A DNA stretch of 62,726 nucleotides from Acidobacteriota bacterium (GTDB lineage: Bacteria > Acidobacteriota > Vicinamibacteria > Vicinamibacterales > UBA823), in assembly GCA_002730525.1 (NCBI GenBank), contig PCAK01000009.1, positions 1-62,726 on the forward strand, written 5' to 3'. Of the stretch, positions 1 through 62,726 are shown piece after piece. Every line of letters begins with the position of its first letter. Positions within the stretch are counted from its first letter, which is position 1. A program made the translations under genes and the position numbers. The notes under the pieces were generated by a model. The model saw nothing but the letters and a program-made list of their open reading frames with translations. It had not been told where the DNA came from and ran no database searches.

Positions 1-1
1 C

Positions 2-205
2 GAGATGGACGGAGTTGTCGAAGTGTCGGCAAGCGCCGTCTACGAGGCGTACGTCAAGTGGTGCGATCGTCACAAGCTCAGCCGAGACGACCGGATGTCA
101 CGGAGGCAATTCGGGAGCAGGATGAGCGAGCGGTTCGATCGACGACATGCGATGACTGGTCGGGTCTACAAGGGCCTTCGAGTCGTCATGGACAAGCTGA
201 TATGA
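2..205 (+). CDS. Phage/plasmid (P4-type) primase, C-terminal end only
   Basis: The reading frame is already open at the left edge, so only the last 67 or so codons are visible. The pattern VYEAYVKWCDRH, then RRQFGSRMSERF, then GRVYKGLRV matches the small winged-helix domain that closes P4-family primase/helicases of satellites and integrative elements (family knowledge). The primase and helicase domains would lie left of the window. Its place just upstream of an excisionase and integrase fits an element replication gene. The identification rests on a short domain, so the family call is moderate and the full length is unknown. Confidence 0.6.
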   Translation, partial: EMDGVVEVSASAVYEAYVKWCDRHKLSRDDRMSRRQFGSRMSERFDRRHAMTGRVYKGLRVVMDKLI

Positions 206-211
206 AGGGTT

Positions 212-276
212 GATCCGTCATTTGCCTAAAGTCTCTCGCGAGAGGGATCAAGAAGAGTTTATTGATATGACGGATC
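212..276. promoter_or_regulatory. Nested dyad between primase and excisionase genes
   Basis: Two 10-base arms, GATCCGTCAT at 212-221 and its exact reverse complement at 267-276, enclose a 12-base palindrome CTCTCGCGAGAG at 233-244. This is seen directly. It lies in the only non-coding gap of the element end, upstream of the excisionase. It could be an excisionase/integrase arm site, an operator, or a terminator for the primase gene; there is no T-run to favour a terminator. Confidence 0.4.
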
Positions 277-313
277 GAGGGTTCATGAGCGAGATTCTCT
301 AAGATGTTCAGCC

Positions 314-559
314 GTGAACGACTTGATGACTGACACCGAGGGCTATCTCCCGCTCAAGGCGTTGGCTCCATACTCGGGCATGAGCGTTCGTACGTTGCGG
401 GGCTACCTGTCGCATCCAGCCCACCCGCTATCGTGCTACCGAGTTGGCGGTAAGGTACTCGTCAAGAAGTCCGAGTTCGACGCCTGGATGGAGGGGTTTC
501 GGACTGAGCCAGTGCCACAGCTCGATGCGATCGTTACGGAGGTTCTTGGCCGGTTGTAG
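314..559 (+). CDS. Excisionase-family helix-turn-helix protein
   Basis: An 81-residue protein with the MerR-like winged HTH of the excisionase/HTH_17 family: YLPLKALAPYSGMSVRTLRGYL (positions about 11-32) is the helix-turn-helix, and YRVGGKVLVKKSEFDAWM is the beta-wing and final helix. Such proteins bind att DNA and steer the adjacent tyrosine recombinase towards excision, or act as element regulators. The annotated start is GTG at 314; ATG at 326 is an equal alternative, since neither has a clear Shine-Dalgarno. It ends 15 bases before the integrase, so the two are probably co-transcribed. Confidence 0.75.
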   Translation: MNDLMTDTEGYLPLKALAPYSGMSVRTLRGYLSHPAHPLSCYRVGGKVLVKKSEFDAWMEGFRTEPVPQLDAIVTEVLGRL

Positions 560-574
560 AATGCGACGATTCTG

Positions 575-1807
575 ATGGGTGTCACAGTCAAGTTCTATCG
601 GGGTGCCTGGTGGGTCTTCATCAACCACCAAGGGCGCCGCAAGGCGAAGCGGATCGGCGACCGAGAGGCGGCGCGCTGCGTGGCCCGGGCCATTCGCGAG
701 CGACTGACCTTGGGTGACCTCGACCTTGTGTCGCCGGACGATGGGGATCAACTGCGGGCCTACGCGGACCGTTGGCTAGAGAGTACCGCCGGGTCGTTGA
801 AGGCCTCGACGGTCGAGTTCTATCGGAGCACCCTCAAGCGGTACGTCTATCCAGCCCTCGGTACACGGTTGGTGTCGTCGATTCGGCGTGCCGATTGCCG
901 CGAACTGGTCGCCGACTGCCGGGGCAGGGGGCTCGCGGTGTCGACGGTACGTGGCATCGCCCGCTCGTTGAGTGTGGTCCTGGCGTCGGCGGTGGAGGAC
1001 GAGCTCCTGCCGGCGAACCCCGCGCTACGCCTCGGTAAGTACCTCCGTCGTGGGGACGAGCCCGAAGCGGAACCGGACCCGTTCGCGCGAGAAGAGACCG
1101 AGTTGCTGGTGGCGGTGGCGGCTGAATGCTTCCCAGAGTGGCATGCCTGGGTGCTCACAGGGCTCAGGACGGGCCTTCGGGCCGGTGAGTTACTCGGCCT
1201 TCAGTGGGGCGATATCGACTGGCGAGGGCGCTTCTTGCAGCTCTCCCGGAGCATTGTCCGTGGCAACCAGACCACACCGAAGAATCACCAGCGGCGGCGC
1301 GTGGATCTCTCACCGCAGCTCCGCGCGACGCTCCGCTGGTGGCGCGCGCAACAGAGTGCGGCATGGCTCACACGGGGCAAGGCTCGGCCGGTGTGGGTCT
1401 TTCCCTCGAGCACGGGAACACCTCTCGACGAATCCAAGGTGCGGAAGGCGTTCCACCAAGTGCTGGACAAGGCAGGACTCCACCGCAGAGGGCCGCACCA
1501 GATGCGGCACACGTTCGCGTCGCTGCTGATTCAGGCGGGCGTGCCCATCACGTACGTCAGCCGCCAGCTAGGGCATCGCGATTCAGCGATCACGCTCCGC
1601 GTCTACGCCCATTGGCTACCCGAGACAGGAGTGGAGAAGGGCGTCGACCGACTCGACGATGCAACCAGCCGCAACCTATACGCAACCAGGGCGCGCGCAG
1701 CCGGCGAGCGATATGGCTCTAAGTCGTTGAAAGAAAATGGTGAGCCGCCCCGGAATCGAACCGGGAACCCGCAGATTAAGAGTCTGCTGCTCTGCCAATT
1801 GAGCTAG
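575..1807 (+). CDS. Tyrosine recombinase (site-specific integrase)
   Basis: A 410-residue phage-type integrase. An N-terminal arm-binding region is followed by a core-binding SAM-like domain (about 65-150) and a catalytic domain. Catalytic residues are visible: Arg202 in TGLRAGELLGLQW, His308 and Arg311 in HQMRHTFAS, His334 in QLGH and the nucleophile Tyr344 in LRVYAHW. The gene reads straight into tRNA-Lys, so its last 23 or so codons are antisense to that tRNA and the stop lies inside it. This marks tRNA-Lys as the integration site and the DNA to the left as the element. The extension after Tyr344 is unusually long (66 residues), partly because the tRNA supplies its end. Confidence 0.93.
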   Translation: MGVTVKFYRGAWWVFINHQGRRKAKRIGDREAARCVARAIRERLTLGDLDLVSPDDGDQLRAYADRWLESTAGSLKASTVEFYRSTLKRYVYPALGTRLVSSIRRADCRELVADCRGRGLAVSTVRGIARSLSVVLASAVEDELLPANPALRLGKYLRRGDEPEAEPDPFAREETELLVAVAAECFPEWHAWVLTGLRTGLRAGELLGLQWGDIDWRGRFLQLSRSIVRGNQTTPKNHQRRRVDLSPQLRATLRWWRAQQSAAWLTRGKARPVWVFPSSTGTPLDESKVRKAFHQVLDKAGLHRRGPHQMRHTFASLLIQAGVPITYVSRQLGHRDSAITLRVYAHWLPETGVEKGVDRLDDATSRNLYATRARAAGERYGSKSLKENGEPPRNRTGNPQIKSLLLCQLS

Positions 1808-1813
1808 CGGCCC
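1738..1813 (-). tRNA. tRNA-Lys (CTT), encoded CCA; integration site
   Basis: Folds as a complete cloverleaf on the minus strand. The acceptor GGGCCGC at 1807-1813 pairs with GCGGCTC (one G-U), the anticodon stem is GCAGA/TCTGC with loop CTCTTAA giving anticodon CTT, and the T arm is CCCGG TTCGATT CCGGG. The CCA end is encoded at 1738-1740. The integrase gene overlaps its 3' part, the usual arrangement when an element integrates into the 3' half of a tRNA and restores it. Confidence 0.95.
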
Positions 1814-1926
1814 ACTCGGCGGTGAGCGCCGGCCAATGTACTACGAGTCCGCGTGCAGATCCAGATCCGTTGCGGGTCTGCGTAGCCTGTCGCCACGTGA
1901 TGACTGAGCGATCGTGCAGGAGGAAG

Positions 1927-2003
1927 TGGCGCGCCCGACAGGATTCGAACCTGTGGCCTTCCGCTCCGGAGGCGGACGCTCTATCCAGCTGAGCTACGGG
2001 CGC
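1927..2003 (-). tRNA. tRNA-Arg (CCG)
   Basis: Complete cloverleaf on the minus strand: acceptor GCGCCCG/CGGGCGC, D arm GCTC/GAGC, anticodon stem TCCGC/GCGGA with loop CTCCGGA (anticodon CCG), T arm ACAGG TTCGAAT CCTGT, discriminator G and an encoded CCA at 1927-1929. It sits in a tRNA row with tRNA-Lys and tRNA-Arg(TCG). Confidence 0.96.
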
Positions 2004-2033
2004 ACGACCGACGCGACGTCGCGGCGGAAAATT

Positions 2034-2110
2034 TGGCGCGCCCGGAGGGATTTGAACCCCCGACCTACGGGTTCGAAGCCCGGCGCTCTATCCAGCTGAG
2101 CTACAGGCGC
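2034..2110 (-). tRNA. tRNA-Arg (TCG)
   Basis: Complete cloverleaf on the minus strand: acceptor GCGCCTG/CGGGCGC, D arm identical to the neighbouring tRNA-Arg, anticodon loop CTTCGAA (anticodon TCG), T loop TTCAAAT and an encoded CCA at 2034-2036. The first pair of the anticodon stem (C27-U43) is mismatched and one T-stem pair is G-U, but the fold is otherwise normal. Isotype follows from the anticodon and the Arg-like body. Confidence 0.93.
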
Positions 2111-2268
2111 GCGATACGGCATGATAGCAGTTTCCACCTCGGGGCTTTCATCCGTTCGTTGTCAGCGCCGCCACCGCCCGCAGGTCCGCCTTTTCCCCGG
2201 TCCGGAGCGCCGCCCAAGGTCGTCAACCTGATGGAGGCGCTCAGGAAGAGCCTCGATACCGTCTGCCC

Positions 2269-3174
2269 TTACTGTTCCGCGCGCAGTTCCTCGTGCGCGA
2301 CGTTCAGCACGCGCGCGAGACTCTGTGGGGTGCTGGCGTGTTCGGTCATGCCCGGCAGCCGGTCGAGCGTGGCGATCTCCTCCTGCGAGCGGCCGGCCTC
2401 GAGCCCGCGTGAGACGTGCTCGACGACGGCGGCAAAGTAGTCGCGTTGGACCCGCAGATCGTCCGCGCTGCCCTTCACATCGAAACCCTCGCCGGCGTGA
2501 CCGTAGATGTAGAGGGTGTCCGAGTCGTGGTCGTCGATCACCTGCGGCAGCAGGTCCATCCAGCCGCGGATCCGGGCGCCGCCGGGTCGGTCGACGAACG
2601 GATCGCGCCGGTTGAACATCAGGTCGCCCATGTGGACGACGTTGGCTCGTTCGAACGTCACGGCGATATCGCCGCCTGTGTGTCCCGGCCCGTAGTACTT
2701 TGCCGAGACGACCTCGTCTCCGGCGTCCATCCGCCAGGTCTCGTCAAACGTCGTATCGGGGTACTCTTGATCCGCCTCGCTGCCGCGTTGGGCCGCCTGG
2801 CGCTGCTGCAGTCCGGGCACGTTCGCGTGGGCGACGATCTGGCGCGCCGCGGGGCGGAACACCTTGTTGCCACCGGTGTGGTCGCCGTGATGATGGGTGT
2901 TCACGACCGCATCGATCATCCGCGAACTGCGCATCTTCAGACCGTTCAGGCACGCTTCGGCCGTGTCGGGGAACTGGCTGTCGACGACGATCAACGCGTC
3001 ATCCGAGATGAGCCAGCCGATCGTGCCGCCACGCATGTGGAACGCGCCGACGTTGCGCCGCAGGTCTTCGAAATGTGGCGCGGCGTCCTGCGCCCAGAGC
3101 GGCACCCGGCCGAGCGCGCCGCCAGCCAGGGCGAGCGATGTCGCGTGGAGAAATTCACGGCGATCCCAGGTCAT
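2269..3174 (-). CDS. Exported MBL-fold metallo-hydrolase
   Basis: A 301-residue metallo-beta-lactamase-fold protein. The N-terminus (RREFLHATSLALAGGALG) looks like a Tat or Sec signal ending near WAQD. The metal motif HxHxDH is at residues 94-99 (THHHGDHTGG), followed by a later PGHTGGD that supplies another metal His. The family hydrolyses esters, thioesters or lactam-like bonds with two metal ions; the substrate cannot be read from the sequence. Export suggests a periplasmic role. It precedes a second, unrelated MBL-fold lipoprotein on the same strand (gap 44 bases), so the two may form an operon. Confidence 0.85.
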   Translation of the reverse strand: MTWDRREFLHATSLALAGGALGRVPLWAQDAAPHFEDLRRNVGAFHMRGGTIGWLISDDALIVVDSQFPDTAEACLNGLKMRSSRMIDAVVNTHHHGDHTGGNKVFRPAARQIVAHANVPGLQQRQAAQRGSEADQEYPDTTFDETWRMDAGDEVVSAKYYGPGHTGGDIAVTFERANVVHMGDLMFNRRDPFVDRPGGARIRGWMDLLPQVIDDHDSDTLYIYGHAGEGFDVKGSADDLRVQRDYFAAVVEHVSRGLEAGRSQEEIATLDRLPGMTEHASTPQSLARVLNVAHEELRAEQ

Positions 3175-3218
3175 GGTCAGACTCCCTCTTGATTTGTCCT
3201 CGTGGCCGCCTAGTCTGG

Positions 3219-4112
3219 CTACTCCGAGAGTTCACGGTGGACGCCTTCGATGTTCAGGGCGAAGTGCTCGTCGTAGCGCACCCAGTCGGCGTAGTCGGGC
3301 AGTGCGAGCGATCCCTGGATCTCCTCGAGCGACTGGCCGTCGGCCATCCGCTCGGCCACGGCAGCCTTGAGCGTTTCCAGGTACTCGATGAGCGCGCGGG
3401 CGTCGTTGCCGGTGCCGACCATGTCACCGTGGCCGGGCACGATCTGGTCGACGTCGTATCCTGCGATGGTTTCGAGCGCGGTGATCCACCCATCGAGGTC
3501 ACCCGTTGCCATGTTGCGCCATGGCAGTTCGCCAACGAGGTAGGTATCGACGACGAACGCCAGACGGCGCGACGGCACATGCAGGATCAGGTTGCTGTCG
3601 GTTTCCGAGTGGCCCAGATGCGTCAGTTCGACCTCGACATCACCGATTGTCAGCGTCAGCGCGTCTTCGAACGTCTCGTCGGGAGGCCTGACATCTTCCA
3701 TGCCCGCTTCGCCCAGATGACCGACAACGTTCTCGTGGCTGACGACGGTGACATCCTCGCCGAACACGTCGCCACCCGAGGCGTGGTCGTTGTGATAGTG
3801 GCTGTAGACCAGGTACTCAATCGGCGCGTCGGTGATCCGGCGGATCTCCTCGACGTAGCGCTCAGCGGCCTCGGTCGACTGGGGATCGGTCGCCAGAACG
3901 CCTTCGTCGGTGACGATGAAAAGGGAACGGTGGTTGTTGTACGCAAAGCGGTACACGCCGTCGGCGATCTCAGCGACGTTGACGGTGGGTGCCGGTGCGG
4001 CCTCCTCGGCTGGCGCGGGCTGAGCCGGCGGAGCTTCCTCCGGCGCGGGAGCGCAGCCGCCAAGGCCAGCAGCGAACAGGGTGAGGGCGGCGGCGAGCGG
4101 GCGATAGGTCAT
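3219..4112 (-). CDS. MBL-fold metallo-hydrolase lipoprotein
   Basis: A 297-residue protein starting at ATG 4112, behind an AGGAG about seven bases upstream; the open frame extends further 5', but that part is antisense to the ROK gene and is not coding. The N-terminus is a lipoprotein signal (LFAAGLGGC, Cys20) followed by an Ala/Pro/Glu-rich linker. The MBL metal motif is SHYHNDH (His105, His107, Asp109, His110), with later LGHSETD and PGHGD motifs. The layout resembles quinoprotein-relay or cyclase-like MBL proteins; the substrate is unknown. It probably acts tethered in the periplasm. Confidence 0.85.
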   Translation of the reverse strand: MTYRPLAAALTLFAAGLGGCAPAPEEAPPAQPAPAEEAAPAPTVNVAEIADGVYRFAYNNHRSLFIVTDEGVLATDPQSTEAAERYVEEIRRITDAPIEYLVYSHYHNDHASGGDVFGEDVTVVSHENVVGHLGEAGMEDVRPPDETFEDALTLTIGDVEVELTHLGHSETDSNLILHVPSRRLAFVVDTYLVGELPWRNMATGDLDGWITALETIAGYDVDQIVPGHGDMVGTGNDARALIEYLETLKAAVAERMADGQSLEEIQGSLALPDYADWVRYDEHFALNIEGVHRELSE

Positions 4113-4158
4113 CGGGCTCTCCTGGGTCGAACGGAATACGGCCAAGGGCAAGTCGCGA

Positions 4159-5070
4159 TTATACCGTGGGCGCCCAAAGCCACGCCGCGCCACGCACACC
4201 GCTCGAGTCGCCGTGAACCGGCCGGACGAGCCGGGTGTCGACCCGATCGGAGAAGACGTAGGGCGTCCAGAGTTCGGGAACCTGCGTGTAGAGACCGTCG
4301 AGATTCGAGAGGCCGCCGCCCAGGACGACGACGTCCGGATCGACCAGATTGATGACTGTCGCCAGGCCCCGGGCCAGCCGGTCGGCGTGCCGCTCGACCG
4401 CTGCCCGCGCCGCCGGGTCGCCGTCGGCCGCCATCCGTGCGATCTCGCTGGCCGAGCGCTCTGTCCCCCCCGCCACGGCGTAGTCGCGGCTGAGCCCGGG
4501 GCCGGAGAGGAAGGTTTCCAGGCACCCGGTGCGACCGCAGTAGCACGGCGGTCCCGGCAGTTCGTCGAGTGTCGGCCAGGGCAGCGGATTGTGACCCCAC
4601 TCGCCGCCGATGGCGTTCGCGCCGACCAGAGGTCGCCCGTCGATGACGAGCCCGCCACCCGTGCCGGTGCCGATGATGACGCCGAAGACGACCTTCGCGC
4701 CGGCGCCGCCGCCGTCGGTCGCCTCCGACAAGGCGAAGCAGTTGGCGTCGTTGTCGAACCGCAGTGGACGGTCGAGCCGCACCGCCAGATCCTCGGCAAG
4801 GGTGCGGCCATTGATCCAGGTCGAGTTCGCGTTCTTGACGACACCGGTCGCGGGCGAGATGGCGCCTGGGATGCCCAGCCCGACGGTGCCCCGGGTTCCA
4901 GCCTCGCGTTCGATCGACGCGATCAGGTCCACGATCGCCTGCAGCGTCGCGTCGTAATCGTCACGCGGCGTCGGCACGCGCTGGCGGGCGAGCGTCGCAC
5001 CGTCGGCGCCAAGTGCGATCGCCTCGATCTTGGTTCCGCCGAGATCGACGCCGATTCGTACGTCGCCCAC
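4159..5070 (-). CDS. ROK-family sugar kinase (fructokinase/NagK-like)
   Basis: A 303-residue ROK kinase. The phosphate-1 motif GVDLGGTKIEAIAL is near the N-terminus, followed by DNDANCFALSEA with the catalytic Asp and by IIGTGTGGGLVIDG. The zinc-binding ROK segment GHNPLPWP...CYCGRTGCLETFLSGPG is typical of fructokinase (Mak) and N-acetylglucosamine kinase. It phosphorylates a free hexose in the cytoplasm with ATP. Which hexose is not determined; the WPTLDELPGPPCYCG spacing favours the Mak/NagK subgroup. It starts 6 bases after a broken GH15 glycosidase remnant, which may once have formed a carbohydrate operon with it. Confidence 0.88.
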   Translation of the reverse strand: MGDVRIGVDLGGTKIEAIALGADGATLARQRVPTPRDDYDATLQAIVDLIASIEREAGTRGTVGLGIPGAISPATGVVKNANSTWINGRTLAEDLAVRLDRPLRFDNDANCFALSEATDGGGAGAKVVFGVIIGTGTGGGLVIDGRPLVGANAIGGEWGHNPLPWPTLDELPGPPCYCGRTGCLETFLSGPGLSRDYAVAGGTERSASEIARMAADGDPAARAAVERHADRLARGLATVINLVDPDVVVLGGGLSNLDGLYTQVPELWTPYVFSDRVDTRLVRPVHGDSSGVRGAAWLWAPTV

Positions 5071-5076
5071 GGGAGG

Positions 5077-5298
5077 TCAGCTCCGGACGCCGCGCGCCTC
5101 GCCGCGCGGCCCGGTTTCCTCGGCGTAGAGCCCGACATGGTTCGCGTATCCGATCGTCGCGTCGAGGAGCGCGGCGAACACCGACGGTGAGTCGAAGCGT
5201 GGGAAGCAGAGCCAGTCGACCGAGCCGTGCATCCCCACCAGCGCGACGGTGTGCATGTCGCCGACGATGCCGTAGTTCTCGATGGGATGGTAAGACAA
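5077..5298 (-). pseudogene. GH15 glucoamylase/trehalase remnant: head fused to tail
   Basis: A 73-codon frame whose first 45 or so residues ([40 protein letters not shown]) are the diagnostic start of GH15 glycosidases, which normally run to about 600 residues. Immediately after, [13 protein letters not shown] and GEARG match the C-terminal part of the same family (YANDVGLxAEE...GEALGNFPQ, from memory). The whole (alpha/alpha)6 catalytic barrel is missing. The simplest reading is one in-frame internal deletion of some 500 codons, with a further loss at the very end. It cannot be an active enzyme. Confidence 0.75.
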
Positions 5299-5343
5299 GG
5301 CGTCAGGACGGAGGAGACAGGAGGCAGAAGACGGATGACATGA

Positions 5344-7674
5344 TCACCGTCGTGAGCGGATCTGCTGCGCGAAAACGGCCGGGTCGGTCGTGGGCAACTC
5401 GCAGAGCCGGTTCTCGCAGACATACGCCGTCGCCACACCGTCGCGCGCGAACTTGCCCTCGACCAGCGGTACGAGCGCCGCGTGCGCGTCGAAGCGGTCG
5501 GCCTCGCCGACCACACTCAGAATCCGGTTGGGCAGGAAGGTCGCGCGTAGTTCGGCGAGGAACGGCTCGGCCGTGGCGCGGCTATCGGGAGTGATGATGA
5601 TGATCTCCTTCGGCGTGTCGAGCCGGAAATCGACCGCCAGCAGCATTTCGGCCATCGCGACAGGTGCTTGCGACAACCCGACGTCGAACGCGCGCAGCGC
5701 CCGTTCCGTGCGCTGTCGGTACGTGTCGTCGGTCGTGAACTCGTGCAAGCGGACCAGGTTGAGGAGTTGCACCGAGTTGCCCGACGGCTGTGCCGCGTCG
5801 TAGCCCGGTTTCTCGCGGGTCAGAATCGACTGATGCTCGTCGCTCGTGCGGAAGAAGCCGCCCGCGGGATCTTCGAACCTGGCCGCGAGGACGCCGTCGA
5901 GTGCCAGAGCCTCTTCCATCCACCGCGGCTCGCTCGTCGCCTCGTAGAGATCGAGCAACGCGGCAATGAGAAAGGCGTAGTCCTCCAGGTAGCCTGGGAC
6001 GCGCGCCTCTCCGCCGGCGTAGCTGCGGAACAGCCGATCGCCGTCCTTGAGGCGCGAGAGGACGAAGTCGGCCGCGTGGGTGGCGCGCTCGGCGTAGCCG
6101 GCGTCGCCGAGTGCCAGCGAGGCCTGGGCGAACGCCGAGATCGCCAGCGCGTTCCACGACGTCAGGATCTTGTCGTCTCGGAGCGGCGCCGGTCGATCGG
6201 CGCGAGCGCGATACAGCGTGTCGCGCGCAGCGTCGAGCAGTCGCCGCGCCTCACCGGCTTCGATGTCGAGCTCGGCAGCCACGTCGGCCAGCGGCCGAGT
6301 CTGATGAAGGATGGTCCGCCCGTCGAAATTCCCCTCCGTCGTGACGCCGTAGTAAAGCGTAACCAGCGCCAGCGTCGGTCCGTCCAGGACCGCAGCCAGT
6401 TCGTCGGGCGTCCAGGTGAAATACTGCCCTTCCTCCCGCTCGCCGCCCGACCCCAGGCTGTCGGCGTCGGTCGCCGCGTAGAACCCGCCCTCGGCCGCTG
6501 ACATGTCGCGTTCGAGGTAGCGGAGGATGTCGCGTGCGATCGCGGCGAACTCGTCGCGCTGGGTCACCTGATAGGCCTCGAGGTAGGCAGTCACCAGGAG
6601 TGCATTGTCGTAGAGCATCTTCTCGAAGTGCGGCACCAGCCAACGCGCGTCGGTGGCATAGCGATGGATGCCGCCGCCGACCTGGTCGTACATCCCCCCA
6701 GCCGCCATCCGCTCGAGTGTCTGTGTGGCCATGTCGAGAGCGCGCGCGTCGCCGGTTCGCCGGTGCTGGCGCAGCAGCAGTCGGAGCGACATCCCGCTCG
6801 GAAACTTTTGGGTCCCCCGGAGGCCGCCGAACTGCTCGTCGAACTGGGCGTCGTAGAACGCCGAGACTTCATCGATTGTCGTGGCGTCGGCTCCGGCAGT
6901 CTCGCCGGGTGCCGGCGCCAGCCGGGCGGTGAGCTGGCGGGTGATCTCGGCCGCCGCCGCCGTGACCTGGTCGGGCTCCTGGTCGTAGGCGGCGCGCAGC
7001 CGCTGCAGCATCGTCAGGAAACCGATGCGCGCACCCCGGTCGCCGTCGCGGGCCGGCACGTAGGTGGCGCCGCTGTAGGCTTCGCGCGTCGGCGTCAGCC
7101 AGACCGTCATCGGCCAGCCGCCCTGGCCGGTGAGCATCTGCACCACCGTCATGTAGACGGCGTCGACATCGGGCCGTTCCTCGCGGTCGACCTTGATCGC
7201 CACGTAGTGCTCGTTGATGTACCGAGCGATCTCCTCGTCCTCGAACGACTCCTCTTCCATCACATGGCACCAGTGGCAGGTGGAGTAGCCGACTGACAAC
7301 AGCACCGGCCGGTTGAGCCGGCGAGCGGTGTCGAATGCCTCGTCTCCCCACGGATACCAGTTCGTCGGATTGTGCGCGTGCTGCTGCAGGTAGGGGCTGG
7401 GTTCCAGGTACAGCCGGTTCGTGTATTTCGGCTCGCCGTCGGTGTTCAGGTGCCGGGTCCTCGGTTCGTAGCCACTGGCGCGATTGCGCCAGGCGGTCTC
7501 GAGGTCGCTGGCGAGGGCCGCGTCGAACGCCTCGGCGCCCGGCAGTTGGCTGACGATGCCGGACGTCTGTGCCTTGGAATCCGTGGCGAGCGCGCTCGGT
7601 ACTGCGAGCAACACGCCGACGGCCAACATCGTGCCGGCACGGCAGGTGCGGGGACACCGGGCATCAGATCGCAT
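5344..7674 (-). CDS. YyaL/SSP411-type thioredoxin-domain protein (DUF255), exported
   Basis: A 776-residue protein with an N-terminal signal-like segment ([15 protein letters not shown]), then a DUF255 thioredoxin-like domain starting [20 protein letters not shown] with the CHWC active-site motif in [14 protein letters not shown]. The rest is an (alpha/alpha)6-barrel-like region of the N-acylglucosamine-2-epimerase fold. Family members run about 650-700 residues in the cytoplasm; this one carries an extra exported N-terminus. Role unknown. ATG 7674 is used; Met16 at 7629 would also leave the signal intact. Neither has a strong Shine-Dalgarno. Divergent from the lpdA gene. Confidence 0.85.
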
Positions 7675-7754
7675 GACGAGCGCTGTCGTTTGCTGGGCGT
7701 CAGACTTCGGCGGATGATTCTTTCGATGCGCCGTGTCCGACCCGGGAGTATCTG

Positions 7755-7760
7755 ATTATA
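7755..7760 (-). promoter_or_regulatory. Possible -10 box for the YyaL-type gene
   Basis: Reading the minus strand, a perfect TATAAT occurs 81 bases upstream of the start codon at 7674, in the divergent gap with lpdA. No convincing -35 hexamer lies 16-18 bases further upstream, so this is only a candidate. Confidence 0.3.
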
Positions 7761-7842
7761 GCGTAGCACCGGTGCCGCCGGACGCACTCGAGGCGTGATG
7801 CTATGCTGAGGTATTGGGTCGACGAATGATGTCACGACACAC

Positions 7843-9258
7843 ATGACCGAGCAGTCCACGGACCTGGTCGTTGTCGGCGCTGGACCCGGTGGCTACGCGG
7901 CGGCGTTCCTGGCCGCAGACCTGGGCATCGGCGTCACCCTGATCGACCAGGCGCCCAACCCCGGCGGCGTCTGCCTCTATCGCGGCTGCATACCGTCGAA
8001 GGCGCTGCTGCACGTCGCGAAGGTGATCGACGAGGCGAAGCACGCCCAGGCCTGGGGCGTGCGCTTCAGCGACCCGACCCTGGACCTCTCGATGCTGCGC
8101 ACCTGGAAGGACGGAGTGGTCGGTCGGCTGACGGGTGGGCTCGGCCAGCTCTCGAAGCAGCGCAAGGTCACCTACGTGCAGGGCCGCGCGGCGATCGCCG
8201 ACCCGCACACCCTCGTGGTCAGCGGTGCGGACGGCGAGCAGACGATCCGCTTCGACCATGCGATTCTGGCCACCGGTTCGCGGCCCTCCACTCCCGGCCC
8301 GCTGGCGCTCGACAGCGACCGCGTGATGGATTCGACCCGCGCGCTCGAACTGGCCGACGTGCCCGCGCGGCTACTCGTCGTCGGCGGCGGCTACATCGGC
8401 CTCGAACTCGGCACCGCCTACGCTGCGCTGGGGTCGCGGGTCACGGTCGTCGAGATGACCGATCGTCTGTTGCCCGGCGCCGACCGCGATTTGGTGATTC
8501 CGGTCGCCAAGCGCATGGCCGCGCTTGCCGAAGCGGTGTGGCTCGAGACGACCGTCGCCAGGATGGAGATTGCCGGCGAGGGGGTGGCGGTTACGCTCGA
8601 GGGGAAGGCGGCCGAACACTCGGGCCAGGTCTTTGATCGGGTCCTGGTCGCGGTCGGCCGCCGGCCGAATTCGGCGATCGACGGGCTCGAGGCGACGCGC
8701 GTCCAGGTGGACTCACGTGGTTTCGTCGAGGTCGACGCCCAGCGCCGAACGGCCGAGCCTTCGATCTTCGCGATCGGCGATCTGGTCGGCGAGCCGATGC
8801 TCGCCCACAAGGCGTCGCACGAAGGTCGGCTCGCCGTCGAGGTGATTCACGGGAGCAAGGGCGTCTTCGAGCCCTTGGCGATTCCGGCCGTCGTGTTCAC
8901 CGATCCGGAGGTCGCCTGGTGTGGGCTCACCGAGGCGGAGGCGAAGGCGGCGGGGCGCCTCGTCAAGATCGCGAAGTTTCCCTGGGGCGCGTCGGGTCGC
9001 GCGGTCACGCTCGATCGGACCGACGGGCTGACGAAGCTCCTCGTCGACCCCGAGTCCGAGCAGATCATCGGCGTCGGTGTCGTGGGGGCCGGTGCGGGCG
9101 AGTTGATCGCCGAGGGCGTGTTGGCGATCGAAATGGGCGCCACGGCGTCCGACCTGAAGATGACGATCCACCCGCATCCGACGCTGTCGGAAACGCTGAT
9201 GGAGTCGGCCGAGGTCTTCTTCGCCCAGTCGACGCACTACCGCGGCAAGGCAAGGTAG
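7843..9258 (+). CDS. lpdA: Dihydrolipoyl dehydrogenase
   Basis: A 471-residue flavoprotein disulfide reductase. The FAD dinucleotide fold VVGAGPGGYAAA opens the protein, and the redox-active pair is Cys44/Cys49 in GGVCLYRGCIPSKALL. The NAD fold is VVGGGYIGLELG, a second FAD motif is SIFAIGDLVG, and the C-terminal active-site His-Glu is in HPHPTLSETL. It re-oxidises dihydrolipoamide of 2-oxo acid dehydrogenase or glycine-cleavage complexes with NAD+. No E1, E2 or lipoyl protein genes are nearby, so it is an orphan E3 here. Length and motifs are normal. Confidence 0.93.
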   Translation: MTEQSTDLVVVGAGPGGYAAAFLAADLGIGVTLIDQAPNPGGVCLYRGCIPSKALLHVAKVIDEAKHAQAWGVRFSDPTLDLSMLRTWKDGVVGRLTGGLGQLSKQRKVTYVQGRAAIADPHTLVVSGADGEQTIRFDHAILATGSRPSTPGPLALDSDRVMDSTRALELADVPARLLVVGGGYIGLELGTAYAALGSRVTVVEMTDRLLPGADRDLVIPVAKRMAALAEAVWLETTVARMEIAGEGVAVTLEGKAAEHSGQVFDRVLVAVGRRPNSAIDGLEATRVQVDSRGFVEVDAQRRTAEPSIFAIGDLVGEPMLAHKASHEGRLAVEVIHGSKGVFEPLAIPAVVFTDPEVAWCGLTEAEAKAAGRLVKIAKFPWGASGRAVTLDRTDGLTKLLVDPESEQIIGVGVVGAGAGELIAEGVLAIEMGATASDLKMTIHPHPTLSETLMESAEVFFAQSTHYRGKAR

Positions 9259-9270
9259 TTGAACGATCCC

Positions 9271-9294
9271 GTAGCGCGGGGCTTGAGCCCCGCG
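9271..9294. repeat. Dispersed hairpin repeat, copy 1
   Basis: GTAGC followed by a perfect 9-bp inverted repeat (CGCGGGGCT/AGCCCCGCG, 9275-9294) just after the lpdA stop. The same unit, GTAGCGCGGG-N-CTT-N-AG-N-CCCGCG, recurs at 9576-9599 with compensating base changes in the stem. It may also serve as a terminator, but no T-run follows. Confidence 0.6.
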
Positions 9295-9337
9295 GCGGAG
9301 CGTTCTTCCAAGACATGACTCCCGGAGAGCCACACCC

Positions 9338-9535
9338 ATGAGTTTCTGTGAACACTGTGAAGGCCAACGATTCGACCGCGCGCGGGTGCTCCGGGCGCTG
9401 CGTGCCACGCGCAATCGGCTGCGCGATCAGTCCGACGGCCTTCGCGATGCGCATGTCATCGTCGCCGCGATCGAGGCGATCCGCGCGCTGGACATCCCGC
9501 ACCTCGAGTACGCCGACGACGAAGTCATTCATTAG
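9338..9535 (+). CDS. Small hypothetical protein with N-terminal CxxC
   Basis: A 65-residue frame starting at ATG 9338, with GGAG about ten bases upstream. Residues 4-7 are CEHC, suggesting metal or redox chemistry; the rest is predicted helical and rich in Arg, Leu and Asp (RARVLRALRATRNRLRD, AAIEAIRALDIPHLEYADDE). I do not recognise the family. It follows lpdA after a hairpin repeat and could be read from the same transcript. Codon use matches its neighbours, with third-position G/C, which supports it being real. Confidence 0.5.
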   Translation: MSFCEHCEGQRFDRARVLRALRATRNRLRDQSDGLRDAHVIVAAIEAIRALDIPHLEYADDEVIH

Positions 9536-9575
9536 CGAAGGCCAAGGTGCGCACGGCGCGCCTCGCGGTCCTGGG

Positions 9576-9665
9576 GTAGCGCGGGACTTCAGTCCCGCGA
9601 TGCGCGACCCGAAAGGTCGCGATCCCGTGGAGCTATCGGGGCCCCCGCGTAGGAGCCCGCGGGGG
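9576..9665. repeat. Cluster of three hairpins, including dispersed repeat copy 2
   Basis: Three consecutive inverted repeats occupy the gene-free gap. The first is CGCGGGACT/AGTCCCGCG at 9580-9599, preceded by GTAGC as in copy 1. The second is CGCGACC/GGTCGCG at 9603-9621 with loop CGAAA. The third is CCCCCGCG/CGCGGGGG at 9642-9665. No coding region is visible between 9536 and 9725. REP-like mobile repeats or a structured RNA end are both possible. Confidence 0.6.
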
Positions 9666-9725
9666 TTCGGGGCGAAGCCTCGACTTGAAGACGGAACCTC
9701 TGCGGACCCGCCGCCGTAATCCGGG

Positions 9726-9890
9726 TCAATGGTCTCCCTGGCCAAGTGGCTCCGGCGGCTCGTGCGCGGGCTGCTGCGCACGCCGCTCTTCACATCCGTC
9801 GCGCTCGGAGCAGGCCATCGCAGTGAGCGCGACAGCGACAGACAGCGAGGCGGCGGCGAAGACGGTGACGGTGCGACGCGAGAGGGTCAT
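9726..9890 (-). CDS. Small predicted lipoprotein
   Basis: A 54-codon frame starting at ATG 9890 behind GATGAGG. Residues 1-26 form a classical lipoprotein signal (TLSRRTVTVFAAAS, then VALTAMAC with the lipidated Cys), followed by only about 28 polar residues (CEERRAQQPAHEPPEPLGQ). It lies 46 bases downstream of the large DUF5117-type protease on the same strand and may be its co-transcribed partner. It could equally be the head of a truncated lipoprotein gene, given how many truncated genes the window holds. Confidence 0.4.
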   Translation of the reverse strand: MTLSRRTVTVFAAASLSVAVALTAMACSERDGCEERRAQQPAHEPPEPLGQGDH

Positions 9891-9936
9891 AGACGCCTCA
9901 TCCTTTCGACAGAGTGACCGTCCTATAATCATCGGG

Positions 9937-12468
9937 TCAGCGACTGCTGCCACCGATCGGATCCCCCGCCGGCATCCTCAGCGGCGGTGCTGGCGTCGGG
10001 TCGGCAGCGCGGCTCTCCCACCGTCGGACGTCCGCGGCAACGAGCCGCTGGTGCGGTGAAGGCGCGGCCTCTCCTTCGAGCCGATCAGCCAGCGCGTGCA
10101 GACGGTCGGCGAGAATGGCTCGTACCTCGGCCGCATTCTCCGGTTGGCCCGCCTGACGCATCATCTCGTCCGCCGTGACGCGCTGGATGGCATGGAGGAC
10201 CTTGGCCTGGTAGTCGTCGGCAGGCATCGTCGCCCCCCAGGTCACCGCCAGCAGACGGTCCACGACCTCCTCGAGGTCGGGGTAGTCGCCCATGCTGCCG
10301 AAGACGACCAGCCGCGCCATGCGCTCCGGATGCAGGACACGCTGGACGGAGAAGCTGGCCGCCGCCTCCGCCGCGCCCAGAGGGTCGAAGAACAGCTCGG
10401 TGTAGCCCTCGAACACCTCGCCTGCACCGGAGCGGTACGCCGGCGGCGGAATCATCTCCACGATCCGCTCGGGCAGGGCCAGGAAGTCGACGGCCAACGT
10501 CGACAGCACGGTCTCGAGCGCCTCGCGCTGCTCGTCGCCCGGGATGATTGTGAACGGGGCCTGCCCGTCGCCTCTCAGGGCATAGCGATAGTCGGCGCCG
10601 CCCAGGCTCTGCGCTGCCGCGTTCAGCTGGAACTGGTGGTGCATGTAGAGCGGCAGCAGCACGTACTCGAGGTCCGACATCGGCTCGCCCGGCCGGATCG
10701 CCTCGGGCCCGAAGCGCGCGAGGCCGATCCGACGCACCTCGATCTCATGCTTGAGGTGCTCGACCAGATTGGCGCCATTGTCCCAGACCGACGCCGTGGG
10801 ATGGCCCGCGCCGATGAAGCGATTGTCCGTGTGCCCCATATAGATGAGGCCGGCCTGGAGGCCCTCTTCCGTGATCGCTAGAAGCTCGGTGACCTCGTTG
10901 GTGCCGGCTGGATAGTGCTGGTACAGCCAGGTCACCGACAGTTCGTCGTACTCGCCGATGCGCTGGAGATACGCGTTGGACAGGTCGAGGTCCCCGGACG
11001 CGGTGATCTCCACGAGCGGTGCCGGGTAGTCCATGACGCTTTCCCGCCCGAACGCGCTGGCCATGTAGTTATGCGGGAATCCCAGGGTGTGACCGACCTC
11101 GTGCGCCGACAGTTGCCGGACCCGAGCCAGCGCCATTTCCACGGCATCCGAATTCTCGGCGACTTGCGCGAGATACTCGAACCCGGCGGCGCTCGACAGT
11201 CCGCAGGACTGGTAGTAGGCGCCCTGCCCGTCCACGAAGGGCGGCACGACGCCCTGGCCGTGCAGGTAATCCTGGCGCAGTCGCAAGCTGCCCAGGTTGA
11301 CGTTGCCCTTGATGATCTCGCCCGTCCGCGGATCGGCGACTGACGATCCGTACGAGTAGCCGCGCGTGCGCCGATGGGTCCAGTGGATCATGTTGTAGCG
11401 GATGTCTTGCGGGTCGGCGTCGGGAGGAAGGACCTCGACGCGGAACGCGTCGAGGTACCCCGCGGCTTCGAAGGCCTGGTTCCACCAGGCCGCCCCCTCG
11501 ATGACGGCGCTCAGGATCGGCTCGGGAATTCCGCGGTCGACGAAGTAGACGATCGGCTCCACCGGTTCCGACCTGGCCGCACCCGGGTCGCGTTTCTCCA
11601 GGCGATGTCTGGCCACCTGACGGACCTGCAAGGGCTCGTCGATCGGACTCGCGTAATCGAAGATCGTGGGCCCGTTCGCCCCGACACGCGGGTCGAGCAC
11701 CCGCGGGCGGTAACCGTCGTCGGGAAGCATCACGAACGAGTGGTGCTGCCGGAGCGTGACCGCCTCCCCCGTCGCCGCGACACCGTTGACCAGGGATCCC
11801 GGGTCGCCTGTCGTGAACGTGAGGAGCGCCTCGACTTCCGTGTTCTCCGGAAACGAGCGCGTACGGGGCAGGTGGATCACGCTGCGATCGGCGTCCAGTT
11901 CGTAGCGGCCCTGCCCGCGCCGCGCCAACTGCTCGACGACCCGGCGCGCGTCTCGCAGGAAGAACTCCGTCCCGTCGACCAGCACGCTCGTCCCAGTCGC
12001 GGCCACGACCTCGAAGCCCCAGTGCACAGACGGAGCGAAGGCGTCGCGTACCGCTTCCACCTCATCCGGATTATCCGATCGTGCCTGATAGCGATAGTTG
12101 GGCTCCACCAGGATGACGCGGGGGCCGACCCGCCGCGCCGCGAGCACGAAGCTGCCGCCGAGCTGGCCGCGGTCGATCCCGACCGGATTGCTCCCGAGTC
12201 CGGACGCCATCGAGACCAGGTAGATGAACTCGGTCTCGAGCTCGTCGATCTCCCAGTACAGTCTGCCCTCGGCATCGTCCCAATAGAGGGTAAAGAAGCC
12301 CTCCATGGCCGTTGTCCCCGCCGTCGCGTCGGCGATGGACGGAAGTGGCTGGGCCTGCGCCGCGGAGAGAGCCGGCGCCAGCAGAAGTCCGCCGGCAAGC
12401 AGGCCGACCGCCCACAGTCGTGCACCATCCCCGATCAGCACCTCCTCGCGACGTGATGATGTCGTCAT
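9937..12468 (-). CDS. Exported zinc-dependent metalloprotease (DUF5117/DUF4953 type)
   Basis: An 843-residue protein starting at ATG 12468, chosen because GGAGG lies about six bases upstream and a good signal peptide follows (LWAVGLLAGGLLLAPALSAAQA). The frame is open 34 codons further, but that stretch is the divergent promoter region. The metal motif HEVGHTLGFPHNY (His456, His460, His466) is the long HExxHxxGxxH metzincin form. The rest matches large DUF5117-DUF5118-DUF4953 proteases common in Acidobacteriota and Bacteroidota (family knowledge). It acts in the periplasm or outside the cell on peptides. Divergent from an M1 peptidase gene. Confidence 0.87.
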   Translation of the reverse strand: MTTSSRREEVLIGDGARLWAVGLLAGGLLLAPALSAAQAQPLPSIADATAGTTAMEGFFTLYWDDAEGRLYWEIDELETEFIYLVSMASGLGSNPVGIDRGQLGGSFVLAARRVGPRVILVEPNYRYQARSDNPDEVEAVRDAFAPSVHWGFEVVAATGTSVLVDGTEFFLRDARRVVEQLARRGQGRYELDADRSVIHLPRTRSFPENTEVEALLTFTTGDPGSLVNGVAATGEAVTLRQHHSFVMLPDDGYRPRVLDPRVGANGPTIFDYASPIDEPLQVRQVARHRLEKRDPGAARSEPVEPIVYFVDRGIPEPILSAVIEGAAWWNQAFEAAGYLDAFRVEVLPPDADPQDIRYNMIHWTHRRTRGYSYGSSVADPRTGEIIKGNVNLGSLRLRQDYLHGQGVVPPFVDGQGAYYQSCGLSSAAGFEYLAQVAENSDAVEMALARVRQLSAHEVGHTLGFPHNYMASAFGRESVMDYPAPLVEITASGDLDLSNAYLQRIGEYDELSVTWLYQHYPAGTNEVTELLAITEEGLQAGLIYMGHTDNRFIGAGHPTASVWDNGANLVEHLKHEIEVRRIGLARFGPEAIRPGEPMSDLEYVLLPLYMHHQFQLNAAAQSLGGADYRYALRGDGQAPFTIIPGDEQREALETVLSTLAVDFLALPERIVEMIPPPAYRSGAGEVFEGYTELFFDPLGAAEAAASFSVQRVLHPERMARLVVFGSMGDYPDLEEVVDRLLAVTWGATMPADDYQAKVLHAIQRVTADEMMRQAGQPENAAEVRAILADRLHALADRLEGEAAPSPHQRLVAADVRRWESRAADPTPAPPLRMPAGDPIGGSSR

Positions 12469-12590
12469 CCGGTTCCTCCATTCGCTGGCGTTCGCATCTG
12501 TCATGGTGCCAGACCGACAAGTATGTATCATGGAGCGATTGGTGAAGGGGGACGATCGTCGGTCATTCATTCAAGAAGCGGGAGAGCATC

Positions 12591-14588
12591 ATGAATCGCA
12601 GGGTCCTGACCCTAAGCGCCGCCCTCGTTTGCGTGCTGCAAGTGGGCGTATCGGCGCAGTCGCCCCGACGCACCGACCGGCCCGAGCGGGCGATCCGCTT
12701 CGACATGCCGATGACGAACTCGATCCAGCGGGCGCACGCGGCCGGCACCCGTGACGCCACCGGGCGGCCCGGTCCGAACTACTGGCAACTGACCGCCGAC
12801 TACACGATCGACGCGCGCCTGGATACGGACACGCAGACGATCACGGGCAGCGAGACGATCGAGATGCACAACGCCAGCGACCAGGAGCTGACCGAGATCG
12901 TCCTGCGTCTGGACCACAACATCTTCCGTGCCACGGTGCCTCGGGGCAGTTCGGTTCCGGCCGAGACGACTGACGGGATGATCGTGACGCGGCTCAGCAT
13001 CGACGGGCAGCTCGTCGATCTCGATGCACCGCCGCCGCCACGCGGTCGCGGCCAGGCTCCCGCCGGACCGCCTCGCTTGGCGGCGTCGGGCATGGACCAG
13101 ACCGTCGCGGTCGTCACGCTGGCTACGCCGATCGCCGCGGGAGCGTCGGCAACGCTCGAGATCGACTGGCACACCAAACTGCCGGGAGGCCCGGGCGGGC
13201 GGGGCCACAGGATGACGCAGCGCTGGGACGACACGCTGTTTCAGCCGACTCAGTGGTTTCCGCGGGTGGCCAAGTTCGATGACCTCCGGGGCTGGAACAG
13301 GGGCGTGTACCTGGGACCCGCGGAGTTCTACAACAACTTCGGACGATTCGACGTGAGGTTGGACGTGCCGGGCGGCTGGATCGTCAGCGGCACGGGTGTG
13401 CTGCAGAATCCCGACGAGGTGCTCACGCCGACCGCGCGCGAACGGCTCGCCCGGGTTCTGGACTCGGATGAGGTGGTGACGATCGTGGGCGAGGACGAGG
13501 TTGGCCCGGGACGGTCCACGGCTCCTGGTGAGCGGCTCGTCTGGCACTTCGTCGCCGACATGGTGAACGACTTCGCGTGGGCGACCGCGGAGAGGTTCAT
13601 TTGGCAGGCGTCCCGGGCGACCATCCCTGAAAAAGGCCCCGTCCCGATCCACATGGTCTACCTCCCTGAGCGCGCGGACCGGTTCGAGAACGCGATCGCC
13701 CTGACCCGTCACGCGCTCGAATTCTACTCCGCACTCTGGGTCCCGTACCCGTTCCCCCAGCTCACCCTCCAGGACGGCCCGAGCGCGGGGATGGAGTATC
13801 CGATGGTGATCAACTCCAACCAGGGCGCGGCCGATCACGAGACCGGACACCAGTGGTGGCCGATGATGGTCGGCACGAACGAGCGGCGCTATGGGTGGAT
13901 GGACGAAGGCTTCAACTCGTACATGAATATGTTTTCCAGAGCACACCGCGACGGCGAAGAGCCGGTCCTGGACGGCTTGGGACAGAGCTACGGCGGCATC
14001 AGCGGCGACGAGGATGAGCCGCCATCGATGTGGGCCGCGAACTACGGCGGAGCGATGTACGGCTTCCAGACTTACCGGAAGACGCCGCTCATGCTCTCCA
14101 TGCTCGGAGGGATCGTCGGCGACGCCGAGGTCACACGCGCCATGCGCGAGTACACGCGGGCCTGGAGCTTCAAGCATCCCTCGCCGTGGGACTATGCGTT
14201 CTTCATGAACGATGCACTCGGGCAGGACCTTGGATGGTTCTGGTACTACTGGTTGTGGACGACCGAGTCGGTCGACGGCTCGATTCAGGACGTGGCCACG
14301 ACCGGTTCGGAGACGGTCGTGTCAGTGCTCCAGGAGGGCCAGATGCCGTCGCCGGTCGTGCTCGAGGTTCGGTTCTCCGACGAGGGCGACTCACCGCGCT
14401 CGATGCCCAACGCGGTCATGCGCGGTGACGCGGCCGTCGTCACCTGGCCGGTCGACGTCTGGTTCGGTGGCAGCCGGACGTTCGAAGCCCGGCTGGATTT
14501 CGGTTCCCGCGTCATCGAGGAGATCGTGCTCGATCCGTCCCGCCGGTTCCCGGATCGCGACCCGAGCGACAACGTCTGGCAGCGCTAG
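12591..14588 (+). CDS. Secreted M1-family metallopeptidase
   Basis: A 665-residue protein with a signal peptide (RRVLTLSAALVCVLQVGVSA). It has an M1-like N-terminal beta domain (YTIDARLDTDTQTITGSETI), a GMEYP exopeptidase-like motif and the zinc site HETGH (416-420), with the third ligand Glu439 in WMDEGFNSY; this is exactly HEXXH-X18-E. M1 enzymes remove N-terminal residues from peptides. The substrate loop GMEYP replaces the classical GAMEN, as in many bacterial M1-like enzymes. The catalytic Tyr of the C-terminal half was not assigned. Divergent from the metzincin-type protease at 9.9-12.5 kb. Confidence 0.92.
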   Translation: MNRRVLTLSAALVCVLQVGVSAQSPRRTDRPERAIRFDMPMTNSIQRAHAAGTRDATGRPGPNYWQLTADYTIDARLDTDTQTITGSETIEMHNASDQELTEIVLRLDHNIFRATVPRGSSVPAETTDGMIVTRLSIDGQLVDLDAPPPPRGRGQAPAGPPRLAASGMDQTVAVVTLATPIAAGASATLEIDWHTKLPGGPGGRGHRMTQRWDDTLFQPTQWFPRVAKFDDLRGWNRGVYLGPAEFYNNFGRFDVRLDVPGGWIVSGTGVLQNPDEVLTPTARERLARVLDSDEVVTIVGEDEVGPGRSTAPGERLVWHFVADMVNDFAWATAERFIWQASRATIPEKGPVPIHMVYLPERADRFENAIALTRHALEFYSALWVPYPFPQLTLQDGPSAGMEYPMVINSNQGAADHETGHQWWPMMVGTNERRYGWMDEGFNSYMNMFSRAHRDGEEPVLDGLGQSYGGISGDEDEPPSMWAANYGGAMYGFQTYRKTPLMLSMLGGIVGDAEVTRAMREYTRAWSFKHPSPWDYAFFMNDALGQDLGWFWYYWLWTTESVDGSIQDVATTGSETVVSVLQEGQMPSPVVLEVRFSDEGDSPRSMPNAVMRGDAAVVTWPVDVWFGGSRTFEARLDFGSRVIEEIVLDPSRRFPDRDPSDNVWQR

Positions 14589-14626
14589 GCCACGGCGGCG
14601 GGGACCGAACGGCAGTCCTCCACCCG

Positions 14627-14654
14627 TTGACAAGTATCATATCGTTGATATATT
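14627..14654 (+). promoter_or_regulatory. Sigma70-type promoter with overlapping TATCA-N6-TGATA operator
   Basis: TTGACA at 14627-14632 and TATATT at 14649-14654 are separated by 16 bases. The spacer holds an inverted repeat, TATCA (14635-14639) and TGATA (14646-14650), abutting the -10 box. The regulator gene starts 30 bases downstream at 14685. The position is that of an autorepression site for the GntR/FadR-type protein. Confidence 0.7.
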
Positions 14655-14684
14655 TCCCCGATTCGCTAGATAGGAACGCCAGGA

Positions 14685-15428
14685 ATGCCGAAAGAACCGA
14701 CTCGTCTCCGGTCGGTCGATGCGCCCAGACGCGTGTTCAACCCGATCCGGCCGGTCAGCCTGGCGAGCCGCATCGTCGCGGATGTTCGCGAGGGGCTGTT
14801 CGCCGGACGGCTACATCCGGGTGACTTCCTCGGATCGGAGAAGGCGTTGGCGGCGCAGTTCGAGGTGAGCCGCATCAGTGTGCGCGACGCGCTGCGGGCG
14901 CTCGAGGCGACCGGCATCATCGAGATCCGGGCGGGTGCCGGCGGCGGGGCGCGGATCGCCTCACCCAACCTCGATCGCTGTACTGACGCCCTGGCGATTC
15001 AGTTCAGTCTGGCTGGTGTGTCTCGGGAAGAAGTGCTGGATGCCCAGTGGGCCATCGAGGGCATGGCCGCCGAACTGGCAGCCGCCCGGGCGACCGACGA
15101 CGACAGGCGCCGGCTCCGGGAGGTCTTGGCCGACGCCGAAGGCAGTCTGGACGAGCCGATCCGCTTCACCGAGTGCAGCCTCGCGTTTCATCTTGCCGTC
15201 GCCGACGCTTCGCACAACCGGGCGCTCGGCGCGCAGCTCAAAGCGCTGCGCCACGTGGTCTGGCCGGCGAACCACAGGCGGCCGGGCCGGGACCTGGCGG
15301 AGTGGGTGCTCGCTAGCCACCGTGCGATCGCCGAGCGGATCGAGGTCGGCGACGGCGTCGGCGCGCGTGCGCGGATGTGCCAGCACCTCGAGGGTATTCG
15401 AGCGAAGAAATCGGCGGCGAAGAGTTGA
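14685..15428 (+). CDS. GntR/FadR-family transcriptional regulator
   Basis: A 247-residue regulator. The N-terminal winged HTH runs from about residue 25 to 85 (SLASRIVADVREGLFAGRL, then LGSEKALAAQF and VSRISVRDALRALEATG), and an all-helical FCD ligand-binding domain follows (AIEGMAAELAAARA, FHLAVADASHN, HRAIAERIEVGD). FCD regulators usually bind organic acids or aromatic intermediates and repress neighbouring catabolic genes. It starts the row that leads to a LigB-like dioxygenase, so control of ring-cleavage genes is a fair inference. A palindromic operator overlaps its own promoter. Confidence 0.9.
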   Translation: MPKEPTRLRSVDAPRRVFNPIRPVSLASRIVADVREGLFAGRLHPGDFLGSEKALAAQFEVSRISVRDALRALEATGIIEIRAGAGGGARIASPNLDRCTDALAIQFSLAGVSREEVLDAQWAIEGMAAELAAARATDDDRRRLREVLADAEGSLDEPIRFTECSLAFHLAVADASHNRALGAQLKALRHVVWPANHRRPGRDLAEWVLASHRAIAERIEVGDGVGARARMCQHLEGIRAKKSAAKS

Positions 15429-15520
15429 CACGGCCTGACAAGCGCCTGCTGCTAGCCGCTGGCTCGGCTGGCGCGCGCACAACGATAGACGGCAGAGCCC
15501 CAAGGTAGAAGTAGCGTCTC

Positions 15521-15748
15521 ATGAGCACATTCATCGTCGCGCCGCATATGCGGCTGCAGGAGTATGTGGCGGAAGGGAAGTGCTATCGAGCCCTGAAGCG
15601 AGCGCAGGCCGACCTCGATCTACGTCCGGAGCTCTACACCCACTACTACGAACTACTACGAAGAGATCTTTCCGAAGCGGTTCCACGACCTGATGGACAC
15701 GCGGACCTTCGGTCCCGGCGAGAAGAGGCAGTGGTCACCGCCGGGTAG
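15521..15748 (+). pseudogene. Degenerate NMT1-like ABC substrate-binding protein (head plus frameshifted tail)
   Basis: Residues 1-17 (MSTFIVAPHMRLQEYVA) look like the start of an NMT1/ThiY-type binding protein. About ten residues later the frame reads DLDLRPELYTHYYE, which resembles the family's C-terminal end. The middle, some 250 residues, is gone. The tail is then thrown out of frame by a tandem duplication of ACTACTACGA (15642-15661); in the shifted frame the text continues EIFPKRFHDLMDTRTFGPGE, restoring family-like sequence. The family name is from memory of similar proteins and is less certain than the fact of degeneration. Confidence 0.6.
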
Positions 15749-15784
15749 CAGGGCCCGGCCGCGCACGCGATCAGGAGAGTTGGA

Positions 15785-16795
15785 ATGGCGAAGATCGTAT
15801 TTGGGTTGGGGTCGTCACACGGGCCATTGCTGTCGACCCCGCCAGACCTCTGGGCGGGCCGGGTCGAGGCCGACAAACAGAACCCCGAGCTGCCGTTCCA
15901 GGGCGGCACCTACACGTTCGACGAGTTGGTGAAGCTACGAGCGCCCGAGAAACTGGCGGCGCAGGCCTCGCTGGAGGAGCGTGCAAAGCGGCATGCGGCG
16001 TGTCAGACGGCCATCGCGACGCTCGCAGAGCGCTTCGCGGCGGCCAAGCTGGATGTCGTTGTGATCATCGGGAACGATCAACGGGAGATGTTCAAGGAAG
16101 ACTTGACGCCGCCGTTCAGCGTCTTCTACGGCGAGTCGGTCGAGAACATCCCGATCTCCAAGGAACGGCTCGCCAAGCTGCCGCCCGGGCTGGGCGTGTC
16201 ACACTGGGCGAACAGTCCGCCGGAAAAGGCGACCTATCCCTGCGTGCCGGCGCTCGGCGAGCATATCCTCCAGACCGCCGTGACGGAGAGCTTCGACGTC
16301 GCGTCGATGAAGGCGCTGCCCGAAGGCCCCCGCGACCACAAGGGGCTGCCGCACGCATTTGGTTTCATCTACCGGCGGATCATGAACGACGCGGCCGTGC
16401 CCTCGGTCCCAGTCGTGCTCAACACGTTCTTTCCGCCGAACCAGCCGAGCGTGGAGCGCTGCTTCGAGTTCGGCCGGATGATCGGACGCGCCGTCACGTC
16501 GTGGGATCAGGATGCGCGCGTTGGCGTCGTGGCCTCCGGCGGCCTGAGCCACTTCGTCATCGACGAGGCCTTCGACGAGCAGTTCCTGGCCGCCCTGAAG
16601 ACGGGGGACAAAGCGCAGTTGGCCGCGATTCCGCCGGATCGGTTCCGGTCCGGGACGTCCGAGTCGAAGAACTGGATCACGACCGCCGGCGTACTCGCCG
16701 AGGCGAACCTCGAGATGTCGGTCGTCGACTATGTCCCGTGCTACCGGTCCGAGGCGGGGACCGGCAACGCCATGGGATTCACGGTCTGGGGCTAG
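15785..16795 (+). CDS. LigB-type class III extradiol ring-cleavage dioxygenase
   Basis: A 336-residue protein of the LigB/class III extradiol superfamily. It opens MAKIVFGLGSSHGPLL, with the metal His of the SxHGP motif, has DVVVIIGNDQREMF in the Rossmann-like core, and ends with GGLSHFVIDEAFDEQFL, which carries the catalytic acid-base His region and the product-side Asp. Such enzymes use non-haem Fe(II) to cleave catechols next to the diol (protocatechuate, gallate and analogues). The exact substrate is open. A LigJ-like hydratase lies 4.7 kb away, which supports a meta-cleavage pathway. ATG 15785 follows AGGAG at about seven bases. Confidence 0.83.
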   Translation: MAKIVFGLGSSHGPLLSTPPDLWAGRVEADKQNPELPFQGGTYTFDELVKLRAPEKLAAQASLEERAKRHAACQTAIATLAERFAAAKLDVVVIIGNDQREMFKEDLTPPFSVFYGESVENIPISKERLAKLPPGLGVSHWANSPPEKATYPCVPALGEHILQTAVTESFDVASMKALPEGPRDHKGLPHAFGFIYRRIMNDAAVPSVPVVLNTFFPPNQPSVERCFEFGRMIGRAVTSWDQDARVGVVASGGLSHFVIDEAFDEQFLAALKTGDKAQLAAIPPDRFRSGTSESKNWITTAGVLAEANLEMSVVDYVPCYRSEAGTGNAMGFTVWG

Positions 16796-16801
16796 GGCTT
16801 T

Positions 16802-17608
16802 CTAGAGGAAATTCGTCGGCCAGATGAGCGTCCGCCACTGGTGCGATACCGGCGTGTTGTCGAACCCGAGGCCCTCCTCGGGCTGCTTGAAGTGTCGGCC
16901 GATGATGTCGACGAACAGTTCCAAGCTCGGATTCGCGTCGGGGTCGAAGGAATAGATGTCGTTGATGCAGATCTGCCGCGCGGTCATGTACCACCGGTGG
17001 TTCTGGGCGTACTCCGCATCTTTCTGAATATGAGGCTCCGGCTTGTAGTCGGCACCGAAGTAGCGGATGTAGGCCTCCGGATACTCGTATCCGGAGGCGA
17101 GGTCGGGGTAGAACCGCAGCGCCTGGTGGTAGCGGACGGCCCAGCTGACGCGCTCCGAGACGTATGGTTCGATGAGCGCCGCGCCCCAGTACCCATGCTC
17201 CGAGCGAGACAGCGCGAAGACGCCGATGTCGTGCAGCAGACACGCCAGAACCGTCTCCTCGTCGAGGCCGGCCTTCAGCGCCAGCGCGCCGCTCTGCAGC
17301 AGGTGGCTGGCTGGCGCGAACCGGTACTTGAAGAAGTCGATGAGCGTCGGTTTGTCCGGAATCCGAGGCAGCCGCGGATCATGGCCCATCTGAAAGTGTC
17401 GGCCCTGGTTCCGCTCGCTCGCCTCGGCTCGGGCCGCGACGATGTCGGCTTGCGGCGTGCCGAACTGGCAGAATCGCGATCGGACGATCACGCCTTCCTC
17501 CAGTTCCTGCATCATCCGCTCTTCCAGCGCCTCGGCCTGCTGGGAGATCGACAAGGCGTAGCCCGCGCCGGCCGCCGCACCTGCTGTCAGAAATCTTCTT
17601 CGGTCCAT
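16802..17608 (-). CDS. Tat-exported HD-domain protein
   Basis: A 268-residue protein starting at ATG 17608, chosen because it puts a twin-arginine signal (MDRRRFLTAGAAAGAGYAL) at the N-terminus. The core contains HLLQSGALALKAG, LACLLHDIGV and, later, HGYWGAALIEPYV and VRYHQALRFYPD. This set of His and Asp residues is the HD metal site of PhnZ- or myo-inositol-oxygenase-like mixed-valent di-iron oxygenases, as well as of ordinary phosphohydrolases. Export of an HD protein by Tat, with its cofactor folded in, fits an oxygenase better than a nucleotidase, but that is inference. Convergent with the dioxygenase gene, 6 bases apart. Confidence 0.7.
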   Translation of the reverse strand: MDRRRFLTAGAAAGAGYALSISQQAEALEERMMQELEEGVIVRSRFCQFGTPQADIVAARAEASERNQGRHFQMGHDPRLPRIPDKPTLIDFFKYRFAPASHLLQSGALALKAGLDEETVLACLLHDIGVFALSRSEHGYWGAALIEPYVSERVSWAVRYHQALRFYPDLASGYEYPEAYIRYFGADYKPEPHIQKDAEYAQNHRWYMTARQICINDIYSFDPDANPSLELFVDIIGRHFKQPEEGLGFDNTPVSHQWRTLIWPTNFL

Positions 17609-17711
17609 GCGATTCGTCCTCGTAGGCATTGGCGAGCGTCGTCGACCCGCGCGCTCGTGCCCAAGTGTACAGGGCTGGTCGAACGATTGGCAAGCGAACA
17701 AGAGGCTTCAG

Positions 17712-17828
17712 ATGAGTGCCACGGTGGTCGGAACGCAGCAGACGATCCCCGAGTTCCGCGCTCGACAAGGCGCTGGCGCACAGACGGGTCGCCGCTATCT
17801 CGAAAGCCTCCGCGACGGGCGTGAGGTG
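17712..17828 (+). pseudogene. hpaB-like 4-hydroxyphenylacetate 3-monooxygenase, N-terminal remnant
   Basis: From ATG 17712 the frame reads 39 residues ending TGRRYLESLRDGREV. TGxxYLExLRDGREV followed by W is the start of HpaB-type flavin monooxygenases, which are about 480-520 residues long (family knowledge). Homology stops at 17828, and from there the DNA is the 3' end of the opposite-strand flippase gene. It is a deletion junction: only the head survives. It fits the surrounding aromatic-degradation genes. Confidence 0.65.
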
Positions 17829-19123
17829 TCGTCCTCGCGCAGCGCGGCGCGCTCCGCCTGCCGCGCCGCGCGCGTGACCCGGCGTGCCAGGAAGTGGACG
17901 GCGACGAGGTTGACGGATCGACTCAGGGCCAGAGAGGCCAAGGCGCCGGCGATGCTGTAGTCGGGCACGAGGAGGGCGGCGCTGCCGAGCGCGGCGACGG
18001 CGCCCGCCGCGTGCGCGACAAACATCGCGCGCGACTGGTGCAGGACCAGCAGCTGCGTGTTCTTCGGCTGGATCAGGAGACTGAGGAACGAGGCGATCGT
18101 CCAGAGTCGGAGTTCGAGGACGTAGTCGGTGAAACCCGTACCGTAGAACGCGCCGAGCGTCCACGGTGCGGCGAGGAAGAGCAGTAGCAGATAGGGACCG
18201 GCCAGAACGACCATGTAAGTGCGCGTGCTGCGCACCGACCGGACCAGGCCGGCGACGCCGTCCGTGCCGTAGTGGGCGCCGGCCCGCACCTTGTCGAAGC
18301 TATCGGTGGAAATGACGAGTGTCTGGGCCGGCACGACCATCTGGCGGGTGGCCGACATCACACCGGCGGCCGCCGCGCCCTGGATCGAGGCCAGGAGTAG
18401 GTTCATCCCGTGATTGAACGTGGCGCTGGCGGTGAAGCTCAAGGTGGTCCAGCTCGAGAACGATCGCGTCTCGGCCCAGCAGCGCAGCGGGTTGCGGGTT
18501 GGCGTCCAGCGCGCGGGCCGCATGAACGGCACGGCGGCCAGAAGTCCGGAAGCGCTGGCGGCGGCGAACGAGAGCACCGAGGCCCAGGGCGTTGGGTACC
18601 AGGCGCGCGTCACGAGGATGGCGACGGCGTAGGTCAGCACGTAGGCCACGACGACAACGACGAGACCACGGCGCTGACCGATCTGGTACAGCCACCGGCG
18701 ATGGAACATGTAGACCGACAACATCGGCAGCGTGACGCTCGTGTAGCTGAAGATCGTGGCCAGCGATACCGGGCCGCCGAGCGCGGTGACGAGCCGGGCC
18801 ACCAGGAGCAGCCCGCCCGCGAGCGCGGCGGCGATCAGGTAGTTCAGCCAGAGCCAGTTCGGGCCGTCGTCGCGGATCCGTTCGGGCGAGTCGCACGTGA
18901 TGATGAACGGCAGGACGACGAGGTGATGCTGCAGCTGGTTGGTCATGTGGGACAGCGTCAGCGCCAGCGTGAACGCGCCGAAACTGTCGGGCGGGAGGAC
19001 CCGGGCGAAGACCATGAACGCGACGATACGGACCAGGGCGACGGATCCCTGATCGGCGAGCGCGACGCCGCGCTCGGCGTTCATCTCGAAGGTGGGGAAG
19101 TGACGAATGGCTCGTCGGATCAA
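17795..19123 (-). CDS. Wzx-like polysaccharide/lipid-linked flippase
   Basis: A 442-residue integral membrane protein with about 12 hydrophobic segments, for example LVRIVAFMVFARVLPPDSFG at the start, the usual opening of oligosaccharide flippases of the MOP superfamily, and YLIAAALAGGLLLVARLV. It would flip undecaprenyl-linked glycans across the inner membrane. The start is TTG 19123 behind AAGGG; ATG 19084 is the alternative. No glycosyltransferases flank it. Its last 11 or so codons overlap, antisense, the hpaB remnant, so its natural C-terminus was probably replaced when that deletion formed. Confidence 0.75.
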   Translation of the reverse strand: MIRRAIRHFPTFEMNAERGVALADQGSVALVRIVAFMVFARVLPPDSFGAFTLALTLSHMTNQLQHHLVVLPFIITCDSPERIRDDGPNWLWLNYLIAAALAGGLLLVARLVTALGGPVSLATIFSYTSVTLPMLSVYMFHRRWLYQIGQRRGLVVVVVAYVLTYAVAILVTRAWYPTPWASVLSFAAASASGLLAAVPFMRPARWTPTRNPLRCWAETRSFSSWTTLSFTASATFNHGMNLLLASIQGAAAAGVMSATRQMVVPAQTLVISTDSFDKVRAGAHYGTDGVAGLVRSVRSTRTYMVVLAGPYLLLLFLAAPWTLGAFYGTGFTDYVLELRLWTIASFLSLLIQPKNTQLLVLHQSRAMFVAHAAGAVAALGSAALLVPDYSIAGALASLALSRSVNLVAVHFLARRVTRAARQAERAALREDDTSRPSRRLSR

Positions 19124-19236
19124 GGTCAGCCCTTAACGAACAACCCTTGATCGTAACGCCTCGCGCGGGGCGGCGCCAGTGTGTGGCGCGGCCAACAGGG
19201 AGGTCGAGCCGGGCAGGTTCGCATGGAGATGAAGCG

Positions 19237-19323
19237 ATGATCGTCGACTGGCAGCATCACCTCGGTTCGAAGGCGGTGTGCGACCGGCGGGGCGGCACGG
19301 CCACGCGGCTCGTGCGCTTCTGA
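19237..19323 (+). pseudogene. Amidohydrolase N-terminal remnant
   Basis: A 28-codon frame with a good ribosome site (GGAGATGAAGCG before the ATG). MIVDWQHHLGSKAV and the following RRGG match the start of amidohydrolase-2 family decarboxylases/hydrolases (M-I-x-D-x-Q/H-x-H metal motif), after which the protein ends. Only the first metal-binding His pair remains. The translation signals are still intact, which suggests recent loss. It lies directly before the Fe-S protein gene and could still act as a short upstream leader. Confidence 0.5.
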
Positions 19324-19350
19324 CGACGGATCCGGGGCAGGGGGAGAACG

Positions 19351-20337
19351 ATGGCACAGATCAATCTCGAGCGCGCGCAGCGGCCGACTCGCACCCAGCA
19401 AGATATGGGGGCCACCAGCCGCGGTCAGATGTTCAGGCGCCGGATGCCCGCGTCGGCGAGACGGCAGATTTTCCTCCGTCGGTTCGTTCTGGCGCCGGCT
19501 CGGGAAGCGCTGGTCAACGAGACGCGGACCGAGATCGACGACGTCGAGGCAATGACCACCGACGTCAAGGCGCTCGTGAAGGAGATGGGTGCGGACGTGG
19601 TGGGGATCGCCGCCTACGATTCACGCTTACTGTTCACCGACGCGCCCGAACGGGACCATCGGTTCGTGATCGTCTTCGGGATGTCCATGAAGTACGACTG
19701 CTTGATCGACGTCGGTCCTCGCTCGCAGGGCGAGGTGCACCGCGTCTACTACACGCTCGACGACATGGCGGTGCGCCTCGCGCAGCAGATCGGGTCGTAC
19801 GGCTACAGTGCGTGCGCGCAGCCGAACATGGGCGACATCCCGCTACCGGCCTACGGCTATCTGGCCGGTCTCGGCGAGCTCGGCAAGCATGGGTCGCTCA
19901 TCTCGCCCGAGCTGGGGTCGTCCTTCCGGCTGGTCGCGGTCTCGACCGACCTACCGTTGACGATCGACGGACCGAAGGACCACGGCATCGAGGACGTGTG
20001 CGCGTCGTGCAACATCTGCACCCGGTTCTGCCCAGGCGACGCGATCAAGCCTGAGAAGAAGGAGGCCAACGGCGTACTGCGCTGGCACGTCGATGCGCCG
20101 GCCTGCCTGCCGTGGTTCTACAAGATGTACGGCTGCAAGATCTGTCTGATGGTCTGCCCGCTGAACGCGCGCGGCCGGTTGAAGGCCGAGTTTCAGAAGG
20201 TGGCCGCCGACATTCGCCAGGTCAAGGATGCGAAGGGGATGGTGCGGCTGATAGAGCAGAGGACGGGTGAGGAATACACCAACCTCGACGGTGACGGCGG
20301 GGACGGTGACGGCGAGGTCAGCTCGACGGACCGCTGA
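19351..20337 (+). CDS. Fe-S protein related to reductive-dehalogenase/epoxyqueuosine-reductase C-terminal modules
   Basis: A 328-residue protein without the corrinoid-binding or catalytic parts of a full RdhA. The middle (AYGYLAGLGELGKHGSLISPELGSSFRL) is the conserved segment shared by QueG and RdhA proteins. Next is a 4Fe-4S motif CASCNICTRFCPGDAI (Cys217, 220, 223, 227), then a second cluster (Cys252 and CKICLMVCPLN). No TAT signal is seen. It may be a soluble electron carrier or a reductase of unknown substrate. SD-like GGGGGAG precedes ATG 19351. The ending is Asp/Gly rich. Confidence 0.75.
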   Translation: MAQINLERAQRPTRTQQDMGATSRGQMFRRRMPASARRQIFLRRFVLAPAREALVNETRTEIDDVEAMTTDVKALVKEMGADVVGIAAYDSRLLFTDAPERDHRFVIVFGMSMKYDCLIDVGPRSQGEVHRVYYTLDDMAVRLAQQIGSYGYSACAQPNMGDIPLPAYGYLAGLGELGKHGSLISPELGSSFRLVAVSTDLPLTIDGPKDHGIEDVCASCNICTRFCPGDAIKPEKKEANGVLRWHVDAPACLPWFYKMYGCKICLMVCPLNARGRLKAEFQKVAADIRQVKDAKGMVRLIEQRTGEEYTNLDGDGGDGDGEVSSTDR

Positions 20338-20459
20338 GATTCGTGTTGGCGCCCGCCCAGGCTGGGGCGCCCGCCGGGGCGTCCGGCAGGCCTCTCGCCA
20401 GTTCGGCCACCCGCTCGCGCTAGGTCGCCCTGACGCCGAGCAGCGTCACTGCTTCGTTC

Positions 20460-21467
20460 CTAGAACGTGAGCTTGTACACCTCGGTCGCCGTGCCTTCGT
20501 AGATTCGGGCGCGGTCGGCGTCGCTCAGCCAGTCGATCGCGTCGATCTTCTTCTTGACGTCGTCGATCCACTCGCCGGTCTTCGGGTCCTTCGCCGTGCC
20601 GATACCCGGCTTCTCCGATCCGAACATGCAGCGCTCCGGCCCGACCCACTTGAACAGGAGGTCCAGCGATTCTTGGGTGTAGAGGCAGGTGTCGAAGTAG
20701 AGCTGCTTCAGGATGTCCTCGAACGCGCCCTGCTTCCGACGCGACCACATCGCACGGTAGCGGCCGATCTGATATGGAATGGCACCGCCGCCGTGGGAGA
20801 TGATGATCTTCAGCTTCGGGAAGTCCTTGAACACGCTCGAGCTGAGCAGAGAGACGATCGCGATGCTTTCCTCGTTGATGAAGTGCAGCGAGTAGGGCTC
20901 TCGGGGCGACCGGCAGCTCGCGGAGTGCACGAGGGCCGGGATGTCCAGTTCGACGAGCTTCTCGTAGATCGGATACCAGTAATCCTCGCCCAGGCCCGGT
21001 GGCGGCTCACCCTGGCCCTCGTTCGGATCGGGGTTCAGCAGACAGCCGACGAAGCCCAGTTCCTTGACGCAGCGTTCCAGCTCCTCGATCGAGTTCTCGG
21101 GGTTGACGCCCATGTTCTGGGGCAAGCCGGCGACGCCGCGGAAGATCTCCGGGAACAGCTCGCACTGCCGGTGGATGACGTTGTTCACCGCCTCGATGTA
21201 CCAGCGCACCAGCTTCTCTGGCTTCTCGCTGTGCATCATCGTGTACGGGCGGGGCGAGACGAGCTGCATGTCCGTCCCGACCTCCTTCAACTGTTCGAGG
21301 TGGGACACGGTGTTGAAGGTCGGGGTGTTGAGCGCCGCCACGATCTGATCGTCGGTGATGCCCAGACGGCCGCGTCCGTGCGCGCCGCGGTGCGAGAGCA
21401 GGCTCGCCTTGTAGGCGTAGAGTTCCTGCGGCGCCGTGACATGAGCGTGTGTATCAATGACTCGCAT
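20460..21467 (-). CDS. ligJ: Amidohydrolase, 4-oxalomesaconate hydratase (LigJ)-like
   Basis: A 335-residue amidohydrolase-2 protein. It starts MRVIDTHAHVTAPQELYAY, where His7 and His9 are metal ligands and THAHVTAPQELYAYK is close to LigJ of protocatechuate 4,5-cleavage as I remember it. ALVHSA, ISHGGGAIPYQ and FGSEKPG carry the remaining metal and catalytic residues. LigJ hydrates 4-oxalomesaconate to 4-carboxy-4-hydroxy-2-oxoadipate in the cytoplasm. The LigB-like dioxygenase at 15.8 kb could supply an earlier step. Related decarboxylases (ACMSD-like) are the alternative. It overlaps the preceding small frame by 14 bases. Confidence 0.75.
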   Translation of the reverse strand: MRVIDTHAHVTAPQELYAYKASLLSHRGAHGRGRLGITDDQIVAALNTPTFNTVSHLEQLKEVGTDMQLVSPRPYTMMHSEKPEKLVRWYIEAVNNVIHRQCELFPEIFRGVAGLPQNMGVNPENSIEELERCVKELGFVGCLLNPDPNEGQGEPPPGLGEDYWYPIYEKLVELDIPALVHSASCRSPREPYSLHFINEESIAIVSLLSSSVFKDFPKLKIIISHGGGAIPYQIGRYRAMWSRRKQGAFEDILKQLYFDTCLYTQESLDLLFKWVGPERCMFGSEKPGIGTAKDPKTGEWIDDVKKKIDAIDWLSDADRARIYEGTATEVYKLTF

Positions 21468-21756
21468 CGTTCAATCCTCTGCGGTGTCTCGGGGAGCGGT
21501 TGCCGAGCGGCATCGTCACGCCCTTGAGCATCGCCTGGGCGGTCCGCTTGAGGACGTCGTTCTCGAGCAGGTCGATGATCTCGGGAAAGAACTGCGCTTC
21601 CTGGAGATACGCGTCGACGTCGATGATCAGTTTGTAGTCGGCGTGCTGCCGCGCGAGCGCTGCGGCATGTGACAGGTAGTCCCGGGTGTCGGTCGCCGCC
21701 GTGATCTCCGGCAGTTCCCGAATTGTCTGCGACGGACGCTCATCCACTGGCGACAT
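21454..21756 (-). CDS. Small protein, possibly the head of a second amidohydrolase
   Basis: A 100-residue frame overlapping ligJ by 14 bases, so the two would be translationally coupled. Its middle, YKLIIDVDAYLQEAQFFPEI and LLENDVLKRTA, resembles the first 50 residues of amidohydrolases that begin with an IIDVDAH motif. Here Tyr replaces the second metal His, and the protein ends before any other metal ligand. It may be a degenerate head or a small partner protein. I cannot decide from sequence alone. Confidence 0.4.
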   Translation of the reverse strand: MSPVDERPSQTIRELPEITAATDTRDYLSHAAALARQHADYKLIIDVDAYLQEAQFFPEIIDLLENDVLKRTAQAMLKGVTMPLGNRSPRHRRGLNDASH

Positions 21757-21847
21757 TCCCCGCGCATTGTAGCGATTTCTCTAGGCCCGGGTCCATAAAT
21801 TCGGAAAGGATGGTCATCACTTCTCAATCTGGAAGGAGTTAGAGCGG

Positions 21848-22816
21848 ATGATGCTGCGTAGCGGAGTGGTGTGTGCCTGCGTGCTGTGGATCGGGGCCGG
21901 AGTGGGGTTCGCGCAGCCGGCGGACGAAGAGGAACGTGACCTGGGGTGGTCCAACGCGACCGATCTGAGCTACGTGCAGACCGACGGAAACTCGGCGGCG
22001 CGCACGCTCGGGTTCGCGAACCGGTTGCGGTACGTCTGGGCAGACGCGCGCCTCCAGGTCGACGTCACGTCGGTCCGCTCGGACACGTCGGACGACCGGT
22101 TCTTTCTGGTCGACCCCGGGTTCGTGTTCCCCGTGGGCGCCACCCCTGACGACCGCACCTTTCAGTTCATCAAGCCCGCTCCGACGCCGGATGTGGCCAA
22201 CTATCTCGCTGGCGGCAAGTACGACAAGGACATCAACGAGCAGTTCTTCTGGAACGCCGGCGCGAGTTGGGATCGCAACGAGGATGCCGGGCTCCTCCAC
22301 CGGTACATCGCCTTCGCCGGTGTCGGGAACTCCTGGAGCGACACGAACGACCGTCAGTTCTCGACGAGCTACGGGTTCAGCTTCACCGATCGCGAAGAAG
22401 AGGCGCCCGATCCCGAGAAGGTCCGCCGGTTTGGCGGCGCGCGGCTCGGGCTGGACTACCTGGAGCGGCTGGGCGCCGTGACGGTCTTCGAGAGTGACTT
22501 CACGACGAACATCAACGTCGCCAATGCGTCCGACTACTCGTTCAACACGACCAACGCCGTCACCGTGTCGATAACCGACAACCTGTCGCTCAAGGTCAGC
22601 CTCCAGTTGCTCTACGAGAACGAGCCGGCACTCGAGACCGGCCTCGACGTCATCGCGCATGCCGAACTGCTGGACCCGGACGGCATCCCCGGCACCGGCG
22701 ACGAGCTGTACCAGACCGTGGCGTCGGGTGGGGCCACCCTCGTGCTCGGATCGGCCAACGCGCGTAAGGACAGCTTGGATACCGTCTTCCGAACCGCCCT
22801 GGTGATTTCTTTCTGA
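21848..22816 (+). CDS. DUF481-type outer-membrane beta-barrel protein
   Basis: A 322-residue protein with a signal peptide ending near GVGFAQP. Alternating hydrophobic/polar strands follow (LGWSNATDLSYVQTDGNS, TLGFANRLRY, GLDYLERLGAVTVFESDF, LSLKVSLQLLYENEP), and the protein ends on an aromatic (VISF), as outer-membrane barrels do. The opening WSNATDLSYVQTDGNS is the DUF481 (YdiY-like, salt-induced outer-membrane protein) signature. Function unknown; probably a small channel or adhesive barrel. AAGGAG lies upstream of ATG 21848. The next two genes also make envelope proteins. Confidence 0.8.
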   Translation: MMLRSGVVCACVLWIGAGVGFAQPADEEERDLGWSNATDLSYVQTDGNSAARTLGFANRLRYVWADARLQVDVTSVRSDTSDDRFFLVDPGFVFPVGATPDDRTFQFIKPAPTPDVANYLAGGKYDKDINEQFFWNAGASWDRNEDAGLLHRYIAFAGVGNSWSDTNDRQFSTSYGFSFTDREEEAPDPEKVRRFGGARLGLDYLERLGAVTVFESDFTTNINVANASDYSFNTTNAVTVSITDNLSLKVSLQLLYENEPALETGLDVIAHAELLDPDGIPGTGDELYQTVASGGATLVLGSANARKDSLDTVFRTALVISF

Positions 22817-22907
22817 GCCGGCACTCCGTCAGTCGCGGGGGAACCTTTCGTCGGAGCCGACGTATCTCTGAGTGCAACTCCGGCTCACGCTGAGGGGTGA
22901 ATAGCGC

Positions 22908-23849
22908 ATGTCGAGATCCGCCGCCATCTTCTTCTTAATCGTTGCCTGCATCCAGTTGCTCATCCTGACGCCCGCGGCATCGACGCCCTTCCCCGGCGTC
23001 GAGCAGGGCGAGGTCGACGCGCTCATGGCGCGCGCGCTGGAGTCGCGGGCCGAGAACTGGCTCACGCTGCACGACTACATTCTCGACGAGCGCGAGACCC
23101 TGACGCTGGAGGGGCCTGGCGCCGTGAACCTGTACGGGTTCGACCGCGAGTTCACCTGGTACATCCGCGACGGCTTCTTGATCCGCAGCCCGCAGCGCTA
23201 CGACGGCGTCACGATCGACGGTGTCGAGCGGGAAGAGTACGAAGCGGAGTGGCTGCGCGACGAGCAACGACGCTACACGCGGGCAGAAGAGGCCCAGGCG
23301 AAGGGCGACGAGGACGTGGAAGCGGTCGAGTCGAGGCTGATCTCCGAGGCCAACTTCTTCGACTTCACGTTCGAGCCGGGTAACTACTACTTTGCGGGCC
23401 GGGAGGTGCTGGACGGGCACGAAGTGTTCCGCATCGAGTACTACCCGACGCGGTTGTTCTCGGACGAGGAATCGGACGAGGGCTCCGACGCGCCCGTCGA
23501 CGATGAGGACGAGCAGTACGAGCGGGAGATGGAGCACAAGTTCGGCAAGACGTCGCTCGTGACGATGTGGGTCGATCCCGAAGAGGCGCAGATCGTACGG
23601 TTCGCCTTCGAGAACGTCGGATTCGACTTCTTGCCGCTCCGATGGTTGGTGCGGGTCGACGAAATGCGGGCGTCGATGGCCATGAGCCAGCCGTTCGACG
23701 GCATCTGGCTACCTGAGGGAATCACGATGCGCGGTCGCGTGACGTCCGCCTACGGTTCGCTTCAGATGGCCTACACACGGGCCTTCTCGAACTATAAGGA
23801 GGCCGAGGTCAGTGCCACGATCCGGTCGTTCCGGCCTCCCGGGCAGTAG
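22908..23849 (+). CDS. Secreted protein with LolA/outer-membrane-sorting-like fold (hypothetical)
   Basis: A 313-residue protein with a signal peptide (AAIFFLIVACIQLLILTPAAS). Regular beta-strand patterns around YILDERETLTLEG, GREVLDGHEVFRIEYYPTRLF, LVTMWVDPEEAQIVRFAFENVGF and WLPEGITMRGRVTSAYGSLQM look like the half-barrel fold of LolA/DUF4292-type proteins, which follow the x-D-x-x-x-x-I-V-R-F pattern. An acidic linker sits near residue 190. It overlaps the Omp85-type gene by 38 bases, which points to joint work at the outer membrane. No firm family name. Confidence 0.6.
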   Translation: MSRSAAIFFLIVACIQLLILTPAASTPFPGVEQGEVDALMARALESRAENWLTLHDYILDERETLTLEGPGAVNLYGFDREFTWYIRDGFLIRSPQRYDGVTIDGVEREEYEAEWLRDEQRRYTRAEEAQAKGDEDVEAVESRLISEANFFDFTFEPGNYYFAGREVLDGHEVFRIEYYPTRLFSDEESDEGSDAPVDDEDEQYEREMEHKFGKTSLVTMWVDPEEAQIVRFAFENVGFDFLPLRWLVRVDEMRASMAMSQPFDGIWLPEGITMRGRVTSAYGSLQMAYTRAFSNYKEAEVSATIRSFRPPGQ

Positions 23850-25155
23850 CCTCCCGCGAGCCGCCGGCCGCAGCCTGCTTGCCTGGGCGTTCGGGATGGC
23901 ATGCCTTGGGACTGCCGCCGTGTCCGTTCATGGTCAGGCGGCCACCCCACCCCAGGCCGCACCGCTCGCATCACCCGAGGTGGTTGTCGAGGTGCGAGTC
24001 CACGGCAACTACTCGATACCCGACGGCGACGTGATCCGGCTGGCCGAGATCGCGCTGGGCGATCCGCTCGCGCCGGGCGCGATCGAGTCGATCGAGGGAC
24101 GTCTCAGGCAGAGCGGTCGCTTCGACGACGTCGAGGTCCGCAAGCGCTACCGATCGTTCACGGCGACTCAGGACGTCGCGTTGATTCTCGTGGTCCGCGA
24201 GCGTGCGGCAGAGCCGACCGGCAATCTGCTGCGCCGGACCGGACAGGTGCTGGCCCAGAAGTCGCTGTTCATGCCGGTGCTCTCGTACGCCGAGGGCTAC
24301 GGCTTCACCTACGGCGTTCGGGCCAGCACGCTCGACCTGTTTGGCGTGGGCGAGCAGCTCTCGATGCCGCTGACCTGGGGCGGCACCAAGCGCGCGGCAG
24401 TCGAGCTGAACCAGGAGTTCGATCGCGGCTCACCCGGGCAGCTGCGGGCCGGCGGAGGCGTCACCAGTCGAGAGCACCCCCACTTCGAGGTCGACGATCG
24501 CCGGGTCGAGGTGTGGGCGGGCGTCGACGTCGAGGTCGCGAGCGGCGTGCGCGTCGGCGGAGACGCGCGGTGGACCGACATCGAATTCGATCAGTCGCCT
24601 GATCGGTTCGCGACCTACGCCGTGCGCCTCGCGGTCGACACTCGCCACGACCCAACGTTCCCGCGCGATGCCGTCTTCGCCGAAGTGGCGCGGACGTGGC
24701 TCGACGTCGCCGAGTCGGGCGGAGTGGTCGGTCGAACCCGGGTCGATCTGCGCGGCTACAAGGGGGCCTTCGGTCAGGCGGTCCTGTCGATTCGAGGATT
24801 GTACGAGGGTGCCGACCAGGCGCTGCCCGCCTACGAGCAACCGCTGCTGGGCGGTGGCCCGACGGTGCGCGGCTACTCCTTCGGCCAGTTCGTCGGCGAC
24901 AACCTCGCCGTCGCATCGGCTGAGCTTCGCCTGCCGCTCACGTCGCCGATGAACGTCGGAAACGCCGGCGTGACCGTGTTCTATGACACGGGTGCGGCGT
25001 ACGACGTCGGCCAGAAGCTGAGGAAGACCCGCTTCCACCAGGGCGTTGGTGCCGGACTCTTCTTCATTGCGACGGTCTTTCAGCTGAAGCTCGACGTGGC
25101 CAAGGGTTTCGACGACGGTACCCACCTGCACCTCTCGGCCGGATTCCAGTTCTGA
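23812..25155 (+). CDS. Omp85/BamA-like outer-membrane protein with one POTRA domain
   Basis: A 447-residue protein starting at GTG 23812 behind AAGGAGG. After a signal peptide comes one POTRA-like domain (VVEVRVHGNYSIPDGDVIRLAEIALGD, about residues 55-130), then a C-terminal barrel. The barrel contains the Omp85 L6-loop motif GGGPTVRGY and ends on aromatic Phe (GFQF). BamA has five POTRAs and TamA three; a single POTRA is typical of short patatin-like or FhaC-like relatives. It may insert barrels or export the protein of the overlapping upstream gene. Confidence 0.82.
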   Translation: MPRSGRSGLPGSSLPRAAGRSLLAWAFGMACLGTAAVSVHGQAATPPQAAPLASPEVVVEVRVHGNYSIPDGDVIRLAEIALGDPLAPGAIESIEGRLRQSGRFDDVEVRKRYRSFTATQDVALILVVRERAAEPTGNLLRRTGQVLAQKSLFMPVLSYAEGYGFTYGVRASTLDLFGVGEQLSMPLTWGGTKRAAVELNQEFDRGSPGQLRAGGGVTSREHPHFEVDDRRVEVWAGVDVEVASGVRVGGDARWTDIEFDQSPDRFATYAVRLAVDTRHDPTFPRDAVFAEVARTWLDVAESGGVVGRTRVDLRGYKGAFGQAVLSIRGLYEGADQALPAYEQPLLGGGPTVRGYSFGQFVGDNLAVASAELRLPLTSPMNVGNAGVTVFYDTGAAYDVGQKLRKTRFHQGVGAGLFFIATVFQLKLDVAKGFDDGTHLHLSAGFQF

Positions 25156-25191
25156 GCGGCGTCGGGCGGCGGCCCGGCAGCGCAGGCGAGC

Positions 25192-26598
25192 TCACTTCAC
25201 CGTGATCTGGATGACGGCCGACATCTGCTCTCCGGGGAGGGTTCGATGCTCGTCATCACCGGGCTGAAGGCAGAACCGATGAGGGCCCGGCTCGAGCTGC
25301 ACGACGATTTCCGAGGTCGCGTCGGGAAAATGGATCCAGGGCTGGCCCTCTGGGATGATCACGCCGGGGGGGAGACAATCCGTGTCGACGCCCAGTTGGT
25401 AATGTCCCGCGCCTGCCCGACCGCTGTCGCCCAGCGCGGCAATCGTGAAGTTCTCGGAGCCGAAGCGGAATGCGACGGGGCTTTCGACGGTCACTCCGTC
25501 CTGCGGCTCGACGAAGAAGATGCGGGGCTCGCCCGAAGCGGCCGGGCCCGCCGCTAAGAGGTTGGCGCTGTAGGTGCGCTGGGCGATGTAGACGTAGGGG
25601 ACGATCAGGATCACGAGCAGGAATGCGAAGCTGACGGCCGCAAAGGCGGTTCGGAGACGAATCCGTTCGAGAAACGCGAGTGGTGCTCGGTAGCGCTCTC
25701 CAGGCCCTTCGAGCAGGAAGACGATCAACGCTGCATGAATGATGGTGTGCCCGATGACCTCGGTCTTCCCGAACACCATGGTCGTCAGGAAGAAGACGAG
25801 TGTGATTATCAGGGCCAGGGGGCGCTGCAGAAGACGGATGATCAGCAAGTATCCGAGGCTCATCTCGACGAACGCGGCGCTGATCAGGAAGAAGTTCGGT
25901 TCCAGTCCGAGCGTCAACTGCGGGTGCACGTCGAGCAGGTAGCTGCTCCACTGGGGATAGATGATTTTTTCGAGCGCGGCCCAGCAGAGGGAGAACCCGA
26001 GTGTCGTATACAGCGCCGGAACACCCGAACTCCGCAAGGCTGGGTCGTTGGAGCGGCTGACCGCGAGGTAGCACCCCACACCGGTGAAGAAGGTGTAGTC
26101 GAGCATGTGGAACGTCCCGTACTGGGTCAGGCCGACCACGAACAACGCGATGACGATGATTCCAGCGGCCGGAACCGCCGCTTCGAAGATCAGGAGCAGC
26201 GCGACCAGAAACTGCACCCAGCCGACCCAGTCGCTGACGGCAAGTTCCGGCACGAACAACGTGCCCGCCTGCCATGAGAGCAGTAGCGTGGCGCCGAGAC
26301 CGATCCGCATCACCAGCACGCTGTGGACGCGGCGCGCGGCCAGCCACTGGCTGATCCTGGTGTACCAGGGCGAGGTCGCCAGATGGCGGTCGAGATAGAC
26401 GAACAGCCCGATCGTGGCCATGCTCAGGCCGGCGAGGGCGATGAACGTCGGCGTGACCGCTTTGGCCAGCGTCAGCGGCCGGTCGCCGAAGTCGAACTCA
26501 CTGAACCACTTAACGTGCGCGTGAAGCGGCCACTTGGCGAGGAGGCATGCGGCGATGATCGCGTACGTCAGGCGATGCATCCGCGAGAGGTTCACCAT
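25192..26598 (-). CDS. DoxX-like membrane protein fused to a DUF4399 domain
   Basis: A 468-residue protein. Residues 1-345 or so contain about ten transmembrane segments (for example FVALLLIFEAAVPAAGIIVIALFVVGL, split by charged turns) of a DoxX/HTTM-like kind. The last 110 residues are a soluble domain, IFFVEPQDGVTVESPVAFRFG ... GHYQLGVDTDCLPPG ... WIHFPDATSEIVVQLEPGPH, which is the DUF4399 pattern normally found as a small separate periplasmic protein. The fusion is unusual. The function is unknown; a periplasmic sensor or ligand-binding tail on a membrane redox protein is possible. Divergent from the ferredoxin-AOR operon, 83 bases away. Confidence 0.7.
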   Translation of the reverse strand: MVNLSRMHRLTYAIIAACLLAKWPLHAHVKWFSEFDFGDRPLTLAKAVTPTFIALAGLSMATIGLFVYLDRHLATSPWYTRISQWLAARRVHSVLVMRIGLGATLLLSWQAGTLFVPELAVSDWVGWVQFLVALLLIFEAAVPAAGIIVIALFVVGLTQYGTFHMLDYTFFTGVGCYLAVSRSNDPALRSSGVPALYTTLGFSLCWAALEKIIYPQWSSYLLDVHPQLTLGLEPNFFLISAAFVEMSLGYLLIIRLLQRPLALIITLVFFLTTMVFGKTEVIGHTIIHAALIVFLLEGPGERYRAPLAFLERIRLRTAFAAVSFAFLLVILIVPYVYIAQRTYSANLLAAGPAASGEPRIFFVEPQDGVTVESPVAFRFGSENFTIAALGDSGRAGAGHYQLGVDTDCLPPGVIIPEGQPWIHFPDATSEIVVQLEPGPHRFCLQPGDDEHRTLPGEQMSAVIQITVK

Positions 26599-26624
26599 GG
26601 AAGGGTAGGGCCGACGCGACGCCG

Positions 26625-26650
26625 CGAGGTATGACCGCGGTCATACCTCG
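26625..26650. promoter_or_regulatory. Perfect 26-bp palindromic operator upstream of the AOR operon
   Basis: CGAGGTATGACCG and its exact reverse complement meet with no spacer, giving 26 of 26 symmetric bases centred at 26637/26638. It sits in the 83-base gap between divergent genes, 32 bases upstream of the preferred ferredoxin start. Perfect symmetry of this length is rare by chance and indicates a dimeric regulator site. The ATG inside it at 26631 is in frame with the ferredoxin but is unlikely to be a start. Confidence 0.75.
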
Positions 26651-26681
26651 GGATAGGGGCGGCGCGTATAAGGAATACCCA

Positions 26682-27197
26682 GTGATTAAGTGCGATATCC
26701 GACTCTGCGTCGGGTGCAGGATCTGCGAGGTGACGTGCAGTGCCTTTCACTTCGGCGCGGTCTCGCCTGCGCTCTCGCGCATCCGCGTGGCCAAACTGGA
26801 AGAGATCGGGATCGACATGGCGGTCGCGTGCGTCAGTTGTGCCGAGAAGTCCTGCCTCGTCTGTCCGACCGACGCGCTGACCGTCGGGGAGGAAGGGGAG
26901 ATCGCGCTCGCCAGGGAGTTGTGCACGTCGTGCCAGGAGTGCGTCAGCGCCTGTCCGGTCGGTGCGGTCGGATTCTACGAGGACCTGCCACTCTTCTGCG
27001 ATCTCTGTGATGGCGACGTCTCGTGCGTCAGGACGTGCCCGACCGATGCGTTGTCGAACGTGGACGAGGGCGGCGAATCGCTGGAGGCGTTTGCGGCGTC
27101 CGATGGGAATCCGGCCGAGAAGCGCGCCGCCTACGTCGAGGTGCAGGGTGTGCCGCTGCGTGACAGCTGGGCCGCCGGCCAGAGAGTGGATTCATGA
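26682..27197 (+). CDS. Polyferredoxin (4Fe-4S), AOR partner
   Basis: A 171-residue ferredoxin starting at GTG 26682, chosen because AAGGA lies seven bases upstream and the protein then begins MIKCDIRLCVGC, the usual start of AOR-linked ferredoxins. The longer in-frame ATG at 26631 falls inside a perfect palindrome. Cysteine groups CVGCRICEVTC, CVSCAEKSCLVCP, CTSCQECVSACP and CDLCDGDVSCVRTCP can hold four 4Fe-4S clusters. It would pass electrons between AOR and another carrier. It overlaps the AOR gene by four bases (ATGA), so translation is coupled. Confidence 0.88.
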   Translation: MIKCDIRLCVGCRICEVTCSAFHFGAVSPALSRIRVAKLEEIGIDMAVACVSCAEKSCLVCPTDALTVGEEGEIALARELCTSCQECVSACPVGAVGFYEDLPLFCDLCDGDVSCVRTCPTDALSNVDEGGESLEAFAASDGNPAEKRAAYVEVQGVPLRDSWAAGQRVDS

Positions 27198-28990
27198 CGA
27201 TCTGTCGCGGACGGTGTCTGCGCGTCGATCTCACGACCCAAGAGATTGCCACGACCTCGACGCCTGACGACGGCATCGGCGGACGGAGTTGGAACAGCCT
27301 CACGCTTCTGCGCGAGCTGGCACCCGGCATCGATCCCCTCGGTCCCGAGAACATCCTCTGCCTGTCGGTTGGCCCGCTGACAGGCAGCGAGTTGATCGGC
27401 AGCTGCCGCTTCATCGCCAGCGCGAAGAGTCCGCTGACGGGCTACCTGGGCGATTCCGGCGCCCGCGGCTTCTTCGCGCCCGAGTTGCGCTGGGCCGGAG
27501 TCGATCAGATTGTGTTCACGGGCGCTGCCGAGCGATGGGTCTATCTGCTCATTGATGACGGCACGGTGGAGCTTCGAGACGCGTCGCATCTCGTCGGACG
27601 CGACATCACGGAGACGACCACCGACCTTCGCCGCGAGCTCCACGACCCTGATCTGCAGGTGGCGGCGATCGGCCCGGCCGGAGAGCACCTCGTCCGATAC
27701 GCGATCATCTCCTGCAACCTGGCGCGAGCGGCCGGCCGGACTGGTATGGGCGCCGTGATGGGCTCGAAGCGTTTGAAGGCGATCGCCGTGCGCGGCAGCC
27801 AGCCGGTGAAGCCGGCCGATCCGGATCGGTTCCGGCGGGCCTGCACCGAGCTCGAGGCGGCCATCGAGGGGCACCCCGAGTTCGAATCCCGCCGACTGTA
27901 CGGCACGACCCGGATCATGGACTCGCTGGCGGCGATGGGAGTTTTGCCAGCGTACCATTTTCGCAGCGCCAACTTCGACGAGGTCGAGAAGGTCAACGGC
28001 CGGGCGCTGCGACGGGACCATGTGGTCAAACCGAAGTCCTGCTACAACTGCAACATCTACTGCTCGCGGTACAACGTCACGGAGTACAACGAGGGGGAGG
28101 GCCCCGAGTACGAGGCCCAGGCCGGGTTCACCGTCAAGTGCGGGAACGCCGACCTCGAGCTGGCCGTCGGCGTGTCGAACACCGTCAACCGGCTCGGGCT
28201 CGATTGCATCAGCACCGCTGAGGTGATCGCGTGGCTGATGGAGTGTCGTCACGAGGGGCTCATTGCGGACGCGGACGTCGACGGAATCGATCTCGGCTGG
28301 GGTTCGCGAGAAGCCCTGCTGCGACTGCCGGAGATGATCGCGCGGCGTGAGGGGATCGGGAACCTGCTCGCCGACGGCTCGCGACGCGCCGCCGAGGTGT
28401 TCGGGCCCGAGGCCGAACGACTGACGGCGGAGGTCAAGGGGCTCGAACTCTTCTCGGCCGACCCGAGAGGGATCAAGGGGTACGGCCTCATGAACGCCGT
28501 GAACTCCCGGGGAGGTGACCACTACCGGGCGGAGCCCTCGATCGAGCTGACGGGAGACGAAGTCCTCGCGATCCGGCGGGTCGGCAATCCCGATGCGGCG
28601 CATGCGCTGAAGGAAGAGGGGAAGGGCGCCCTGGTCAACTACGCGGAGCACCTCGGCATCCTGTCGGACAGCCTGACGATCTGCAAGAACATCTCGTGCT
28701 GCATGGATGTCGTCGACTTTGACCTTGCGGCCGTCGCCTATTCCGGACTCCTAGGCAAGGACGTCTCACCAGGCCAGCTGTGGGAGGTGTGTACCGAAGT
28801 TGGCCAGGCCGAGCGCGATTTCAACCTCCGCGAAGGGCTCCGGCCCGACGAGGACACGCTGCCACGGCGCTTCGTGGATGCGCCGATTCCCGACGGACCG
28901 GCCGCGGGCACGACGATTGACATCACGCGGCTGGTCAGCGACTACTACCGAGAGAAAGGCTGGCGCGAGCCGCCACCAGGAGAGAACTGA
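27194..28990 (+). CDS. Aldehyde ferredoxin oxidoreductase family protein (probable tungsten enzyme)
   Basis: A 598-residue AOR, near the family length of about 605. The N-terminal domain binds the bis-pterin cofactor (SCRFIASAKSPLTGYLGDSGARGFFAPELRWAG, split here by its motifs SAKSPLTG and GARGFF). Cluster ligands are Cys283, Cys286 and Cys290 in KSCYNCNIYC and Cys497 in DSLTICKN, matching the spacing of archaeal AOR. AORs oxidise aldehydes to acids with ferredoxin, or run in reverse. Members also include benzoyl-CoA-reductase-like and unknown-substrate branches. Coupled to the ferredoxin before it and sharing a base with the SoxC-like gene after it. Confidence 0.9.
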   Translation: MTICRGRCLRVDLTTQEIATTSTPDDGIGGRSWNSLTLLRELAPGIDPLGPENILCLSVGPLTGSELIGSCRFIASAKSPLTGYLGDSGARGFFAPELRWAGVDQIVFTGAAERWVYLLIDDGTVELRDASHLVGRDITETTTDLRRELHDPDLQVAAIGPAGEHLVRYAIISCNLARAAGRTGMGAVMGSKRLKAIAVRGSQPVKPADPDRFRRACTELEAAIEGHPEFESRRLYGTTRIMDSLAAMGVLPAYHFRSANFDEVEKVNGRALRRDHVVKPKSCYNCNIYCSRYNVTEYNEGEGPEYEAQAGFTVKCGNADLELAVGVSNTVNRLGLDCISTAEVIAWLMECRHEGLIADADVDGIDLGWGSREALLRLPEMIARREGIGNLLADGSRRAAEVFGPEAERLTAEVKGLELFSADPRGIKGYGLMNAVNSRGGDHYRAEPSIELTGDEVLAIRRVGNPDAAHALKEEGKGALVNYAEHLGILSDSLTICKNISCCMDVVDFDLAAVAYSGLLGKDVSPGQLWEVCTEVGQAERDFNLREGLRPDEDTLPRRFVDAPIPDGPAAGTTIDITRLVSDYYREKGWREPPPGEN

Positions 28991-30219
28991 TGAATGCAAA
29001 GGAACAGGGTCGCAGGCGCTTCTTGAAGAGCGGCGCGGCGCTGGCCGGATTGGCGGTGGGCGGTCCCCCGTCGGCAAGCGGCCAGCCGATGTCGGCGGAT
29101 GTCTCCCGGATCCCCCCCTACGGCGTCCGCTCGCGGTTCGAGACATCGCACCGTGGCAGCGGGAGATTGCACTCGGGGCAGTCGCCGCTTCAAGATTCGG
29201 TCGGGATCATCACGCCGAACCCACTCCACTACGTGGTGAGCCATGGGGCCTGGTCGCCGGATATCGATCCTCAGGCACATCGTCTCCTGGTCGACGGCAT
29301 GGTCGACCGTCCGCTGGTCTTCACGATGGACGAGTTGAAGCGCCTGCCGTCCGTCACGCGGACCCATTTCCTCATGTGCGCGGGCAGCAGCTACGTGACG
29401 CGCGGTCCGAGGCGGAACGCGCGGACCGTTCAGGAGACCCACGGGTGGACGAGTTGCGCCGAATGGACCGGGGTGCCGCTCTCCATCGTGCTCGATGAGG
29501 CTGGCGTGCAGGATGGGGCCAGCTGGGTGGTCGCGGAAGACGTGACGAAGAAGTGGACGGTGAGCATCCCGCTGGCGAAGGCGATGGACGACATGGTGCT
29601 GGTCTACGGCCAGAACGGCGAGGCGATACGCCCCGAGCAGGGCTACCCGTTGCGGATGCTCGCCCCGGGCTTCGAGGGCACCCGCAGCACGAAGTGGCTG
29701 AGGCGGATCAAGGTCGTGGACGAGGCCTATCTCACCAGGTGGGAGATCACCGTCTACACGAATCTGATGCCGGACGGCAAGGCACGCTGGTTCCAGTTCG
29801 AGTTCGAACCAAATTCCGTGATCACATTCCCGTCGGGCGAGCAACAGCTGCCGGGCCCAGGATTCTTCGAGATCACCGGTCTGGCCTGGTCTGGCGGGGG
29901 CGCCGTCAGCAGGGTGGAAGTGTCCGTGGACGGTGGTCGAACCTGGGCGGATGCGCAGATTCAGGAACCGGTGCACCGGATGGCACATACGCGGTTCCGT
30001 TTCCCCTGGCAGTGGCAGGGCGGCGAGGCGACGCTGCAGTCGCGCTGTACCGACGAGCGGGGGGACATCCAGCCATCGCTGGCCGAGTTGAACCAGATCT
30101 GGGGCGTGGACAACGAATACTGGACGACGTCCACCAACCGGGTCCAGCACCTCAACGCCATTCAACCCTGGAAGGTCGATCGGGATGGGAGCGTTCACAA
30201 TGCGATATGGGAATCCTGA
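28990..30219 (+). CDS. soxC: SoxC-like molybdopterin sulfite dehydrogenase family protein
   Basis: A 409-residue sulfite oxidase-fold enzyme with a Tat signal (RRRFLKSGAALAGLAVGG). Motifs follow SoxC closely: LQDSVGIITPNPLHYV, HRLLVDGMVDRPLVFTMDELKRLPSV, the Mo-ligand Cys130 in HFLMCAGSS, then THGWTSCAEWTGVPLS and YGQNGEAIRPEQGYPLRML. A dimerisation domain ends the protein. SoxC with SoxD oxidises the sulfane sulfur on SoxY in the periplasm. Here soxXAYZB are absent from the window and CAGNS-type residues are CAGSS, so the substrate may differ. Its ATG shares a base with the AOR stop (TGATG). Confidence 0.85.
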   Translation: MNAKEQGRRRFLKSGAALAGLAVGGPPSASGQPMSADVSRIPPYGVRSRFETSHRGSGRLHSGQSPLQDSVGIITPNPLHYVVSHGAWSPDIDPQAHRLLVDGMVDRPLVFTMDELKRLPSVTRTHFLMCAGSSYVTRGPRRNARTVQETHGWTSCAEWTGVPLSIVLDEAGVQDGASWVVAEDVTKKWTVSIPLAKAMDDMVLVYGQNGEAIRPEQGYPLRMLAPGFEGTRSTKWLRRIKVVDEAYLTRWEITVYTNLMPDGKARWFQFEFEPNSVITFPSGEQQLPGPGFFEITGLAWSGGGAVSRVEVSVDGGRTWADAQIQEPVHRMAHTRFRFPWQWQGGEATLQSRCTDERGDIQPSLAELNQIWGVDNEYWTTSTNRVQHLNAIQPWKVDRDGSVHNAIWES

Positions 30220-30892
30220 TCTTCTCGTACCACTCGTCGTTGTGTTGACCCTGGCGGCCAGCTCCGCGCTGGCGCAGGGACCCGCGTACGGGCTGGGCAG
30301 GGCTCCGACGGATGAAGAGGTCAGCGCCTGGGGCATCATCGTCGGTCCCTCCGGACAAGATCTCCCCCCAGGGGGTGGAACCGCCGCGGAAGGCGCGGGC
30401 ATCTACGCCGAGAAGTGCGCCTACTGTCACGGACCGACCGGGGCAGAGCCCTTCATGTCTCGGAGGCGGGAGCAGCCGTACACGCCGGAGATGTACTGCT
30501 GCTTCCCCGCGCCTCTCGTGGGAGGCGAATCCTCGCTCACGACGCTCATCCCGGTGAAGTCCGTCGGAGCCTATTGGGCCTCGGCCACGACGCTGTGGGA
30601 CTACATCGCCAGAGGCATGCCGCCGAATGAGAACTACCGGAACACGCGAGGGGGCTACGCGTTCGCCGAGAGAGTCAACGCGCAGGGCCCGCTCAGCGAC
30701 GACGACGTCTACGCGCTCACCGCGTTCATTCTGTTTCAGAATGGCCTCGTCGCAGAGCGCGACGTCATGAACGCCGAGAGTCTACCGAGAGTCGAGATGC
30801 CTGGCCGTGACGTGATGATCCCCGCCGACCCAAACGAGTGGTACCCGAGGCCGCAGGTCGATCCGCACGTCAGCCCGAATTCGAGGCGGTAG
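30200..30892 (+). CDS. soxD: SoxD-like c-type cytochrome
   Basis: A 230-residue exported cytochrome. ATG 30200 is preferred because GGGAG lies about seven bases upstream; ATG 30185 would add five residues. Signal peptide (LLVPLVVVLTLAASSALAQ), then a mono-haem domain with CAYCH (Cys73, Cys76, His77). The downstream text SVGAYWASATTLWDYI, RGMPP, LSDDDVYALTAFILFQNGLV and LPRVEMP is the SoxD signature; the probable Met ligand is in MPPNE. It takes electrons from the SoxC-like subunit to the respiratory chain. It overlaps the soxC gene, as the ordinary soxCD pair does. Confidence 0.87.
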   Translation: MRYGNPDLLVPLVVVLTLAASSALAQGPAYGLGRAPTDEEVSAWGIIVGPSGQDLPPGGGTAAEGAGIYAEKCAYCHGPTGAEPFMSRRREQPYTPEMYCCFPAPLVGGESSLTTLIPVKSVGAYWASATTLWDYIARGMPPNENYRNTRGGYAFAERVNAQGPLSDDDVYALTAFILFQNGLVAERDVMNAESLPRVEMPGRDVMIPADPNEWYPRPQVDPHVSPNSRR

Positions 30893-30922
30893 CGCTCGGC
30901 CCTCGTCGCGTGGCCGAGAGAG

Positions 30923-31262
30923 CTAGCCCTTGGTGTAGGCCGTCCGGTTCGACGACGACGGGTCGCCAAGCACGCCACCGAGCGTCGCCTCGACCACCAG
31001 CGACGGCGGGCTCGCCAGCCGGGTCGAGGGTTCGAGCGACAGCGTCCGCGGCGTGCCGACGCCGCGGACACTGCCGTAGGCGCCCACTTCGCCCCAGCCC
31101 AGGTTGTCGGGAAACATCAGGACGATATTCGGCCGCTCGGACCGGCCGTTCTGCGCGGCGACCGGCGCCGCGGCGCCGGCCAGGCCGAGTCCGGCGACGA
31201 GCCAGCACGTGATGAACCGACCAAGTCTCTCGAGCCTCTCCGTCCTCCGTGGTCTTGCGCGG
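30923..31262 (-). pseudogene. Sulfatase N-terminal remnant
   Basis: On the minus strand a signal-peptide-like stretch (FITCWLVAGLGLAGAAAPVAAQ) leads into ERPNIVLMFPDNLGWGEVGAYG, the unmistakable start of arylsulfatases, which carry the first metal Asp in this motif. The normal continuation (TPRIDRLA..., then CxPSR) is missing. After GTPR come about 40 unrelated residues and a stop. No plausible start codon lies at the proper place. A head of about 50 residues remains of a 450-600-residue enzyme. Confidence 0.7.
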
Positions 31263-31268
31263 CGGGGA

Positions 31269-32726
31269 TCAGTCGGTGGTGCCCCTGACGTTCGCGACCA
31301 GATCGTCGAACGTGACGACCGGGCCGTGAATCGGCACGATCCTGTCAACGCACAGGCCCAGCCGCTCGATGTTCTCGAGGAGGTTGGCGGCAAACGGCTG
31401 CAGATCGCGGCCCGGACTGAAAGCGTCGGCCTCGACGAGCAGCCGTGCCTCGGGGAAGTACGCCATCAGGAGCGAATCGGCGTGCGGGCTGCCCGGGATG
31501 TGATGGAGGTGCACCGTCATCGACGCATCCTCCAGGGTCCTCTCGTCACCGACCGTCTCGAGCGTCAGCTCCTGCGGAGTCCGACTGAGCGCGTCGGGCG
31601 CGATCGTCCGTTCCCGGACGACCAGCGCTCGATAGAACGGGCCGTTCGCCTCGTGCGTGATGACGGTGAGCCCTTCCGAGACCGCTGCGCGGATCCCGCC
31701 GGAGTGGTCGAAGTGGTGGTGGGAGTTCACCAGTTGCGTCAGCGGCTTGTCCGGCACGAGTTCCCGGGCTCGGGCGATCACGGCGAGGGCCCGGGCTTCG
31801 TTCGGCGCCTCGAAGAGCATGAGGTGATCGTCGAACTCCACGAGCACGCTGTGGTGGGACTGTCCACCCAGTAGCCAGATGCCGTCTGCCAACTCCTCCA
31901 CGACGACGTCGACCGGCGGCGGGCCGGCGGGAGGATCCGCCGACGCCGCGCCGGCCGGCGCGGCAAGGTCGCCGACATCCGCGTTGATACTCTGCACCGT
32001 CACGTTGATGTCGGCCGTCGGATAGCCGGCGGTCGCCGTCGTCAGGCGCGTCGGCAGCATCAGCCCGGCGGCCTCTTCGTAGCCCGCGAACGTGGTCTCG
32101 ACCGCGACGTCACCCAGATTGGCGTTGTGCGCCATCGACGTGACGCGGCTGGGCAGCCCGGACTCGGCGTCGATCGCCAGCGTGAACGCGGCGCCGCCGG
32201 CGGTCGTCACGTCGACGAACGCCTCACCGTCGCTCGCCCCGGCGTTCGTGAGCATGGCGGCGGGATCCAGCGCCGCGTGGACGCTCGTGATCGGGTGGTG
32301 ATAGACCTCGGCGAGACGATCGCGCGCGGCGCCGCTCGCGACCCGCGTCGCGGTGCCGTCGGGTGCGACATCGTAGCCGACGTCGCCATCGACGCCGAAG
32401 ATCTGCGGCTGGGGATCCGGGCCGCGAAAGTAGGTGAAGGCGGGCGTGCGCGTCCGCTCGACGCGGGATCGCCCTGCCGCTAGGTCGACGCGCTGGATGT
32501 AGCCGCTGACGGTGTATTGCTGCCCGGTGGCGTCAGGGGTCATGTCCTGGCCCAAGTTCCCGGTTGTGCCGTCACCCTCGATCGCGAGCGTGGTGACGCC
32601 CTCGACGAGGTCGCGGCCGCCGAGCGCAGCAGCGGCATCCGCGACGACCTGCTGTTCCGGTGTGAGTGGCGTACAGCCCGCCAGGGTTGCTACGGCGAAT
32701 AGGGTGATCCAGGGGCCTCGACTCAT
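31269..32726 (-). CDS. MBL-fold metallo-hydrolase lipoprotein with N-terminal beta domain
   Basis: A 485-residue protein starting at ATG 32726, behind GAGGAG; the first Met upstream lacks such a site. A lipoprotein signal (LFAVATLAGC) is followed by a 240-residue beta-rich domain with LolA-like pattern, then an MBL domain with VNSHHHFDHSGGIRAA (HxHxDH), HIPGSPHADSLLMAYFP and IVPIHGP. Domain order resembles Acidobacteriota MBL proteins annotated as quinoprotein relay or cyclase-like; the substrate is unknown. Tethered in the periplasm. Confidence 0.82.
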   Translation of the reverse strand: MSRGPWITLFAVATLAGCTPLTPEQQVVADAAAALGGRDLVEGVTTLAIEGDGTTGNLGQDMTPDATGQQYTVSGYIQRVDLAAGRSRVERTRTPAFTYFRGPDPQPQIFGVDGDVGYDVAPDGTATRVASGAARDRLAEVYHHPITSVHAALDPAAMLTNAGASDGEAFVDVTTAGGAAFTLAIDAESGLPSRVTSMAHNANLGDVAVETTFAGYEEAAGLMLPTRLTTATAGYPTADINVTVQSINADVGDLAAPAGAASADPPAGPPPVDVVVEELADGIWLLGGQSHHSVLVEFDDHLMLFEAPNEARALAVIARARELVPDKPLTQLVNSHHHFDHSGGIRAAVSEGLTVITHEANGPFYRALVVRERTIAPDALSRTPQELTLETVGDERTLEDASMTVHLHHIPGSPHADSLLMAYFPEARLLVEADAFSPGRDLQPFAANLLENIERLGLCVDRIVPIHGPVVTFDDLVANVRGTTD

Positions 32727-32859
32727 GGTCGTTCTCCTCTTCGTGGCCACTCGCAGTGGAGTGTGTGGAGTGTAAGGCCCGAAGCATACCAGGGACCGAT
32801 GTCGGTGTCTCCACGGCCCGCGAGTTGTGGGGGTGCGTCGCAGCGTCTACCATGAGGCC

Positions 32860-33621
32860 GTGAGAATCGACCTCAATTGCGACATGGGCGAGTCGTTCGG
32901 CGCCTACACGATCGGCAATGACGTCGCCGTGATGCCCAGCATCACCTCGGCGAACATCGCCTGCGGGGTCCACGCGGGGGACCCGTCGGTGCTGCGCCGG
33001 ACGATCCGCCTGGCGATGGCGAACGACGTCGCCATCGGCGCGCACCCGGGCTTTCCCGACCTGGTCGGCTTCGGTCGGCGTGAGATGAATGCCACGCCGG
33101 CCGAGGTCGAGGACCTCGTCCTCTATCAGGTCGGTGCCGTGGCCGGTGTGGCCGCGGCCGAAGGTGCGCGACTTCAGCACGTCAAGCCGCACGGCGCGCT
33201 GTACAACCTGGCTGTCCGCGACGCTGCCACCTCGGCGGCGATCGCGCGGGCGGTGGCCGCTGCCGACCGCTCGCTCATCCTCTTCGGTCTGGCCGGGTCG
33301 GAGATGCTCGAAGCGGGCCGGGCGGCCGGCCTGCGCGTTGCGGCGGAAGCGTTCGCCGACCGGGCCTACGAGCCTGACGGGTCGCTCGCGTCTCGTCGTA
33401 AGACCGGGACCGTCATCGATGATCCCGACCGCGTCGTCGCGCGCGTGCTGCGGATGGTGACGGACGGCACGGTCGAGGCCACGGACGGATCGACCGTCGC
33501 CATCGCCGCCGAGACGGTCTGCGTCCACGGCGACACGCAGGGCGCGGAACAACTTGCTGCGAAGATCAGGGCGGGGCTCGAGCAGGCCGGCGTCGCGCTA
33601 CGGCCCGTGGGTGCCGAGTGA
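32860..33621 (+). CDS. pxpA: 5-oxoprolinase subunit A (LamB/YcsF family)
   Basis: A protein of about 253 residues. The family start is RIDLNCDMGESFG, so GTG 32860 is the best start; GTG 32827 would add 11 residues not seen in relatives. NIACGVHAGDP, GAHPGFPDLVGFGRR, HVKPHGALYN and AEAFADRAYEPDGSLASRR are the YcsF hallmarks. PxpA works with PxpB and PxpC to hydrolyse 5-oxoproline to glutamate at the cost of ATP. pxpB and pxpC are not next to it, so partners would have to lie elsewhere. The row ends convergently against acuI. Confidence 0.9.
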   Translation: MRIDLNCDMGESFGAYTIGNDVAVMPSITSANIACGVHAGDPSVLRRTIRLAMANDVAIGAHPGFPDLVGFGRREMNATPAEVEDLVLYQVGAVAGVAAAEGARLQHVKPHGALYNLAVRDAATSAAIARAVAAADRSLILFGLAGSEMLEAGRAAGLRVAAEAFADRAYEPDGSLASRRKTGTVIDDPDRVVARVLRMVTDGTVEATDGSTVAIAAETVCVHGDTQGAEQLAAKIRAGLEQAGVALRPVGAE

Positions 33622-33645
33622 CCGGGCAGTGCGGTCCCAGCTGAT

Positions 33646-34629
33646 CTAGATCTTGACGACGAACCGGCCCCGCGCGTCACCCTTGAGCAGGGTGGCGAAT
33701 GCGTCGGGCAGGCCGTCGAGCGCGATCTCTCGCACGATCGCGTCGGTGTGGCTGAGTTTCATTTCCGCGGCGAGTCGCGCCCACACCTCCCGGCGTTGCT
33801 CGGCCGAGCACATTGCCGAATCGATCCCCAGCAGCTTGACGCCGCGGAGGATGAACGGCAGCACCGTCGTGCTCAGCTCCACGCCGGCTGTCAGTCCGGA
33901 ACTGGCGATGCACCCGCCGTGGCGCATCGTGCGGGTCAGCCAGGCGAGGATCGCGCCGCCGGCGGGGTCGACCGCGCCGGCCCACCTGGCTTTTTCCAGC
34001 GGACGCGTGCCCATCTCGAGCGAGTTCCGCGACAGCACCTCCCGCGCGCCGAGCGTTCGGAGGTAATCGTGCGCGTCGTCCTTGCCGGTCAGCGCGGTGA
34101 CCTCGTAGCCGAGGGTCGCGAGCAGATCGACGGCGATGCTGCCGACGCCGCCAGTCGAACCGGTCACGATCACCGGGCCCGCCTCAGGTGTGAGGCCGTT
34201 GCGCTCCATTTCGATGATCGACAGCGCCACCGTGAAGCCGGCGGTCCCGATGGCCATGGCGCCGAACGGTGACAGTCCGTCGGGGAGGGGCACCACCCAG
34301 TCGGCGGGCACACGCACGTACTCCGCGTAGCCCCCATCGTGGGTGACGCTCATGTCGTGGCCGGTCACCAGCACGTCGGCGCCATCGCTGAACCGAGGGT
34401 CGGTGCTCGATACGACCGAGCCGGCGACGTCGATCCCGCCGACCCGCGGAAAGCCTCGGACGATCTTGCCGGTCCCGGTGCCGGCGAGCGCATCCTTGTA
34501 GTTCACGCTCGAGTAGGCCGCGCGAATGACGACGTCGCCCGGGCTGAGCTCGTCGAGGGACATGCTGGCGATCCGGCCCTCACTTCCGCCGTCCGTCTCG
34601 AAAATGCGAAATGCCTTGAAGTCGTCCAC
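33646..34629 (-). CDS. acuI: Zinc-free MDR oxidoreductase, AcuI/YhdH type (acrylyl-CoA reductase)
   Basis: A 327-residue medium-chain reductase of the YhdH/YhfP/AcuI branch: AYSSVNYKDALAGTGTGKIVRGFPRVGGIDVAG is the branch signature (quoted in parts: SSVNYKD, GIDVAG), and VTGSTGGVGSIAVDLLA is the NADPH fold. AcuI reduces toxic acryloyl-CoA to propionyl-CoA with NADPH, in DMSP and 3-hydroxypropionate metabolism. It follows the acetyl-CoA-synthetase-like gene by 7 bases on the same strand, so the two form an operon. This supports a short-chain acyl-CoA role. Confidence 0.87.
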   Translation of the reverse strand: MDDFKAFRIFETDGGSEGRIASMSLDELSPGDVVIRAAYSSVNYKDALAGTGTGKIVRGFPRVGGIDVAGSVVSSTDPRFSDGADVLVTGHDMSVTHDGGYAEYVRVPADWVVPLPDGLSPFGAMAIGTAGFTVALSIIEMERNGLTPEAGPVIVTGSTGGVGSIAVDLLATLGYEVTALTGKDDAHDYLRTLGAREVLSRNSLEMGTRPLEKARWAGAVDPAGGAILAWLTRTMRHGGCIASSGLTAGVELSTTVLPFILRGVKLLGIDSAMCSAEQRREVWARLAAEMKLSHTDAIVREIALDGLPDAFATLLKGDARGRFVVKI

Positions 34630-34636
34630 CGATCCG

Positions 34637-36571
34637 TCACCCTTCCTTCGTGTCCGCCCGCACCATGTCGGCCTTCATCTGCTCCCAGGCCTGCCGGGCC
34701 TCTTCGACCGACCCCGCTTCCTCGATCGTCGTGATGTCCCCGGGTTCGCGATCGAGGACCACCGCCTTTAGCACGCGGCGCATGATCTTGCCGCTCCGGG
34801 TCTTCGGGAGCATCGACACGAAATTCAGCTCACCGACGACGGCGATCGCGCCGAGGCCGTGGCGGATCGTGTCGATCAGTTCGCTGCGTAGTTCGTCCGA
34901 GGGGCGTCGGTCATTCTTGAGGAGTACGAACGCCGAGATCACCTCGCCGCGCGTCTCGTCGGGGCGCCCGACGACGCCGCACTCGGCGACCGCAGGATGT
35001 CTGAGGCAGGCGCTCTCGACCTCGATCGTACTCAGGCGGTGCGCCGCGATCTTGATGATCTCGTCGGCGCGTCCGCCGAACCAGACGTAGCCGTCCTCGT
35101 CAACGTGCGCCGAGTCGCCGGTGTAGTACGCGCCGGGGACTTTCTCCCAGTAGTCGCGGGAGTAGCGCTCGGGTTCGCCCCAGAGCCTGGCGGTGAGGCC
35201 GGGGAATGGCTGACGCAGCACCATGATCCCTTTCTCGCCGACGTCGCATTCGGAACCGTCTGACCTGACGACCGCGGCCTCGATGCCCGGAAGCGCGACC
35301 GTTGCCGACCCGGGCTTCACCGGCAGCAGGCCGAGGCCGTAGGGGTTCCCGAAGACCGGCCCGCTCGTCTCGGTCTGCCACATGTTGTCGAGCACCGGCA
35401 CGCGGCCACCGAGGATGGTATTGGCTAGCCACTCCCACGCCGGGGGGTTGAGCACCTCGCCGGCCGAGACGATCCGTTCGAGCCGCGAGTGATCGACGCT
35501 ACCGAGTGGTCCGTCGCCGTAGCGCATCAGCGCGCGGATCGCCGTCGGCGAGGTGAAGATGCCGGTGACGCCCAGTTCCTCGACCGCCGTCCGCCAGTGG
35601 CCTTCGGGCACCGGATGGTCGAGCGCGCCCTCGAAGACGACGGTCGTGCACCCGGCCAGCAGCGGGGCGTACACCATGTAGCTGTGGCCGACGATCCAGC
35701 CGATGTCCGAGGTTGCCCACCAGACATCGGTGGGCTTCAGCCCAAAGCACCAGCGGCCCATGCTGGCGACGTGCACCTGGTAGCCGCCGTGTGTATGAAT
35801 GGCGAGTTTCGGCTTCGCCGTCGTGCCGGACGTGGCGAGGATGAACGCCGGCGCGTTCGCCTCCATCGACACCCAGTCGCCGGACTGACCTTCGGCACCG
35901 GCCAGGAAGTCGTCCCAGGCGACATCGCGACCCGGTTGCATCGTCCCGCCCTCGGTGCGCCGCAGCACCACCACGCGCTCCACGTCGTGCCCCGGCTGCT
36001 CGAGTGCCTCGTCGACGATCGGCTTCAGCGGAACGTGTTTCCCTTTGCGATACGCGACGTCCGCGGTGAAGACGACCCGCGACTCGCTCGCCGCGATGCG
36101 GTCGGCCAGCGCGAGCGCCCCGAACCCGGCGAAGACGACCGAGTGAATCGCGCCGATCCGGGCCGCCGCCAGCATCAGGACGATCGCCTCCGGACAGGTC
36201 GGCATCGACAGCGTGATCCGATCGCCTGTCACGACGCCGAGGCCGCGGAGCGCGGCCGCGACGCGCGTGACTTCGTGGAGGAGTTCAGCGTAGGTCAGGA
36301 CAACCCGGTCGCCTTGCTCGTTGAAATAGACCAGCGCCGTCCGGTCACCCGCGCCGTCCGCGACGTGGCGGTCGACCGCGTTGTGCGTCAGGTTGGTCTC
36401 GGCTCCGACGAACCATCGGAACGTCGGCGGATCGGGTTCGTAGACCTGGTCCCAGGTTCGGAACCAAGGCAACTCACGGGCCGCGCGTTCCCAGAACGCC
36501 TCGGGGTCGCGCCGCCCGTCGTCGAGCCAGCGGGCGACCTCCGGTGGTGCCAGGCGACTGGTGATGGTCAT
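34637..36571 (-). CDS. Acetyl/propionyl-CoA synthetase-type acyl-CoA ligase
   Basis: A 644-residue AMP-forming ligase of the Acs/PrpE family. It has the ATP loop TSGTTAKPKLAIHTHGGY, the core motif YYTGDSAHVDEDGYVWFGGRADEII and the C-terminal acylation-regulated Lys in PKTRSGKIMRR. Length and architecture match Acs (about 650). Because it sits in an operon with an AcuI-type reductase, the natural acid could be propionate, acrylate or 3-hydroxypropionate rather than acetate; that is inference. Reaction: carboxylate + ATP + CoA gives acyl-CoA + AMP + PPi in the cytoplasm. Confidence 0.88.
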   Translation of the reverse strand: MTITSRLAPPEVARWLDDGRRDPEAFWERAARELPWFRTWDQVYEPDPPTFRWFVGAETNLTHNAVDRHVADGAGDRTALVYFNEQGDRVVLTYAELLHEVTRVAAALRGLGVVTGDRITLSMPTCPEAIVLMLAAARIGAIHSVVFAGFGALALADRIAASESRVVFTADVAYRKGKHVPLKPIVDEALEQPGHDVERVVVLRRTEGGTMQPGRDVAWDDFLAGAEGQSGDWVSMEANAPAFILATSGTTAKPKLAIHTHGGYQVHVASMGRWCFGLKPTDVWWATSDIGWIVGHSYMVYAPLLAGCTTVVFEGALDHPVPEGHWRTAVEELGVTGIFTSPTAIRALMRYGDGPLGSVDHSRLERIVSAGEVLNPPAWEWLANTILGGRVPVLDNMWQTETSGPVFGNPYGLGLLPVKPGSATVALPGIEAAVVRSDGSECDVGEKGIMVLRQPFPGLTARLWGEPERYSRDYWEKVPGAYYTGDSAHVDEDGYVWFGGRADEIIKIAAHRLSTIEVESACLRHPAVAECGVVGRPDETRGEVISAFVLLKNDRRPSDELRSELIDTIRHGLGAIAVVGELNFVSMLPKTRSGKIMRRVLKAVVLDREPGDITTIEEAGSVEEARQAWEQMKADMVRADTKEG

Positions 36572-36594
36572 CCGATGTCCATCGTTCTATCGTT

Positions 36595-38151
36595 CTAGCG
36601 ATCAAGGCCGGTGCCCGGCGGCCGTTTCAACACACTGAGGTCCAGCGTGTTCACCTCGTCGATAATCCGGGCGTAGGCGCGGGTCGTGTTCTGCAGACCG
36701 GTCCACGGCACGGTCTCCACCGTTTCCAGGTCGCTGTGGAAGTAATGGAAGAAGTCGGTCGTCGTCAGCCCCGGCACGAACTGAAAGACTCGGCTCAGAT
36801 CGCCCGCCGGGGCCCGGGGATTCGGCTCCAGGTAGGTGCTGATGCCGAATTCCCTGAACGCGTCGAGGGCGATCCGGTTCAGCTCGGGCCGCGTGTCACC
36901 GCCGGCGTACCAGTGGAACGCCGTGTAGGCATTCGACCAGATGACCTCGTCGTCCCGATTGAGATACCGCGGGCGGATGATCGTCTGCACCGTCGACGGG
37001 TGCTCCGCGTTGATGAGCAGCGCGGTCTTGTCGAACAACGTCTCGTGGTTGGCTGCCAGCCACATCCGGCCGACGCCGAAGCCCGGGCCGCTGTTGTGGT
37101 GGCCATCCAGGCCGATGAAGATCATCGTGCGGGGGCGACCGGCCTCGGCCACGGCGGCGTAGTGTTGTGCCAGCGCGATCATTGCCGCCACGCCCGACGC
37201 GTTGTCGCCCGCGGCGTCGAAGAACCCGTCACGGTGGGCCATGACGTAGATCGTCTCGTCCGACCGGCCGGGGAGCGTTCCCCAGACCATCGCCGTCCGG
37301 AGGTCGCGCACGATCTCGACGTCGAGGCGGACCCGCACCCGCGGGGTCAGGCCGCGCTCGATCAGTTCACGCAGCGCCACGCCATCGTCGTTGCCCAGAG
37401 AGAGTGTCGGCACGCCCGTCGCGACCGGGTAGGCCTGGTATCTCAGGTTGCCGGGCAGCATCCGGGCGTTGAAGATCGCCGCGGCGCCCTTCTCGGCAGC
37501 CCGCTCCAGCGCCTCCTCGTCGGGCAGTCCGAGCAGGGCCGAGACCAACACGGCCTTGCCCGCGACGTCCCGGTCCGAGAAGTCGGCCTCGGTCCCCAGG
37601 CCAACGTAGACCAGCTCGAGGTCCAGCCCGTCGCCGGTCGTGCCCTCCGATCGATAGAACGGGTGGGCGGTGGCCAATCTGAATTCACCGCCGCGGGTGG
37701 TGACGGTGACGGTCCAGGACTGCGGAAACCACTGCGGGGTCAGGTCGAACGGCTGCACGCGGACATCGCTCAACCCGATATCATCGAACCTGTCTTCCAG
37801 CCATCCCGCGCTGTCCCAGTCCGAGGACGCTCCGATAATCCGACCCCAGTATTGCGAGTTGACGGTGTCGCGATAGCGGCGGGAGATCTCTTGCTGTTCG
37901 ATGATGTCGAGCTGCATCGCCCGGCCATCGATCGTAGGGTAGTCGTCGGTGCCAGGCGTCGGCCATTCCAGGAAAAGGTCATCGAGCTCTTCCAAGGTGT
38001 ACGGTGCCTCGCTGAGTGGTCGCAGCGCGCGGAGCGGGCGCAGCGGATCCAGTTCCTGCCCGCTCGACACACCCGGCGACAGCCAGGCGAGCGCGCCCAG
38101 AACGATCCCGATCGCGATCACTACCGGGACAAGACGAGTCTGTGACGACAT
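36595..38151 (-). CDS. Exported M28-like protein with PA-type insert; catalytic Glu apparently lost
   Basis: A 518-residue protein with a signal anchor (LVPVVIAIGIVLGALAWLSPG). A protease-associated-like region (about 170-280) precedes an M28 peptidase fold: IYVMAHRDGFFDAAGDNASGVAAMIALA holds the metal His and bridging Asp, and YFHSDLETVETV holds the last His. The usual EE pair (F-x-x-x-x-x-EE-x-G-L-x-GS) is replaced by FIGLDGHHNSGPG, and the next metal Asp position reads INAEHPS. So the general base is missing or replaced. It may be a binding protein, or use a changed mechanism. Confidence 0.75.
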   Translation of the reverse strand: MSSQTRLVPVVIAIGIVLGALAWLSPGVSSGQELDPLRPLRALRPLSEAPYTLEELDDLFLEWPTPGTDDYPTIDGRAMQLDIIEQQEISRRYRDTVNSQYWGRIIGASSDWDSAGWLEDRFDDIGLSDVRVQPFDLTPQWFPQSWTVTVTTRGGEFRLATAHPFYRSEGTTGDGLDLELVYVGLGTEADFSDRDVAGKAVLVSALLGLPDEEALERAAEKGAAAIFNARMLPGNLRYQAYPVATGVPTLSLGNDDGVALRELIERGLTPRVRVRLDVEIVRDLRTAMVWGTLPGRSDETIYVMAHRDGFFDAAGDNASGVAAMIALAQHYAAVAEAGRPRTMIFIGLDGHHNSGPGFGVGRMWLAANHETLFDKTALLINAEHPSTVQTIIRPRYLNRDDEVIWSNAYTAFHWYAGGDTRPELNRIALDAFREFGISTYLEPNPRAPAGDLSRVFQFVPGLTTTDFFHYFHSDLETVETVPWTGLQNTTRAYARIIDEVNTLDLSVLKRPPGTGLDR

Positions 38152-38182
38152 TTCTTGGCAGCCTGCTCCCTTGTAGGCGCCC

Positions 38183-39988
38183 CTACGGGGTCATGTAGGG
38201 CGTGAGCCACGCCTCACGCAGCGAGACGGCACGGTCGGTGGCGTTCGGCATCTCCACGATCCGGTACGTCGTCGCGCGGTCGTTCTGGAGACGCACTGGA
38301 GCGGTGACGACCCGATCGCCCCGGGCGACGAGCAACTCGATCGGATCGCCGGCTGCCTTCGCCTGCAGGCGCGCCTCGAAGGTCGAGGGGACCGCGCGAT
38401 CGCCGTCGAGCATCAGGATGACATCGCCCGCCATCAGGCCGGCGTTGTAGCCGGCGCCGGTCGGGGGTATTGCGGAGACGACGAGGCGGTCGGCGTCGAC
38501 CGCCATCGATACGCCGAGCGACCGTCGTGGCTGCCCCCGGTCGGTCTCGAGTCGCAGGCCGACATGTTGAAGGGCGGCGTTGTAGTCGAGCTCTTCGATG
38601 CCCGAGACGTAGCGTTCGAACAGTTCCGAGAAATCCCGGTCGCCGCCCGCCTCGGCCGTGATCAGCTCGACCGCTGCCTGAAAGCCGCCGTCCTCGGCGA
38701 AGCCCGGCTTGGGCAGGCCGTGCTCGGCCATCAGGTAGCGGAAGACGTCGTCGAGGCTCGCGCGGCCGTCGGTGCGCTCGCGCATCTCCAGATCGATCAG
38801 CAGGCCGACGAGGCTGCCCTTGATGTAATAGGAGATGCCGGTGTGGGCCGAGTTGTCCGACCGTGTCCAGGCATTCCAGCTGGCCGATTCGACGGAGGTG
38901 ACCAGCCGACCCGGTGCGCTCTGCAGCGTGTCGATCACCTTGGCCAGCTCGGCGTAGAACTCGGGCCGGGTCCAGAGACCGGCGCGCGTCACTGAGAGGT
39001 AGCCGTAGTAGTCGGACATTCCCTCCGAGACGTACAAGTTGCGCGTGTGCTGCGCCCCCGAGTAGTCGAACGGCCCGAGAATCTCCGGCCGGATCCGCTT
39101 CACGTTCCAGAGGTGGAAGAACTCGTGGGCGAAGAGGAACTGCAGCCGATGGTAATCGGCCGAGTCGAGGTCGTCGTAGCGCTTGAAGCTGATCGTCGTC
39201 GAGTTCAGATGCTCGAGGCCGCCGCCGCGCCGATTCTGGCCCGTCAGCAGGAAGACGTAGCGGTCGAATGGCACGCCGCCCATCATCTCAGCCTGCTCGG
39301 CCACGATCGCCTTGATCTCGCCGATGAAGTGCTCGGGATCGTAGCCGTGCGGGTTCCGGATCGCGACCTCGTAGCGGGCGCCGTGGTCGTCGAAGGCCAG
39401 CAGGTCCAGGTGCTCGGCGACGTCGATCGGCGAATCGATCAGCGTGTCGTAGTCGGGCGCGGTGAAGATCCCAGGCCCGGTCGCTGTGAGCCCCGTGGCG
39501 AACGTCCATCCCTCGGGTGCGTCGACGGCGATTGTCACCGGGCCGTCGGCCGGGTAGGGTGAGTCGCCGACGACGTACATCAGCGAGCGGGTGCCACTGA
39601 TTCTCACGAACGAGTCGTCCATCGAGCGCGGGCCGACATACACCTTGTAGTGCACCCGCACCGTCGGCGCCGCCGGGCGGATCCGCCAGCGGCTCGTGTC
39701 CACCTGGACGGCGTCCAGCGGCTGGCCGTCGCCGTCCTCGGCCCAGAGTTCCTGGACGTTCTTCGAAGCCCAGTGCAGCCCGTAGCCGCCGGGCGACCAG
39801 GCCGGCATGGCGACATCGAGCGTGTCGCCGGGCGCATCGTCGATCTCCATCGTCACGTGGAGCAGGCCGCCGGTAAGGTGCGGCATCGCCACGGCGTAGG
39901 CGACGTCTTGCGCAGCGGCTGGCGGGGGCGAGGCGATCCAGATGGCGACGGCCGTCACCAAACCCAGGCGGCTGAATCGGTTCTTCAC
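38183..39988 (-). CDS. Secreted M61 glycyl-aminopeptidase-type protease with PDZ domain
   Basis: A 601-residue protein with a signal peptide ending PPAAAQD. The N-terminal beta domain (HLTGGLLHVTMEIDDAPGD, MPAWSPGGYGLHW) and the catalytic domain with HEFFH at 288-292, followed by LWNVKRIRPEILGPFDYS and SEGMSDYYG with the third ligand Glu, are diagnostic for M61. A PDZ domain (GAGYNAGLMAGDVILMLDGD) closes it. M61 enzymes release N-terminal Gly/Ala and act in the periplasm. It lies 30 bases downstream of nothing else on its strand and is divergent from the alanine racemase gene. Confidence 0.9.
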   Translation of the reverse strand: MKNRFSRLGLVTAVAIWIASPPPAAAQDVAYAVAMPHLTGGLLHVTMEIDDAPGDTLDVAMPAWSPGGYGLHWASKNVQELWAEDGDGQPLDAVQVDTSRWRIRPAAPTVRVHYKVYVGPRSMDDSFVRISGTRSLMYVVGDSPYPADGPVTIAVDAPEGWTFATGLTATGPGIFTAPDYDTLIDSPIDVAEHLDLLAFDDHGARYEVAIRNPHGYDPEHFIGEIKAIVAEQAEMMGGVPFDRYVFLLTGQNRRGGGLEHLNSTTISFKRYDDLDSADYHRLQFLFAHEFFHLWNVKRIRPEILGPFDYSGAQHTRNLYVSEGMSDYYGYLSVTRAGLWTRPEFYAELAKVIDTLQSAPGRLVTSVESASWNAWTRSDNSAHTGISYYIKGSLVGLLIDLEMRERTDGRASLDDVFRYLMAEHGLPKPGFAEDGGFQAAVELITAEAGGDRDFSELFERYVSGIEELDYNAALQHVGLRLETDRGQPRRSLGVSMAVDADRLVVSAIPPTGAGYNAGLMAGDVILMLDGDRAVPSTFEARLQAKAAGDPIELLVARGDRVVTAPVRLQNDRATTYRIVEMPNATDRAVSLREAWLTPYMTP

Positions 39989-40324
39989 ATCTTCTCCTCT
40001 TCGGACTCGGCGTTGCCGTGAGATGCGGTGTGCCCAACTCGGGCCATCCGTCCCCTAGAGAACGCCCATTCTATCGTCTCTCGAGGTTCACGGCCCGATC
40101 GGGCTGTCGCCGTCCTCGTTCTCGACTGGTTCAAGACGTCGCCACGCGCAGTCGGCCTTTCAGCGACACGAGTCCTCCTACTTCGCGAACGCAGTGCAGA
40201 GGCACGGACTGTCGCCCGTAGGGCGACCGCGTTTCAGGAGAGGGCAAGGGCGGTGGGAGGGGCGCGGGACGGGGCGATACCGCATATGATGGCGTCCACG
40301 AATCAATCCATTCTGGAGAGTCTC
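39989..40324. other. Divergent intergenic region, no gene
   Basis: This 336-base gap separates the M61 gene (minus) and the racemase gene (plus). A frame open across it (from 40028) lacks family similarity and starts without a ribosome site, so I treat it as non-coding. It contains a GTCGCCC/GGGCGAC hairpin at 40211-40227 with a 3-base loop. TATGAT near 40286 could be a -10 box for the racemase, but no matching -35 is seen. Confidence 0.5.
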
Positions 40325-41596
40325 ATGAGCGTCCGACGCGCGCACTCCCTGGCCTGGCCCTTCATCGCGTTCTTCGTGCTCGCATCCGGCTGTGCCGTGG
40401 AGTCGGAACGGGCGCCAGCCGCCGGTCCGCCGCCGGCCACGCTCGCGAGCCCCGACATCGACAACCGGATCGACGAGTTCACGTCATGGATCGAGGTCGA
40501 TCTGGACGCGATCGGCGCCAACCTCGAGGCGCTGCGGCAACACACCGGGGTCGAGATCATGCCGGTCGTCAAGAATAACGCCTACGGCCATGGCCTCGTC
40601 CCGATTGTCCGGTACCTGGCGGGGCAGGGGGTGGAGCGGGTGTTCGTTGCGAATGTCGAGGAGGCGATGGCGCTGCGGCAAGCCGGCGTCGACCTGGCAA
40701 TCGTCAACATGGGGCCGCTGTTCACGGATGGCCAGCACACCCGGGTCGTCGAGTTGGGCATTACCCAGGTGGTCTTCTCGGAGGACGTGGTCCAGCGGTT
40801 GAGCGAGGCGTCGGCCGCCGTGGGGCAAGACGCCGGCGTCTTCGTGAAGGTCGATACCGGGCTGAGGCGCGTCGGCGTCTTTCACGACGAGGCTGGGGAT
40901 TTCATCGAGCACGCCGCATCACTGCCGGGCATCTCGATTGACGGCATCTTCTCGACGTTCATGCAGACGCCGGAGGAGGACCGGGCGATGCTCACCCGAC
41001 TGCTCGCCGTCGAGACCGACCTCCGCGCTCGGGGCATCGACCCGGGCCTGAGGAGCATGGCCAGCACCGATGCGATTCTGCATTTCCCCGAGAGCCACCT
41101 AGACCTGGTCCGGCCGGGCATGAGCCTCTACGGCATCTATCCGGAGGAGAAGGACCTCGACGCCGGTGTCACGCTCACCCCGGCGCTGTCACTCAAAGCG
41201 CGGATCGAACTGGTCAAGTGGGTCGACGAAGGCGACTCGGTCACCTACTGGGGTCGATTCATCGCGCCGAGCCGGATGATGATCGCCACCGTGCATGCGG
41301 GGTTCTATGACGGCGTGCCGCGGGAACTCGCGAATGTTGGCTCGGTCTTCTACGCGGGCGAATTCAGGGACATCATCGGCTCGGTGTCGCTCAATCACGT
41401 CGTCGTGGACGTGACCGGCACCGACGCGTCGCCCGGCGACACGGTCGAGGTCATCGGCCATGCGGGCGCCAACGCCGTGAGCGCGATTGCCGAGACCGCC
41501 AACTGGATGGTCTACAGCCTACTCAACCACCTGAACCCACAGACGCCGCGCGTCTACTACGAGGGCGGCGAGCCGGCGATGTTGCTTGAGCCGTAG
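40325..41596 (+). CDS. Lipoprotein alanine racemase (exported PLP enzyme)
   Basis: A 423-residue fold-type III racemase starting at ATG 40325 behind GGAGAG. Unlike the cytoplasmic Alr it opens with a lipoprotein signal (SLAWPFIAFFVLASGC, Cys22 or so). The PLP Lys is Lys83 in VVKNNAYGHG. The barrel residues KVDTGLRRVGV and RPGMSLYGIYP, and the second-domain Tyr in SVTYWGRF with YDGVPRELAN, are all present. It should interconvert L- and D-alanine or other amino acids in the periplasm, like broad-spectrum racemases. Its neighbour is another exported PLP enzyme (gap 47 bases). Confidence 0.88.
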   Translation: MSVRRAHSLAWPFIAFFVLASGCAVESERAPAAGPPPATLASPDIDNRIDEFTSWIEVDLDAIGANLEALRQHTGVEIMPVVKNNAYGHGLVPIVRYLAGQGVERVFVANVEEAMALRQAGVDLAIVNMGPLFTDGQHTRVVELGITQVVFSEDVVQRLSEASAAVGQDAGVFVKVDTGLRRVGVFHDEAGDFIEHAASLPGISIDGIFSTFMQTPEEDRAMLTRLLAVETDLRARGIDPGLRSMASTDAILHFPESHLDLVRPGMSLYGIYPEEKDLDAGVTLTPALSLKARIELVKWVDEGDSVTYWGRFIAPSRMMIATVHAGFYDGVPRELANVGSVFYAGEFRDIIGSVSLNHVVVDVTGTDASPGDTVEVIGHAGANAVSAIAETANWMVYSLLNHLNPQTPRVYYEGGEPAMLLEP

Positions 41597-41643
41597 AGTC
41601 GGCGTCGGCGGCAGGAAGCTCGCGTCGAGAAAGTGAGGCATTC

Positions 41644-42966
41644 ATGCCACGACCGTCCGAGATGACGCGCACCCGCTGGAGCCGGCGTCGGTTTCTTGGC
41701 GTCGGCGCCGGCCTCGCGAGCACCGCCGCCGGTCAGTCCCGCCAGCCGGGCGACACGGATGCCGAGGCGATGGTCGCCGATCTCGAGCGCCGCCTCGAGG
41801 GCGACAACGTCTACACGCGGCTGCTCGGCATCCGTCCGCACCTGCCGGGGCACGGCACCGGGACGCGGCTGGGCGGCTGTCGGATGCCGGCCGAGGTCGT
41901 CTCGGCGATGCAGGAGGCGAACGACTACTTCGTCCAGATGGACGAGTTGCAGGTGGCCGCGGGGAGACGCGCGGCCGAGGTGGTCAAGGCCGAGGCGGCG
42001 GTCATCACGTCGGGCGGTACGGGGGCGCTTCTGCTGGGCGCCGCGGCCTGTCTGACCGGGACCGACATGGAGAAGATGCGGGCACTGCCGCATCCGACGT
42101 GGGCCCGGCGGGAGTGCATCATCCAAAAGGCGCATCGCTACATGTACGATCGCGCGCTGCGGAGCGCCGGCGTGACGTTCGTCGAAGTGGAAGGCCGCGA
42201 GCAGTTGATGAACGCGCTGGGCGAGTCGACTGCGCTCCTGTTCGGCCTTCCGCGGGGCAGCGCGGCCACCGGCGTCGTGCCGCCCGAAGGGCTGATCGAG
42301 ATCGGCCGGCGCGCCGGCGTGCCGGTCATGATCGACGGCGCGTCACGGCTTCCGCCCGAAGGCAACCTCACCGTGTTCAACGAACTCGGCGCCGACCTTG
42401 TGGCCCTCAGCGGCGGGAAGGGGCTGCGCGGGCCGCAGTCGACCGGCATCCTGTCGGGCCGCGCGGATCTGATCGCGGCGGCGAGGCTCCAGGCCGCGCC
42501 GAACGATCAGATCGGCCGTGGCATGAAGGTGGGCAAGGAGGAGATCATTGGCCTCATCGTCGCCCTGAATCGGTACGCCGCGCTCGACCACGCCACCGTG
42601 CGACGCGCCTGGCGAGCGAAGGCCGACTACGTGGCCGCGCAACTGCAAGATGTACCGGGTCTGGTGGCCGTCGTGCGGGGGAGCGGCGAGGCGGCGCCCT
42701 TCGTGGAGTTGACCTGGGACCGGCGGGTGATTCCGCTGTCGGAACTCGAGGTGCGAAACGCGCTCGAGCGGCGCGGCCGGCGCCGGGTCGGAATTCCGAT
42801 GGCGCCCGTGGAGATGCGCGCGCTCGCGGGGCGACCCGAGCCGGGCGACGGCTCCGGCCCGGTCGGCGTGAACCACATTCAGACGCGAAGCATGCGCGAC
42901 GGCGAGGAGGTCCTGGTGGCGCGGTATCTGAGAACCTTCTTCACCGAGGAAGCGCCAGCGCTGTAG
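41644..42966 (+). CDS. Tat-exported SelA/DgaE-like PLP-dependent enzyme
   Basis: A 440-residue fold-type I PLP protein of the selenocysteine synthase/D-glucosaminate-6-phosphate ammonia-lyase (DgaE) family. It has a Tat signal (SRRRFLGVGAGLASTAAG), the cofactor-phosphate motif VITSGGTGALLLGAAACL, GVPVMIDGASRLPP with the pyridine Asp, and the Schiff-base Lys259 in ALSGGKGLRGPQSTG. True SelA is cytoplasmic; this branch acts on small amino compounds, by elimination or deamination. Tat export suits a protein that folds with PLP before crossing. It follows the exported racemase closely, so the two may act on the same D- or L-amino acids. Confidence 0.8.
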   Translation: MPRPSEMTRTRWSRRRFLGVGAGLASTAAGQSRQPGDTDAEAMVADLERRLEGDNVYTRLLGIRPHLPGHGTGTRLGGCRMPAEVVSAMQEANDYFVQMDELQVAAGRRAAEVVKAEAAVITSGGTGALLLGAAACLTGTDMEKMRALPHPTWARRECIIQKAHRYMYDRALRSAGVTFVEVEGREQLMNALGESTALLFGLPRGSAATGVVPPEGLIEIGRRAGVPVMIDGASRLPPEGNLTVFNELGADLVALSGGKGLRGPQSTGILSGRADLIAAARLQAAPNDQIGRGMKVGKEEIIGLIVALNRYAALDHATVRRAWRAKADYVAAQLQDVPGLVAVVRGSGEAAPFVELTWDRRVIPLSELEVRNALERRGRRRVGIPMAPVEMRALAGRPEPGDGSGPVGVNHIQTRSMRDGEEVLVARYLRTFFTEEAPAL

Positions 42967-43004
42967 CTCGGCATCACATCAACGTTCCGTACGGAGGGCT
43001 CAAG

Positions 43005-46000
43005 ATGCACACGCCACGACTTCTGGGAATCGGACTCATCTTGCTGGTCGGTCTGCTGGTGCTGCCGGTCGGGGCGCCGCCCATTCTGGCGACGCAGCAG
43101 GCCGCCGAGACCTACTCGGCGGACCTGTTCGGCGAAATGCGGTGGCGCATGGTCGGTCCGTTCAGGGGCGGCCGGACGAAGGCCGCCGCGGGCATTCCGA
43201 ACCAACCCAACGTCTTCTACATCGGCGCCGTCAACGGCGGGGTCTGGAAGACGACTGACTACGGCCATACGTGGAACCCCATTTTCGACGACCAGCCGAC
43301 GGGCTCGATCGGCGCGATCGCCGTGGCGCCATCCGATCCGAACATCGTCTATGTCGGGAGCGGCGAAGGCCTGCAGCGCCCCGATCTGTCGACCGGCGAC
43401 GGGATCTACAAGTCGACGGACGCTGGACGCACCTGGGCGCACCTCGGTCTCCGTGATGGTCAGCAGATCCCGCAGATCGTCGTCGACCCGGCCGATCCCG
43501 ATCGGCTGCTAGTCGCGGTGCTCGGCCATCCCTACGGGCCGAACGAGGAGCGAGGCATCTTTCGCTCGACCGACGGGGGCGAGTCCTTTCAGAAGGTTCT
43601 GTACACCGACGAAGACACCGGTGGCATCGACCTCGTCTTCGATCCCACGGATGCGGAAATCGTCTACGCCGTCATGTGGGAAGCCCGGCAGGCGCCGTGG
43701 GAGAACGGGGTGTTCAGCGGTTCGGGCAGTGGCATCTTCAAGTCGACCGACGGAGGAGGCACCTGGCGCGCGCTGACCAACGGGTTGCCGACCTTTGCCG
43801 ACGACGGTCTCGGGCGCATCGGCATCACGATTGCGCCGAGCGATCGGACGCGTCTGTTCGCGACGGTCGAGGCTCGGCAGAACGGCGGGCTGTACCGATC
43901 CGACGATGCGGGCGAGAACTGGGTCTTGGTCAACGACGATCCGCGGGTCACGCAGCGTGGTTCGGATTTCGCCGAGGTCAAGGTGCATCCGCGGAACCCC
44001 GACATCGTCTTCACCGGCGCTATCGTCGTCTGGAAGTCGACCGACGGCGGCCGAACCTTCATGACACCGCGCGGCGCGCCCGGTGGCGACGACTACCAGC
44101 GGATCTGGATCAATCCAGAGCGCCCCGAGATCATGCTGATTGCGACCGACCAGGGCGCGATCGTCACGGTCAACGACGGCAAAACCTGGAGCTCCTGGTA
44201 CAACCAGCCGACGGCGCAGATGTACCACGTGACCGCCGACAACGCGTTTCCCTACCGAGTGTGCAGCGGCCAGCAGGAGAGTGGCTCGACCTGCGTCAGC
44301 AGCCGCAGCGATTTCGGTGCCATCACCTACCGCGACTGGACGCCGGTCGGCGTGACGGAATACGGCTACGTCGCACCCGATCCGCTCGATCCCGATATCG
44401 TCTACGGTGGCCGGGTGACGCGGTGGGATCGGCGCACCTGGCAGCGTCAGGACATCACGCCGCGGCCGCTGCGCAGCGGCGGGTATCGCGTGGTGCGCAC
44501 GATGCCGATTCTCTTTTCCCCCGTCGATCCGCGCACCCTGTACTTTGCCTCGAACACACTCTGGAAGACTCGGAACGGCGGCCAGAGTTGGGATCGGATC
44601 AGCCCCGATCTCTCGCGCGAGACATGGGAGGTGCCCGGCGTGGTGGGCAAGTACCGTGGCACGCCGGCGGCCGAACCGTCGCGGCTCGGGGTCATCTACA
44701 CGATCGCACCGTCGTACGTCGATGCCGATACGATCTGGGTCGGCACCGACGACGGGTTGATTCACCGGACCGAGGATGGCGGCGCGACGTGGACCGACGT
44801 GACACCCGCACAGATTGGGGCCTGGGCGAAGGTGTCGATTATGGATGCGTCGCACACTGATGTCGATACGGCCTACGCGGCGATCAACACGCTACGGCTC
44901 GACGATCTCCGGCCCCACATCTATCGGACCCGCGATGGGGGCCGGACCTGGACGCATATCGCGAATGGCATCCCCGACGGCGGGCCCGTCAACGTCGTTC
45001 GCGAGGACCCGCGGCGCCCCGGACTGCTGTACGCCGGCACCGAGCGAACGGTATACGTGAGCTTCGACGACGGCGAGAACTGGCAGTCGCTGCGTCTCAA
45101 TCTTCCGGCGACGTCGATCCGCGACCTCATCATCAAGGACGACGATCTCGTGATCGGCACGCACGGGCGTGGCTTCTGGATACTCGACGACATCACGCCC
45201 TTGCGGCAGGTCAGGCCGGGCAGTGTCGCCGGCCGCCCGCACCTGTTCGAGCCGCAGCGGGCCTGGCGCTTCCGGTGGAACAAGTACACGGACACACCTC
45301 CGCCGCCGGAAGAGCCCGCCGGGGAGAATCCGCCCGACGGCGCCATTCTTCACTACTACCTGGCCAACGACGCGCGCGGCCCCGTGACCCTGGAGATTCT
45401 CGATGCCGAAGGTGGGCTCGTGCGTAGCTATTCGAGCGACGACCAGCCCGAGCCGCCCCTCGAGGGCCAGAACGTCCCGGACTACTGGCCACGCCCACAG
45501 CAGTTGCTGTCCGCGGAGGCGGGCCTGCACCGTTTCGTCTGGGACATGCACTACCCGCGCCCGGCGGTCCTGCGCCTGCGGTATCCGATCTCGGCGATCG
45601 CCTACAACACGCCGGTCTCGCCCGTGGGTCCGTCGGTACTGCCGGGCCGCTACACGGTGCGCCTTACCGCCGACGGTCAGACCCAGACGCAGCCGCTCGT
45701 CGTCACGATGGATCCGCGTGTCACGACGCCTCAGGCCGAGTTGGAGCGGCAGTTCGCCCTGTCGATGAAACTCACCGACCTGCTGCGGCAGGACTTCGAG
45801 GCATTGGAGGAGGTGCGGGCGTTCCGGGCGGCCACCGCGGACGCCGAACTCGACGCAGCGGCGGCAACTCTGGAGTCGAGTATTCAGCGACTCAACGGCG
45901 ATCTCGGTTCACTCTACGGCATCGTCGAGGGCGCCGATGTCGGACCGACGTCGCAGGTTGTCGAGGCCGCGGGCCGAACCGAGCGGGCGCTGCAGGACGC

Positions 46001-46034
46001 CCTCGCTCGCTGGGCAGCGATCGCGCGGCCGTGA
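43005..46034 (+). CDS. Secreted sortilin/VPS10-like BNR-repeat beta-propeller protein
   Basis: A 1009-residue protein starting at ATG 43005 with GGAGG eight bases upstream; the frame is open for 900 bases before this but is a shadow of the PLP enzyme gene. A signal peptide (LIGIGL-type, ending ILATQQA) is followed by many BNR/Asp-box repeats: GGVWKTTDYGHTW, DGIYKSTDAGRTW, GIFRSTDGGESF, GIFKSTDGGGTW and HIYRTRDGGRTW. The C-terminal third (from about residue 740) is a separate beta/helical domain. Such proteins are abundant in Acidobacteriota; they may bind or process glycans or peptides, but no enzyme activity can be claimed. Confidence 0.88.
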   Translation: MHTPRLLGIGLILLVGLLVLPVGAPPILATQQAAETYSADLFGEMRWRMVGPFRGGRTKAAAGIPNQPNVFYIGAVNGGVWKTTDYGHTWNPIFDDQPTGSIGAIAVAPSDPNIVYVGSGEGLQRPDLSTGDGIYKSTDAGRTWAHLGLRDGQQIPQIVVDPADPDRLLVAVLGHPYGPNEERGIFRSTDGGESFQKVLYTDEDTGGIDLVFDPTDAEIVYAVMWEARQAPWENGVFSGSGSGIFKSTDGGGTWRALTNGLPTFADDGLGRIGITIAPSDRTRLFATVEARQNGGLYRSDDAGENWVLVNDDPRVTQRGSDFAEVKVHPRNPDIVFTGAIVVWKSTDGGRTFMTPRGAPGGDDYQRIWINPERPEIMLIATDQGAIVTVNDGKTWSSWYNQPTAQMYHVTADNAFPYRVCSGQQESGSTCVSSRSDFGAITYRDWTPVGVTEYGYVAPDPLDPDIVYGGRVTRWDRRTWQRQDITPRPLRSGGYRVVRTMPILFSPVDPRTLYFASNTLWKTRNGGQSWDRISPDLSRETWEVPGVVGKYRGTPAAEPSRLGVIYTIAPSYVDADTIWVGTDDGLIHRTEDGGATWTDVTPAQIGAWAKVSIMDASHTDVDTAYAAINTLRLDDLRPHIYRTRDGGRTWTHIANGIPDGGPVNVVREDPRRPGLLYAGTERTVYVSFDDGENWQSLRLNLPATSIRDLIIKDDDLVIGTHGRGFWILDDITPLRQVRPGSVAGRPHLFEPQRAWRFRWNKYTDTPPPPEEPAGENPPDGAILHYYLANDARGPVTLEILDAEGGLVRSYSSDDQPEPPLEGQNVPDYWPRPQQLLSAEAGLHRFVWDMHYPRPAVLRLRYPISAIAYNTPVSPVGPSVLPGRYTVRLTADGQTQTQPLVVTMDPRVTTPQAELERQFALSMKLTDLLRQDFEALEEVRAFRAATADAELDAAAATLESSIQRLNGDLGSLYGIVEGADVGPTSQVVEAAGRTERALQDALARWAAIARP

Positions 46035-46194
46035 AGGCGGCAGGGGACGACGGCCGAGGTGACCTTACGGCTCCGCCCTGGACAGCGTCGTCATGTAGCC
46101 TTCACGCGTACGTATGACGCTTGGCCGTCCAGCGGGCGCCCGGATACTCCCCGAGGTCGAGGGTTCCGCTCATCAAGGATAGAGAGGCATCTGG

Positions 46195-47184
46195 ATGCGA
46201 ATGACGAGAATCACAGGGTCCGCGGCGGTGGCGGTGGCAGTGCTGAGCGTGGCGTGCGGCTCGGATCCGGCCGTGACCGAGGTCGCCGCGACGCCGCCAG
46301 GCGGGCCGATCGAGATCGCGGAACTCGTCGGACAGATGCGAGACATGGCCTGGGCCGAAGAGGTCGACGCGGCGCAGGAACTCATCGAACAGCAGCGTCC
46401 GGACCAGGATGCGGCGTCGCCCCGGTGGCTGGTCGCGGCGTCCTGGCTCGGTCGCGGCGCCAGCTTTGCGGAGCGCTGGGATGTGGCCGAGCAGTATGCG
46501 CGCGAGGCGTATGACGGCAGTCTCGCCTTGCTCGGCGATCGGGAACTGGACGAAGAACGCCAGCTCCCGACGGCGCTGGGTGCCGGCATCGAGGTGCTCG
46601 GCCGCGTGCTGAACGCACGAGGCGATCGCGCGGGCGCGGTCGAGTTCCTGAGCGCGGAGCGCGAGCGTTACCGGGGTACGTCGATCGAGACCCGCGTCCA
46701 GAAGAACGCCCTTCTGCTGAGTCTGGAAGGGCAGCCGTTTCCGGTGCTCGATGTCGACGAGTACCTCGGCGATCCGCCCACCTCAGCCGATGCGCTGGAC
46801 GGCAAGGTCGTCGTGGCGTACTTCTGGGCTCACTGGTGCCCTGACTGCAAGGAGCAGGAGCCGATCCTCGCGCAGTTGCATGAGAACTACGGCGAGCGTG
46901 GCCTCGAGATCGTCGGCCCGACCCAGCTCTATGGCTACGTGTCCCGCGGCGAGGACGCGACGCCGGAGGAAGAACTCGCGTACCTGCGCGGTGCCTACCA
47001 GGAGCGGTTTCCCGTTCCCTCCTGGATGAGCGTGCCGATCAGCCAGGAGAATTTCCTGGAGTTCGGTGTCAGCACGACCCCGACACTGGTCATCATCGAC
47101 CGCGACGGCGTCGTGCAGCTCTACAACCCCGGCACCTTGCCGTACGAGGAGTTGTCAGCACACATCGAACGGCTGCTGTCGTAG
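46195..47184 (+). CDS. TlpA-like thioredoxin lipoprotein
   Basis: A 329-residue protein with a lipoprotein signal (AVAVAVLSVACGS). A helical region of about 130 residues (TPR-like: GASFAERWDVAEQYAREAYDG, split motifs) precedes a thioredoxin fold with VVAYFWAHWCPDCKEQEP (Cys215, Cys218; CPDC) and the cis-Pro loop VSTTPTLVIID. TlpA/ResA proteins reduce disulfides in the periplasm, often for cytochrome maturation. The CPDC pair rather than CPPC or CEPC makes its redox potential hard to guess. ATG 46195 or 46201 both suit. Same direction as the BNR protein but 160 bases away. Confidence 0.87.
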   Translation: MRMTRITGSAAVAVAVLSVACGSDPAVTEVAATPPGGPIEIAELVGQMRDMAWAEEVDAAQELIEQQRPDQDAASPRWLVAASWLGRGASFAERWDVAEQYAREAYDGSLALLGDRELDEERQLPTALGAGIEVLGRVLNARGDRAGAVEFLSAERERYRGTSIETRVQKNALLLSLEGQPFPVLDVDEYLGDPPTSADALDGKVVVAYFWAHWCPDCKEQEPILAQLHENYGERGLEIVGPTQLYGYVSRGEDATPEEELAYLRGAYQERFPVPSWMSVPISQENFLEFGVSTTPTLVIIDRDGVVQLYNPGTLPYEELSAHIERLLS

Positions 47185-47195
47185 GGACCCGGGCG

Positions 47196-47295
47196 CGTCA
47201 GCGCCCGTCGAGCCAGGCGAACAGTTCCACCGTATAGCCGCCCGGGTCTTCGAACCAGAACGAACGCGCCGGTGTCTCGGCGCCGTTGACGATAC
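47196..47295 (-). pseudogene. VOC/glyoxalase-family C-terminal remnant
   Basis: On the minus strand a short frame reads IVNGAETPARSFWFEDPGG, then YTVELFAWLDGR and stops. FxFxDPxGYxVEL is the closing strand motif of vicinal-oxygen-chelate proteins and contains the last metal Glu. Nothing upstream continues the domain, because the radical SAM gene's promoter region begins there. A tail of about 30 residues out of about 130. Confidence 0.6.
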
Positions 47296-47375
47296 ATGAC
47301 CTGCGTCATAGGACCTGACAGGCCGGGTGCGTACACTGTCTTATTTTGCTCGCACCTCACCCCGGAGAGATCAGC

Positions 47376-49037
47376 ATGCCGACGGCACGACACCCGAAAG
47401 GCTCGCGCGCTCGCGTACTCCTCGCGTCGGTATTCGGCCCATTCAGTCAGGACGACGAATTCGGCAGCCGCGCCATCAACCCGATGGAGCTGTATCAGAA
47501 TCAGGTCACGCGCGAGCAAGGGCCCTTCTCGCTGAGGATGTTTCACCGGTCGTGGGGACTCATCCTCATTCAGGAGAACATCTCAGCGCCGTCGACGTTG
47601 CTCGATTTTCCGAGCCGGGACCGGTTCATTCGCGAGATCAAGAAGGAGCGCTACGACATCATCGGCATCTCCGGGATCATCGTGAACATTGGCAAGGTGC
47701 GTGAGATGTGTCGGTTGGTGCGGGAACACTCCCCGGATTCGGTCATTGTCGTGGGCGGACACGTGGCCGCTGTTCCAGGGATCGAGCAGCAGCTCGACGC
47801 CGATCACGTCGTGAAAGGCGAGGGGATACGCTGGTTTCGCGAGTTCCTGGGTGAGCCGGTCGAGAAGCCGATTCAGCACCCTGCCATCCCATCGTCGTTC
47901 GGATTTCGGCTCATGGGCATGCGCGCGCCGGCGGGCGGCGGCAACCGGGCAGCGACGATCATCCCTTCGGTCGGCTGCCCGATGGGGTGCGACTTCTGCA
48001 CGACGTCCGAGTTCTTCGGCGGAAAAGGAAACTTCATCAATTTCTACGAGCACGGGGCGGACCTGTTCGAGGCGATCTGCGACGTCGAGAAGAAACTCCA
48101 CGTGTCCTGCTTCTTCCTGATGGACGAAAACTTCCTCTTGTACAAGAAGCGAGCGCTCGAATTGCTCGAGTGCATGAAGGCATCCGGGAAGTCGTGGTCG
48201 CTGTACGTGTTCTCGTCGGCGAATGCGATCGCGAAGTGGGAGATGCGTGAGCTCGTCGAACTCGGCGTCAGCTGGATCTGGCTGGGATTGGAATCGCCTC
48301 ACAGCGGCTACGCGAAGCTAACCGACACCGACACCCTTTCCCTCACGCGCGAGTTGCAGCAACACGGTATCCGCGTCCTCGGCTCCAGCATCGTCGGCCT
48401 CGAGCACCAGACGTCAGAGAACATCGTCGGGGAAATCGAGCACGCGGTGGCGCACGATACCGACTTCCACCAGTTCATGCTGTACACGCCGATGCCGGGC
48501 ACGCCACTCCAACGGCGCATGGCCGAAGAAGGACGGATGCTCGACGAGGTCGACCTTGCCGACATCCACGGACAGGACCGCTTCAACTTCCGTCACGCGG
48601 CCATCGGCCGGGACGAATCGAAGTTGATCCTGGATTGGGCGTTCCGCTTGGACTACGAGCGAAACGGCCCGAGCCTGTACCGCCTGATGCGGACAATGTG
48701 GGAAGGCTGGCGTCGGTATCACGACGATCCCGATCCGCGCGTGCGGGAGAGGTTCGCCGTTGACGGTGCCCAGCTTCGCTACGGCTTCGGCGCAGCGCTC
48801 TGGGCGATGGAGAAGTATTTGCGGCGTTCGAATCGAAAGGTCAGTGACCGGATTCGATCGCTCAGGCTGGAAATCGAAGGCGAGTGGGGTGGCCTCTCCC
48901 GCGTCGTCAACCGGGTGGTCGGGCCGGTCCTGCTCTGGACCAGTCGCCGAGAGACGCGGCGGTTTCCGTCCGGGCGCCCCCTCGAGCCGAAGACGTTCAT
49001 CACGCGTCGCGGGGGGCTCGCACCCGACATGTCTTGA
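47376..49037 (+). CDS. B12-binding-domain radical SAM protein
   Basis: A 553-residue protein starting at ATG 47376 with GGAGAG upstream. The N-terminal part (RVLLASVFGPF, YDIIGISGIIVNIGKV, VIVVGGHVAAVPGIEQQLDADHVVKGEG) is a cobalamin-binding Rossmann domain. Cys201, Cys205 and Cys208 in CPMGCDFC bind the SAM 4Fe-4S cluster, followed by a TIM-like barrel with SWIWLGLESPHSGYAKL and FMLYTPMPGTPL. Class B radical SAM enzymes methylate or rearrange lipids and secondary metabolites; the substrate is unknown. The C-terminal 150 residues are helical and probably specific to the subfamily. Confidence 0.9.
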   Translation: MPTARHPKGSRARVLLASVFGPFSQDDEFGSRAINPMELYQNQVTREQGPFSLRMFHRSWGLILIQENISAPSTLLDFPSRDRFIREIKKERYDIIGISGIIVNIGKVREMCRLVREHSPDSVIVVGGHVAAVPGIEQQLDADHVVKGEGIRWFREFLGEPVEKPIQHPAIPSSFGFRLMGMRAPAGGGNRAATIIPSVGCPMGCDFCTTSEFFGGKGNFINFYEHGADLFEAICDVEKKLHVSCFFLMDENFLLYKKRALELLECMKASGKSWSLYVFSSANAIAKWEMRELVELGVSWIWLGLESPHSGYAKLTDTDTLSLTRELQQHGIRVLGSSIVGLEHQTSENIVGEIEHAVAHDTDFHQFMLYTPMPGTPLQRRMAEEGRMLDEVDLADIHGQDRFNFRHAAIGRDESKLILDWAFRLDYERNGPSLYRLMRTMWEGWRRYHDDPDPRVRERFAVDGAQLRYGFGAALWAMEKYLRRSNRKVSDRIRSLRLEIEGEWGGLSRVVNRVVGPVLLWTSRRETRRFPSGRPLEPKTFITRRGGLAPDMS

Positions 49038-49058
49038 GTCGGCCGCTGCTTGGATCGG

Positions 49059-49288
49059 TCGCGAAGAGAGGCTTGACGTTGGTCGGCATCGGCTTGCTCA
49101 TGGGCGTCTTTGGATCCTACTGGGCATCGCGTCTCATTCAAGAGCTCCTGTTCGAGACACAGCCCCTTGATCCTTCAACCTATGCGGGTGCTGTCTTGTT
49201 TCTCGGTCTTGTGGGCACGCTCGCATGCGTGCTTCCCGCCTGGAGGGTCACCCGGATTAGTCTGGTGGAGATGCTTCGGAGAGGTTGA
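49059..49288 (+). pseudogene. ADOP-type ABC transporter permease, C-terminal remnant
   Basis: The frame GLTLVGIGLLMGVFGSYWASRL, then LLFETQPLDPSTYAG, LFLGLVGTLACVLPAWRVTRI and SLVEMLRRG is the last FtsX-like domain end of Acidobacteriota 'duplicated orphan permeases' (P-x-D-x-x-T-x-x-G...LACYLPARRATRxDPxxALR). These are about 800-residue proteins; here only the last 75 residues remain. The upstream sequence belongs to the radical SAM gene, so the rest was deleted. Ends convergently against the M48 gene. Confidence 0.8.
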
Positions 49289-49320
49289 GCCCGAAAGAGC
49301 AGAAACGGCGCCCCGTCGCT

Positions 49321-51249
49321 TCATGAAGGCAGGAGTGGAGGCATGGGACAGCCCAACGACACAGAGATCGCTCTCAGCAGCTCCGCCTCCGCAGTCGTGA
49401 CCGTCCGGTCGGCGGCGATGCACGCCGCGGCCGCCTGGAGCACCTGTCGCTTGATCCGGGGCGTGGCGTCCTCGAAGACCGTCAGCGCGGCATCGATGGC
49501 GTCCAGCCCACACTCATCGTCGGGACGGAAGCGCGCCTGCGGTAGCTCCGCGTGTCGTGTGGCCTGCTCGAATGCCTCCCGAGCCGCGGCCGCGTCCCGG
49601 TGACCCGCGTAGGCCAGCGTCGATAGCAACACATCGTAGTGCGACTGTAGCCGGCGCCACGTGCGATGCCGAACTCTACCGGGTGGGACGTTGAACCGCT
49701 GGGCCTCCAGATCGTGCAGCAGGATCCGCTGCAGCGACCATTCGAAGAGGTCGATGGATTGATCGGCTGCCACGAGCTCGACGACGTTCTGCCTGAACTG
49801 TTGGTACTGTGGGCCGGTCAGGGCGCGCAGCGCCGGCAGGGCGATGTCGACGAGCGGGAGCCGGACCCTCACGTCGAGCGACTCGACAAGCGGCAGGAGC
49901 GTGAGGGTCTCCTTATAGACACCCGGATCGGCCGCCCGAGACAGGTGGGCGGTCTGAACCCCTCGGGCTTCGGTCTGGCGGTCGATCAGCAAAGCGTAAA
50001 TAAGGGCCCGCGCGCCGTAAGGCTCGTGGGCGGCGCCAACGATCGCCGGGGGCAGGCCCTTGACAAGAGTCGCGGCATACTGAAGATGAGCGGTGCTCGG
50101 CTCTCCAATGTGGTCGACGGCGCTTGCCACGCTCCCTGCGGCGCCCCGACGGACCGCTTCAGCCTCAGAGCCCGCCAATCCGGCGACACCGGCGGCAGCA
50201 GGCTGTGTTGCAGGGGCAGGAGTCCCCTCGGCAAGCTGGCCGTTCCAGGATGGCTCGAGTGTCCGGATGCGCTCGGCGAGCGGAGGATGGGTGGCAAACA
50301 GCCCGCTGAGGCCGGATGTGGCTCGGCCGAAGAACATGTGGCTGGCTTCTGGCGCGTTCGGGCTTTGGACGGCCGAACCGCTCTGGAAGCCGCCAATCCG
50401 TTTCAGCGCGCCCGAGAGGCCCGCCGGTTGGCGGGTGAACTGCACAGCCGAGGCGTCCGCCAGAAACTCGCGCTGACGGCTGACTCCCGCCTTGATCAGA
50501 TTGCCGAAGAACGTGCCAAAGAAACCGACCACCATCAGCCCCGCTCCGAGTGCCATCAAGGGCATCGAATTGCCGTCCCGGCTCGACCGCCGATGCCCCG
50601 AAAAGGCCGTGACCCGCAACATGAAGTAGCCCAGTATGCCGATGATGAGGATCCCGTTCAGAAGCCCGATCAATCGGATATTGAGACGCATGTCTCCATT
50701 GAGGATGTGGCTGAATTCGTGCGCGATCACGCCCTGTAGCTCCTCGCGCGACAACTGCTCGACCGCACCGCGTGTCACGCCGATCACAGCATCGTCGATC
50801 GTAAACCCTGCCGCGAAGGCATTGATCCCTTCTTCCGCGTCCAGCAGGTAGACCGGCGGTGCAGGTGTGCCGGACGCGATCGCCATCTCTTCGACGACGT
50901 TCAAGAGTTGTCGCTCGGTCGGAAGCGAGGCGTCGGGATTGAGTCGCCGACCGCCGAGTTCTTCCGCGATGACCCGACCTCCGCCCCTGAGCTGCGCGAT
51001 CTTGAACAGGGATCCGCCGCCCACCACAACCAACGTGCCCACGACGGCGATGCCCACTAGCTGCAGGTCGGCAGCAACCGACCAGTCGATCGCCCCGGTC
51101 TCGGGATCTCGACCCAGGTAGCCCATCGTGGCCGCAAGGAGCAGGTCGATCGAAACCATGATCGCCAGCACAGCGAGCACGAACAAGAACACGAGGCGGC
51201 CCGTGTTCCGCCTGGCGACGTCTTGACGCTCGAAGAAATTGGTTGCCAT
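49321..51249 (-). CDS. HtpX-like M48 membrane metallopeptidase with long C-terminal extension
   Basis: A 642-residue membrane protease. Two N-terminal transmembrane segments (FLFVLAVLAIMVSIDLLLAA and VGIAVVGTLVVVGGG) are followed by ERQLLNVVEEMAIASGTPAPPVYLL and INAFAAGF, the zinc motif HEFSH (His177, Glu178, His181) and the third ligand Glu in RQREFLADA. HtpX itself is about 290 residues; here another 300 residues follow, helical and without known motifs, with the text LPLVESLDVRVRLPLVDIALPAL. It should cut misfolded membrane proteins. Follows LemA by two bases; this pair is common. Confidence 0.9.
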   Translation of the reverse strand: MATNFFERQDVARRNTGRLVFLFVLAVLAIMVSIDLLLAATMGYLGRDPETGAIDWSVAADLQLVGIAVVGTLVVVGGGSLFKIAQLRGGGRVIAEELGGRRLNPDASLPTERQLLNVVEEMAIASGTPAPPVYLLDAEEGINAFAAGFTIDDAVIGVTRGAVEQLSREELQGVIAHEFSHILNGDMRLNIRLIGLLNGILIIGILGYFMLRVTAFSGHRRSSRDGNSMPLMALGAGLMVVGFFGTFFGNLIKAGVSRQREFLADASAVQFTRQPAGLSGALKRIGGFQSGSAVQSPNAPEASHMFFGRATSGLSGLFATHPPLAERIRTLEPSWNGQLAEGTPAPATQPAAAGVAGLAGSEAEAVRRGAAGSVASAVDHIGEPSTAHLQYAATLVKGLPPAIVGAAHEPYGARALIYALLIDRQTEARGVQTAHLSRAADPGVYKETLTLLPLVESLDVRVRLPLVDIALPALRALTGPQYQQFRQNVVELVAADQSIDLFEWSLQRILLHDLEAQRFNVPPGRVRHRTWRRLQSHYDVLLSTLAYAGHRDAAAAREAFEQATRHAELPQARFRPDDECGLDAIDAALTVFEDATPRIKRQVLQAAAACIAADRTVTTAEAELLRAISVSLGCPMPPLLPS

Positions 51250-51251
51250 GC

Positions 51252-51851
51252 CTAGAATGAAATCTTGGGCGCCTCTTGAATACGTTCGCTGTCGAATTCC
51301 AGCAACGCGGCGTCCTGTGCGTGTCCGAACATACCGGCGAACATGACGGTGGGGAACGTTTGTCGGTACGTGTTGTAGGTTGTCACACCGTCATTGAAGG
51401 CCTGTCTCGCGAACGCGACCTTGTTCTCGGTCGATGTCAGCTCTTCGCTGAGCTGCATCATGTTCTGATTCGCTTTCAAGTCCGGGTAGCTCTCAGCCAG
51501 CGCGAACAGCCGGCCCATGGCACCGGTCAGCAGGCCCTCGGCGCCCGCCAGCCCGCGGATCGCATCCGCGTTACCGGGATCCTGGGCGGCCTTCTGCAAG
51601 CCGCCGACGGCCTGATTCCGGGCACTGATCACCGCCTCGAGCGTCTCGCGCTCATGTTTCATGTAGCCCTTGGCGGTTTCCACGAGATTCGGAATCAGAT
51701 CGTAGCGCCGCTTGAGCTGGACCTCGATCTGCGCAAACGCGTTCTTGTAGCGATTCCTGTAAGTGACGAGCTTGTTGAAGATTCCCACCACCATCGCGGC
51801 CAGCGCGACGATGAGGACCAGCAGGATCACAAGAGTGAGAATGGGCGTCAT
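51252..51851 (-). CDS. lemA: LemA family protein
   Basis: A 199-residue protein with one N-terminal transmembrane helix (ILTLVILLVLIVALAAMVVGIF) and then the LemA helical bundle: YRNRYKNAFAQIEVQLKRRYDLIPNLVETAKGYMKHERE is the core signature (given in parts: FAQIEVQLKRRYDLIPNLV). Function is unknown beyond membrane association and frequent pairing with M48 peptidases, as here (gap two bases). Length and motif are normal. The upstream region (51852-52004) has no gene and likely carries the promoter; nothing recognisable was found in it. Confidence 0.92.
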   Translation of the reverse strand: MTPILTLVILLVLIVALAAMVVGIFNKLVTYRNRYKNAFAQIEVQLKRRYDLIPNLVETAKGYMKHERETLEAVISARNQAVGGLQKAAQDPGNADAIRGLAGAEGLLTGAMGRLFALAESYPDLKANQNMMQLSEELTSTENKVAFARQAFNDGVTTYNTYRQTFPTVMFAGMFGHAQDAALLEFDSERIQEAPKISF

Positions 51852-52004
51852 GACAGACCTCCCCCAGACGTGGATGAACGGACGTACAGCGATGCGACAC
51901 GACGATTATAAGCTGGGCTGTGCTCAGGTCGGGACTGGTCGGATGGGTCCGGGTATGCCGAGGATCACGCGACCGGGACAGCCTGGTCCAGGCTTCCGCT
52001 GCTT

Positions 52005-52652
52005 CTATGAAACCGAGATCTCAGCAAGCGCCCGCATCGCCCGATCCTTGGCGGTTCGTGCGCCGCTCAGACAGCTGTCCAGCCTGTTGCGGCGGCTGAT
52101 GAAGCCCTGCAACCCCCTGAGCGAGACGCACGGACCCGCCTTGTCGGCATGCGACCCGTCAGCCTCCACCACGTCCTCCGCTAGGCGCGCTCCGTATGAA
52201 ATGCCCGGCACGATGCCTTCGAGCGCATCGACGTCCTCGGCCTGGACGCAGGCCTCGCAGGTAGGATCCCAGGTGGGATGAGCCAGTCTTCCGAAGACGA
52301 CCTCCGCGCAACTGTATCCGACCTCTCCAGCCGCCCGCGCGGACTGGACGTGGCACAGGTCAGTGACGAAACTTGTCGATCCCTCGCCGACCGCCGACGC
52401 CGTCATGGCAACGTTGAGGATGAGTGAGCGCGCCGACAGCAGCGAGGAGAGCGCGTCTGAAAGTGACGACAGATCGCGTTCACGATCAGACGGCTCGTCG
52501 GCGTTCCTCTTCTGGACGTGTTTGAATGTCCAGAGCCACAGGTCCATTGCAGAGCCGACGGCACAAGCTCCCGTGCCGGGCTGCTCGGAGGCAACGTGGC
52601 GCATCTCGCGAGTCCACTCCTCGAGCTGTGTCGTCAGGGCTGCATTGTTCAT
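52005..52652 (-). CDS. Acyl-CoA dehydrogenase C-terminal segment as a stand-alone frame (probable remnant)
   Basis: A 215-residue frame starting at ATG 52652. The text LSDALSSLLSARSLILNVAM, DLCHVQSARAAGEVGYSCAEVVFG and EADGSHADKAGPCVSLRGL, then RNRLDSCLSGARTAKDRA, looks like the C-terminal helical extension of long (>650-residue) acyl-CoA dehydrogenases, as I remember them. The FAD and substrate domains are absent. It could be a gene tail with an internal Met, or a real separate subunit working with the nearby ETF and acyl-CoA dehydrogenase, from which it is transcribed divergently. Open reading continues upstream, antisense to etfB, and is not coding. Confidence 0.5.
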   Translation of the reverse strand: MNNAALTTQLEEWTREMRHVASEQPGTGACAVGSAMDLWLWTFKHVQKRNADEPSDRERDLSSLSDALSSLLSARSLILNVAMTASAVGEGSTSFVTDLCHVQSARAAGEVGYSCAEVVFGRLAHPTWDPTCEACVQAEDVDALEGIVPGISYGARLAEDVVEADGSHADKAGPCVSLRGLQGFISRRNRLDSCLSGARTAKDRAMRALAEISVS

Positions 52653-52838
52653 GATGGCCCTTTCTTGCCGACCTACCGAGCCGGTCGCACATCGGATTCT
52701 ATCAGTGTCTCGAGAGAACGCAACGTTTCCCGGGCCGCGGTACACGGTGCCCAACCTTGACCGACGCGGGCTCTGGGGATTACCCTCGGGCGCGCGTTTG
52801 TGTGCCAGTGGCACGCGCGCGTATCGGAGGTGACCGCA

Positions 52839-53753
52839 TTGCCGTACGACTGCGTATTGATGGTCAAGCAGGTTCCGGACACGACTAACGTCACGGCCGA
52901 CGCGATGCGGAAGGACGGCACCGTCAATCGCGGCGCTCTGCCGGCGATCTTCAACCCCGAAGACAAGTATGCTCTCGAAGCGGCTCTCGAGGTCCGCGAC
53001 CGCCACGGCGGATCGGTGACGGCGATCAGCATGGGCCCGCCAAAGGCCGCCGACATCTTGCGGGAGTGCCTCTACCGTGGCGTCGATCGGGCGATTCTTC
53101 TGACCGACCGCCGTGCCGCTGCAAGCGACACGCTGGCGACGAGCTACATTCTGGCCCAGGCCGTGAAGACGATCGGCCGGTTCGACATTGTCTTCGCCGG
53201 TCGCCAGGCGATCGACGGCGACACGGCCCAGGTCGGTCCGCAATGCGCCCAGAAACTTGGCGTCACGCAGATAACGTATCTCGAGGAGTTGGTCTCGATC
53301 GAGGATCGCACGATTCGTATTCGGCGAAACTTCGGTGACGGTTGGGAAATCGTCGAGGCGGAGCTGCCCGTCCTCGTCACGGTGATGAACACGGCCAACA
53401 GACCGCGCCCCGCTGCGGCTCGCAAGATCATGCGCTTCAAGCGGGCCCGCGTCGAGATGGAGGTGGCCAGCGAAGTGAGCGCTGCGATGAAGAGCGCGTC
53501 GGCTGACGAGCGTGCCGATCAGGTCGCCCGCCGCGTCGACACTCTTCGCGAGGGCGGCCTCTTGATCGAGCAATGGGACCTCGACACCATCGGCGCCGAC
53601 CTTTCTCGCTGCGGCCTCGCCGGCTCACCGACGAAGGTCTACAAGGTGCAGTCGATCGTGTTGACGAAAGAAGGCTACACCGAAGTCCCTCCCACTGAAG
53701 AAGCCACTCGGCAGATGATCCGCGAGCTGATCGTCGATCACACGTTGGGGTAG
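52839..53753 (+). CDS. etfB: Electron transfer flavoprotein subunit beta
   Basis: A 304-residue EtfB/FixA protein. TTG 52839 is preferred as start: GGAGG lies eight bases upstream and the protein then begins MPYDCVLMVKQVPDTT, the family opening. Longer GTG starts (52800, 52830) lack such a site. ALEAALEVRDRHGGSVTAISMGP and GRQAIDGDTAQVGPQCAQKLG bind AMP and form the recognition region. ETF passes electrons from acyl-CoA dehydrogenases to the quinone pool. First gene of an etfB-etfA-acyl-CoA dehydrogenase operon. At 304 residues it is longer than the general EtfB (about 255), as in the FixA-like branch. Confidence 0.92.
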   Translation: MPYDCVLMVKQVPDTTNVTADAMRKDGTVNRGALPAIFNPEDKYALEAALEVRDRHGGSVTAISMGPPKAADILRECLYRGVDRAILLTDRRAAASDTLATSYILAQAVKTIGRFDIVFAGRQAIDGDTAQVGPQCAQKLGVTQITYLEELVSIEDRTIRIRRNFGDGWEIVEAELPVLVTVMNTANRPRPAAARKIMRFKRARVEMEVASEVSAAMKSASADERADQVARRVDTLREGGLLIEQWDLDTIGADLSRCGLAGSPTKVYKVQSIVLTKEGYTEVPPTEEATRQMIRELIVDHTLG

Positions 53754-53755
53754 GA

Positions 53756-53773
53756 GGCGCCCGTTCAGGCGCC
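53756..53773. repeat. GGCGCC hairpin between etfB and etfA
   Basis: GGCGCC-CGTTCA-GGCGCC forms a six-pair stem immediately after the etfB stop, in the 64-base gap. No T-run follows, so it is more likely an RNA-processing or attenuation hairpin than a terminator. Confidence 0.35.
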
Positions 53774-53817
53774 GCAGAAAGACGACGGCGGTTCTCCACA
53801 GAATCCGACACCACAAC

Positions 53818-54846
53818 ATGATCGAGATCAACCGACAAGGCGAAGTGTGGGTCTATGCCGAGCAGCAGGACGGCGAGCTACAGGAGGTCGTTCTCGAACT
53901 CTGTGGCAAGGCCCGGGAACTGGCCAACACGTTGGGAGTTGCGGCCGGGGCCGTTCTGCCAGGGGCCAGTCTGCAGGGACTGCCCGAACGGCTCATCGCC
54001 CACGGCATGGATCGTGTCTACGTGGTGCAAGATGATCGGCTTGGCTTCTATCAGACAGGCCCTTACAGCCGCGCCGTCGGGGCCCTGATCGAGAAACACC
54101 TGCCGCAGATCGTGCTCTACGGCGCCACGCCGCTCGGACGCGATCTGGCGCCGCGGGTGGGGTCGGAGATGCGGGCCGGGATGACGGCCGACTGCACCGA
54201 CCTCGAAATCAAGGACGTCATGGACTCGCGGGCCAAGGAGACGCACGAGAAACTCCTGCTACAGATCCGCCCGGCGTTCGGCGGGAACATCATCGCGACG
54301 ATTGTCAACTACGACATGTGGCCGCAGATGGCGACGGTTCGCGAAGGTGTCATGCCGATGGTCGAGCCCGACTCGTCTCGACCTGGCGAGATCATCGAGG
54401 AACACGTCGAGCTTCCCGACGAGCTGTTTGCGGTGAGGCTGATCGAACGACACGTCGAGGCGCGGACGGTCAACCTGAAGGGCGCTCGGGTGATCGCCGC
54501 CGGGGGCGGGGGTGTCGGAAGCCGCCAAAAGTTCCGGCTGATTCACGAACTGGCTGGTGCGATCGGGGGAGCGGTCGGGGCGAGCCGGGCCGCGGTCGAC
54601 AATGGATACATCGGAAAGGAGCACCAGATCGGCCAGACCGGAACGACGGTTCGCCCGGCCCTGTACATCGCGGCCGGCATCAGCGGCGCCGTCCAGCACC
54701 GTGCCGGCATGGAGGAAGCGGCCAAGATCATTGCCATCAACACCGACCCCGAAGCCCCGATCTTCTCCGTCGCGCACTACGGCATCGTTGGTGACCTGGA
54801 CAAGGTGATCCCGATGCTGATCAGAGCGGTGAAGGAGCGGAGGTAA
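53818..54846 (+). CDS. etfA: Electron transfer flavoprotein subunit alpha
   Basis: A 342-residue EtfA. The N-terminal half (VWVYAEQQDGELQEVVLELCGKARELA, split motif; ILYGATPLGRDLAPRV) folds like EtfB. The C-terminal FAD domain is intact: VGASRAAVDNGYIGKEHQIGQTG, then RPALYIAAGISGAVQHRAGM and INTDPEAPIFSVAHYGIVGD. With EtfB it forms the soluble flavoprotein that collects electrons from the acyl-CoA dehydrogenase encoded two bases downstream. No Shine-Dalgarno is obvious before ATG 53818. Confidence 0.95.
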   Translation: MIEINRQGEVWVYAEQQDGELQEVVLELCGKARELANTLGVAAGAVLPGASLQGLPERLIAHGMDRVYVVQDDRLGFYQTGPYSRAVGALIEKHLPQIVLYGATPLGRDLAPRVGSEMRAGMTADCTDLEIKDVMDSRAKETHEKLLLQIRPAFGGNIIATIVNYDMWPQMATVREGVMPMVEPDSSRPGEIIEEHVELPDELFAVRLIERHVEARTVNLKGARVIAAGGGGVGSRQKFRLIHELAGAIGGAVGASRAAVDNGYIGKEHQIGQTGTTVRPALYIAAGISGAVQHRAGMEEAAKIIAINTDPEAPIFSVAHYGIVGDLDKVIPMLIRAVKERR

Positions 54847-54848
54847 TC

Positions 54849-56594
54849 GTGCCCAACTTCTTTCTCGATAACGACGATATCCAGTTCATGTTCGATCGCA
54901 TGAACGTTCGCGAGCTTGCCGAACTCCAGGAGCTCCACGCAGAGAACGGCGATGCGGATTATGTGCCCGCGGAGGCTGACGAGGCGGTGGACGACTACCG
55001 CCGAGCGCTGGAGCTCGTCGGCGAGGTAGCGGCCGAGACGATCGCGCCGAACGCGGAACGGGTCGATCGTGAGGGCAATACGCTCAACGAAGACGGCACC
55101 GTCACGCTCCACTCCAACGTCCACGAGAACCTGTGGCGGCTCACGCAAGCGGACCTGATGGGCTTCACCCTGCCGCGGAAATACGGCGGACTGAATTGCC
55201 CGAACCTCATCTACGCCATGGCGACCGAGATCGTCTCCCGGGCGGACGCATCGTTCATGAACCTGTTCGGCCTGCAGGGCATCGCCGAAACGATTAACGC
55301 GTTTGCGACCCAAGAGATCAAGGACGAATTCCTACCGCGGTTCGCCGAGGGAGAGGTGACCGGGGCGATGGTCCTGACCGAACCAGACGCCGGCAGCGAC
55401 CTGCAAGCGGTTCGCGTCCGCGCGGACCAGGACGACGAGGGCAACTGGCGCCTCAGCGGTGTCAAGCGGTTCATCACCAACGGTTGCGGCGAGGTTCTCT
55501 TGACCCTCGCGCGGAGCGAGCACCAGATCTCCGACGGCCGCGGCCTGAGCCTGTTCATCTCGGAGCGGTCAGAGCACATCAAGGTTCGCCGACTCGAGAA
55601 GAAGCTCGGGATTCACGGCTCGCCCACATGTGAGCTCGTCTACGAGAATGCCCCGGCCCGCTTGATCGGTGAGCGGAAGCGAGGGCTGATTACCTACGTG
55701 CTCGCGTTGATGAACGGGGCCCGCGTCGGGGTCGCCTCGCAGTCGCTCGGTATCGCAGAGGCCGCCTTCCGCCTTGCCCGAACCTATGCCCACTCGAGGC
55801 AGCAGTTCGGGATGCCCATCGAATCGATGCCGGCCGTCGCCGAAATGGTCACCGACATGGCGGTCGCGATCGAGGCCGCGCGGGCGCTCACCTATGAAGC
55901 CAGCCGGTTCTGCGATCTCGAGAACCTCAATCAGCGGGTGCTCGACACGGGCAAGGACGGCCTGGAAAAGGCCGAGGTGAAAGCGCGAAAGGAGCACGCC
56001 CGGTCGTACAAGCGACTCAATGCGATGCTCACGCCGATGAGCAAGTACTACGCCTCCGAGATGTGCTGCCGCGTGGCCGACACGGCGATCCAGGTGCTCG
56101 GCGGGTCGGGCTACATGATGGACTACGCTGCGGAGCGGCATCTGCGCGACGCCCGCATCACGACGATTTACGAGGGGACGAGCCAGCTACAAATTGTCGC
56201 CGCGATTCGCCCGGTCACGACAGGCACGTTCGACACATGCATCGCCGACCACGAAACGACCGACTACGACGATCCCCTGCTTGCGGATTTGAAACAGAAG
56301 CTGACCGACGGTAAAGCGCGACTAACGGACGCGATGACGTTCGCCAAGGAACAGCCGTCGCGGTTCCAGGAGCTGTCAGCCCGCCGGCTCGTCGATAGTG
56401 CGATCACGATTCTCGTCGGACATCTGCTGCTCCGCCAGGCCACGAACAGCGATCGCAAGGCACGCGTCGCGCACCGATTCATCGAGTCGCAACTCCCAGT
56501 GCTGCGAATGACCTGCGACCAGGTCCTCTGCGGTGATGCCGCGCCGCTCGACGAATTCGAGCTCCTTGCCGGCCCGGTCCCGACGGTGAGCTAG
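54849..56594 (+). CDS. Acyl-CoA dehydrogenase
   Basis: A 581-residue acyl-CoA dehydrogenase starting at GTG 54849 behind GGAGG. LTEPDAGSDLQAVRVRA is the FAD/substrate motif, RFITNG and GSPTCELVYENAPARLIG the beta domain, and TIYEGTSQLQIVAAI near residue 440 carries the catalytic Glu. A C-terminal extension of about 130 residues makes it longer than the 380-residue short-chain type. It oxidises an acyl-CoA to the 2-enoyl-CoA and hands electrons to the ETF encoded just before. Substrate chain length is unknown. Confidence 0.92.
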   Translation: MPNFFLDNDDIQFMFDRMNVRELAELQELHAENGDADYVPAEADEAVDDYRRALELVGEVAAETIAPNAERVDREGNTLNEDGTVTLHSNVHENLWRLTQADLMGFTLPRKYGGLNCPNLIYAMATEIVSRADASFMNLFGLQGIAETINAFATQEIKDEFLPRFAEGEVTGAMVLTEPDAGSDLQAVRVRADQDDEGNWRLSGVKRFITNGCGEVLLTLARSEHQISDGRGLSLFISERSEHIKVRRLEKKLGIHGSPTCELVYENAPARLIGERKRGLITYVLALMNGARVGVASQSLGIAEAAFRLARTYAHSRQQFGMPIESMPAVAEMVTDMAVAIEAARALTYEASRFCDLENLNQRVLDTGKDGLEKAEVKARKEHARSYKRLNAMLTPMSKYYASEMCCRVADTAIQVLGGSGYMMDYAAERHLRDARITTIYEGTSQLQIVAAIRPVTTGTFDTCIADHETTDYDDPLLADLKQKLTDGKARLTDAMTFAKEQPSRFQELSARRLVDSAITILVGHLLLRQATNSDRKARVAHRFIESQLPVLRMTCDQVLCGDAAPLDEFELLAGPVPTVS

Positions 56595-56604
56595 CAGCTC
56601 GTGC

Positions 56605-56892
56605 CTAATCTTCCTCTCCCCAGGCGATGTTAAACACGGCCGTGCGCACGTCGGCATAATCCCCGCTCACGACGTTCGAGAGCATCACGACGGTTGTGTC
56701 GTTCTGGGTGGTGCTGAACGTGCACGTCGCGAGAAAGCCATTCGTGCTGCCACCGTGCTGTGCGATGACGCGACCGTCTGGTTGCTCCGATAGTCGCCAG
56801 TCCTGACCGTATCCGGCAGGCTCACCGCTTCCCAGCATGGCTGGAGTGAGCGCTGCCTCGAGCGCTCCTCGGCCCAAGAGGTCGATGATCAC
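56605..56892 (-). pseudogene. Serine hydrolase (class C beta-lactamase-like), C-terminal remnant
   Basis: A 95-codon frame with the third active-site motif of the family as HGG in GRVIAQHGGSTNGFLATCTF, followed by VVMLSNVVSGDYADV, the usual closing strand and helix. The SxxK and YxN motifs, normally 150-300 residues earlier, are missing because the frame begins at a junction with a half tRNA. It is a gene tail, placed directly next to the truncated tRNA at 56897. Confidence 0.75.
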
Positions 56893-56896
56893 TGGA

Positions 56897-56935
56897 TTGG
56901 AAGGCCGATGCTCTGTCCAGCTGAGCTACGGGCGC
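56897..56935 (-). pseudogene. 5' half of a tRNA (Arg-like body, TCC in the anticodon position)
   Basis: On the minus strand, GCGCCCG TA GCTC, a normal D loop (AGCTGGACA), GAGC, the 5' anticodon stem TCGGC and loop CTTCCAA follow perfect tRNA positions 1-38. From position 39 on, the sequence (TCCAGTGATC) no longer pairs and is the serine-hydrolase remnant. The T arm and acceptor 3' side are missing here, but a matching 3' half lies at 62408-62457. The break falls at the anticodon stem-loop, a usual integrase crossover site. Confidence 0.8.
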
Positions 56936-57210
56936 GTGCCGGGTTAGCTCGATCTTACAGGACCTGCCGGCCGTGCGTGCTGGAGCGGCGTTGATCGGGG
57001 CGTTTCGTCGGGTAGCGCGAACGCGACGAGCGTCGCGGGCTGATCGATGCGACGGTTGCCGGCCGTACAGCGAGCCGAGCCGGCCGCGGCACGCGATCGT
57101 CAGCGGTCCTCACGCCATTTCGGCAGCATCTCCGTGGCCATGTGGGTCTGGTAGCGCTGCCGGCTGGGCGCCACGAGGGCCTCAGGCTGTCGATCCGCCT
57201 GTCGGCGGGT
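56936..57210. other. Gap without a recognisable gene
   Basis: Between the half tRNA and the membrane protein gene there is GC-rich DNA with no family match. The frame open from 57142 is the 5' extension of the next gene. No promoter elements were recognised. Confidence 0.4.
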
Positions 57211-59136
57211 ATGATTGCACGTTTCGAGTCGTCTCAGATGATGTTCAAGCAGTCGAGACTGCGGCTCCCTCTCACCGTCTATCTGCTCGTGGCCACGGCC
57301 CTGGGCTGGCTGTCCCTCCATCTCGACGGACGGTTTCGCACTGAAACGGGCCTAGTGCACACGTTCTACCGGGAGACCGACTCGGCGAGCATTCCGCTCT
57401 TTCGCCGAACAAGCCGCGGCATCGACCTGGACTTCCTCGAGGACGAACCCAGCTTGCCTCGACGGTCCTTCCGCGTCCAGTGGAAGGGTGTCTGGCATCT
57501 TCCCGAGGCGCGGCTGATCGACATTTATGCCGGAGGCGACGATCGTGTTGTCGTCCGCGTGGATGACCGCGTCGTGGTCGCACGTGACGCCGCACGGGGA
57601 ATGCACACGATCGCGGAGCGAGTCGCCCTCGATGCGGGGTTTCATCGAGTGGTGGTGCGGTACGAACAGTACGGCGGAGACTTTGGGCTCAACGTGCGAT
57701 GGGCGCGCGCTGGTGAGGTCCCGCGATCGTTCGAGTCGGCGTCCATCTTCCCGGAGCGACCGGACGCGCAGCTGAAAGCGAATCGGCGTCTGGCGACGTT
57801 GCGACGCGTGGCGGGGGCCGTGTGGCTGGTGCCCCCTCTCCTGTTCGCCCTCTGGGTTGGCTGGCCCCACGCCCTTCGAGCCGGCCGTCGCGTGTTTCAA
57901 TCGTGGTGCGATCGCAGCCGGCTGGCGTGGCGCCGATGGCGCCAGGAAGGCGACCGGCCCGTGCCGTGGTCGGCCGAACCGACGGCACGGCAGAAGCGGG
58001 CGCTCCAGTTTCTGTACGTCGTCGTGGTGGTGGGGTTCCTCGGCGCGGTCGGCCAGTTCTACCGTCCTGGCACCGGCTTCACGTACCTCATCTTCTTCGG
58101 TGAAGAATTTCAGGAGCGAACGCTGTCGACGGTCGAAGCGGTGCCGCACTATGTGCACCGTCGCGGCTCCTTCGGCTACGATGGGCAGTTCTATGCCCAG
58201 CTGGCCGTTGCCCCGCTGCTGGACGACCCCGGCCTCCAGGACGCGCTCGATTCGGCGCCGTACCGCGCCCGCCGCATCTTGTTTTCGTGGACGGCCTTTG
58301 CGCTCGGCCTCGGCCAGCCCGGGTGGGTGCTGCAGGCCTACGCCCTCCAGAACGTGCTGTGCTGGGTGATCCTGGCCTGGCTGCTGCAGCGATGGCTGCC
58401 GCCGGCGAGGTTCAGGAACTTCGCCCTCTGGTTCGCCTGCCTGTTCAGTCACGGGATGATCGTGTCGGTTCAGCGTTCGCTGCTCGAGGGGCCGAGCATG
58501 TTGCTGATCGTCCTGGGCCTGCTCGCGCTCGAGCACCGCCGGACTATCGTCGCGGCGGGCATCGTCGGTCTGTCGGGTCTGGGACGCGAAACGAATCTGC
58601 TGGTCGCAGCCGCGCTCGCTGGCTCTGGTGGGTGGAGTGCTCGAGCCAGGGCGCGCGCGTTCGTCGCTGCCGGGCTCGTCGCCGTCCCGCTCCTGCTCTG
58701 GTTCGCCTACACCTACTCGGTTTACGGGTCGCTGGACCTCGAGGGCGGTGGGAACCTCACGATGCCGCTGGCGGGGCTCTGGCAGTACTGGGAGTCCACC
58801 CTCGGAGAGCTGCGTATGGTTGGCTGGGCGTCACGGGCTCGGTATAGTCTCCTGGCACTCGTGAGCCTGGCCGTCCAAGCCGGATATCTGATCTGGCGCG
58901 TCGACTGGGATGATCACTGGTGGCGGGTCGGGATCAGCTACTGCGCCCTGATGCTGTTGCTGAGTATCAACGTCTGGGAGGGGTACCCCGGCGCGTCTAC
59001 TCGAGTCCTGTTACCGATGGCCTTCGCCTTCAACGTCCTGCTGCCGCAAAGCCGGTACTTCTGGCTCCTGTTCGTCTTCGGGAACCTGACCGTCGTCCAG
59101 AGCCTGGCGGACCTTGGGATGCCGAGGCTGGTCTGA
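57211..59136 (+). CDS. Membrane protein with PA14-like extracytoplasmic domain
   Basis: A protein of about 641 residues. After a first transmembrane helix (LPLTVYLLVATALGWLSL) comes a soluble beta domain with KGVWHLPEARLIDIYAGGDD, VVVRVDDRVV and GFHRVVVRYEQYGGDFGLNVRW, the pattern of PA14 carbohydrate-binding domains. Eight or more transmembrane helices follow (for example FALWFACLFSHGMIV, VAAGIVGLSGLGRETNLLVAA), like polytopic glycosyltransferases that use polyprenyl-linked sugars. It may glycosylate at the membrane. ATG 57211 is used; GTG 57142 and ATG 57238 are possible and none has a strong ribosome site. Confidence 0.6.
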   Translation: MIARFESSQMMFKQSRLRLPLTVYLLVATALGWLSLHLDGRFRTETGLVHTFYRETDSASIPLFRRTSRGIDLDFLEDEPSLPRRSFRVQWKGVWHLPEARLIDIYAGGDDRVVVRVDDRVVVARDAARGMHTIAERVALDAGFHRVVVRYEQYGGDFGLNVRWARAGEVPRSFESASIFPERPDAQLKANRRLATLRRVAGAVWLVPPLLFALWVGWPHALRAGRRVFQSWCDRSRLAWRRWRQEGDRPVPWSAEPTARQKRALQFLYVVVVVGFLGAVGQFYRPGTGFTYLIFFGEEFQERTLSTVEAVPHYVHRRGSFGYDGQFYAQLAVAPLLDDPGLQDALDSAPYRARRILFSWTAFALGLGQPGWVLQAYALQNVLCWVILAWLLQRWLPPARFRNFALWFACLFSHGMIVSVQRSLLEGPSMLLIVLGLLALEHRRTIVAAGIVGLSGLGRETNLLVAAALAGSGGWSARARARAFVAAGLVAVPLLLWFAYTYSVYGSLDLEGGGNLTMPLAGLWQYWESTLGELRMVGWASRARYSLLALVSLAVQAGYLIWRVDWDDHWWRVGISYCALMLLLSINVWEGYPGASTRVLLPMAFAFNVLLPQSRYFWLLFVFGNLTVVQSLADLGMPRLV

Positions 59137-59237
59137 TCCCGGAGTCCACGCCTCGCTTCGCACGTAATCTGGGGCGCCGGCGTGGAGGTGTGCGGCACCA
59201 GTCCTCAGCCTCGACTCGACACAACCTGGGTCCAGCT

Positions 59238-59450
59238 ATGATTCTCCCTTTCCCCCAATGCCTCTGGAGCGCGGGCGCCCGGCTAGTTTCACTGAAGACC
59301 AAGGCCGTAACGAAGTTGATCATTCCTTCTGACGCTCGTAAGGGTATGAAGCAAGCCCTTCATAGATACGGCATTCATCGCTCCTTCATCTTTCCAGATT
59401 TTGAAGGGCTGGCATCACATCCGAACTGGCTTAAGTTCGATAAATACTAG
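59238..59450 (+). pseudogene. FRG-domain protein, C-terminal remnant
   Basis: A 70-codon stretch with clearly lower GC than its surroundings. KLIIPSDARKGMKQALHRYGI, then HRSFIFPDFEGLASHPNWLK, resembles the last 50 residues of FRG-domain proteins (K-x-x-IP...L...GI-x-x-S-x-LFPDLEGLA). Such proteins are often mobile or anti-phage-associated genes. Only the tail is present, beginning about 100 bases after the membrane protein gene. It marks the entry to the low-GC right end. Confidence 0.5.
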
Positions 59451-59479
59451 GCAAACGTGTGGACGGTACTGATCGCGGC

Positions 59480-60325
59480 ATGAAGCAGGGCGTCTTCTGG
59501 TTGGCGTGTGGGCTGATACTTGTAAGCGTCGCTTGCTCGAAACAGGACGCGGGACGGGTCGTCATTCTTGGCACGACCACGAGTGTCGGAAACAGCGGGT
59601 TGCTTGAGGTGCTGCTGCCAGCCTTCGAGCAGGTGTCCGGCGCGAGAGTGCGCGGTCATCTCGTCGGGAGCGGCCGCGCACTTCGGATGTTGGAGCGGGG
59701 GCAGGCGGACGTCGTGATTAGCCACGCGCCAGAGATGGAGGCGAAGTTTCTCGAGGCTCATCCGGAGTGGTCGTACAGAAAGCTGATGTACAATGACTTC
59801 CTGCTGGTCGGACCGCTCGACGACCCGGCAGCCGTGCTTTCGGCGCCATCAATCGAAGCGGCGATCCGGCGGATCGTCGAGGGTCGCGCCCGCTTTGTCT
59901 CACGAGGAGACGAATCCGGCACTCACACGCGTGAGCGGCAACTCTTGACACTGGCCGGAGTGACACTGCCTGTCGAGCAGGTCGTTGTGACCGGCCAGGG
60001 CATGTCGCGCACCCTGCGCATCGCGAGCGCGATAGGGGCGTATACCCTGACGGACGCCACGACGTTCGCGCGGGTGGGCGACACCGTCGATCTGCAACCC
60101 GTCTTTCAGGGCGGACCGCGCCTCCTGAATGCGTATGCGGTCCTCATGGACGCCTCCGATCCGCACGACGACTCACGAGCCCTCGCAGCGTCCTTGTTCC
60201 AATGGCTCGCGGACGGTGGCGGGCGGGAACTGATTGCGAGCTTCAGAGTGAGCTCGGCGGCGACTGGCTTTGTCGTATGGCCGACCGATAGGCCGCGTGA
60301 CCAGCCGAGCGCCTTACCGTTCTAG
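59480..60325 (+). CDS. tupA: TupA-type tungstate-binding lipoprotein
   Basis: A 281-residue substrate-binding protein starting at ATG 59480 (GTG 59459 would add seven residues). Lipoprotein signal WLACGLILVSVAC. The anion-site motif VVILGTTTSVGNSGLL, SRGDESGTHTRERQ and a later AYTLTDATTF are the TupA signature (TTTS...SGL...SRGD-x-SGTH...YTLTDRATF). It binds tungstate in the periplasm for the TupBC ABC transporter, but tupB and tupC are not adjacent. A probable tungsten enzyme (AOR) is encoded at 27.2 kb. Molybdate or vanadate binding cannot be excluded. Confidence 0.85.
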   Translation: MKQGVFWLACGLILVSVACSKQDAGRVVILGTTTSVGNSGLLEVLLPAFEQVSGARVRGHLVGSGRALRMLERGQADVVISHAPEMEAKFLEAHPEWSYRKLMYNDFLLVGPLDDPAAVLSAPSIEAAIRRIVEGRARFVSRGDESGTHTRERQLLTLAGVTLPVEQVVVTGQGMSRTLRIASAIGAYTLTDATTFARVGDTVDLQPVFQGGPRLLNAYAVLMDASDPHDDSRALAASLFQWLADGGGRELIASFRVSSAATGFVVWPTDRPRDQPSALPF

Positions 60326-60814
60326 AGGCGCTTCGGCGTGTCAGGTGTAAGACATCTCCCTACCGTCCGTTTCTTTAGAGAGACTTTCGGCTAGCCTACT
60401 CCATCAGAACGTTTCCGGCAGACTTCTACCCTCCCTCCTCCCTGTTTCGCTCAAGTGGCTAGGCGCGTCATTGAAGGCGACACAATTGACGTCTTAGATT
60501 CTGGCAGGCGGTCAGAGTTAGCAGTCCAAAGATCCCAAATAGGAGGGCGACCAAAACCTCTGGTAAGCCACCAGGAGCGGTGACGCTTGTAGCTCGGGCG
60601 GCGATTGCGAACTGGAGGCAACGTCCCTGTTGCGTCGCCAACGGCTGCCGAACACGCGCCACAATACTAGCCGGAGTCTTCAAGAGTTGCCGCAAGAAGC
60701 GGGTGGCGCCTTCTCGCGGTCAGACTCATGGAATCAGCTGTGACAACCCCTCGCCGAGGGCCTTCGGTCTAGCGAACTTTCACGACATGCTTCGCCGTCA
60801 CCCTGGCAGTTGAC
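60326..60814. other. Lower-GC stretch without a supported gene
   Basis: Between tupA and the kinase remnant I find no frame with family similarity. A 75-codon minus-strand frame (60468-60695) has one hydrophobic stretch (VLVALLFGIFGLLTLTAC) but no start site or recognisable domain. Base composition differs from the rest of the window, which suggests degraded or acquired DNA. Confidence 0.4.
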
Positions 60815-60886
60815 CGAGTGCGCGCCGACAGCGGAGAGGACTTCGTAGGGGCCGATCTTGGTACCGGGGGCAATGGGTATGGGATC
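60815..60886 (-). pseudogene. Ser/Thr protein kinase N-terminal remnant
   Basis: Minus-strand text IPIAPGTKIGPYEVLSAVGA is the standard opening of Acidobacteriota Pkn-type kinases (L-x-PGTRLGPYEILSALGAGGMGEVY). The glycine loop breaks off right after GA and the sequence becomes unrelated. No ATG with a ribosome site precedes it. Only about 20 residues remain of a protein that is usually 500-900 residues long. Confidence 0.6.
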
Positions 60887-60941
60887 AGGGCGTCGGGATC
60901 TCGGCGAGCGGGGCCAGTCGAAACTGTCGGGTGGATAGGAG

Positions 60942-61337
60942 CTATACCAAGACTGGAGCGAGCAAGGGGACATTCCGAAGTATTCCGAACAAGACGATGG
61001 CCGCCCCCAGTGCGTAAACGTATCCGAACCGAACATGAAGCGTCATTGCTGCTCTAAAGCGGGTCCCGCCCGGCAGCATTTCCGTGATTACTAGCGGTAG
61101 AGCAGCGACGGCAAGCGGATTCAACCGAAGGGCGGTACCAAAATCACCGTGCACTAGTGCATGAAGGGCACGAGTTGAGCCACACCCCGGACATAGCCAT
61201 CCAGTGACGGAACGAAGGAGACAAGGGGGGAACATCGGATTGGTCATGGGATCGAATACCGCGACCAGAGCAATCGCCGACGTGGCTGCCACACCCACCA
61301 TGACGCAGTAAGCCGATCGGCCTAGCTTCGTTTCCAT
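60942..61337 (-). CDS. DUF2752 membrane protein
   Basis: A 131-residue protein. The DUF2752 core is present: FPPCLLRSVTGWLCPGCGSTRALHAL (motif CPGCGSTRA at about 50-60), followed by HGDFGTALRLNPLAVAALP. Three hydrophobic segments suggest a small inner-membrane protein. The function of the family is unknown; its Cys pair in CPGC may bind metal or haem. It is the last of a same-strand row of three small Cys-containing membrane proteins (61337, 61681 and 62051 starts), likely an operon. Confidence 0.82.
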   Translation of the reverse strand: METKLGRSAYCVMVGVAATSAIALVAVFDPMTNPMFPPCLLRSVTGWLCPGCGSTRALHALVHGDFGTALRLNPLAVAALPLVITEMLPGGTRFRAAMTLHVRFGYVYALGAAIVLFGILRNVPLLAPVLV

Positions 61338-61354
61338 TGACTGTCCCCGCAGCC

Positions 61355-61681
61355 CTACAATGCGCTACCCACGAGGGCGAGCAGGACGTACCCGCCGAAG
61401 ACAACAAGTCCCAGCCCAAGGCCCCACAATGACCACATCTTTGCCTTGCGCGCAGATTCTTCAGCACCCGCGATATCTCCTGCTTGAGCCTTCGCGTTCA
61501 CCTGCGCAGCATGAACAATGCCCACGACTCCCAACGGTAAGCAACACAGAACTGTTACAAGGATTGCGAGGCCTAAGTTATTGTCGATTTTTCTAGGTGT
61601 GAGCTCTTGCAGGACCTCACTACATTGAGTGCACTTATACGCATTGTCGTCGTTTCGCGTCCCGCATTTTCGGCAAAACAT
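61355..61681 (-). CDS. Zinc-ribbon protein with CD225/dispanin membrane domain
   Basis: A 108-residue protein. The N-terminal zinc ribbon is FCRKCGTRNDDNAYKCTQC, two CxxC pairs. After a short linker, LGLAILVTVLCCLPLGVVGIVHAAQVNAK, then AGDIAGAEESARKAKMW and LWGLGLGLVVFGGYV, is the two-helix CD225 (IFITM/dispanin) fold. In animals these domains block membrane fusion; in bacteria the role is unknown. The same zinc ribbon type opens the next gene. Start ATG 61681. Confidence 0.85.
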   Translation of the reverse strand: MFCRKCGTRNDDNAYKCTQCSEVLQELTPRKIDNNLGLAILVTVLCCLPLGVVGIVHAAQVNAKAQAGDIAGAEESARKAKMWSLWGLGLGLVVFGGYVLLALVGSAL

Positions 61682-61697
61682 TCCTCACCTCACCCCT

Positions 61698-62051
61698 TTA
61701 GGTAACCACGATCCACAAGAGCAGAGCGGTACCCAAGGCACCGCCGACAACTCCGAAGATGGCGCGACCCATTCCGTGCTTCGTCGGATGTTTTCGCAAG
61801 TCTCGAATTGCTAAAATACCGAGCACCAAGGCAAGAGGCGCGGGAAAGACCAATAGCGCAAAGAGTCCAGCATAGCCTGCGGCAATCGCCAGGCCAGACC
61901 GGCCCACAGGCAGCAGCATGCGCATGATCGCACTGTCTTCGGGATCGCCGGTGGCGGTCTGCTGGGCAGCAGGCTGAATGACCTCACCACACTTCGTGCA
62001 GCGAAAGTTGTTGTCGTCGTTAGCCGATCCGCAGTTTGGACAGAACATCAC
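61698..62051 (-). CDS. Zinc-ribbon protein with DUF4190-like membrane domain
   Basis: A 117-residue protein. It starts MFCPNCGSANDDNNFRCTKCG (read as FCPNCG and FRCTKCG), a zinc ribbon like that of its downstream neighbour. A polar linker precedes two membrane helices (GLFALLVFPAPLALVLGILAI and GRAIFGVVGGALGTALLLWIV) with the connecting IRDLRKHPTKHGMGRA, the DUF4190 pattern. The two ribbons share the NDDN-x-x-x/y-C core, suggesting duplication of one module onto different membrane domains. Confidence 0.82.
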   Translation of the reverse strand: MMFCPNCGSANDDNNFRCTKCGEVIQPAAQQTATGDPEDSAIMRMLLPVGRSGLAIAAGYAGLFALLVFPAPLALVLGILAIRDLRKHPTKHGMGRAIFGVVGGALGTALLLWIVVT

Positions 62052-62054
62052 ACC

Positions 62055-62381
62055 CTAAATCAGAAGTAGCGGACTCATCGTGCCTGGTGACGCCGATCCT
62101 CCCGCCTGATTGATGCCAATACCCTTTCCAGCCGACGTGACCAGCCCTAACGGCTCGCCACCTCCAAACCGCTGACAAAGGCCTCCAAAGTAGCACGATA
62201 CGGGGCCGAGACGCGTGACGCACTCAAGGGGCATGGGCTGCCAGGAAACAGGCCCAATCGTAGGCGTAGGCGTCAGCGGTGGCAACGCTGTCTGCCGAGC
62301 GGCGCAATCGAAGGAATTTGCAAGAAACCCGTCCGAGGACCCTCGGCCTTCGTGCAAATCAGATCGGCCGAAGGACGACAA
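62055..62381 (-). CDS. Doubtful small frame upstream of the zinc-ribbon genes
   Basis: A 108-codon frame ending three bases before the zinc-ribbon gene start. It is Pro/Gly rich (LPPLTPTPTIGPVSWQPMP, FGGGEPLGLVTSAGKGIG) and has no signal peptide or recognised domain. The close spacing would fit an operon, but composition is also what non-coding DNA of this GC content gives. I see nothing else between 62052 and 62407. Confidence 0.2.
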   Translation of the reverse strand: MSSFGRSDLHEGRGSSDGFLANSFDCAARQTALPPLTPTPTIGPVSWQPMPLECVTRLGPVSCYFGGLCQRFGGGEPLGLVTSAGKGIGINQAGGSASPGTMSPLLLI

Positions 62382-62407
62382 GTCTTCTCTGCACTAGAGG
62401 ATATGAA

Positions 62408-62457
62408 TGGCGCGCCCGCCAGGACTCGAACCTGGGACCCTCGGCTTGGTAGGCCGA
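62408..62457 (-). pseudogene. 3' half of a tRNA, with encoded CCA
   Basis: On the minus strand TCGGC CTACCAA GCCGA forms a full anticodon stem-loop, followed by variable GGGTC, the T arm CCAGG TTCGAGT CCTGG, the acceptor 3' strand CGGGCGC, discriminator G and CCA (62408-62410). The 5' part is replaced by unrelated sequence from 62458 on. Its acceptor strand pairs perfectly with GCGCCCG of the 5' half at 56929-56935. It looks like the att duplicate left at the far end of an integrated element that would lie to the right. Confidence 0.8.
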
Positions 62458-62646
62458 GGACCTCGACGCTCGACGCCTAGCAGACGGTCGTCGTAGGAGT
62501 CCTGAGCATCTATGCGTCGCGCAGACTGGTGAAATACCGAAAGATCGTACTCGCCGACCGCCGCCGACTACCGTCCCGCCGGCACCCGCATAGCGGCTTG
62601 TCAATGTTCAGTGTGTTTCGTCAACTCTCTTCCGAGTTCGTCGTAG
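62458..62646. other. Right-end DNA without a recognised gene
   Basis: No frame with family similarity is visible between the 3' tRNA half and the possible IS end. A minus-strand frame runs through both the tRNA half and this stretch and is a chance opening. Confidence 0.4.
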
Positions 62647-62726
62647 TGACCTGCCCCCAATGATGGTCCACTTATTATGAGAGAGATCGGGTTAGATTTC
62701 CCCTCTCATCAGCCAGCCCGGTCTGC
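62647..62726. mobile_element. Possible terminus of an IS3-like insertion sequence
   Basis: TGACCTGCCCCCAA at 62647-62660, followed by TGATGGTCCACTTATTATGA, resembles the terminal inverted repeats of IS3-group elements (TGxxCTGCCCCC...GTGGACCA), recalled from memory. The rest of the element, and any transposase, would lie beyond the window edge. No target duplication can be checked here. Confidence 0.3.

Follow-up and report, generated by a model that had tools for sequence, protein, structure and literature searches.

Genomic Organization of the Locus

The window, the whole 62,726-nt stretch of Acidobacteriota DNA analyzed here, carries four overlapping genes with intact ORFs at positions 26682–30892, all on the plus strand and encoding, in order, an AorA-like ferredoxin, an aldehyde ferredoxin oxidoreductase (AOR), and SoxC-like and SoxD-like proteins (Table 1). 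The original prediction had combined an AOR of the cytoplasm with a periplasmic SoxCD-type pair in one tight unit; ORFs, overlaps and family matches agreed with it, and the gene overlaps of 4 bases, 1 base and 20–35 bases were reproduced from the ORFs. The GTG start chosen in that prediction for the first gene was also preferred here over the upstream ATG, as it is preceded by AAGGAA and preserved at the related locus L025, and the homologue at locus L084 begins at the corresponding point. The AOR–SoxCD layout is real, unusual and specific to one genus of marine Acidobacteria. The four genes probably form a composite operon, whose co-transcription we infer.

Table 1. Coordinates of the four-gene unit and adjoining features in the window.
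Feature	Position	Strand	Details
Divergent polytopic membrane protein, C-terminal DUF4399	25192..26598	-	palindrome-bearing intergenic region in common with the unit
Continuous DNA homology block with Arabian11_MAG_43 (89.8%)	26592..30911	+	coincides with the four-gene unit; adjoining genes differ at both edges
Palindrome	26625..26650	.	26 bp, perfect, CGAGGTATGACCGCGGTCATACCTCG; candidate CRP/FNR-type operator, contains TATGAC-N4-GTCATA
AorA-type four-[4Fe-4S] electron-transfer subunit	26682..27197	+	GTG start; alternative ATG 26631; 17 Cys; best PDB match 8c0z_C
AOR-family W(Mo)-bis-pterin oxidoreductase, TIGR04076-associated Acidobacteriota subclade	27194..28990	+	AFOR_N + AFOR_C
Orphan SoxC-like periplasmic Mo enzyme	28990..30219	+	Tat signal RRRFLK, Cys130, TIGR04555, best fold match 2xts_A
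SoxD-like mono-heme cytochrome c	30200..30892	+	one CxxCH; alternative start 30185; best PDB match 2xts_B

The divergent DUF4399 gene has a related copy (79% DNA identity) beside soxCD-2 in genome G006. Its position at L025 is taken by a MacB-type gene, indicating that it is not a fixed member of the unit. A 128-bp match at 30921–31048, just beyond the unit, occurred among the compared loci only here and at L025, and its interpretation as a dispersed repeat was not supported.

AOR-Family Enzyme and Iron–Sulfur Subunit

The AOR has the AFOR_N (230 bits) and AFOR_C (339 bits) domains and the cysteine ligands of the Fe–S cluster that define the AOR/WOR family, with 9mqx and 1aor as its best solved relatives. 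In the alignment, residues corresponding to Pf C288, C291, C295, C494, T243, E313 and H448 were kept, while the equivalents of Tyr427 and Tyr452 were Ala and Glu, respectively. Thr243, Glu313, Tyr427 and His448 are conserved in most characterised AORs (PMC12096430), so that the set of four second-shell residues of AOR sensu stricto is incomplete here by the absence of Tyr427. The enzyme represents a poorly known branch of a known family. Its kin, at 78% and 45–47% identity, lie in clusters of a TIGR04076 gene, AorA and AOR, in some cases with an amino-acid permease, and without SoxCD. Two such clusters from other Acidobacteriota, L084 and L085, contained the closest AOR (78%) and Fe–S proteins (61–65%). 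Unlike the present unit, L084, L085 and a third cluster, L068, have TIGR04076 and no soxCD, and the permease is found in L084 and L068.

The gene upstream of the AOR had been described as a polyferredoxin. With its 17 Cys, its product is more aptly called a four-[4Fe-4S] subunit of the AorA type; the best match in the PDB was AorA (E 7e-25). The closest described system is AorABC of Aromatoleum aromaticum (PDB 8c0z; PMC6365974, PMC10413684), in which, as here, an AorB-like catalytic subunit follows directly on the gene for an AorA-like subunit with four [4Fe-4S] clusters, and the AFOR domains, Fe–S cysteines and equivalents of Glu313 and His448 are shared. The present operon differs in having neither the AorC FAD subunit nor the MoaD-like aorDE, in the Ala at the Tyr427 position, and in the soxCD genes that follow; no further gene in the unit encodes AorC, and the flanking genes are unrelated. 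Relatives of the present AOR carry a TIGR04076 gene instead; the present genus lacks TIGR04076. An AorAB-type enzyme of this composition would oxidize cytoplasmic aldehydes to acids and is predicted to use the four-cluster subunit for relaying electrons to a soluble acceptor, without an AorC-type FAD subunit.

SoxC-Like and SoxD-Like Pair

The SoxC-like protein consists of Oxidored_molyb and Mo-co_dimer domains and scored 441.3 bits against TIGR04555 (sulfite_DH_soxC), above the cutoff of 420, compared to about 645 bits for two Sox-operon SoxCs; its score against the SorA model (151 bits) was far under the cutoff of 600. The best solved relatives of the pair were chains A and B of 2xts, the latter matched by the SoxD-like protein with an E of 1.6e-25. 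The single heme motif of the SoxD-like protein is CAYCH at residue 73, numbered from the start at 30200. The Mo-ligand Cys130 of the SoxC-like protein was invariant in 20 sequences, and Cys130, Tyr206 and Arg352 align with C104, Y236 and R366 of SorA. In sulfite dehydrogenases, sulfite is bound by two arginines, R55 and R109 in SorA. Their equivalents here are Val83 and Tyr135, the R55 position being fixed by the aligned R55M mutant entry 2ca3, and the expectation that this pocket would depart from those of known sulfite enzymes was borne out. The mean pLDDT of the predicted SoxC structure was 75, and the substrate loops (76–83 and 136–138) scored low; no pocket geometry was therefore read from the model.

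In the SoxC tree, the Sox-operon proteins formed an 8-row clade (support 100/100) with the window protein outside it. The R55 equivalent was absent in all 16 rows outside this Sox-side clade and retained within it, and its loss marks a whole set of orphan SoxCs. A CAGSS change in the Mo-ligand loop had originally been taken as the sign of a shifted substrate; the CAGSS loop is present, but it is common to L025, L026 and L027 alone, with CAGSG at L028, and the loss of R55 is more widespread.

The pair resembles SoxCD of Paracoccus pantotrophus (PDB 2xts), its best sequence and fold match, in the Tat-exported SoxC fold, the Mo-ligand Cys and the cytochrome c partner, and differs from it in the lost R55 equivalent, in the mono-heme SoxD and in a genome devoid of SoxZ and SoxB; Tyr206 also replaces the Phe or Trp of Sox SoxCs. 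With SorAB of Starkeya novella (PDB 2blf) it has in common a Mo enzyme with a mono-heme cytochrome and equivalents of Cys104, Tyr236, His57 and Arg366, but not Arg55 (Val83) and Arg109 (Tyr135), at about 27–30% identity in the structural alignment. Like the AOR, the SoxC-like pair is a poorly known branch of a known family.

The shared fold, the best PDB matches, the TIGR04555 score above cutoff and the retention of the Mo-ligand Cys and several catalytic residues would all suit an ordinary sulfite dehydrogenase, working in detoxification or respiration beside an ordinary broad aldehyde oxidase, with only the juxtaposition being unusual. This is unlikely given the pattern of R55 loss and retention, the scores of the other Arg-less SoxCs tested (two of four under the TIGR04555 cutoff of 420; L077 404, L036 405), and the lack of Tyr427 and Tyr452 throughout the AOR clade.

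Sox Pathway and Sulfonate Route

SoxZ (PF08770) was absent in genomes G000, G006 and G516 and was found in both sox-bearing control genomes, while SoxB (TIGR04486) had no match in the genome, in line with the original description of the unit as lacking soxXAYZB. The identification of the pair as a Sox sulfane dehydrogenase was rejected on these grounds and because its SoxC falls outside the Sox-operon clade. Instead, a Tat-exported Mo protein, with a pocket devoid of the two sulfite-binding arginines, and its mono-heme partner may oxidize a small periplasmic substrate, with electrons presumably flowing to cytochrome c.

The two modules had been proposed to serve one pathway, in which a sulfonated or thiol-bearing compound yields an aldehyde for the AOR and sulfite for SoxCD acting as sulfite dehydrogenase. 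Their position in one operon, the TIGR04555 score and the residues aligned to SorA are in favor of such a route. It is nevertheless very improbable: the best Xsc (sulfoacetaldehyde acetyltransferase) match in the genome reached 293 bits against a curated cutoff of 676, neither the unit nor the motif-site neighbors examined included a recognisable desulfonation gene, both sulfite-holding arginines of SorA are gone, no export step links the compartments, and the regulatory clue described below points elsewhere.

Palindrome and Candidate Regulon

The palindrome lies just before the starts of the Fe–S gene (26682) and the divergent gene (26598), and is unique in the window. Its arms, GGTATGA-N6-TCATACC, were kept at L025 despite diverged surroundings. 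The derived pattern TATGAY-N4-RTCATA had 12 exact copies in the own genome, compared to 0 for the reversed control pattern, and its symmetric core TGAY-N4-RTCA fits a CRP/FNR-like geometry. Among the genes beside other copies are ones similar to benzoylformate decarboxylase, phenylacetate-CoA ligase, HpaB and NnrS, names that are approximate as these neighbors score under the equivalog cutoffs. The motif neighbors, the only regulatory clue, hint at aldehyde and aromatic catabolism under respiratory control and include NO- and respiration-related genes. In Arabian11, the motif was scarce, with only the unit's own site (one mismatch), which weakens the case for the regulon there, though the bin label is doubtful. 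No FNR-like core was found upstream of six related AOR clusters examined. The palindrome was also considered as soxCD's own operator, and this was rejected as no site occurs near soxCD-2 of the own genome. One copy, at a gene for a TPP enzyme, is separated from soxCD-3 by about 3 kb.

Conservation and Spread of the Unit

Within the genus, the unit was kept in UBA2161 (99.8% DNA identity) and Arabian11_MAG_43. A second species has the same four genes in identical order, with homology beginning and ending at the unit edges and dN/dS of 0.08–0.40, which indicates that the arrangement is more than chance. A recent exchange of the unit between species was ruled out, as its dS values (0.24–0.39) differ little from those of the flanking genes (0.39–0.45). 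Arabian11 is labelled Dehalococcoidia, yet carries a stretch with Omp85 that is in synteny with the window. Identity between the own genome and UBA2161 was mosaic, reaching 99.7% in some stretches and 88–92% in others. Both observations could speak for a binning or assembly artefact that joined two contigs, but this is extremely improbable, since the junctions consist of overlapping codons on a single unbroken contig, and the same junctions are seen in three assemblies, including one that is 10% diverged.

Elsewhere in Acidobacteriota, SoxCD occurs as a two-gene cassette on its own. Orphan cassettes without an AOR were found in Acidobacteriota, marine Gammaproteobacteria and on plasmids (P. 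pantotrophus pPAN2, Methylosinus pOB3b1); at the loci read, as in the present unit, soxC lies next to a gene for a short cytochrome c and not within a sox operon. The P. pantotrophus and Methylosinus orphan SoxCs keep the R55-equivalent arginine, unlike the present SoxC. At strict thresholds, AOR was detected in 9 and SoxC in 41 of 396 genomes, both together only in this genus, and AOR–SoxCD adjacency was never found outside it. It had been proposed that soxCD without AOR, or AOR without soxCD, in related genomes, together with unlinked expression, would point to a chance neighborhood; such separation is the rule outside the genus, while the unit is kept within it. As the two enzymes show no tendency to share genomes outside the genus, required cooperation is not indicated. 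The composite is made up of two separate modules.

A soxCD cassette might also have inserted by chance behind AorA–AOR in the ancestor of the genus and been kept as read-through with no physiological link. Each module exists without its partner elsewhere, their union in a single lineage implies a single origin, and the enzymes belong to different compartments, which leaves such neutral retention a possible, though doubtful, alternative; against it, the unit is whole in two diverged species while the neighbors at both edges have changed, its four genes are under purifying selection and overlap translationally, and one conserved palindrome precedes them all.

Proposed Role and Implications

The explanation we favor, with moderate confidence, is that a stand-alone soxCD-like cassette came to lie directly behind an AorA–AOR pair in one Acidobacteriota genus, giving a probably co-transcribed composite operon. 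One CRP/FNR-like box before it would switch both modules along with genes related to aldehydes, aromatics and NO; on this view, AOR and SoxCD would be electron inputs to respiration under common control and need not catalyze successive steps. A bolder proposal, which we regard as quite unlikely, is that the Arg-less orphan SoxCDs form a novel class of periplasmic Mo dehydrogenases acting on a substrate other than sulfite or SoxYZ-bound sulfane, tied metabolically in the present genus to the AOR subclade in one redox-controlled regulon for aromatic and aldehyde degradation, e.g., by oxidizing a sulfur-containing or other small by-product of the same substrate.

In metagenomes, soxC-like genes receive the name 'sulfite dehydrogenase' and are taken as signs of sulfur oxidation. 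For the present gene, and for the majority of the copies examined from Acidobacteriota and Gammaproteobacteria, such a reading may be wrong, because a sulfite-binding arginine is missing and SoxZ is absent in the genomes checked. The unit makes an uncharacterised AOR subclade, linked to TIGR04076 and amino-acid permeases, accessible to testing, and the defined operator motif predicts which genes would be switched together with it. The literature searched contained no paper on Arg55/R138 and none naming AOR, Acidobacteria and sulfite dehydrogenase together; one paper, on hydrocarbon metabolism in Cycloclasticus, names both SoxCD and AOR, with one mention each.

Structure and conservation of the AOR–SoxCD unit

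ORF reading bore out the positions originally predicted for the four genes, with overlaps of 4, 1 and 20–35 bases. The GTG start predicted for the Fe-S gene was preferred over ATG 26631, because AAGGAA precedes it and is kept in L025, the Arabian11_MAG_43 locus, and because the homologue in L084, an AorA-AOR locus of another acidobacterium, begins at the same residue. Pfam, NCBIfam and PDB searches identified a four-cluster AorA-type protein (8c0z_C, E 7e-25) and an AOR (9mqx, 1aor), neither with a Tat-like signal by eye. The SoxC-like protein contained the Tat motif RRRFLK, scored 441 bits for TIGR04555 (NCBIfam cutoff 420) and matched 2xts_A (E 2e-71), which was also the best fold match of its predicted model (mean pLDDT 75). 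The SoxD-like protein was a mono-heme cytochrome (2xts_B, E 2e-25).

Coordinates and attributes of features in the window and of related motif sites
Feature	Position	Strand	Remarks
Reductive-dehalogenase/QueG-like Fe-S protein	19351-20337		Near amidohydrolase gene; TIGR02486 97 bits, below cutoff 160
Polytopic membrane protein, C-terminal DUF4399	25192-26598	-	Neighbour of soxCD units at two loci: that of the window and soxCD-2 of G006 (L111:8177-9616)
Perfect palindrome, 26 bp	26625-26650		Ahead of unit
Motif copy	26630-26645
AorA-like Fe-S gene	26682-27197	+	GTG start
AOR	27194-28990	+
SoxC-like	28990-30219	+
SoxD-like	30200-30892	+
Short ORF	30923-31393	-	Sulfatase N-terminus by eye, fused to tail of another gene, the latter fuller in L025
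Motif copy	47295-47310
B12-radical-SAM gene	47376-49037		Preceded by one-mismatch motif copy; G006 relative (L144, 82% DNA identity) has exact copy
Motif copies, other contigs of own genome (G000)	C1, C15, C20, C40, C42, C45

The window is on contig C9 of genome G000. The unit was also found in UBA2161 (matching genome G006; 99.8% DNA identity across 17 kb) and in Arabian11_MAG_43, where unbroken DNA homology covered 26592–30911 at 89.8% and ended there. Upstream, an Omp85 stretch was syntenic with that of Arabian11_MAG_43 (84%), with a MacB-type gene in place of the DUF4399 gene, while a 128-bp stretch to the right (30921–31048) matched L025 a further 6.6 kb on. Between these two genomes, dS was 0.24–0.39 for the unit genes (dN/dS 0.08–0.40), close to the 0.39–0.45 of flanking genes, indicating that the unit was inherited together with its surroundings. 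The unit is real, conserved inside one genus and composed of two known modules; that AOR and SoxCD serve one shared pathway is unproven.

The short ORF right of the unit had no match in Pfam and is probably a deletion scar. Identity between G000 and G006 was mosaic, with some stretches at 99.7–99.9% and others at 88–92%, suggesting recombination or mixed bins. Arabian11_MAG_43 is labelled Dehalococcoidia, yet its L025 contig encodes Omp85 and shares synteny with the acidobacterial window; it is probably a mislabelled or contaminated bin.

Relatives of the two modules

The nearest other AORs were 45–47% identical within the order (162 genomes) and 78% within the phylum (396 genomes), the latter from another family (G346, G458). 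The AOR tree grouped the window protein with these two (100/100) within a 12-row clade (100/98), and its mismatch with taxonomy suggests that the AOR module may have been laterally transferred. Clusters of the AOR relatives were ordered TIGR04076–AorA–AOR, with an amino-acid permease next in L084 and L068, and none included SoxCD; TIGR04076 was absent from G000, G006 and G516. TIGR04076 proteins were recurrently encoded with this AorA-AOR subclade (L084, L065-L070), sometimes in two-domain form, and are a candidate accessory factor. Two more AORs in G000 (C28, C39) had small MoaD/ThiS-like ORFs alongside, the MoaD likeness being by eye.

SoxC relatives occurred in 43 of the 396 phylum genomes, in marine Gammaproteobacteria and on plasmids; they formed a two-gene cassette whose surrounding genes varied. 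G000 had two more soxCD pairs (C31, C45). AOR adjoining SoxC relatives was not found outside the genus in the loci examined. At strict thresholds (AOR E ≤ 1e-100, in 9 of the 396 genomes; SoxC E ≤ 1e-80, in 41), no phylum genome outside the genus had both, the chance expectation being about 1, and three order-level genomes (G087, G088, G090) had remoter AOR and SoxC on separate contigs. The union is new to the genome collections searched, and none of the papers covered by the literature search was found to describe it.

A stand-alone soxCD pair, with SoxC 54.5% identical to that of the window, was present on plasmid pPAN2 (L112) of Paracoccus pantotrophus, the classic Sox model species; no further sox gene was annotated within the 13 kb shown.

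Active sites and sulfur metabolism

Both modules belong to uncharacterised subclades. Most characterised AORs conserve Thr243, Glu313, Tyr427 and His448 (PMC12096430; for AorABC of Aromatoleum aromaticum, see PMC6365974). The window AOR kept the Fe-S cysteines and the equivalents of Thr243, Glu313 and His448. Tyr427 was replaced by Ala and Tyr452 by Glu, the clade as a whole having Ala or Gly at the first position and Glu at the second.

Relative to the sulfite dehydrogenase SorA (2blf), the window SoxC kept the Mo ligand C130 (C104), H85 (H57), Y206 (Y236) and R352 (R366), and in the alignment had V83 for R55, a position fixed by the R55M mutant entry 2ca3, and Y135 for R109. Sox-operon SoxCs differ in having Phe or Trp at Tyr206. 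In the SoxC tree, the R55-equivalent arginine was kept in 8/8 rows of the clade holding them and in no row outside it, the window SoxC being one of these outside rows, among which deep branches were poorly resolved. The CAGSS loop, predicted to signal a shifted substrate, was indeed present and also occurred in L025, L026 and L027; the remaining orphans had CAGNR, CAGNS and similar.

Because both arginines are missing, sulfite oxidation by this SoxCD appears doubtful. A Sox sulfane dehydrogenase role is excluded with good confidence, since neither SoxZ nor SoxB was found in the 99.2% complete genome. The proposed sulfonate breakdown is disfavoured for the sulfoacetaldehyde route, as the genome had no Xsc above cutoff.

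A palindrome and a possible regulon

The palindrome arms were retained in L025 amid otherwise diverged sequence. Exact copies of TATGAY-N4-RTCATA numbered 12 in G000 and 11 in G006, nearly all intergenic and near gene starts, against 0 and 1 for a reversed control pattern even with one mismatch permitted; in Arabian11_MAG_43 the motif was found solely at the unit's site, with one mismatch. CRP/FNR-type boxes include TTGAT-N4-ATCAA (FNR) and TTGAC-N4-GTCAA (NNR/Dnr), a geometry that the TGAY-N4-RTCA core shares, and the sites may represent an undescribed CRP/FNR-like regulon. Neighbouring genes encoded two TPP enzymes (best NCBIfam match benzoylformate decarboxylase), a phenylacetate-CoA-ligase-like and HpaB-like pair, a catechol-2,3-dioxygenase-like protein in G006 (316.5 vs 320.2 bits), an NnrS/ScdA_N fusion, cytochromes and a histidine kinase. 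These sites and their neighbours, some of them named from scores below curated cutoffs, suggest possible aldehyde/aromatic catabolism under respiratory control. At a motif site lay a pair of FAD flavoprotein (fumarate-reductase/AprA-like) and ferredoxin genes (L105:15896-18214, -), adjoining ABC-transporter-like genes.
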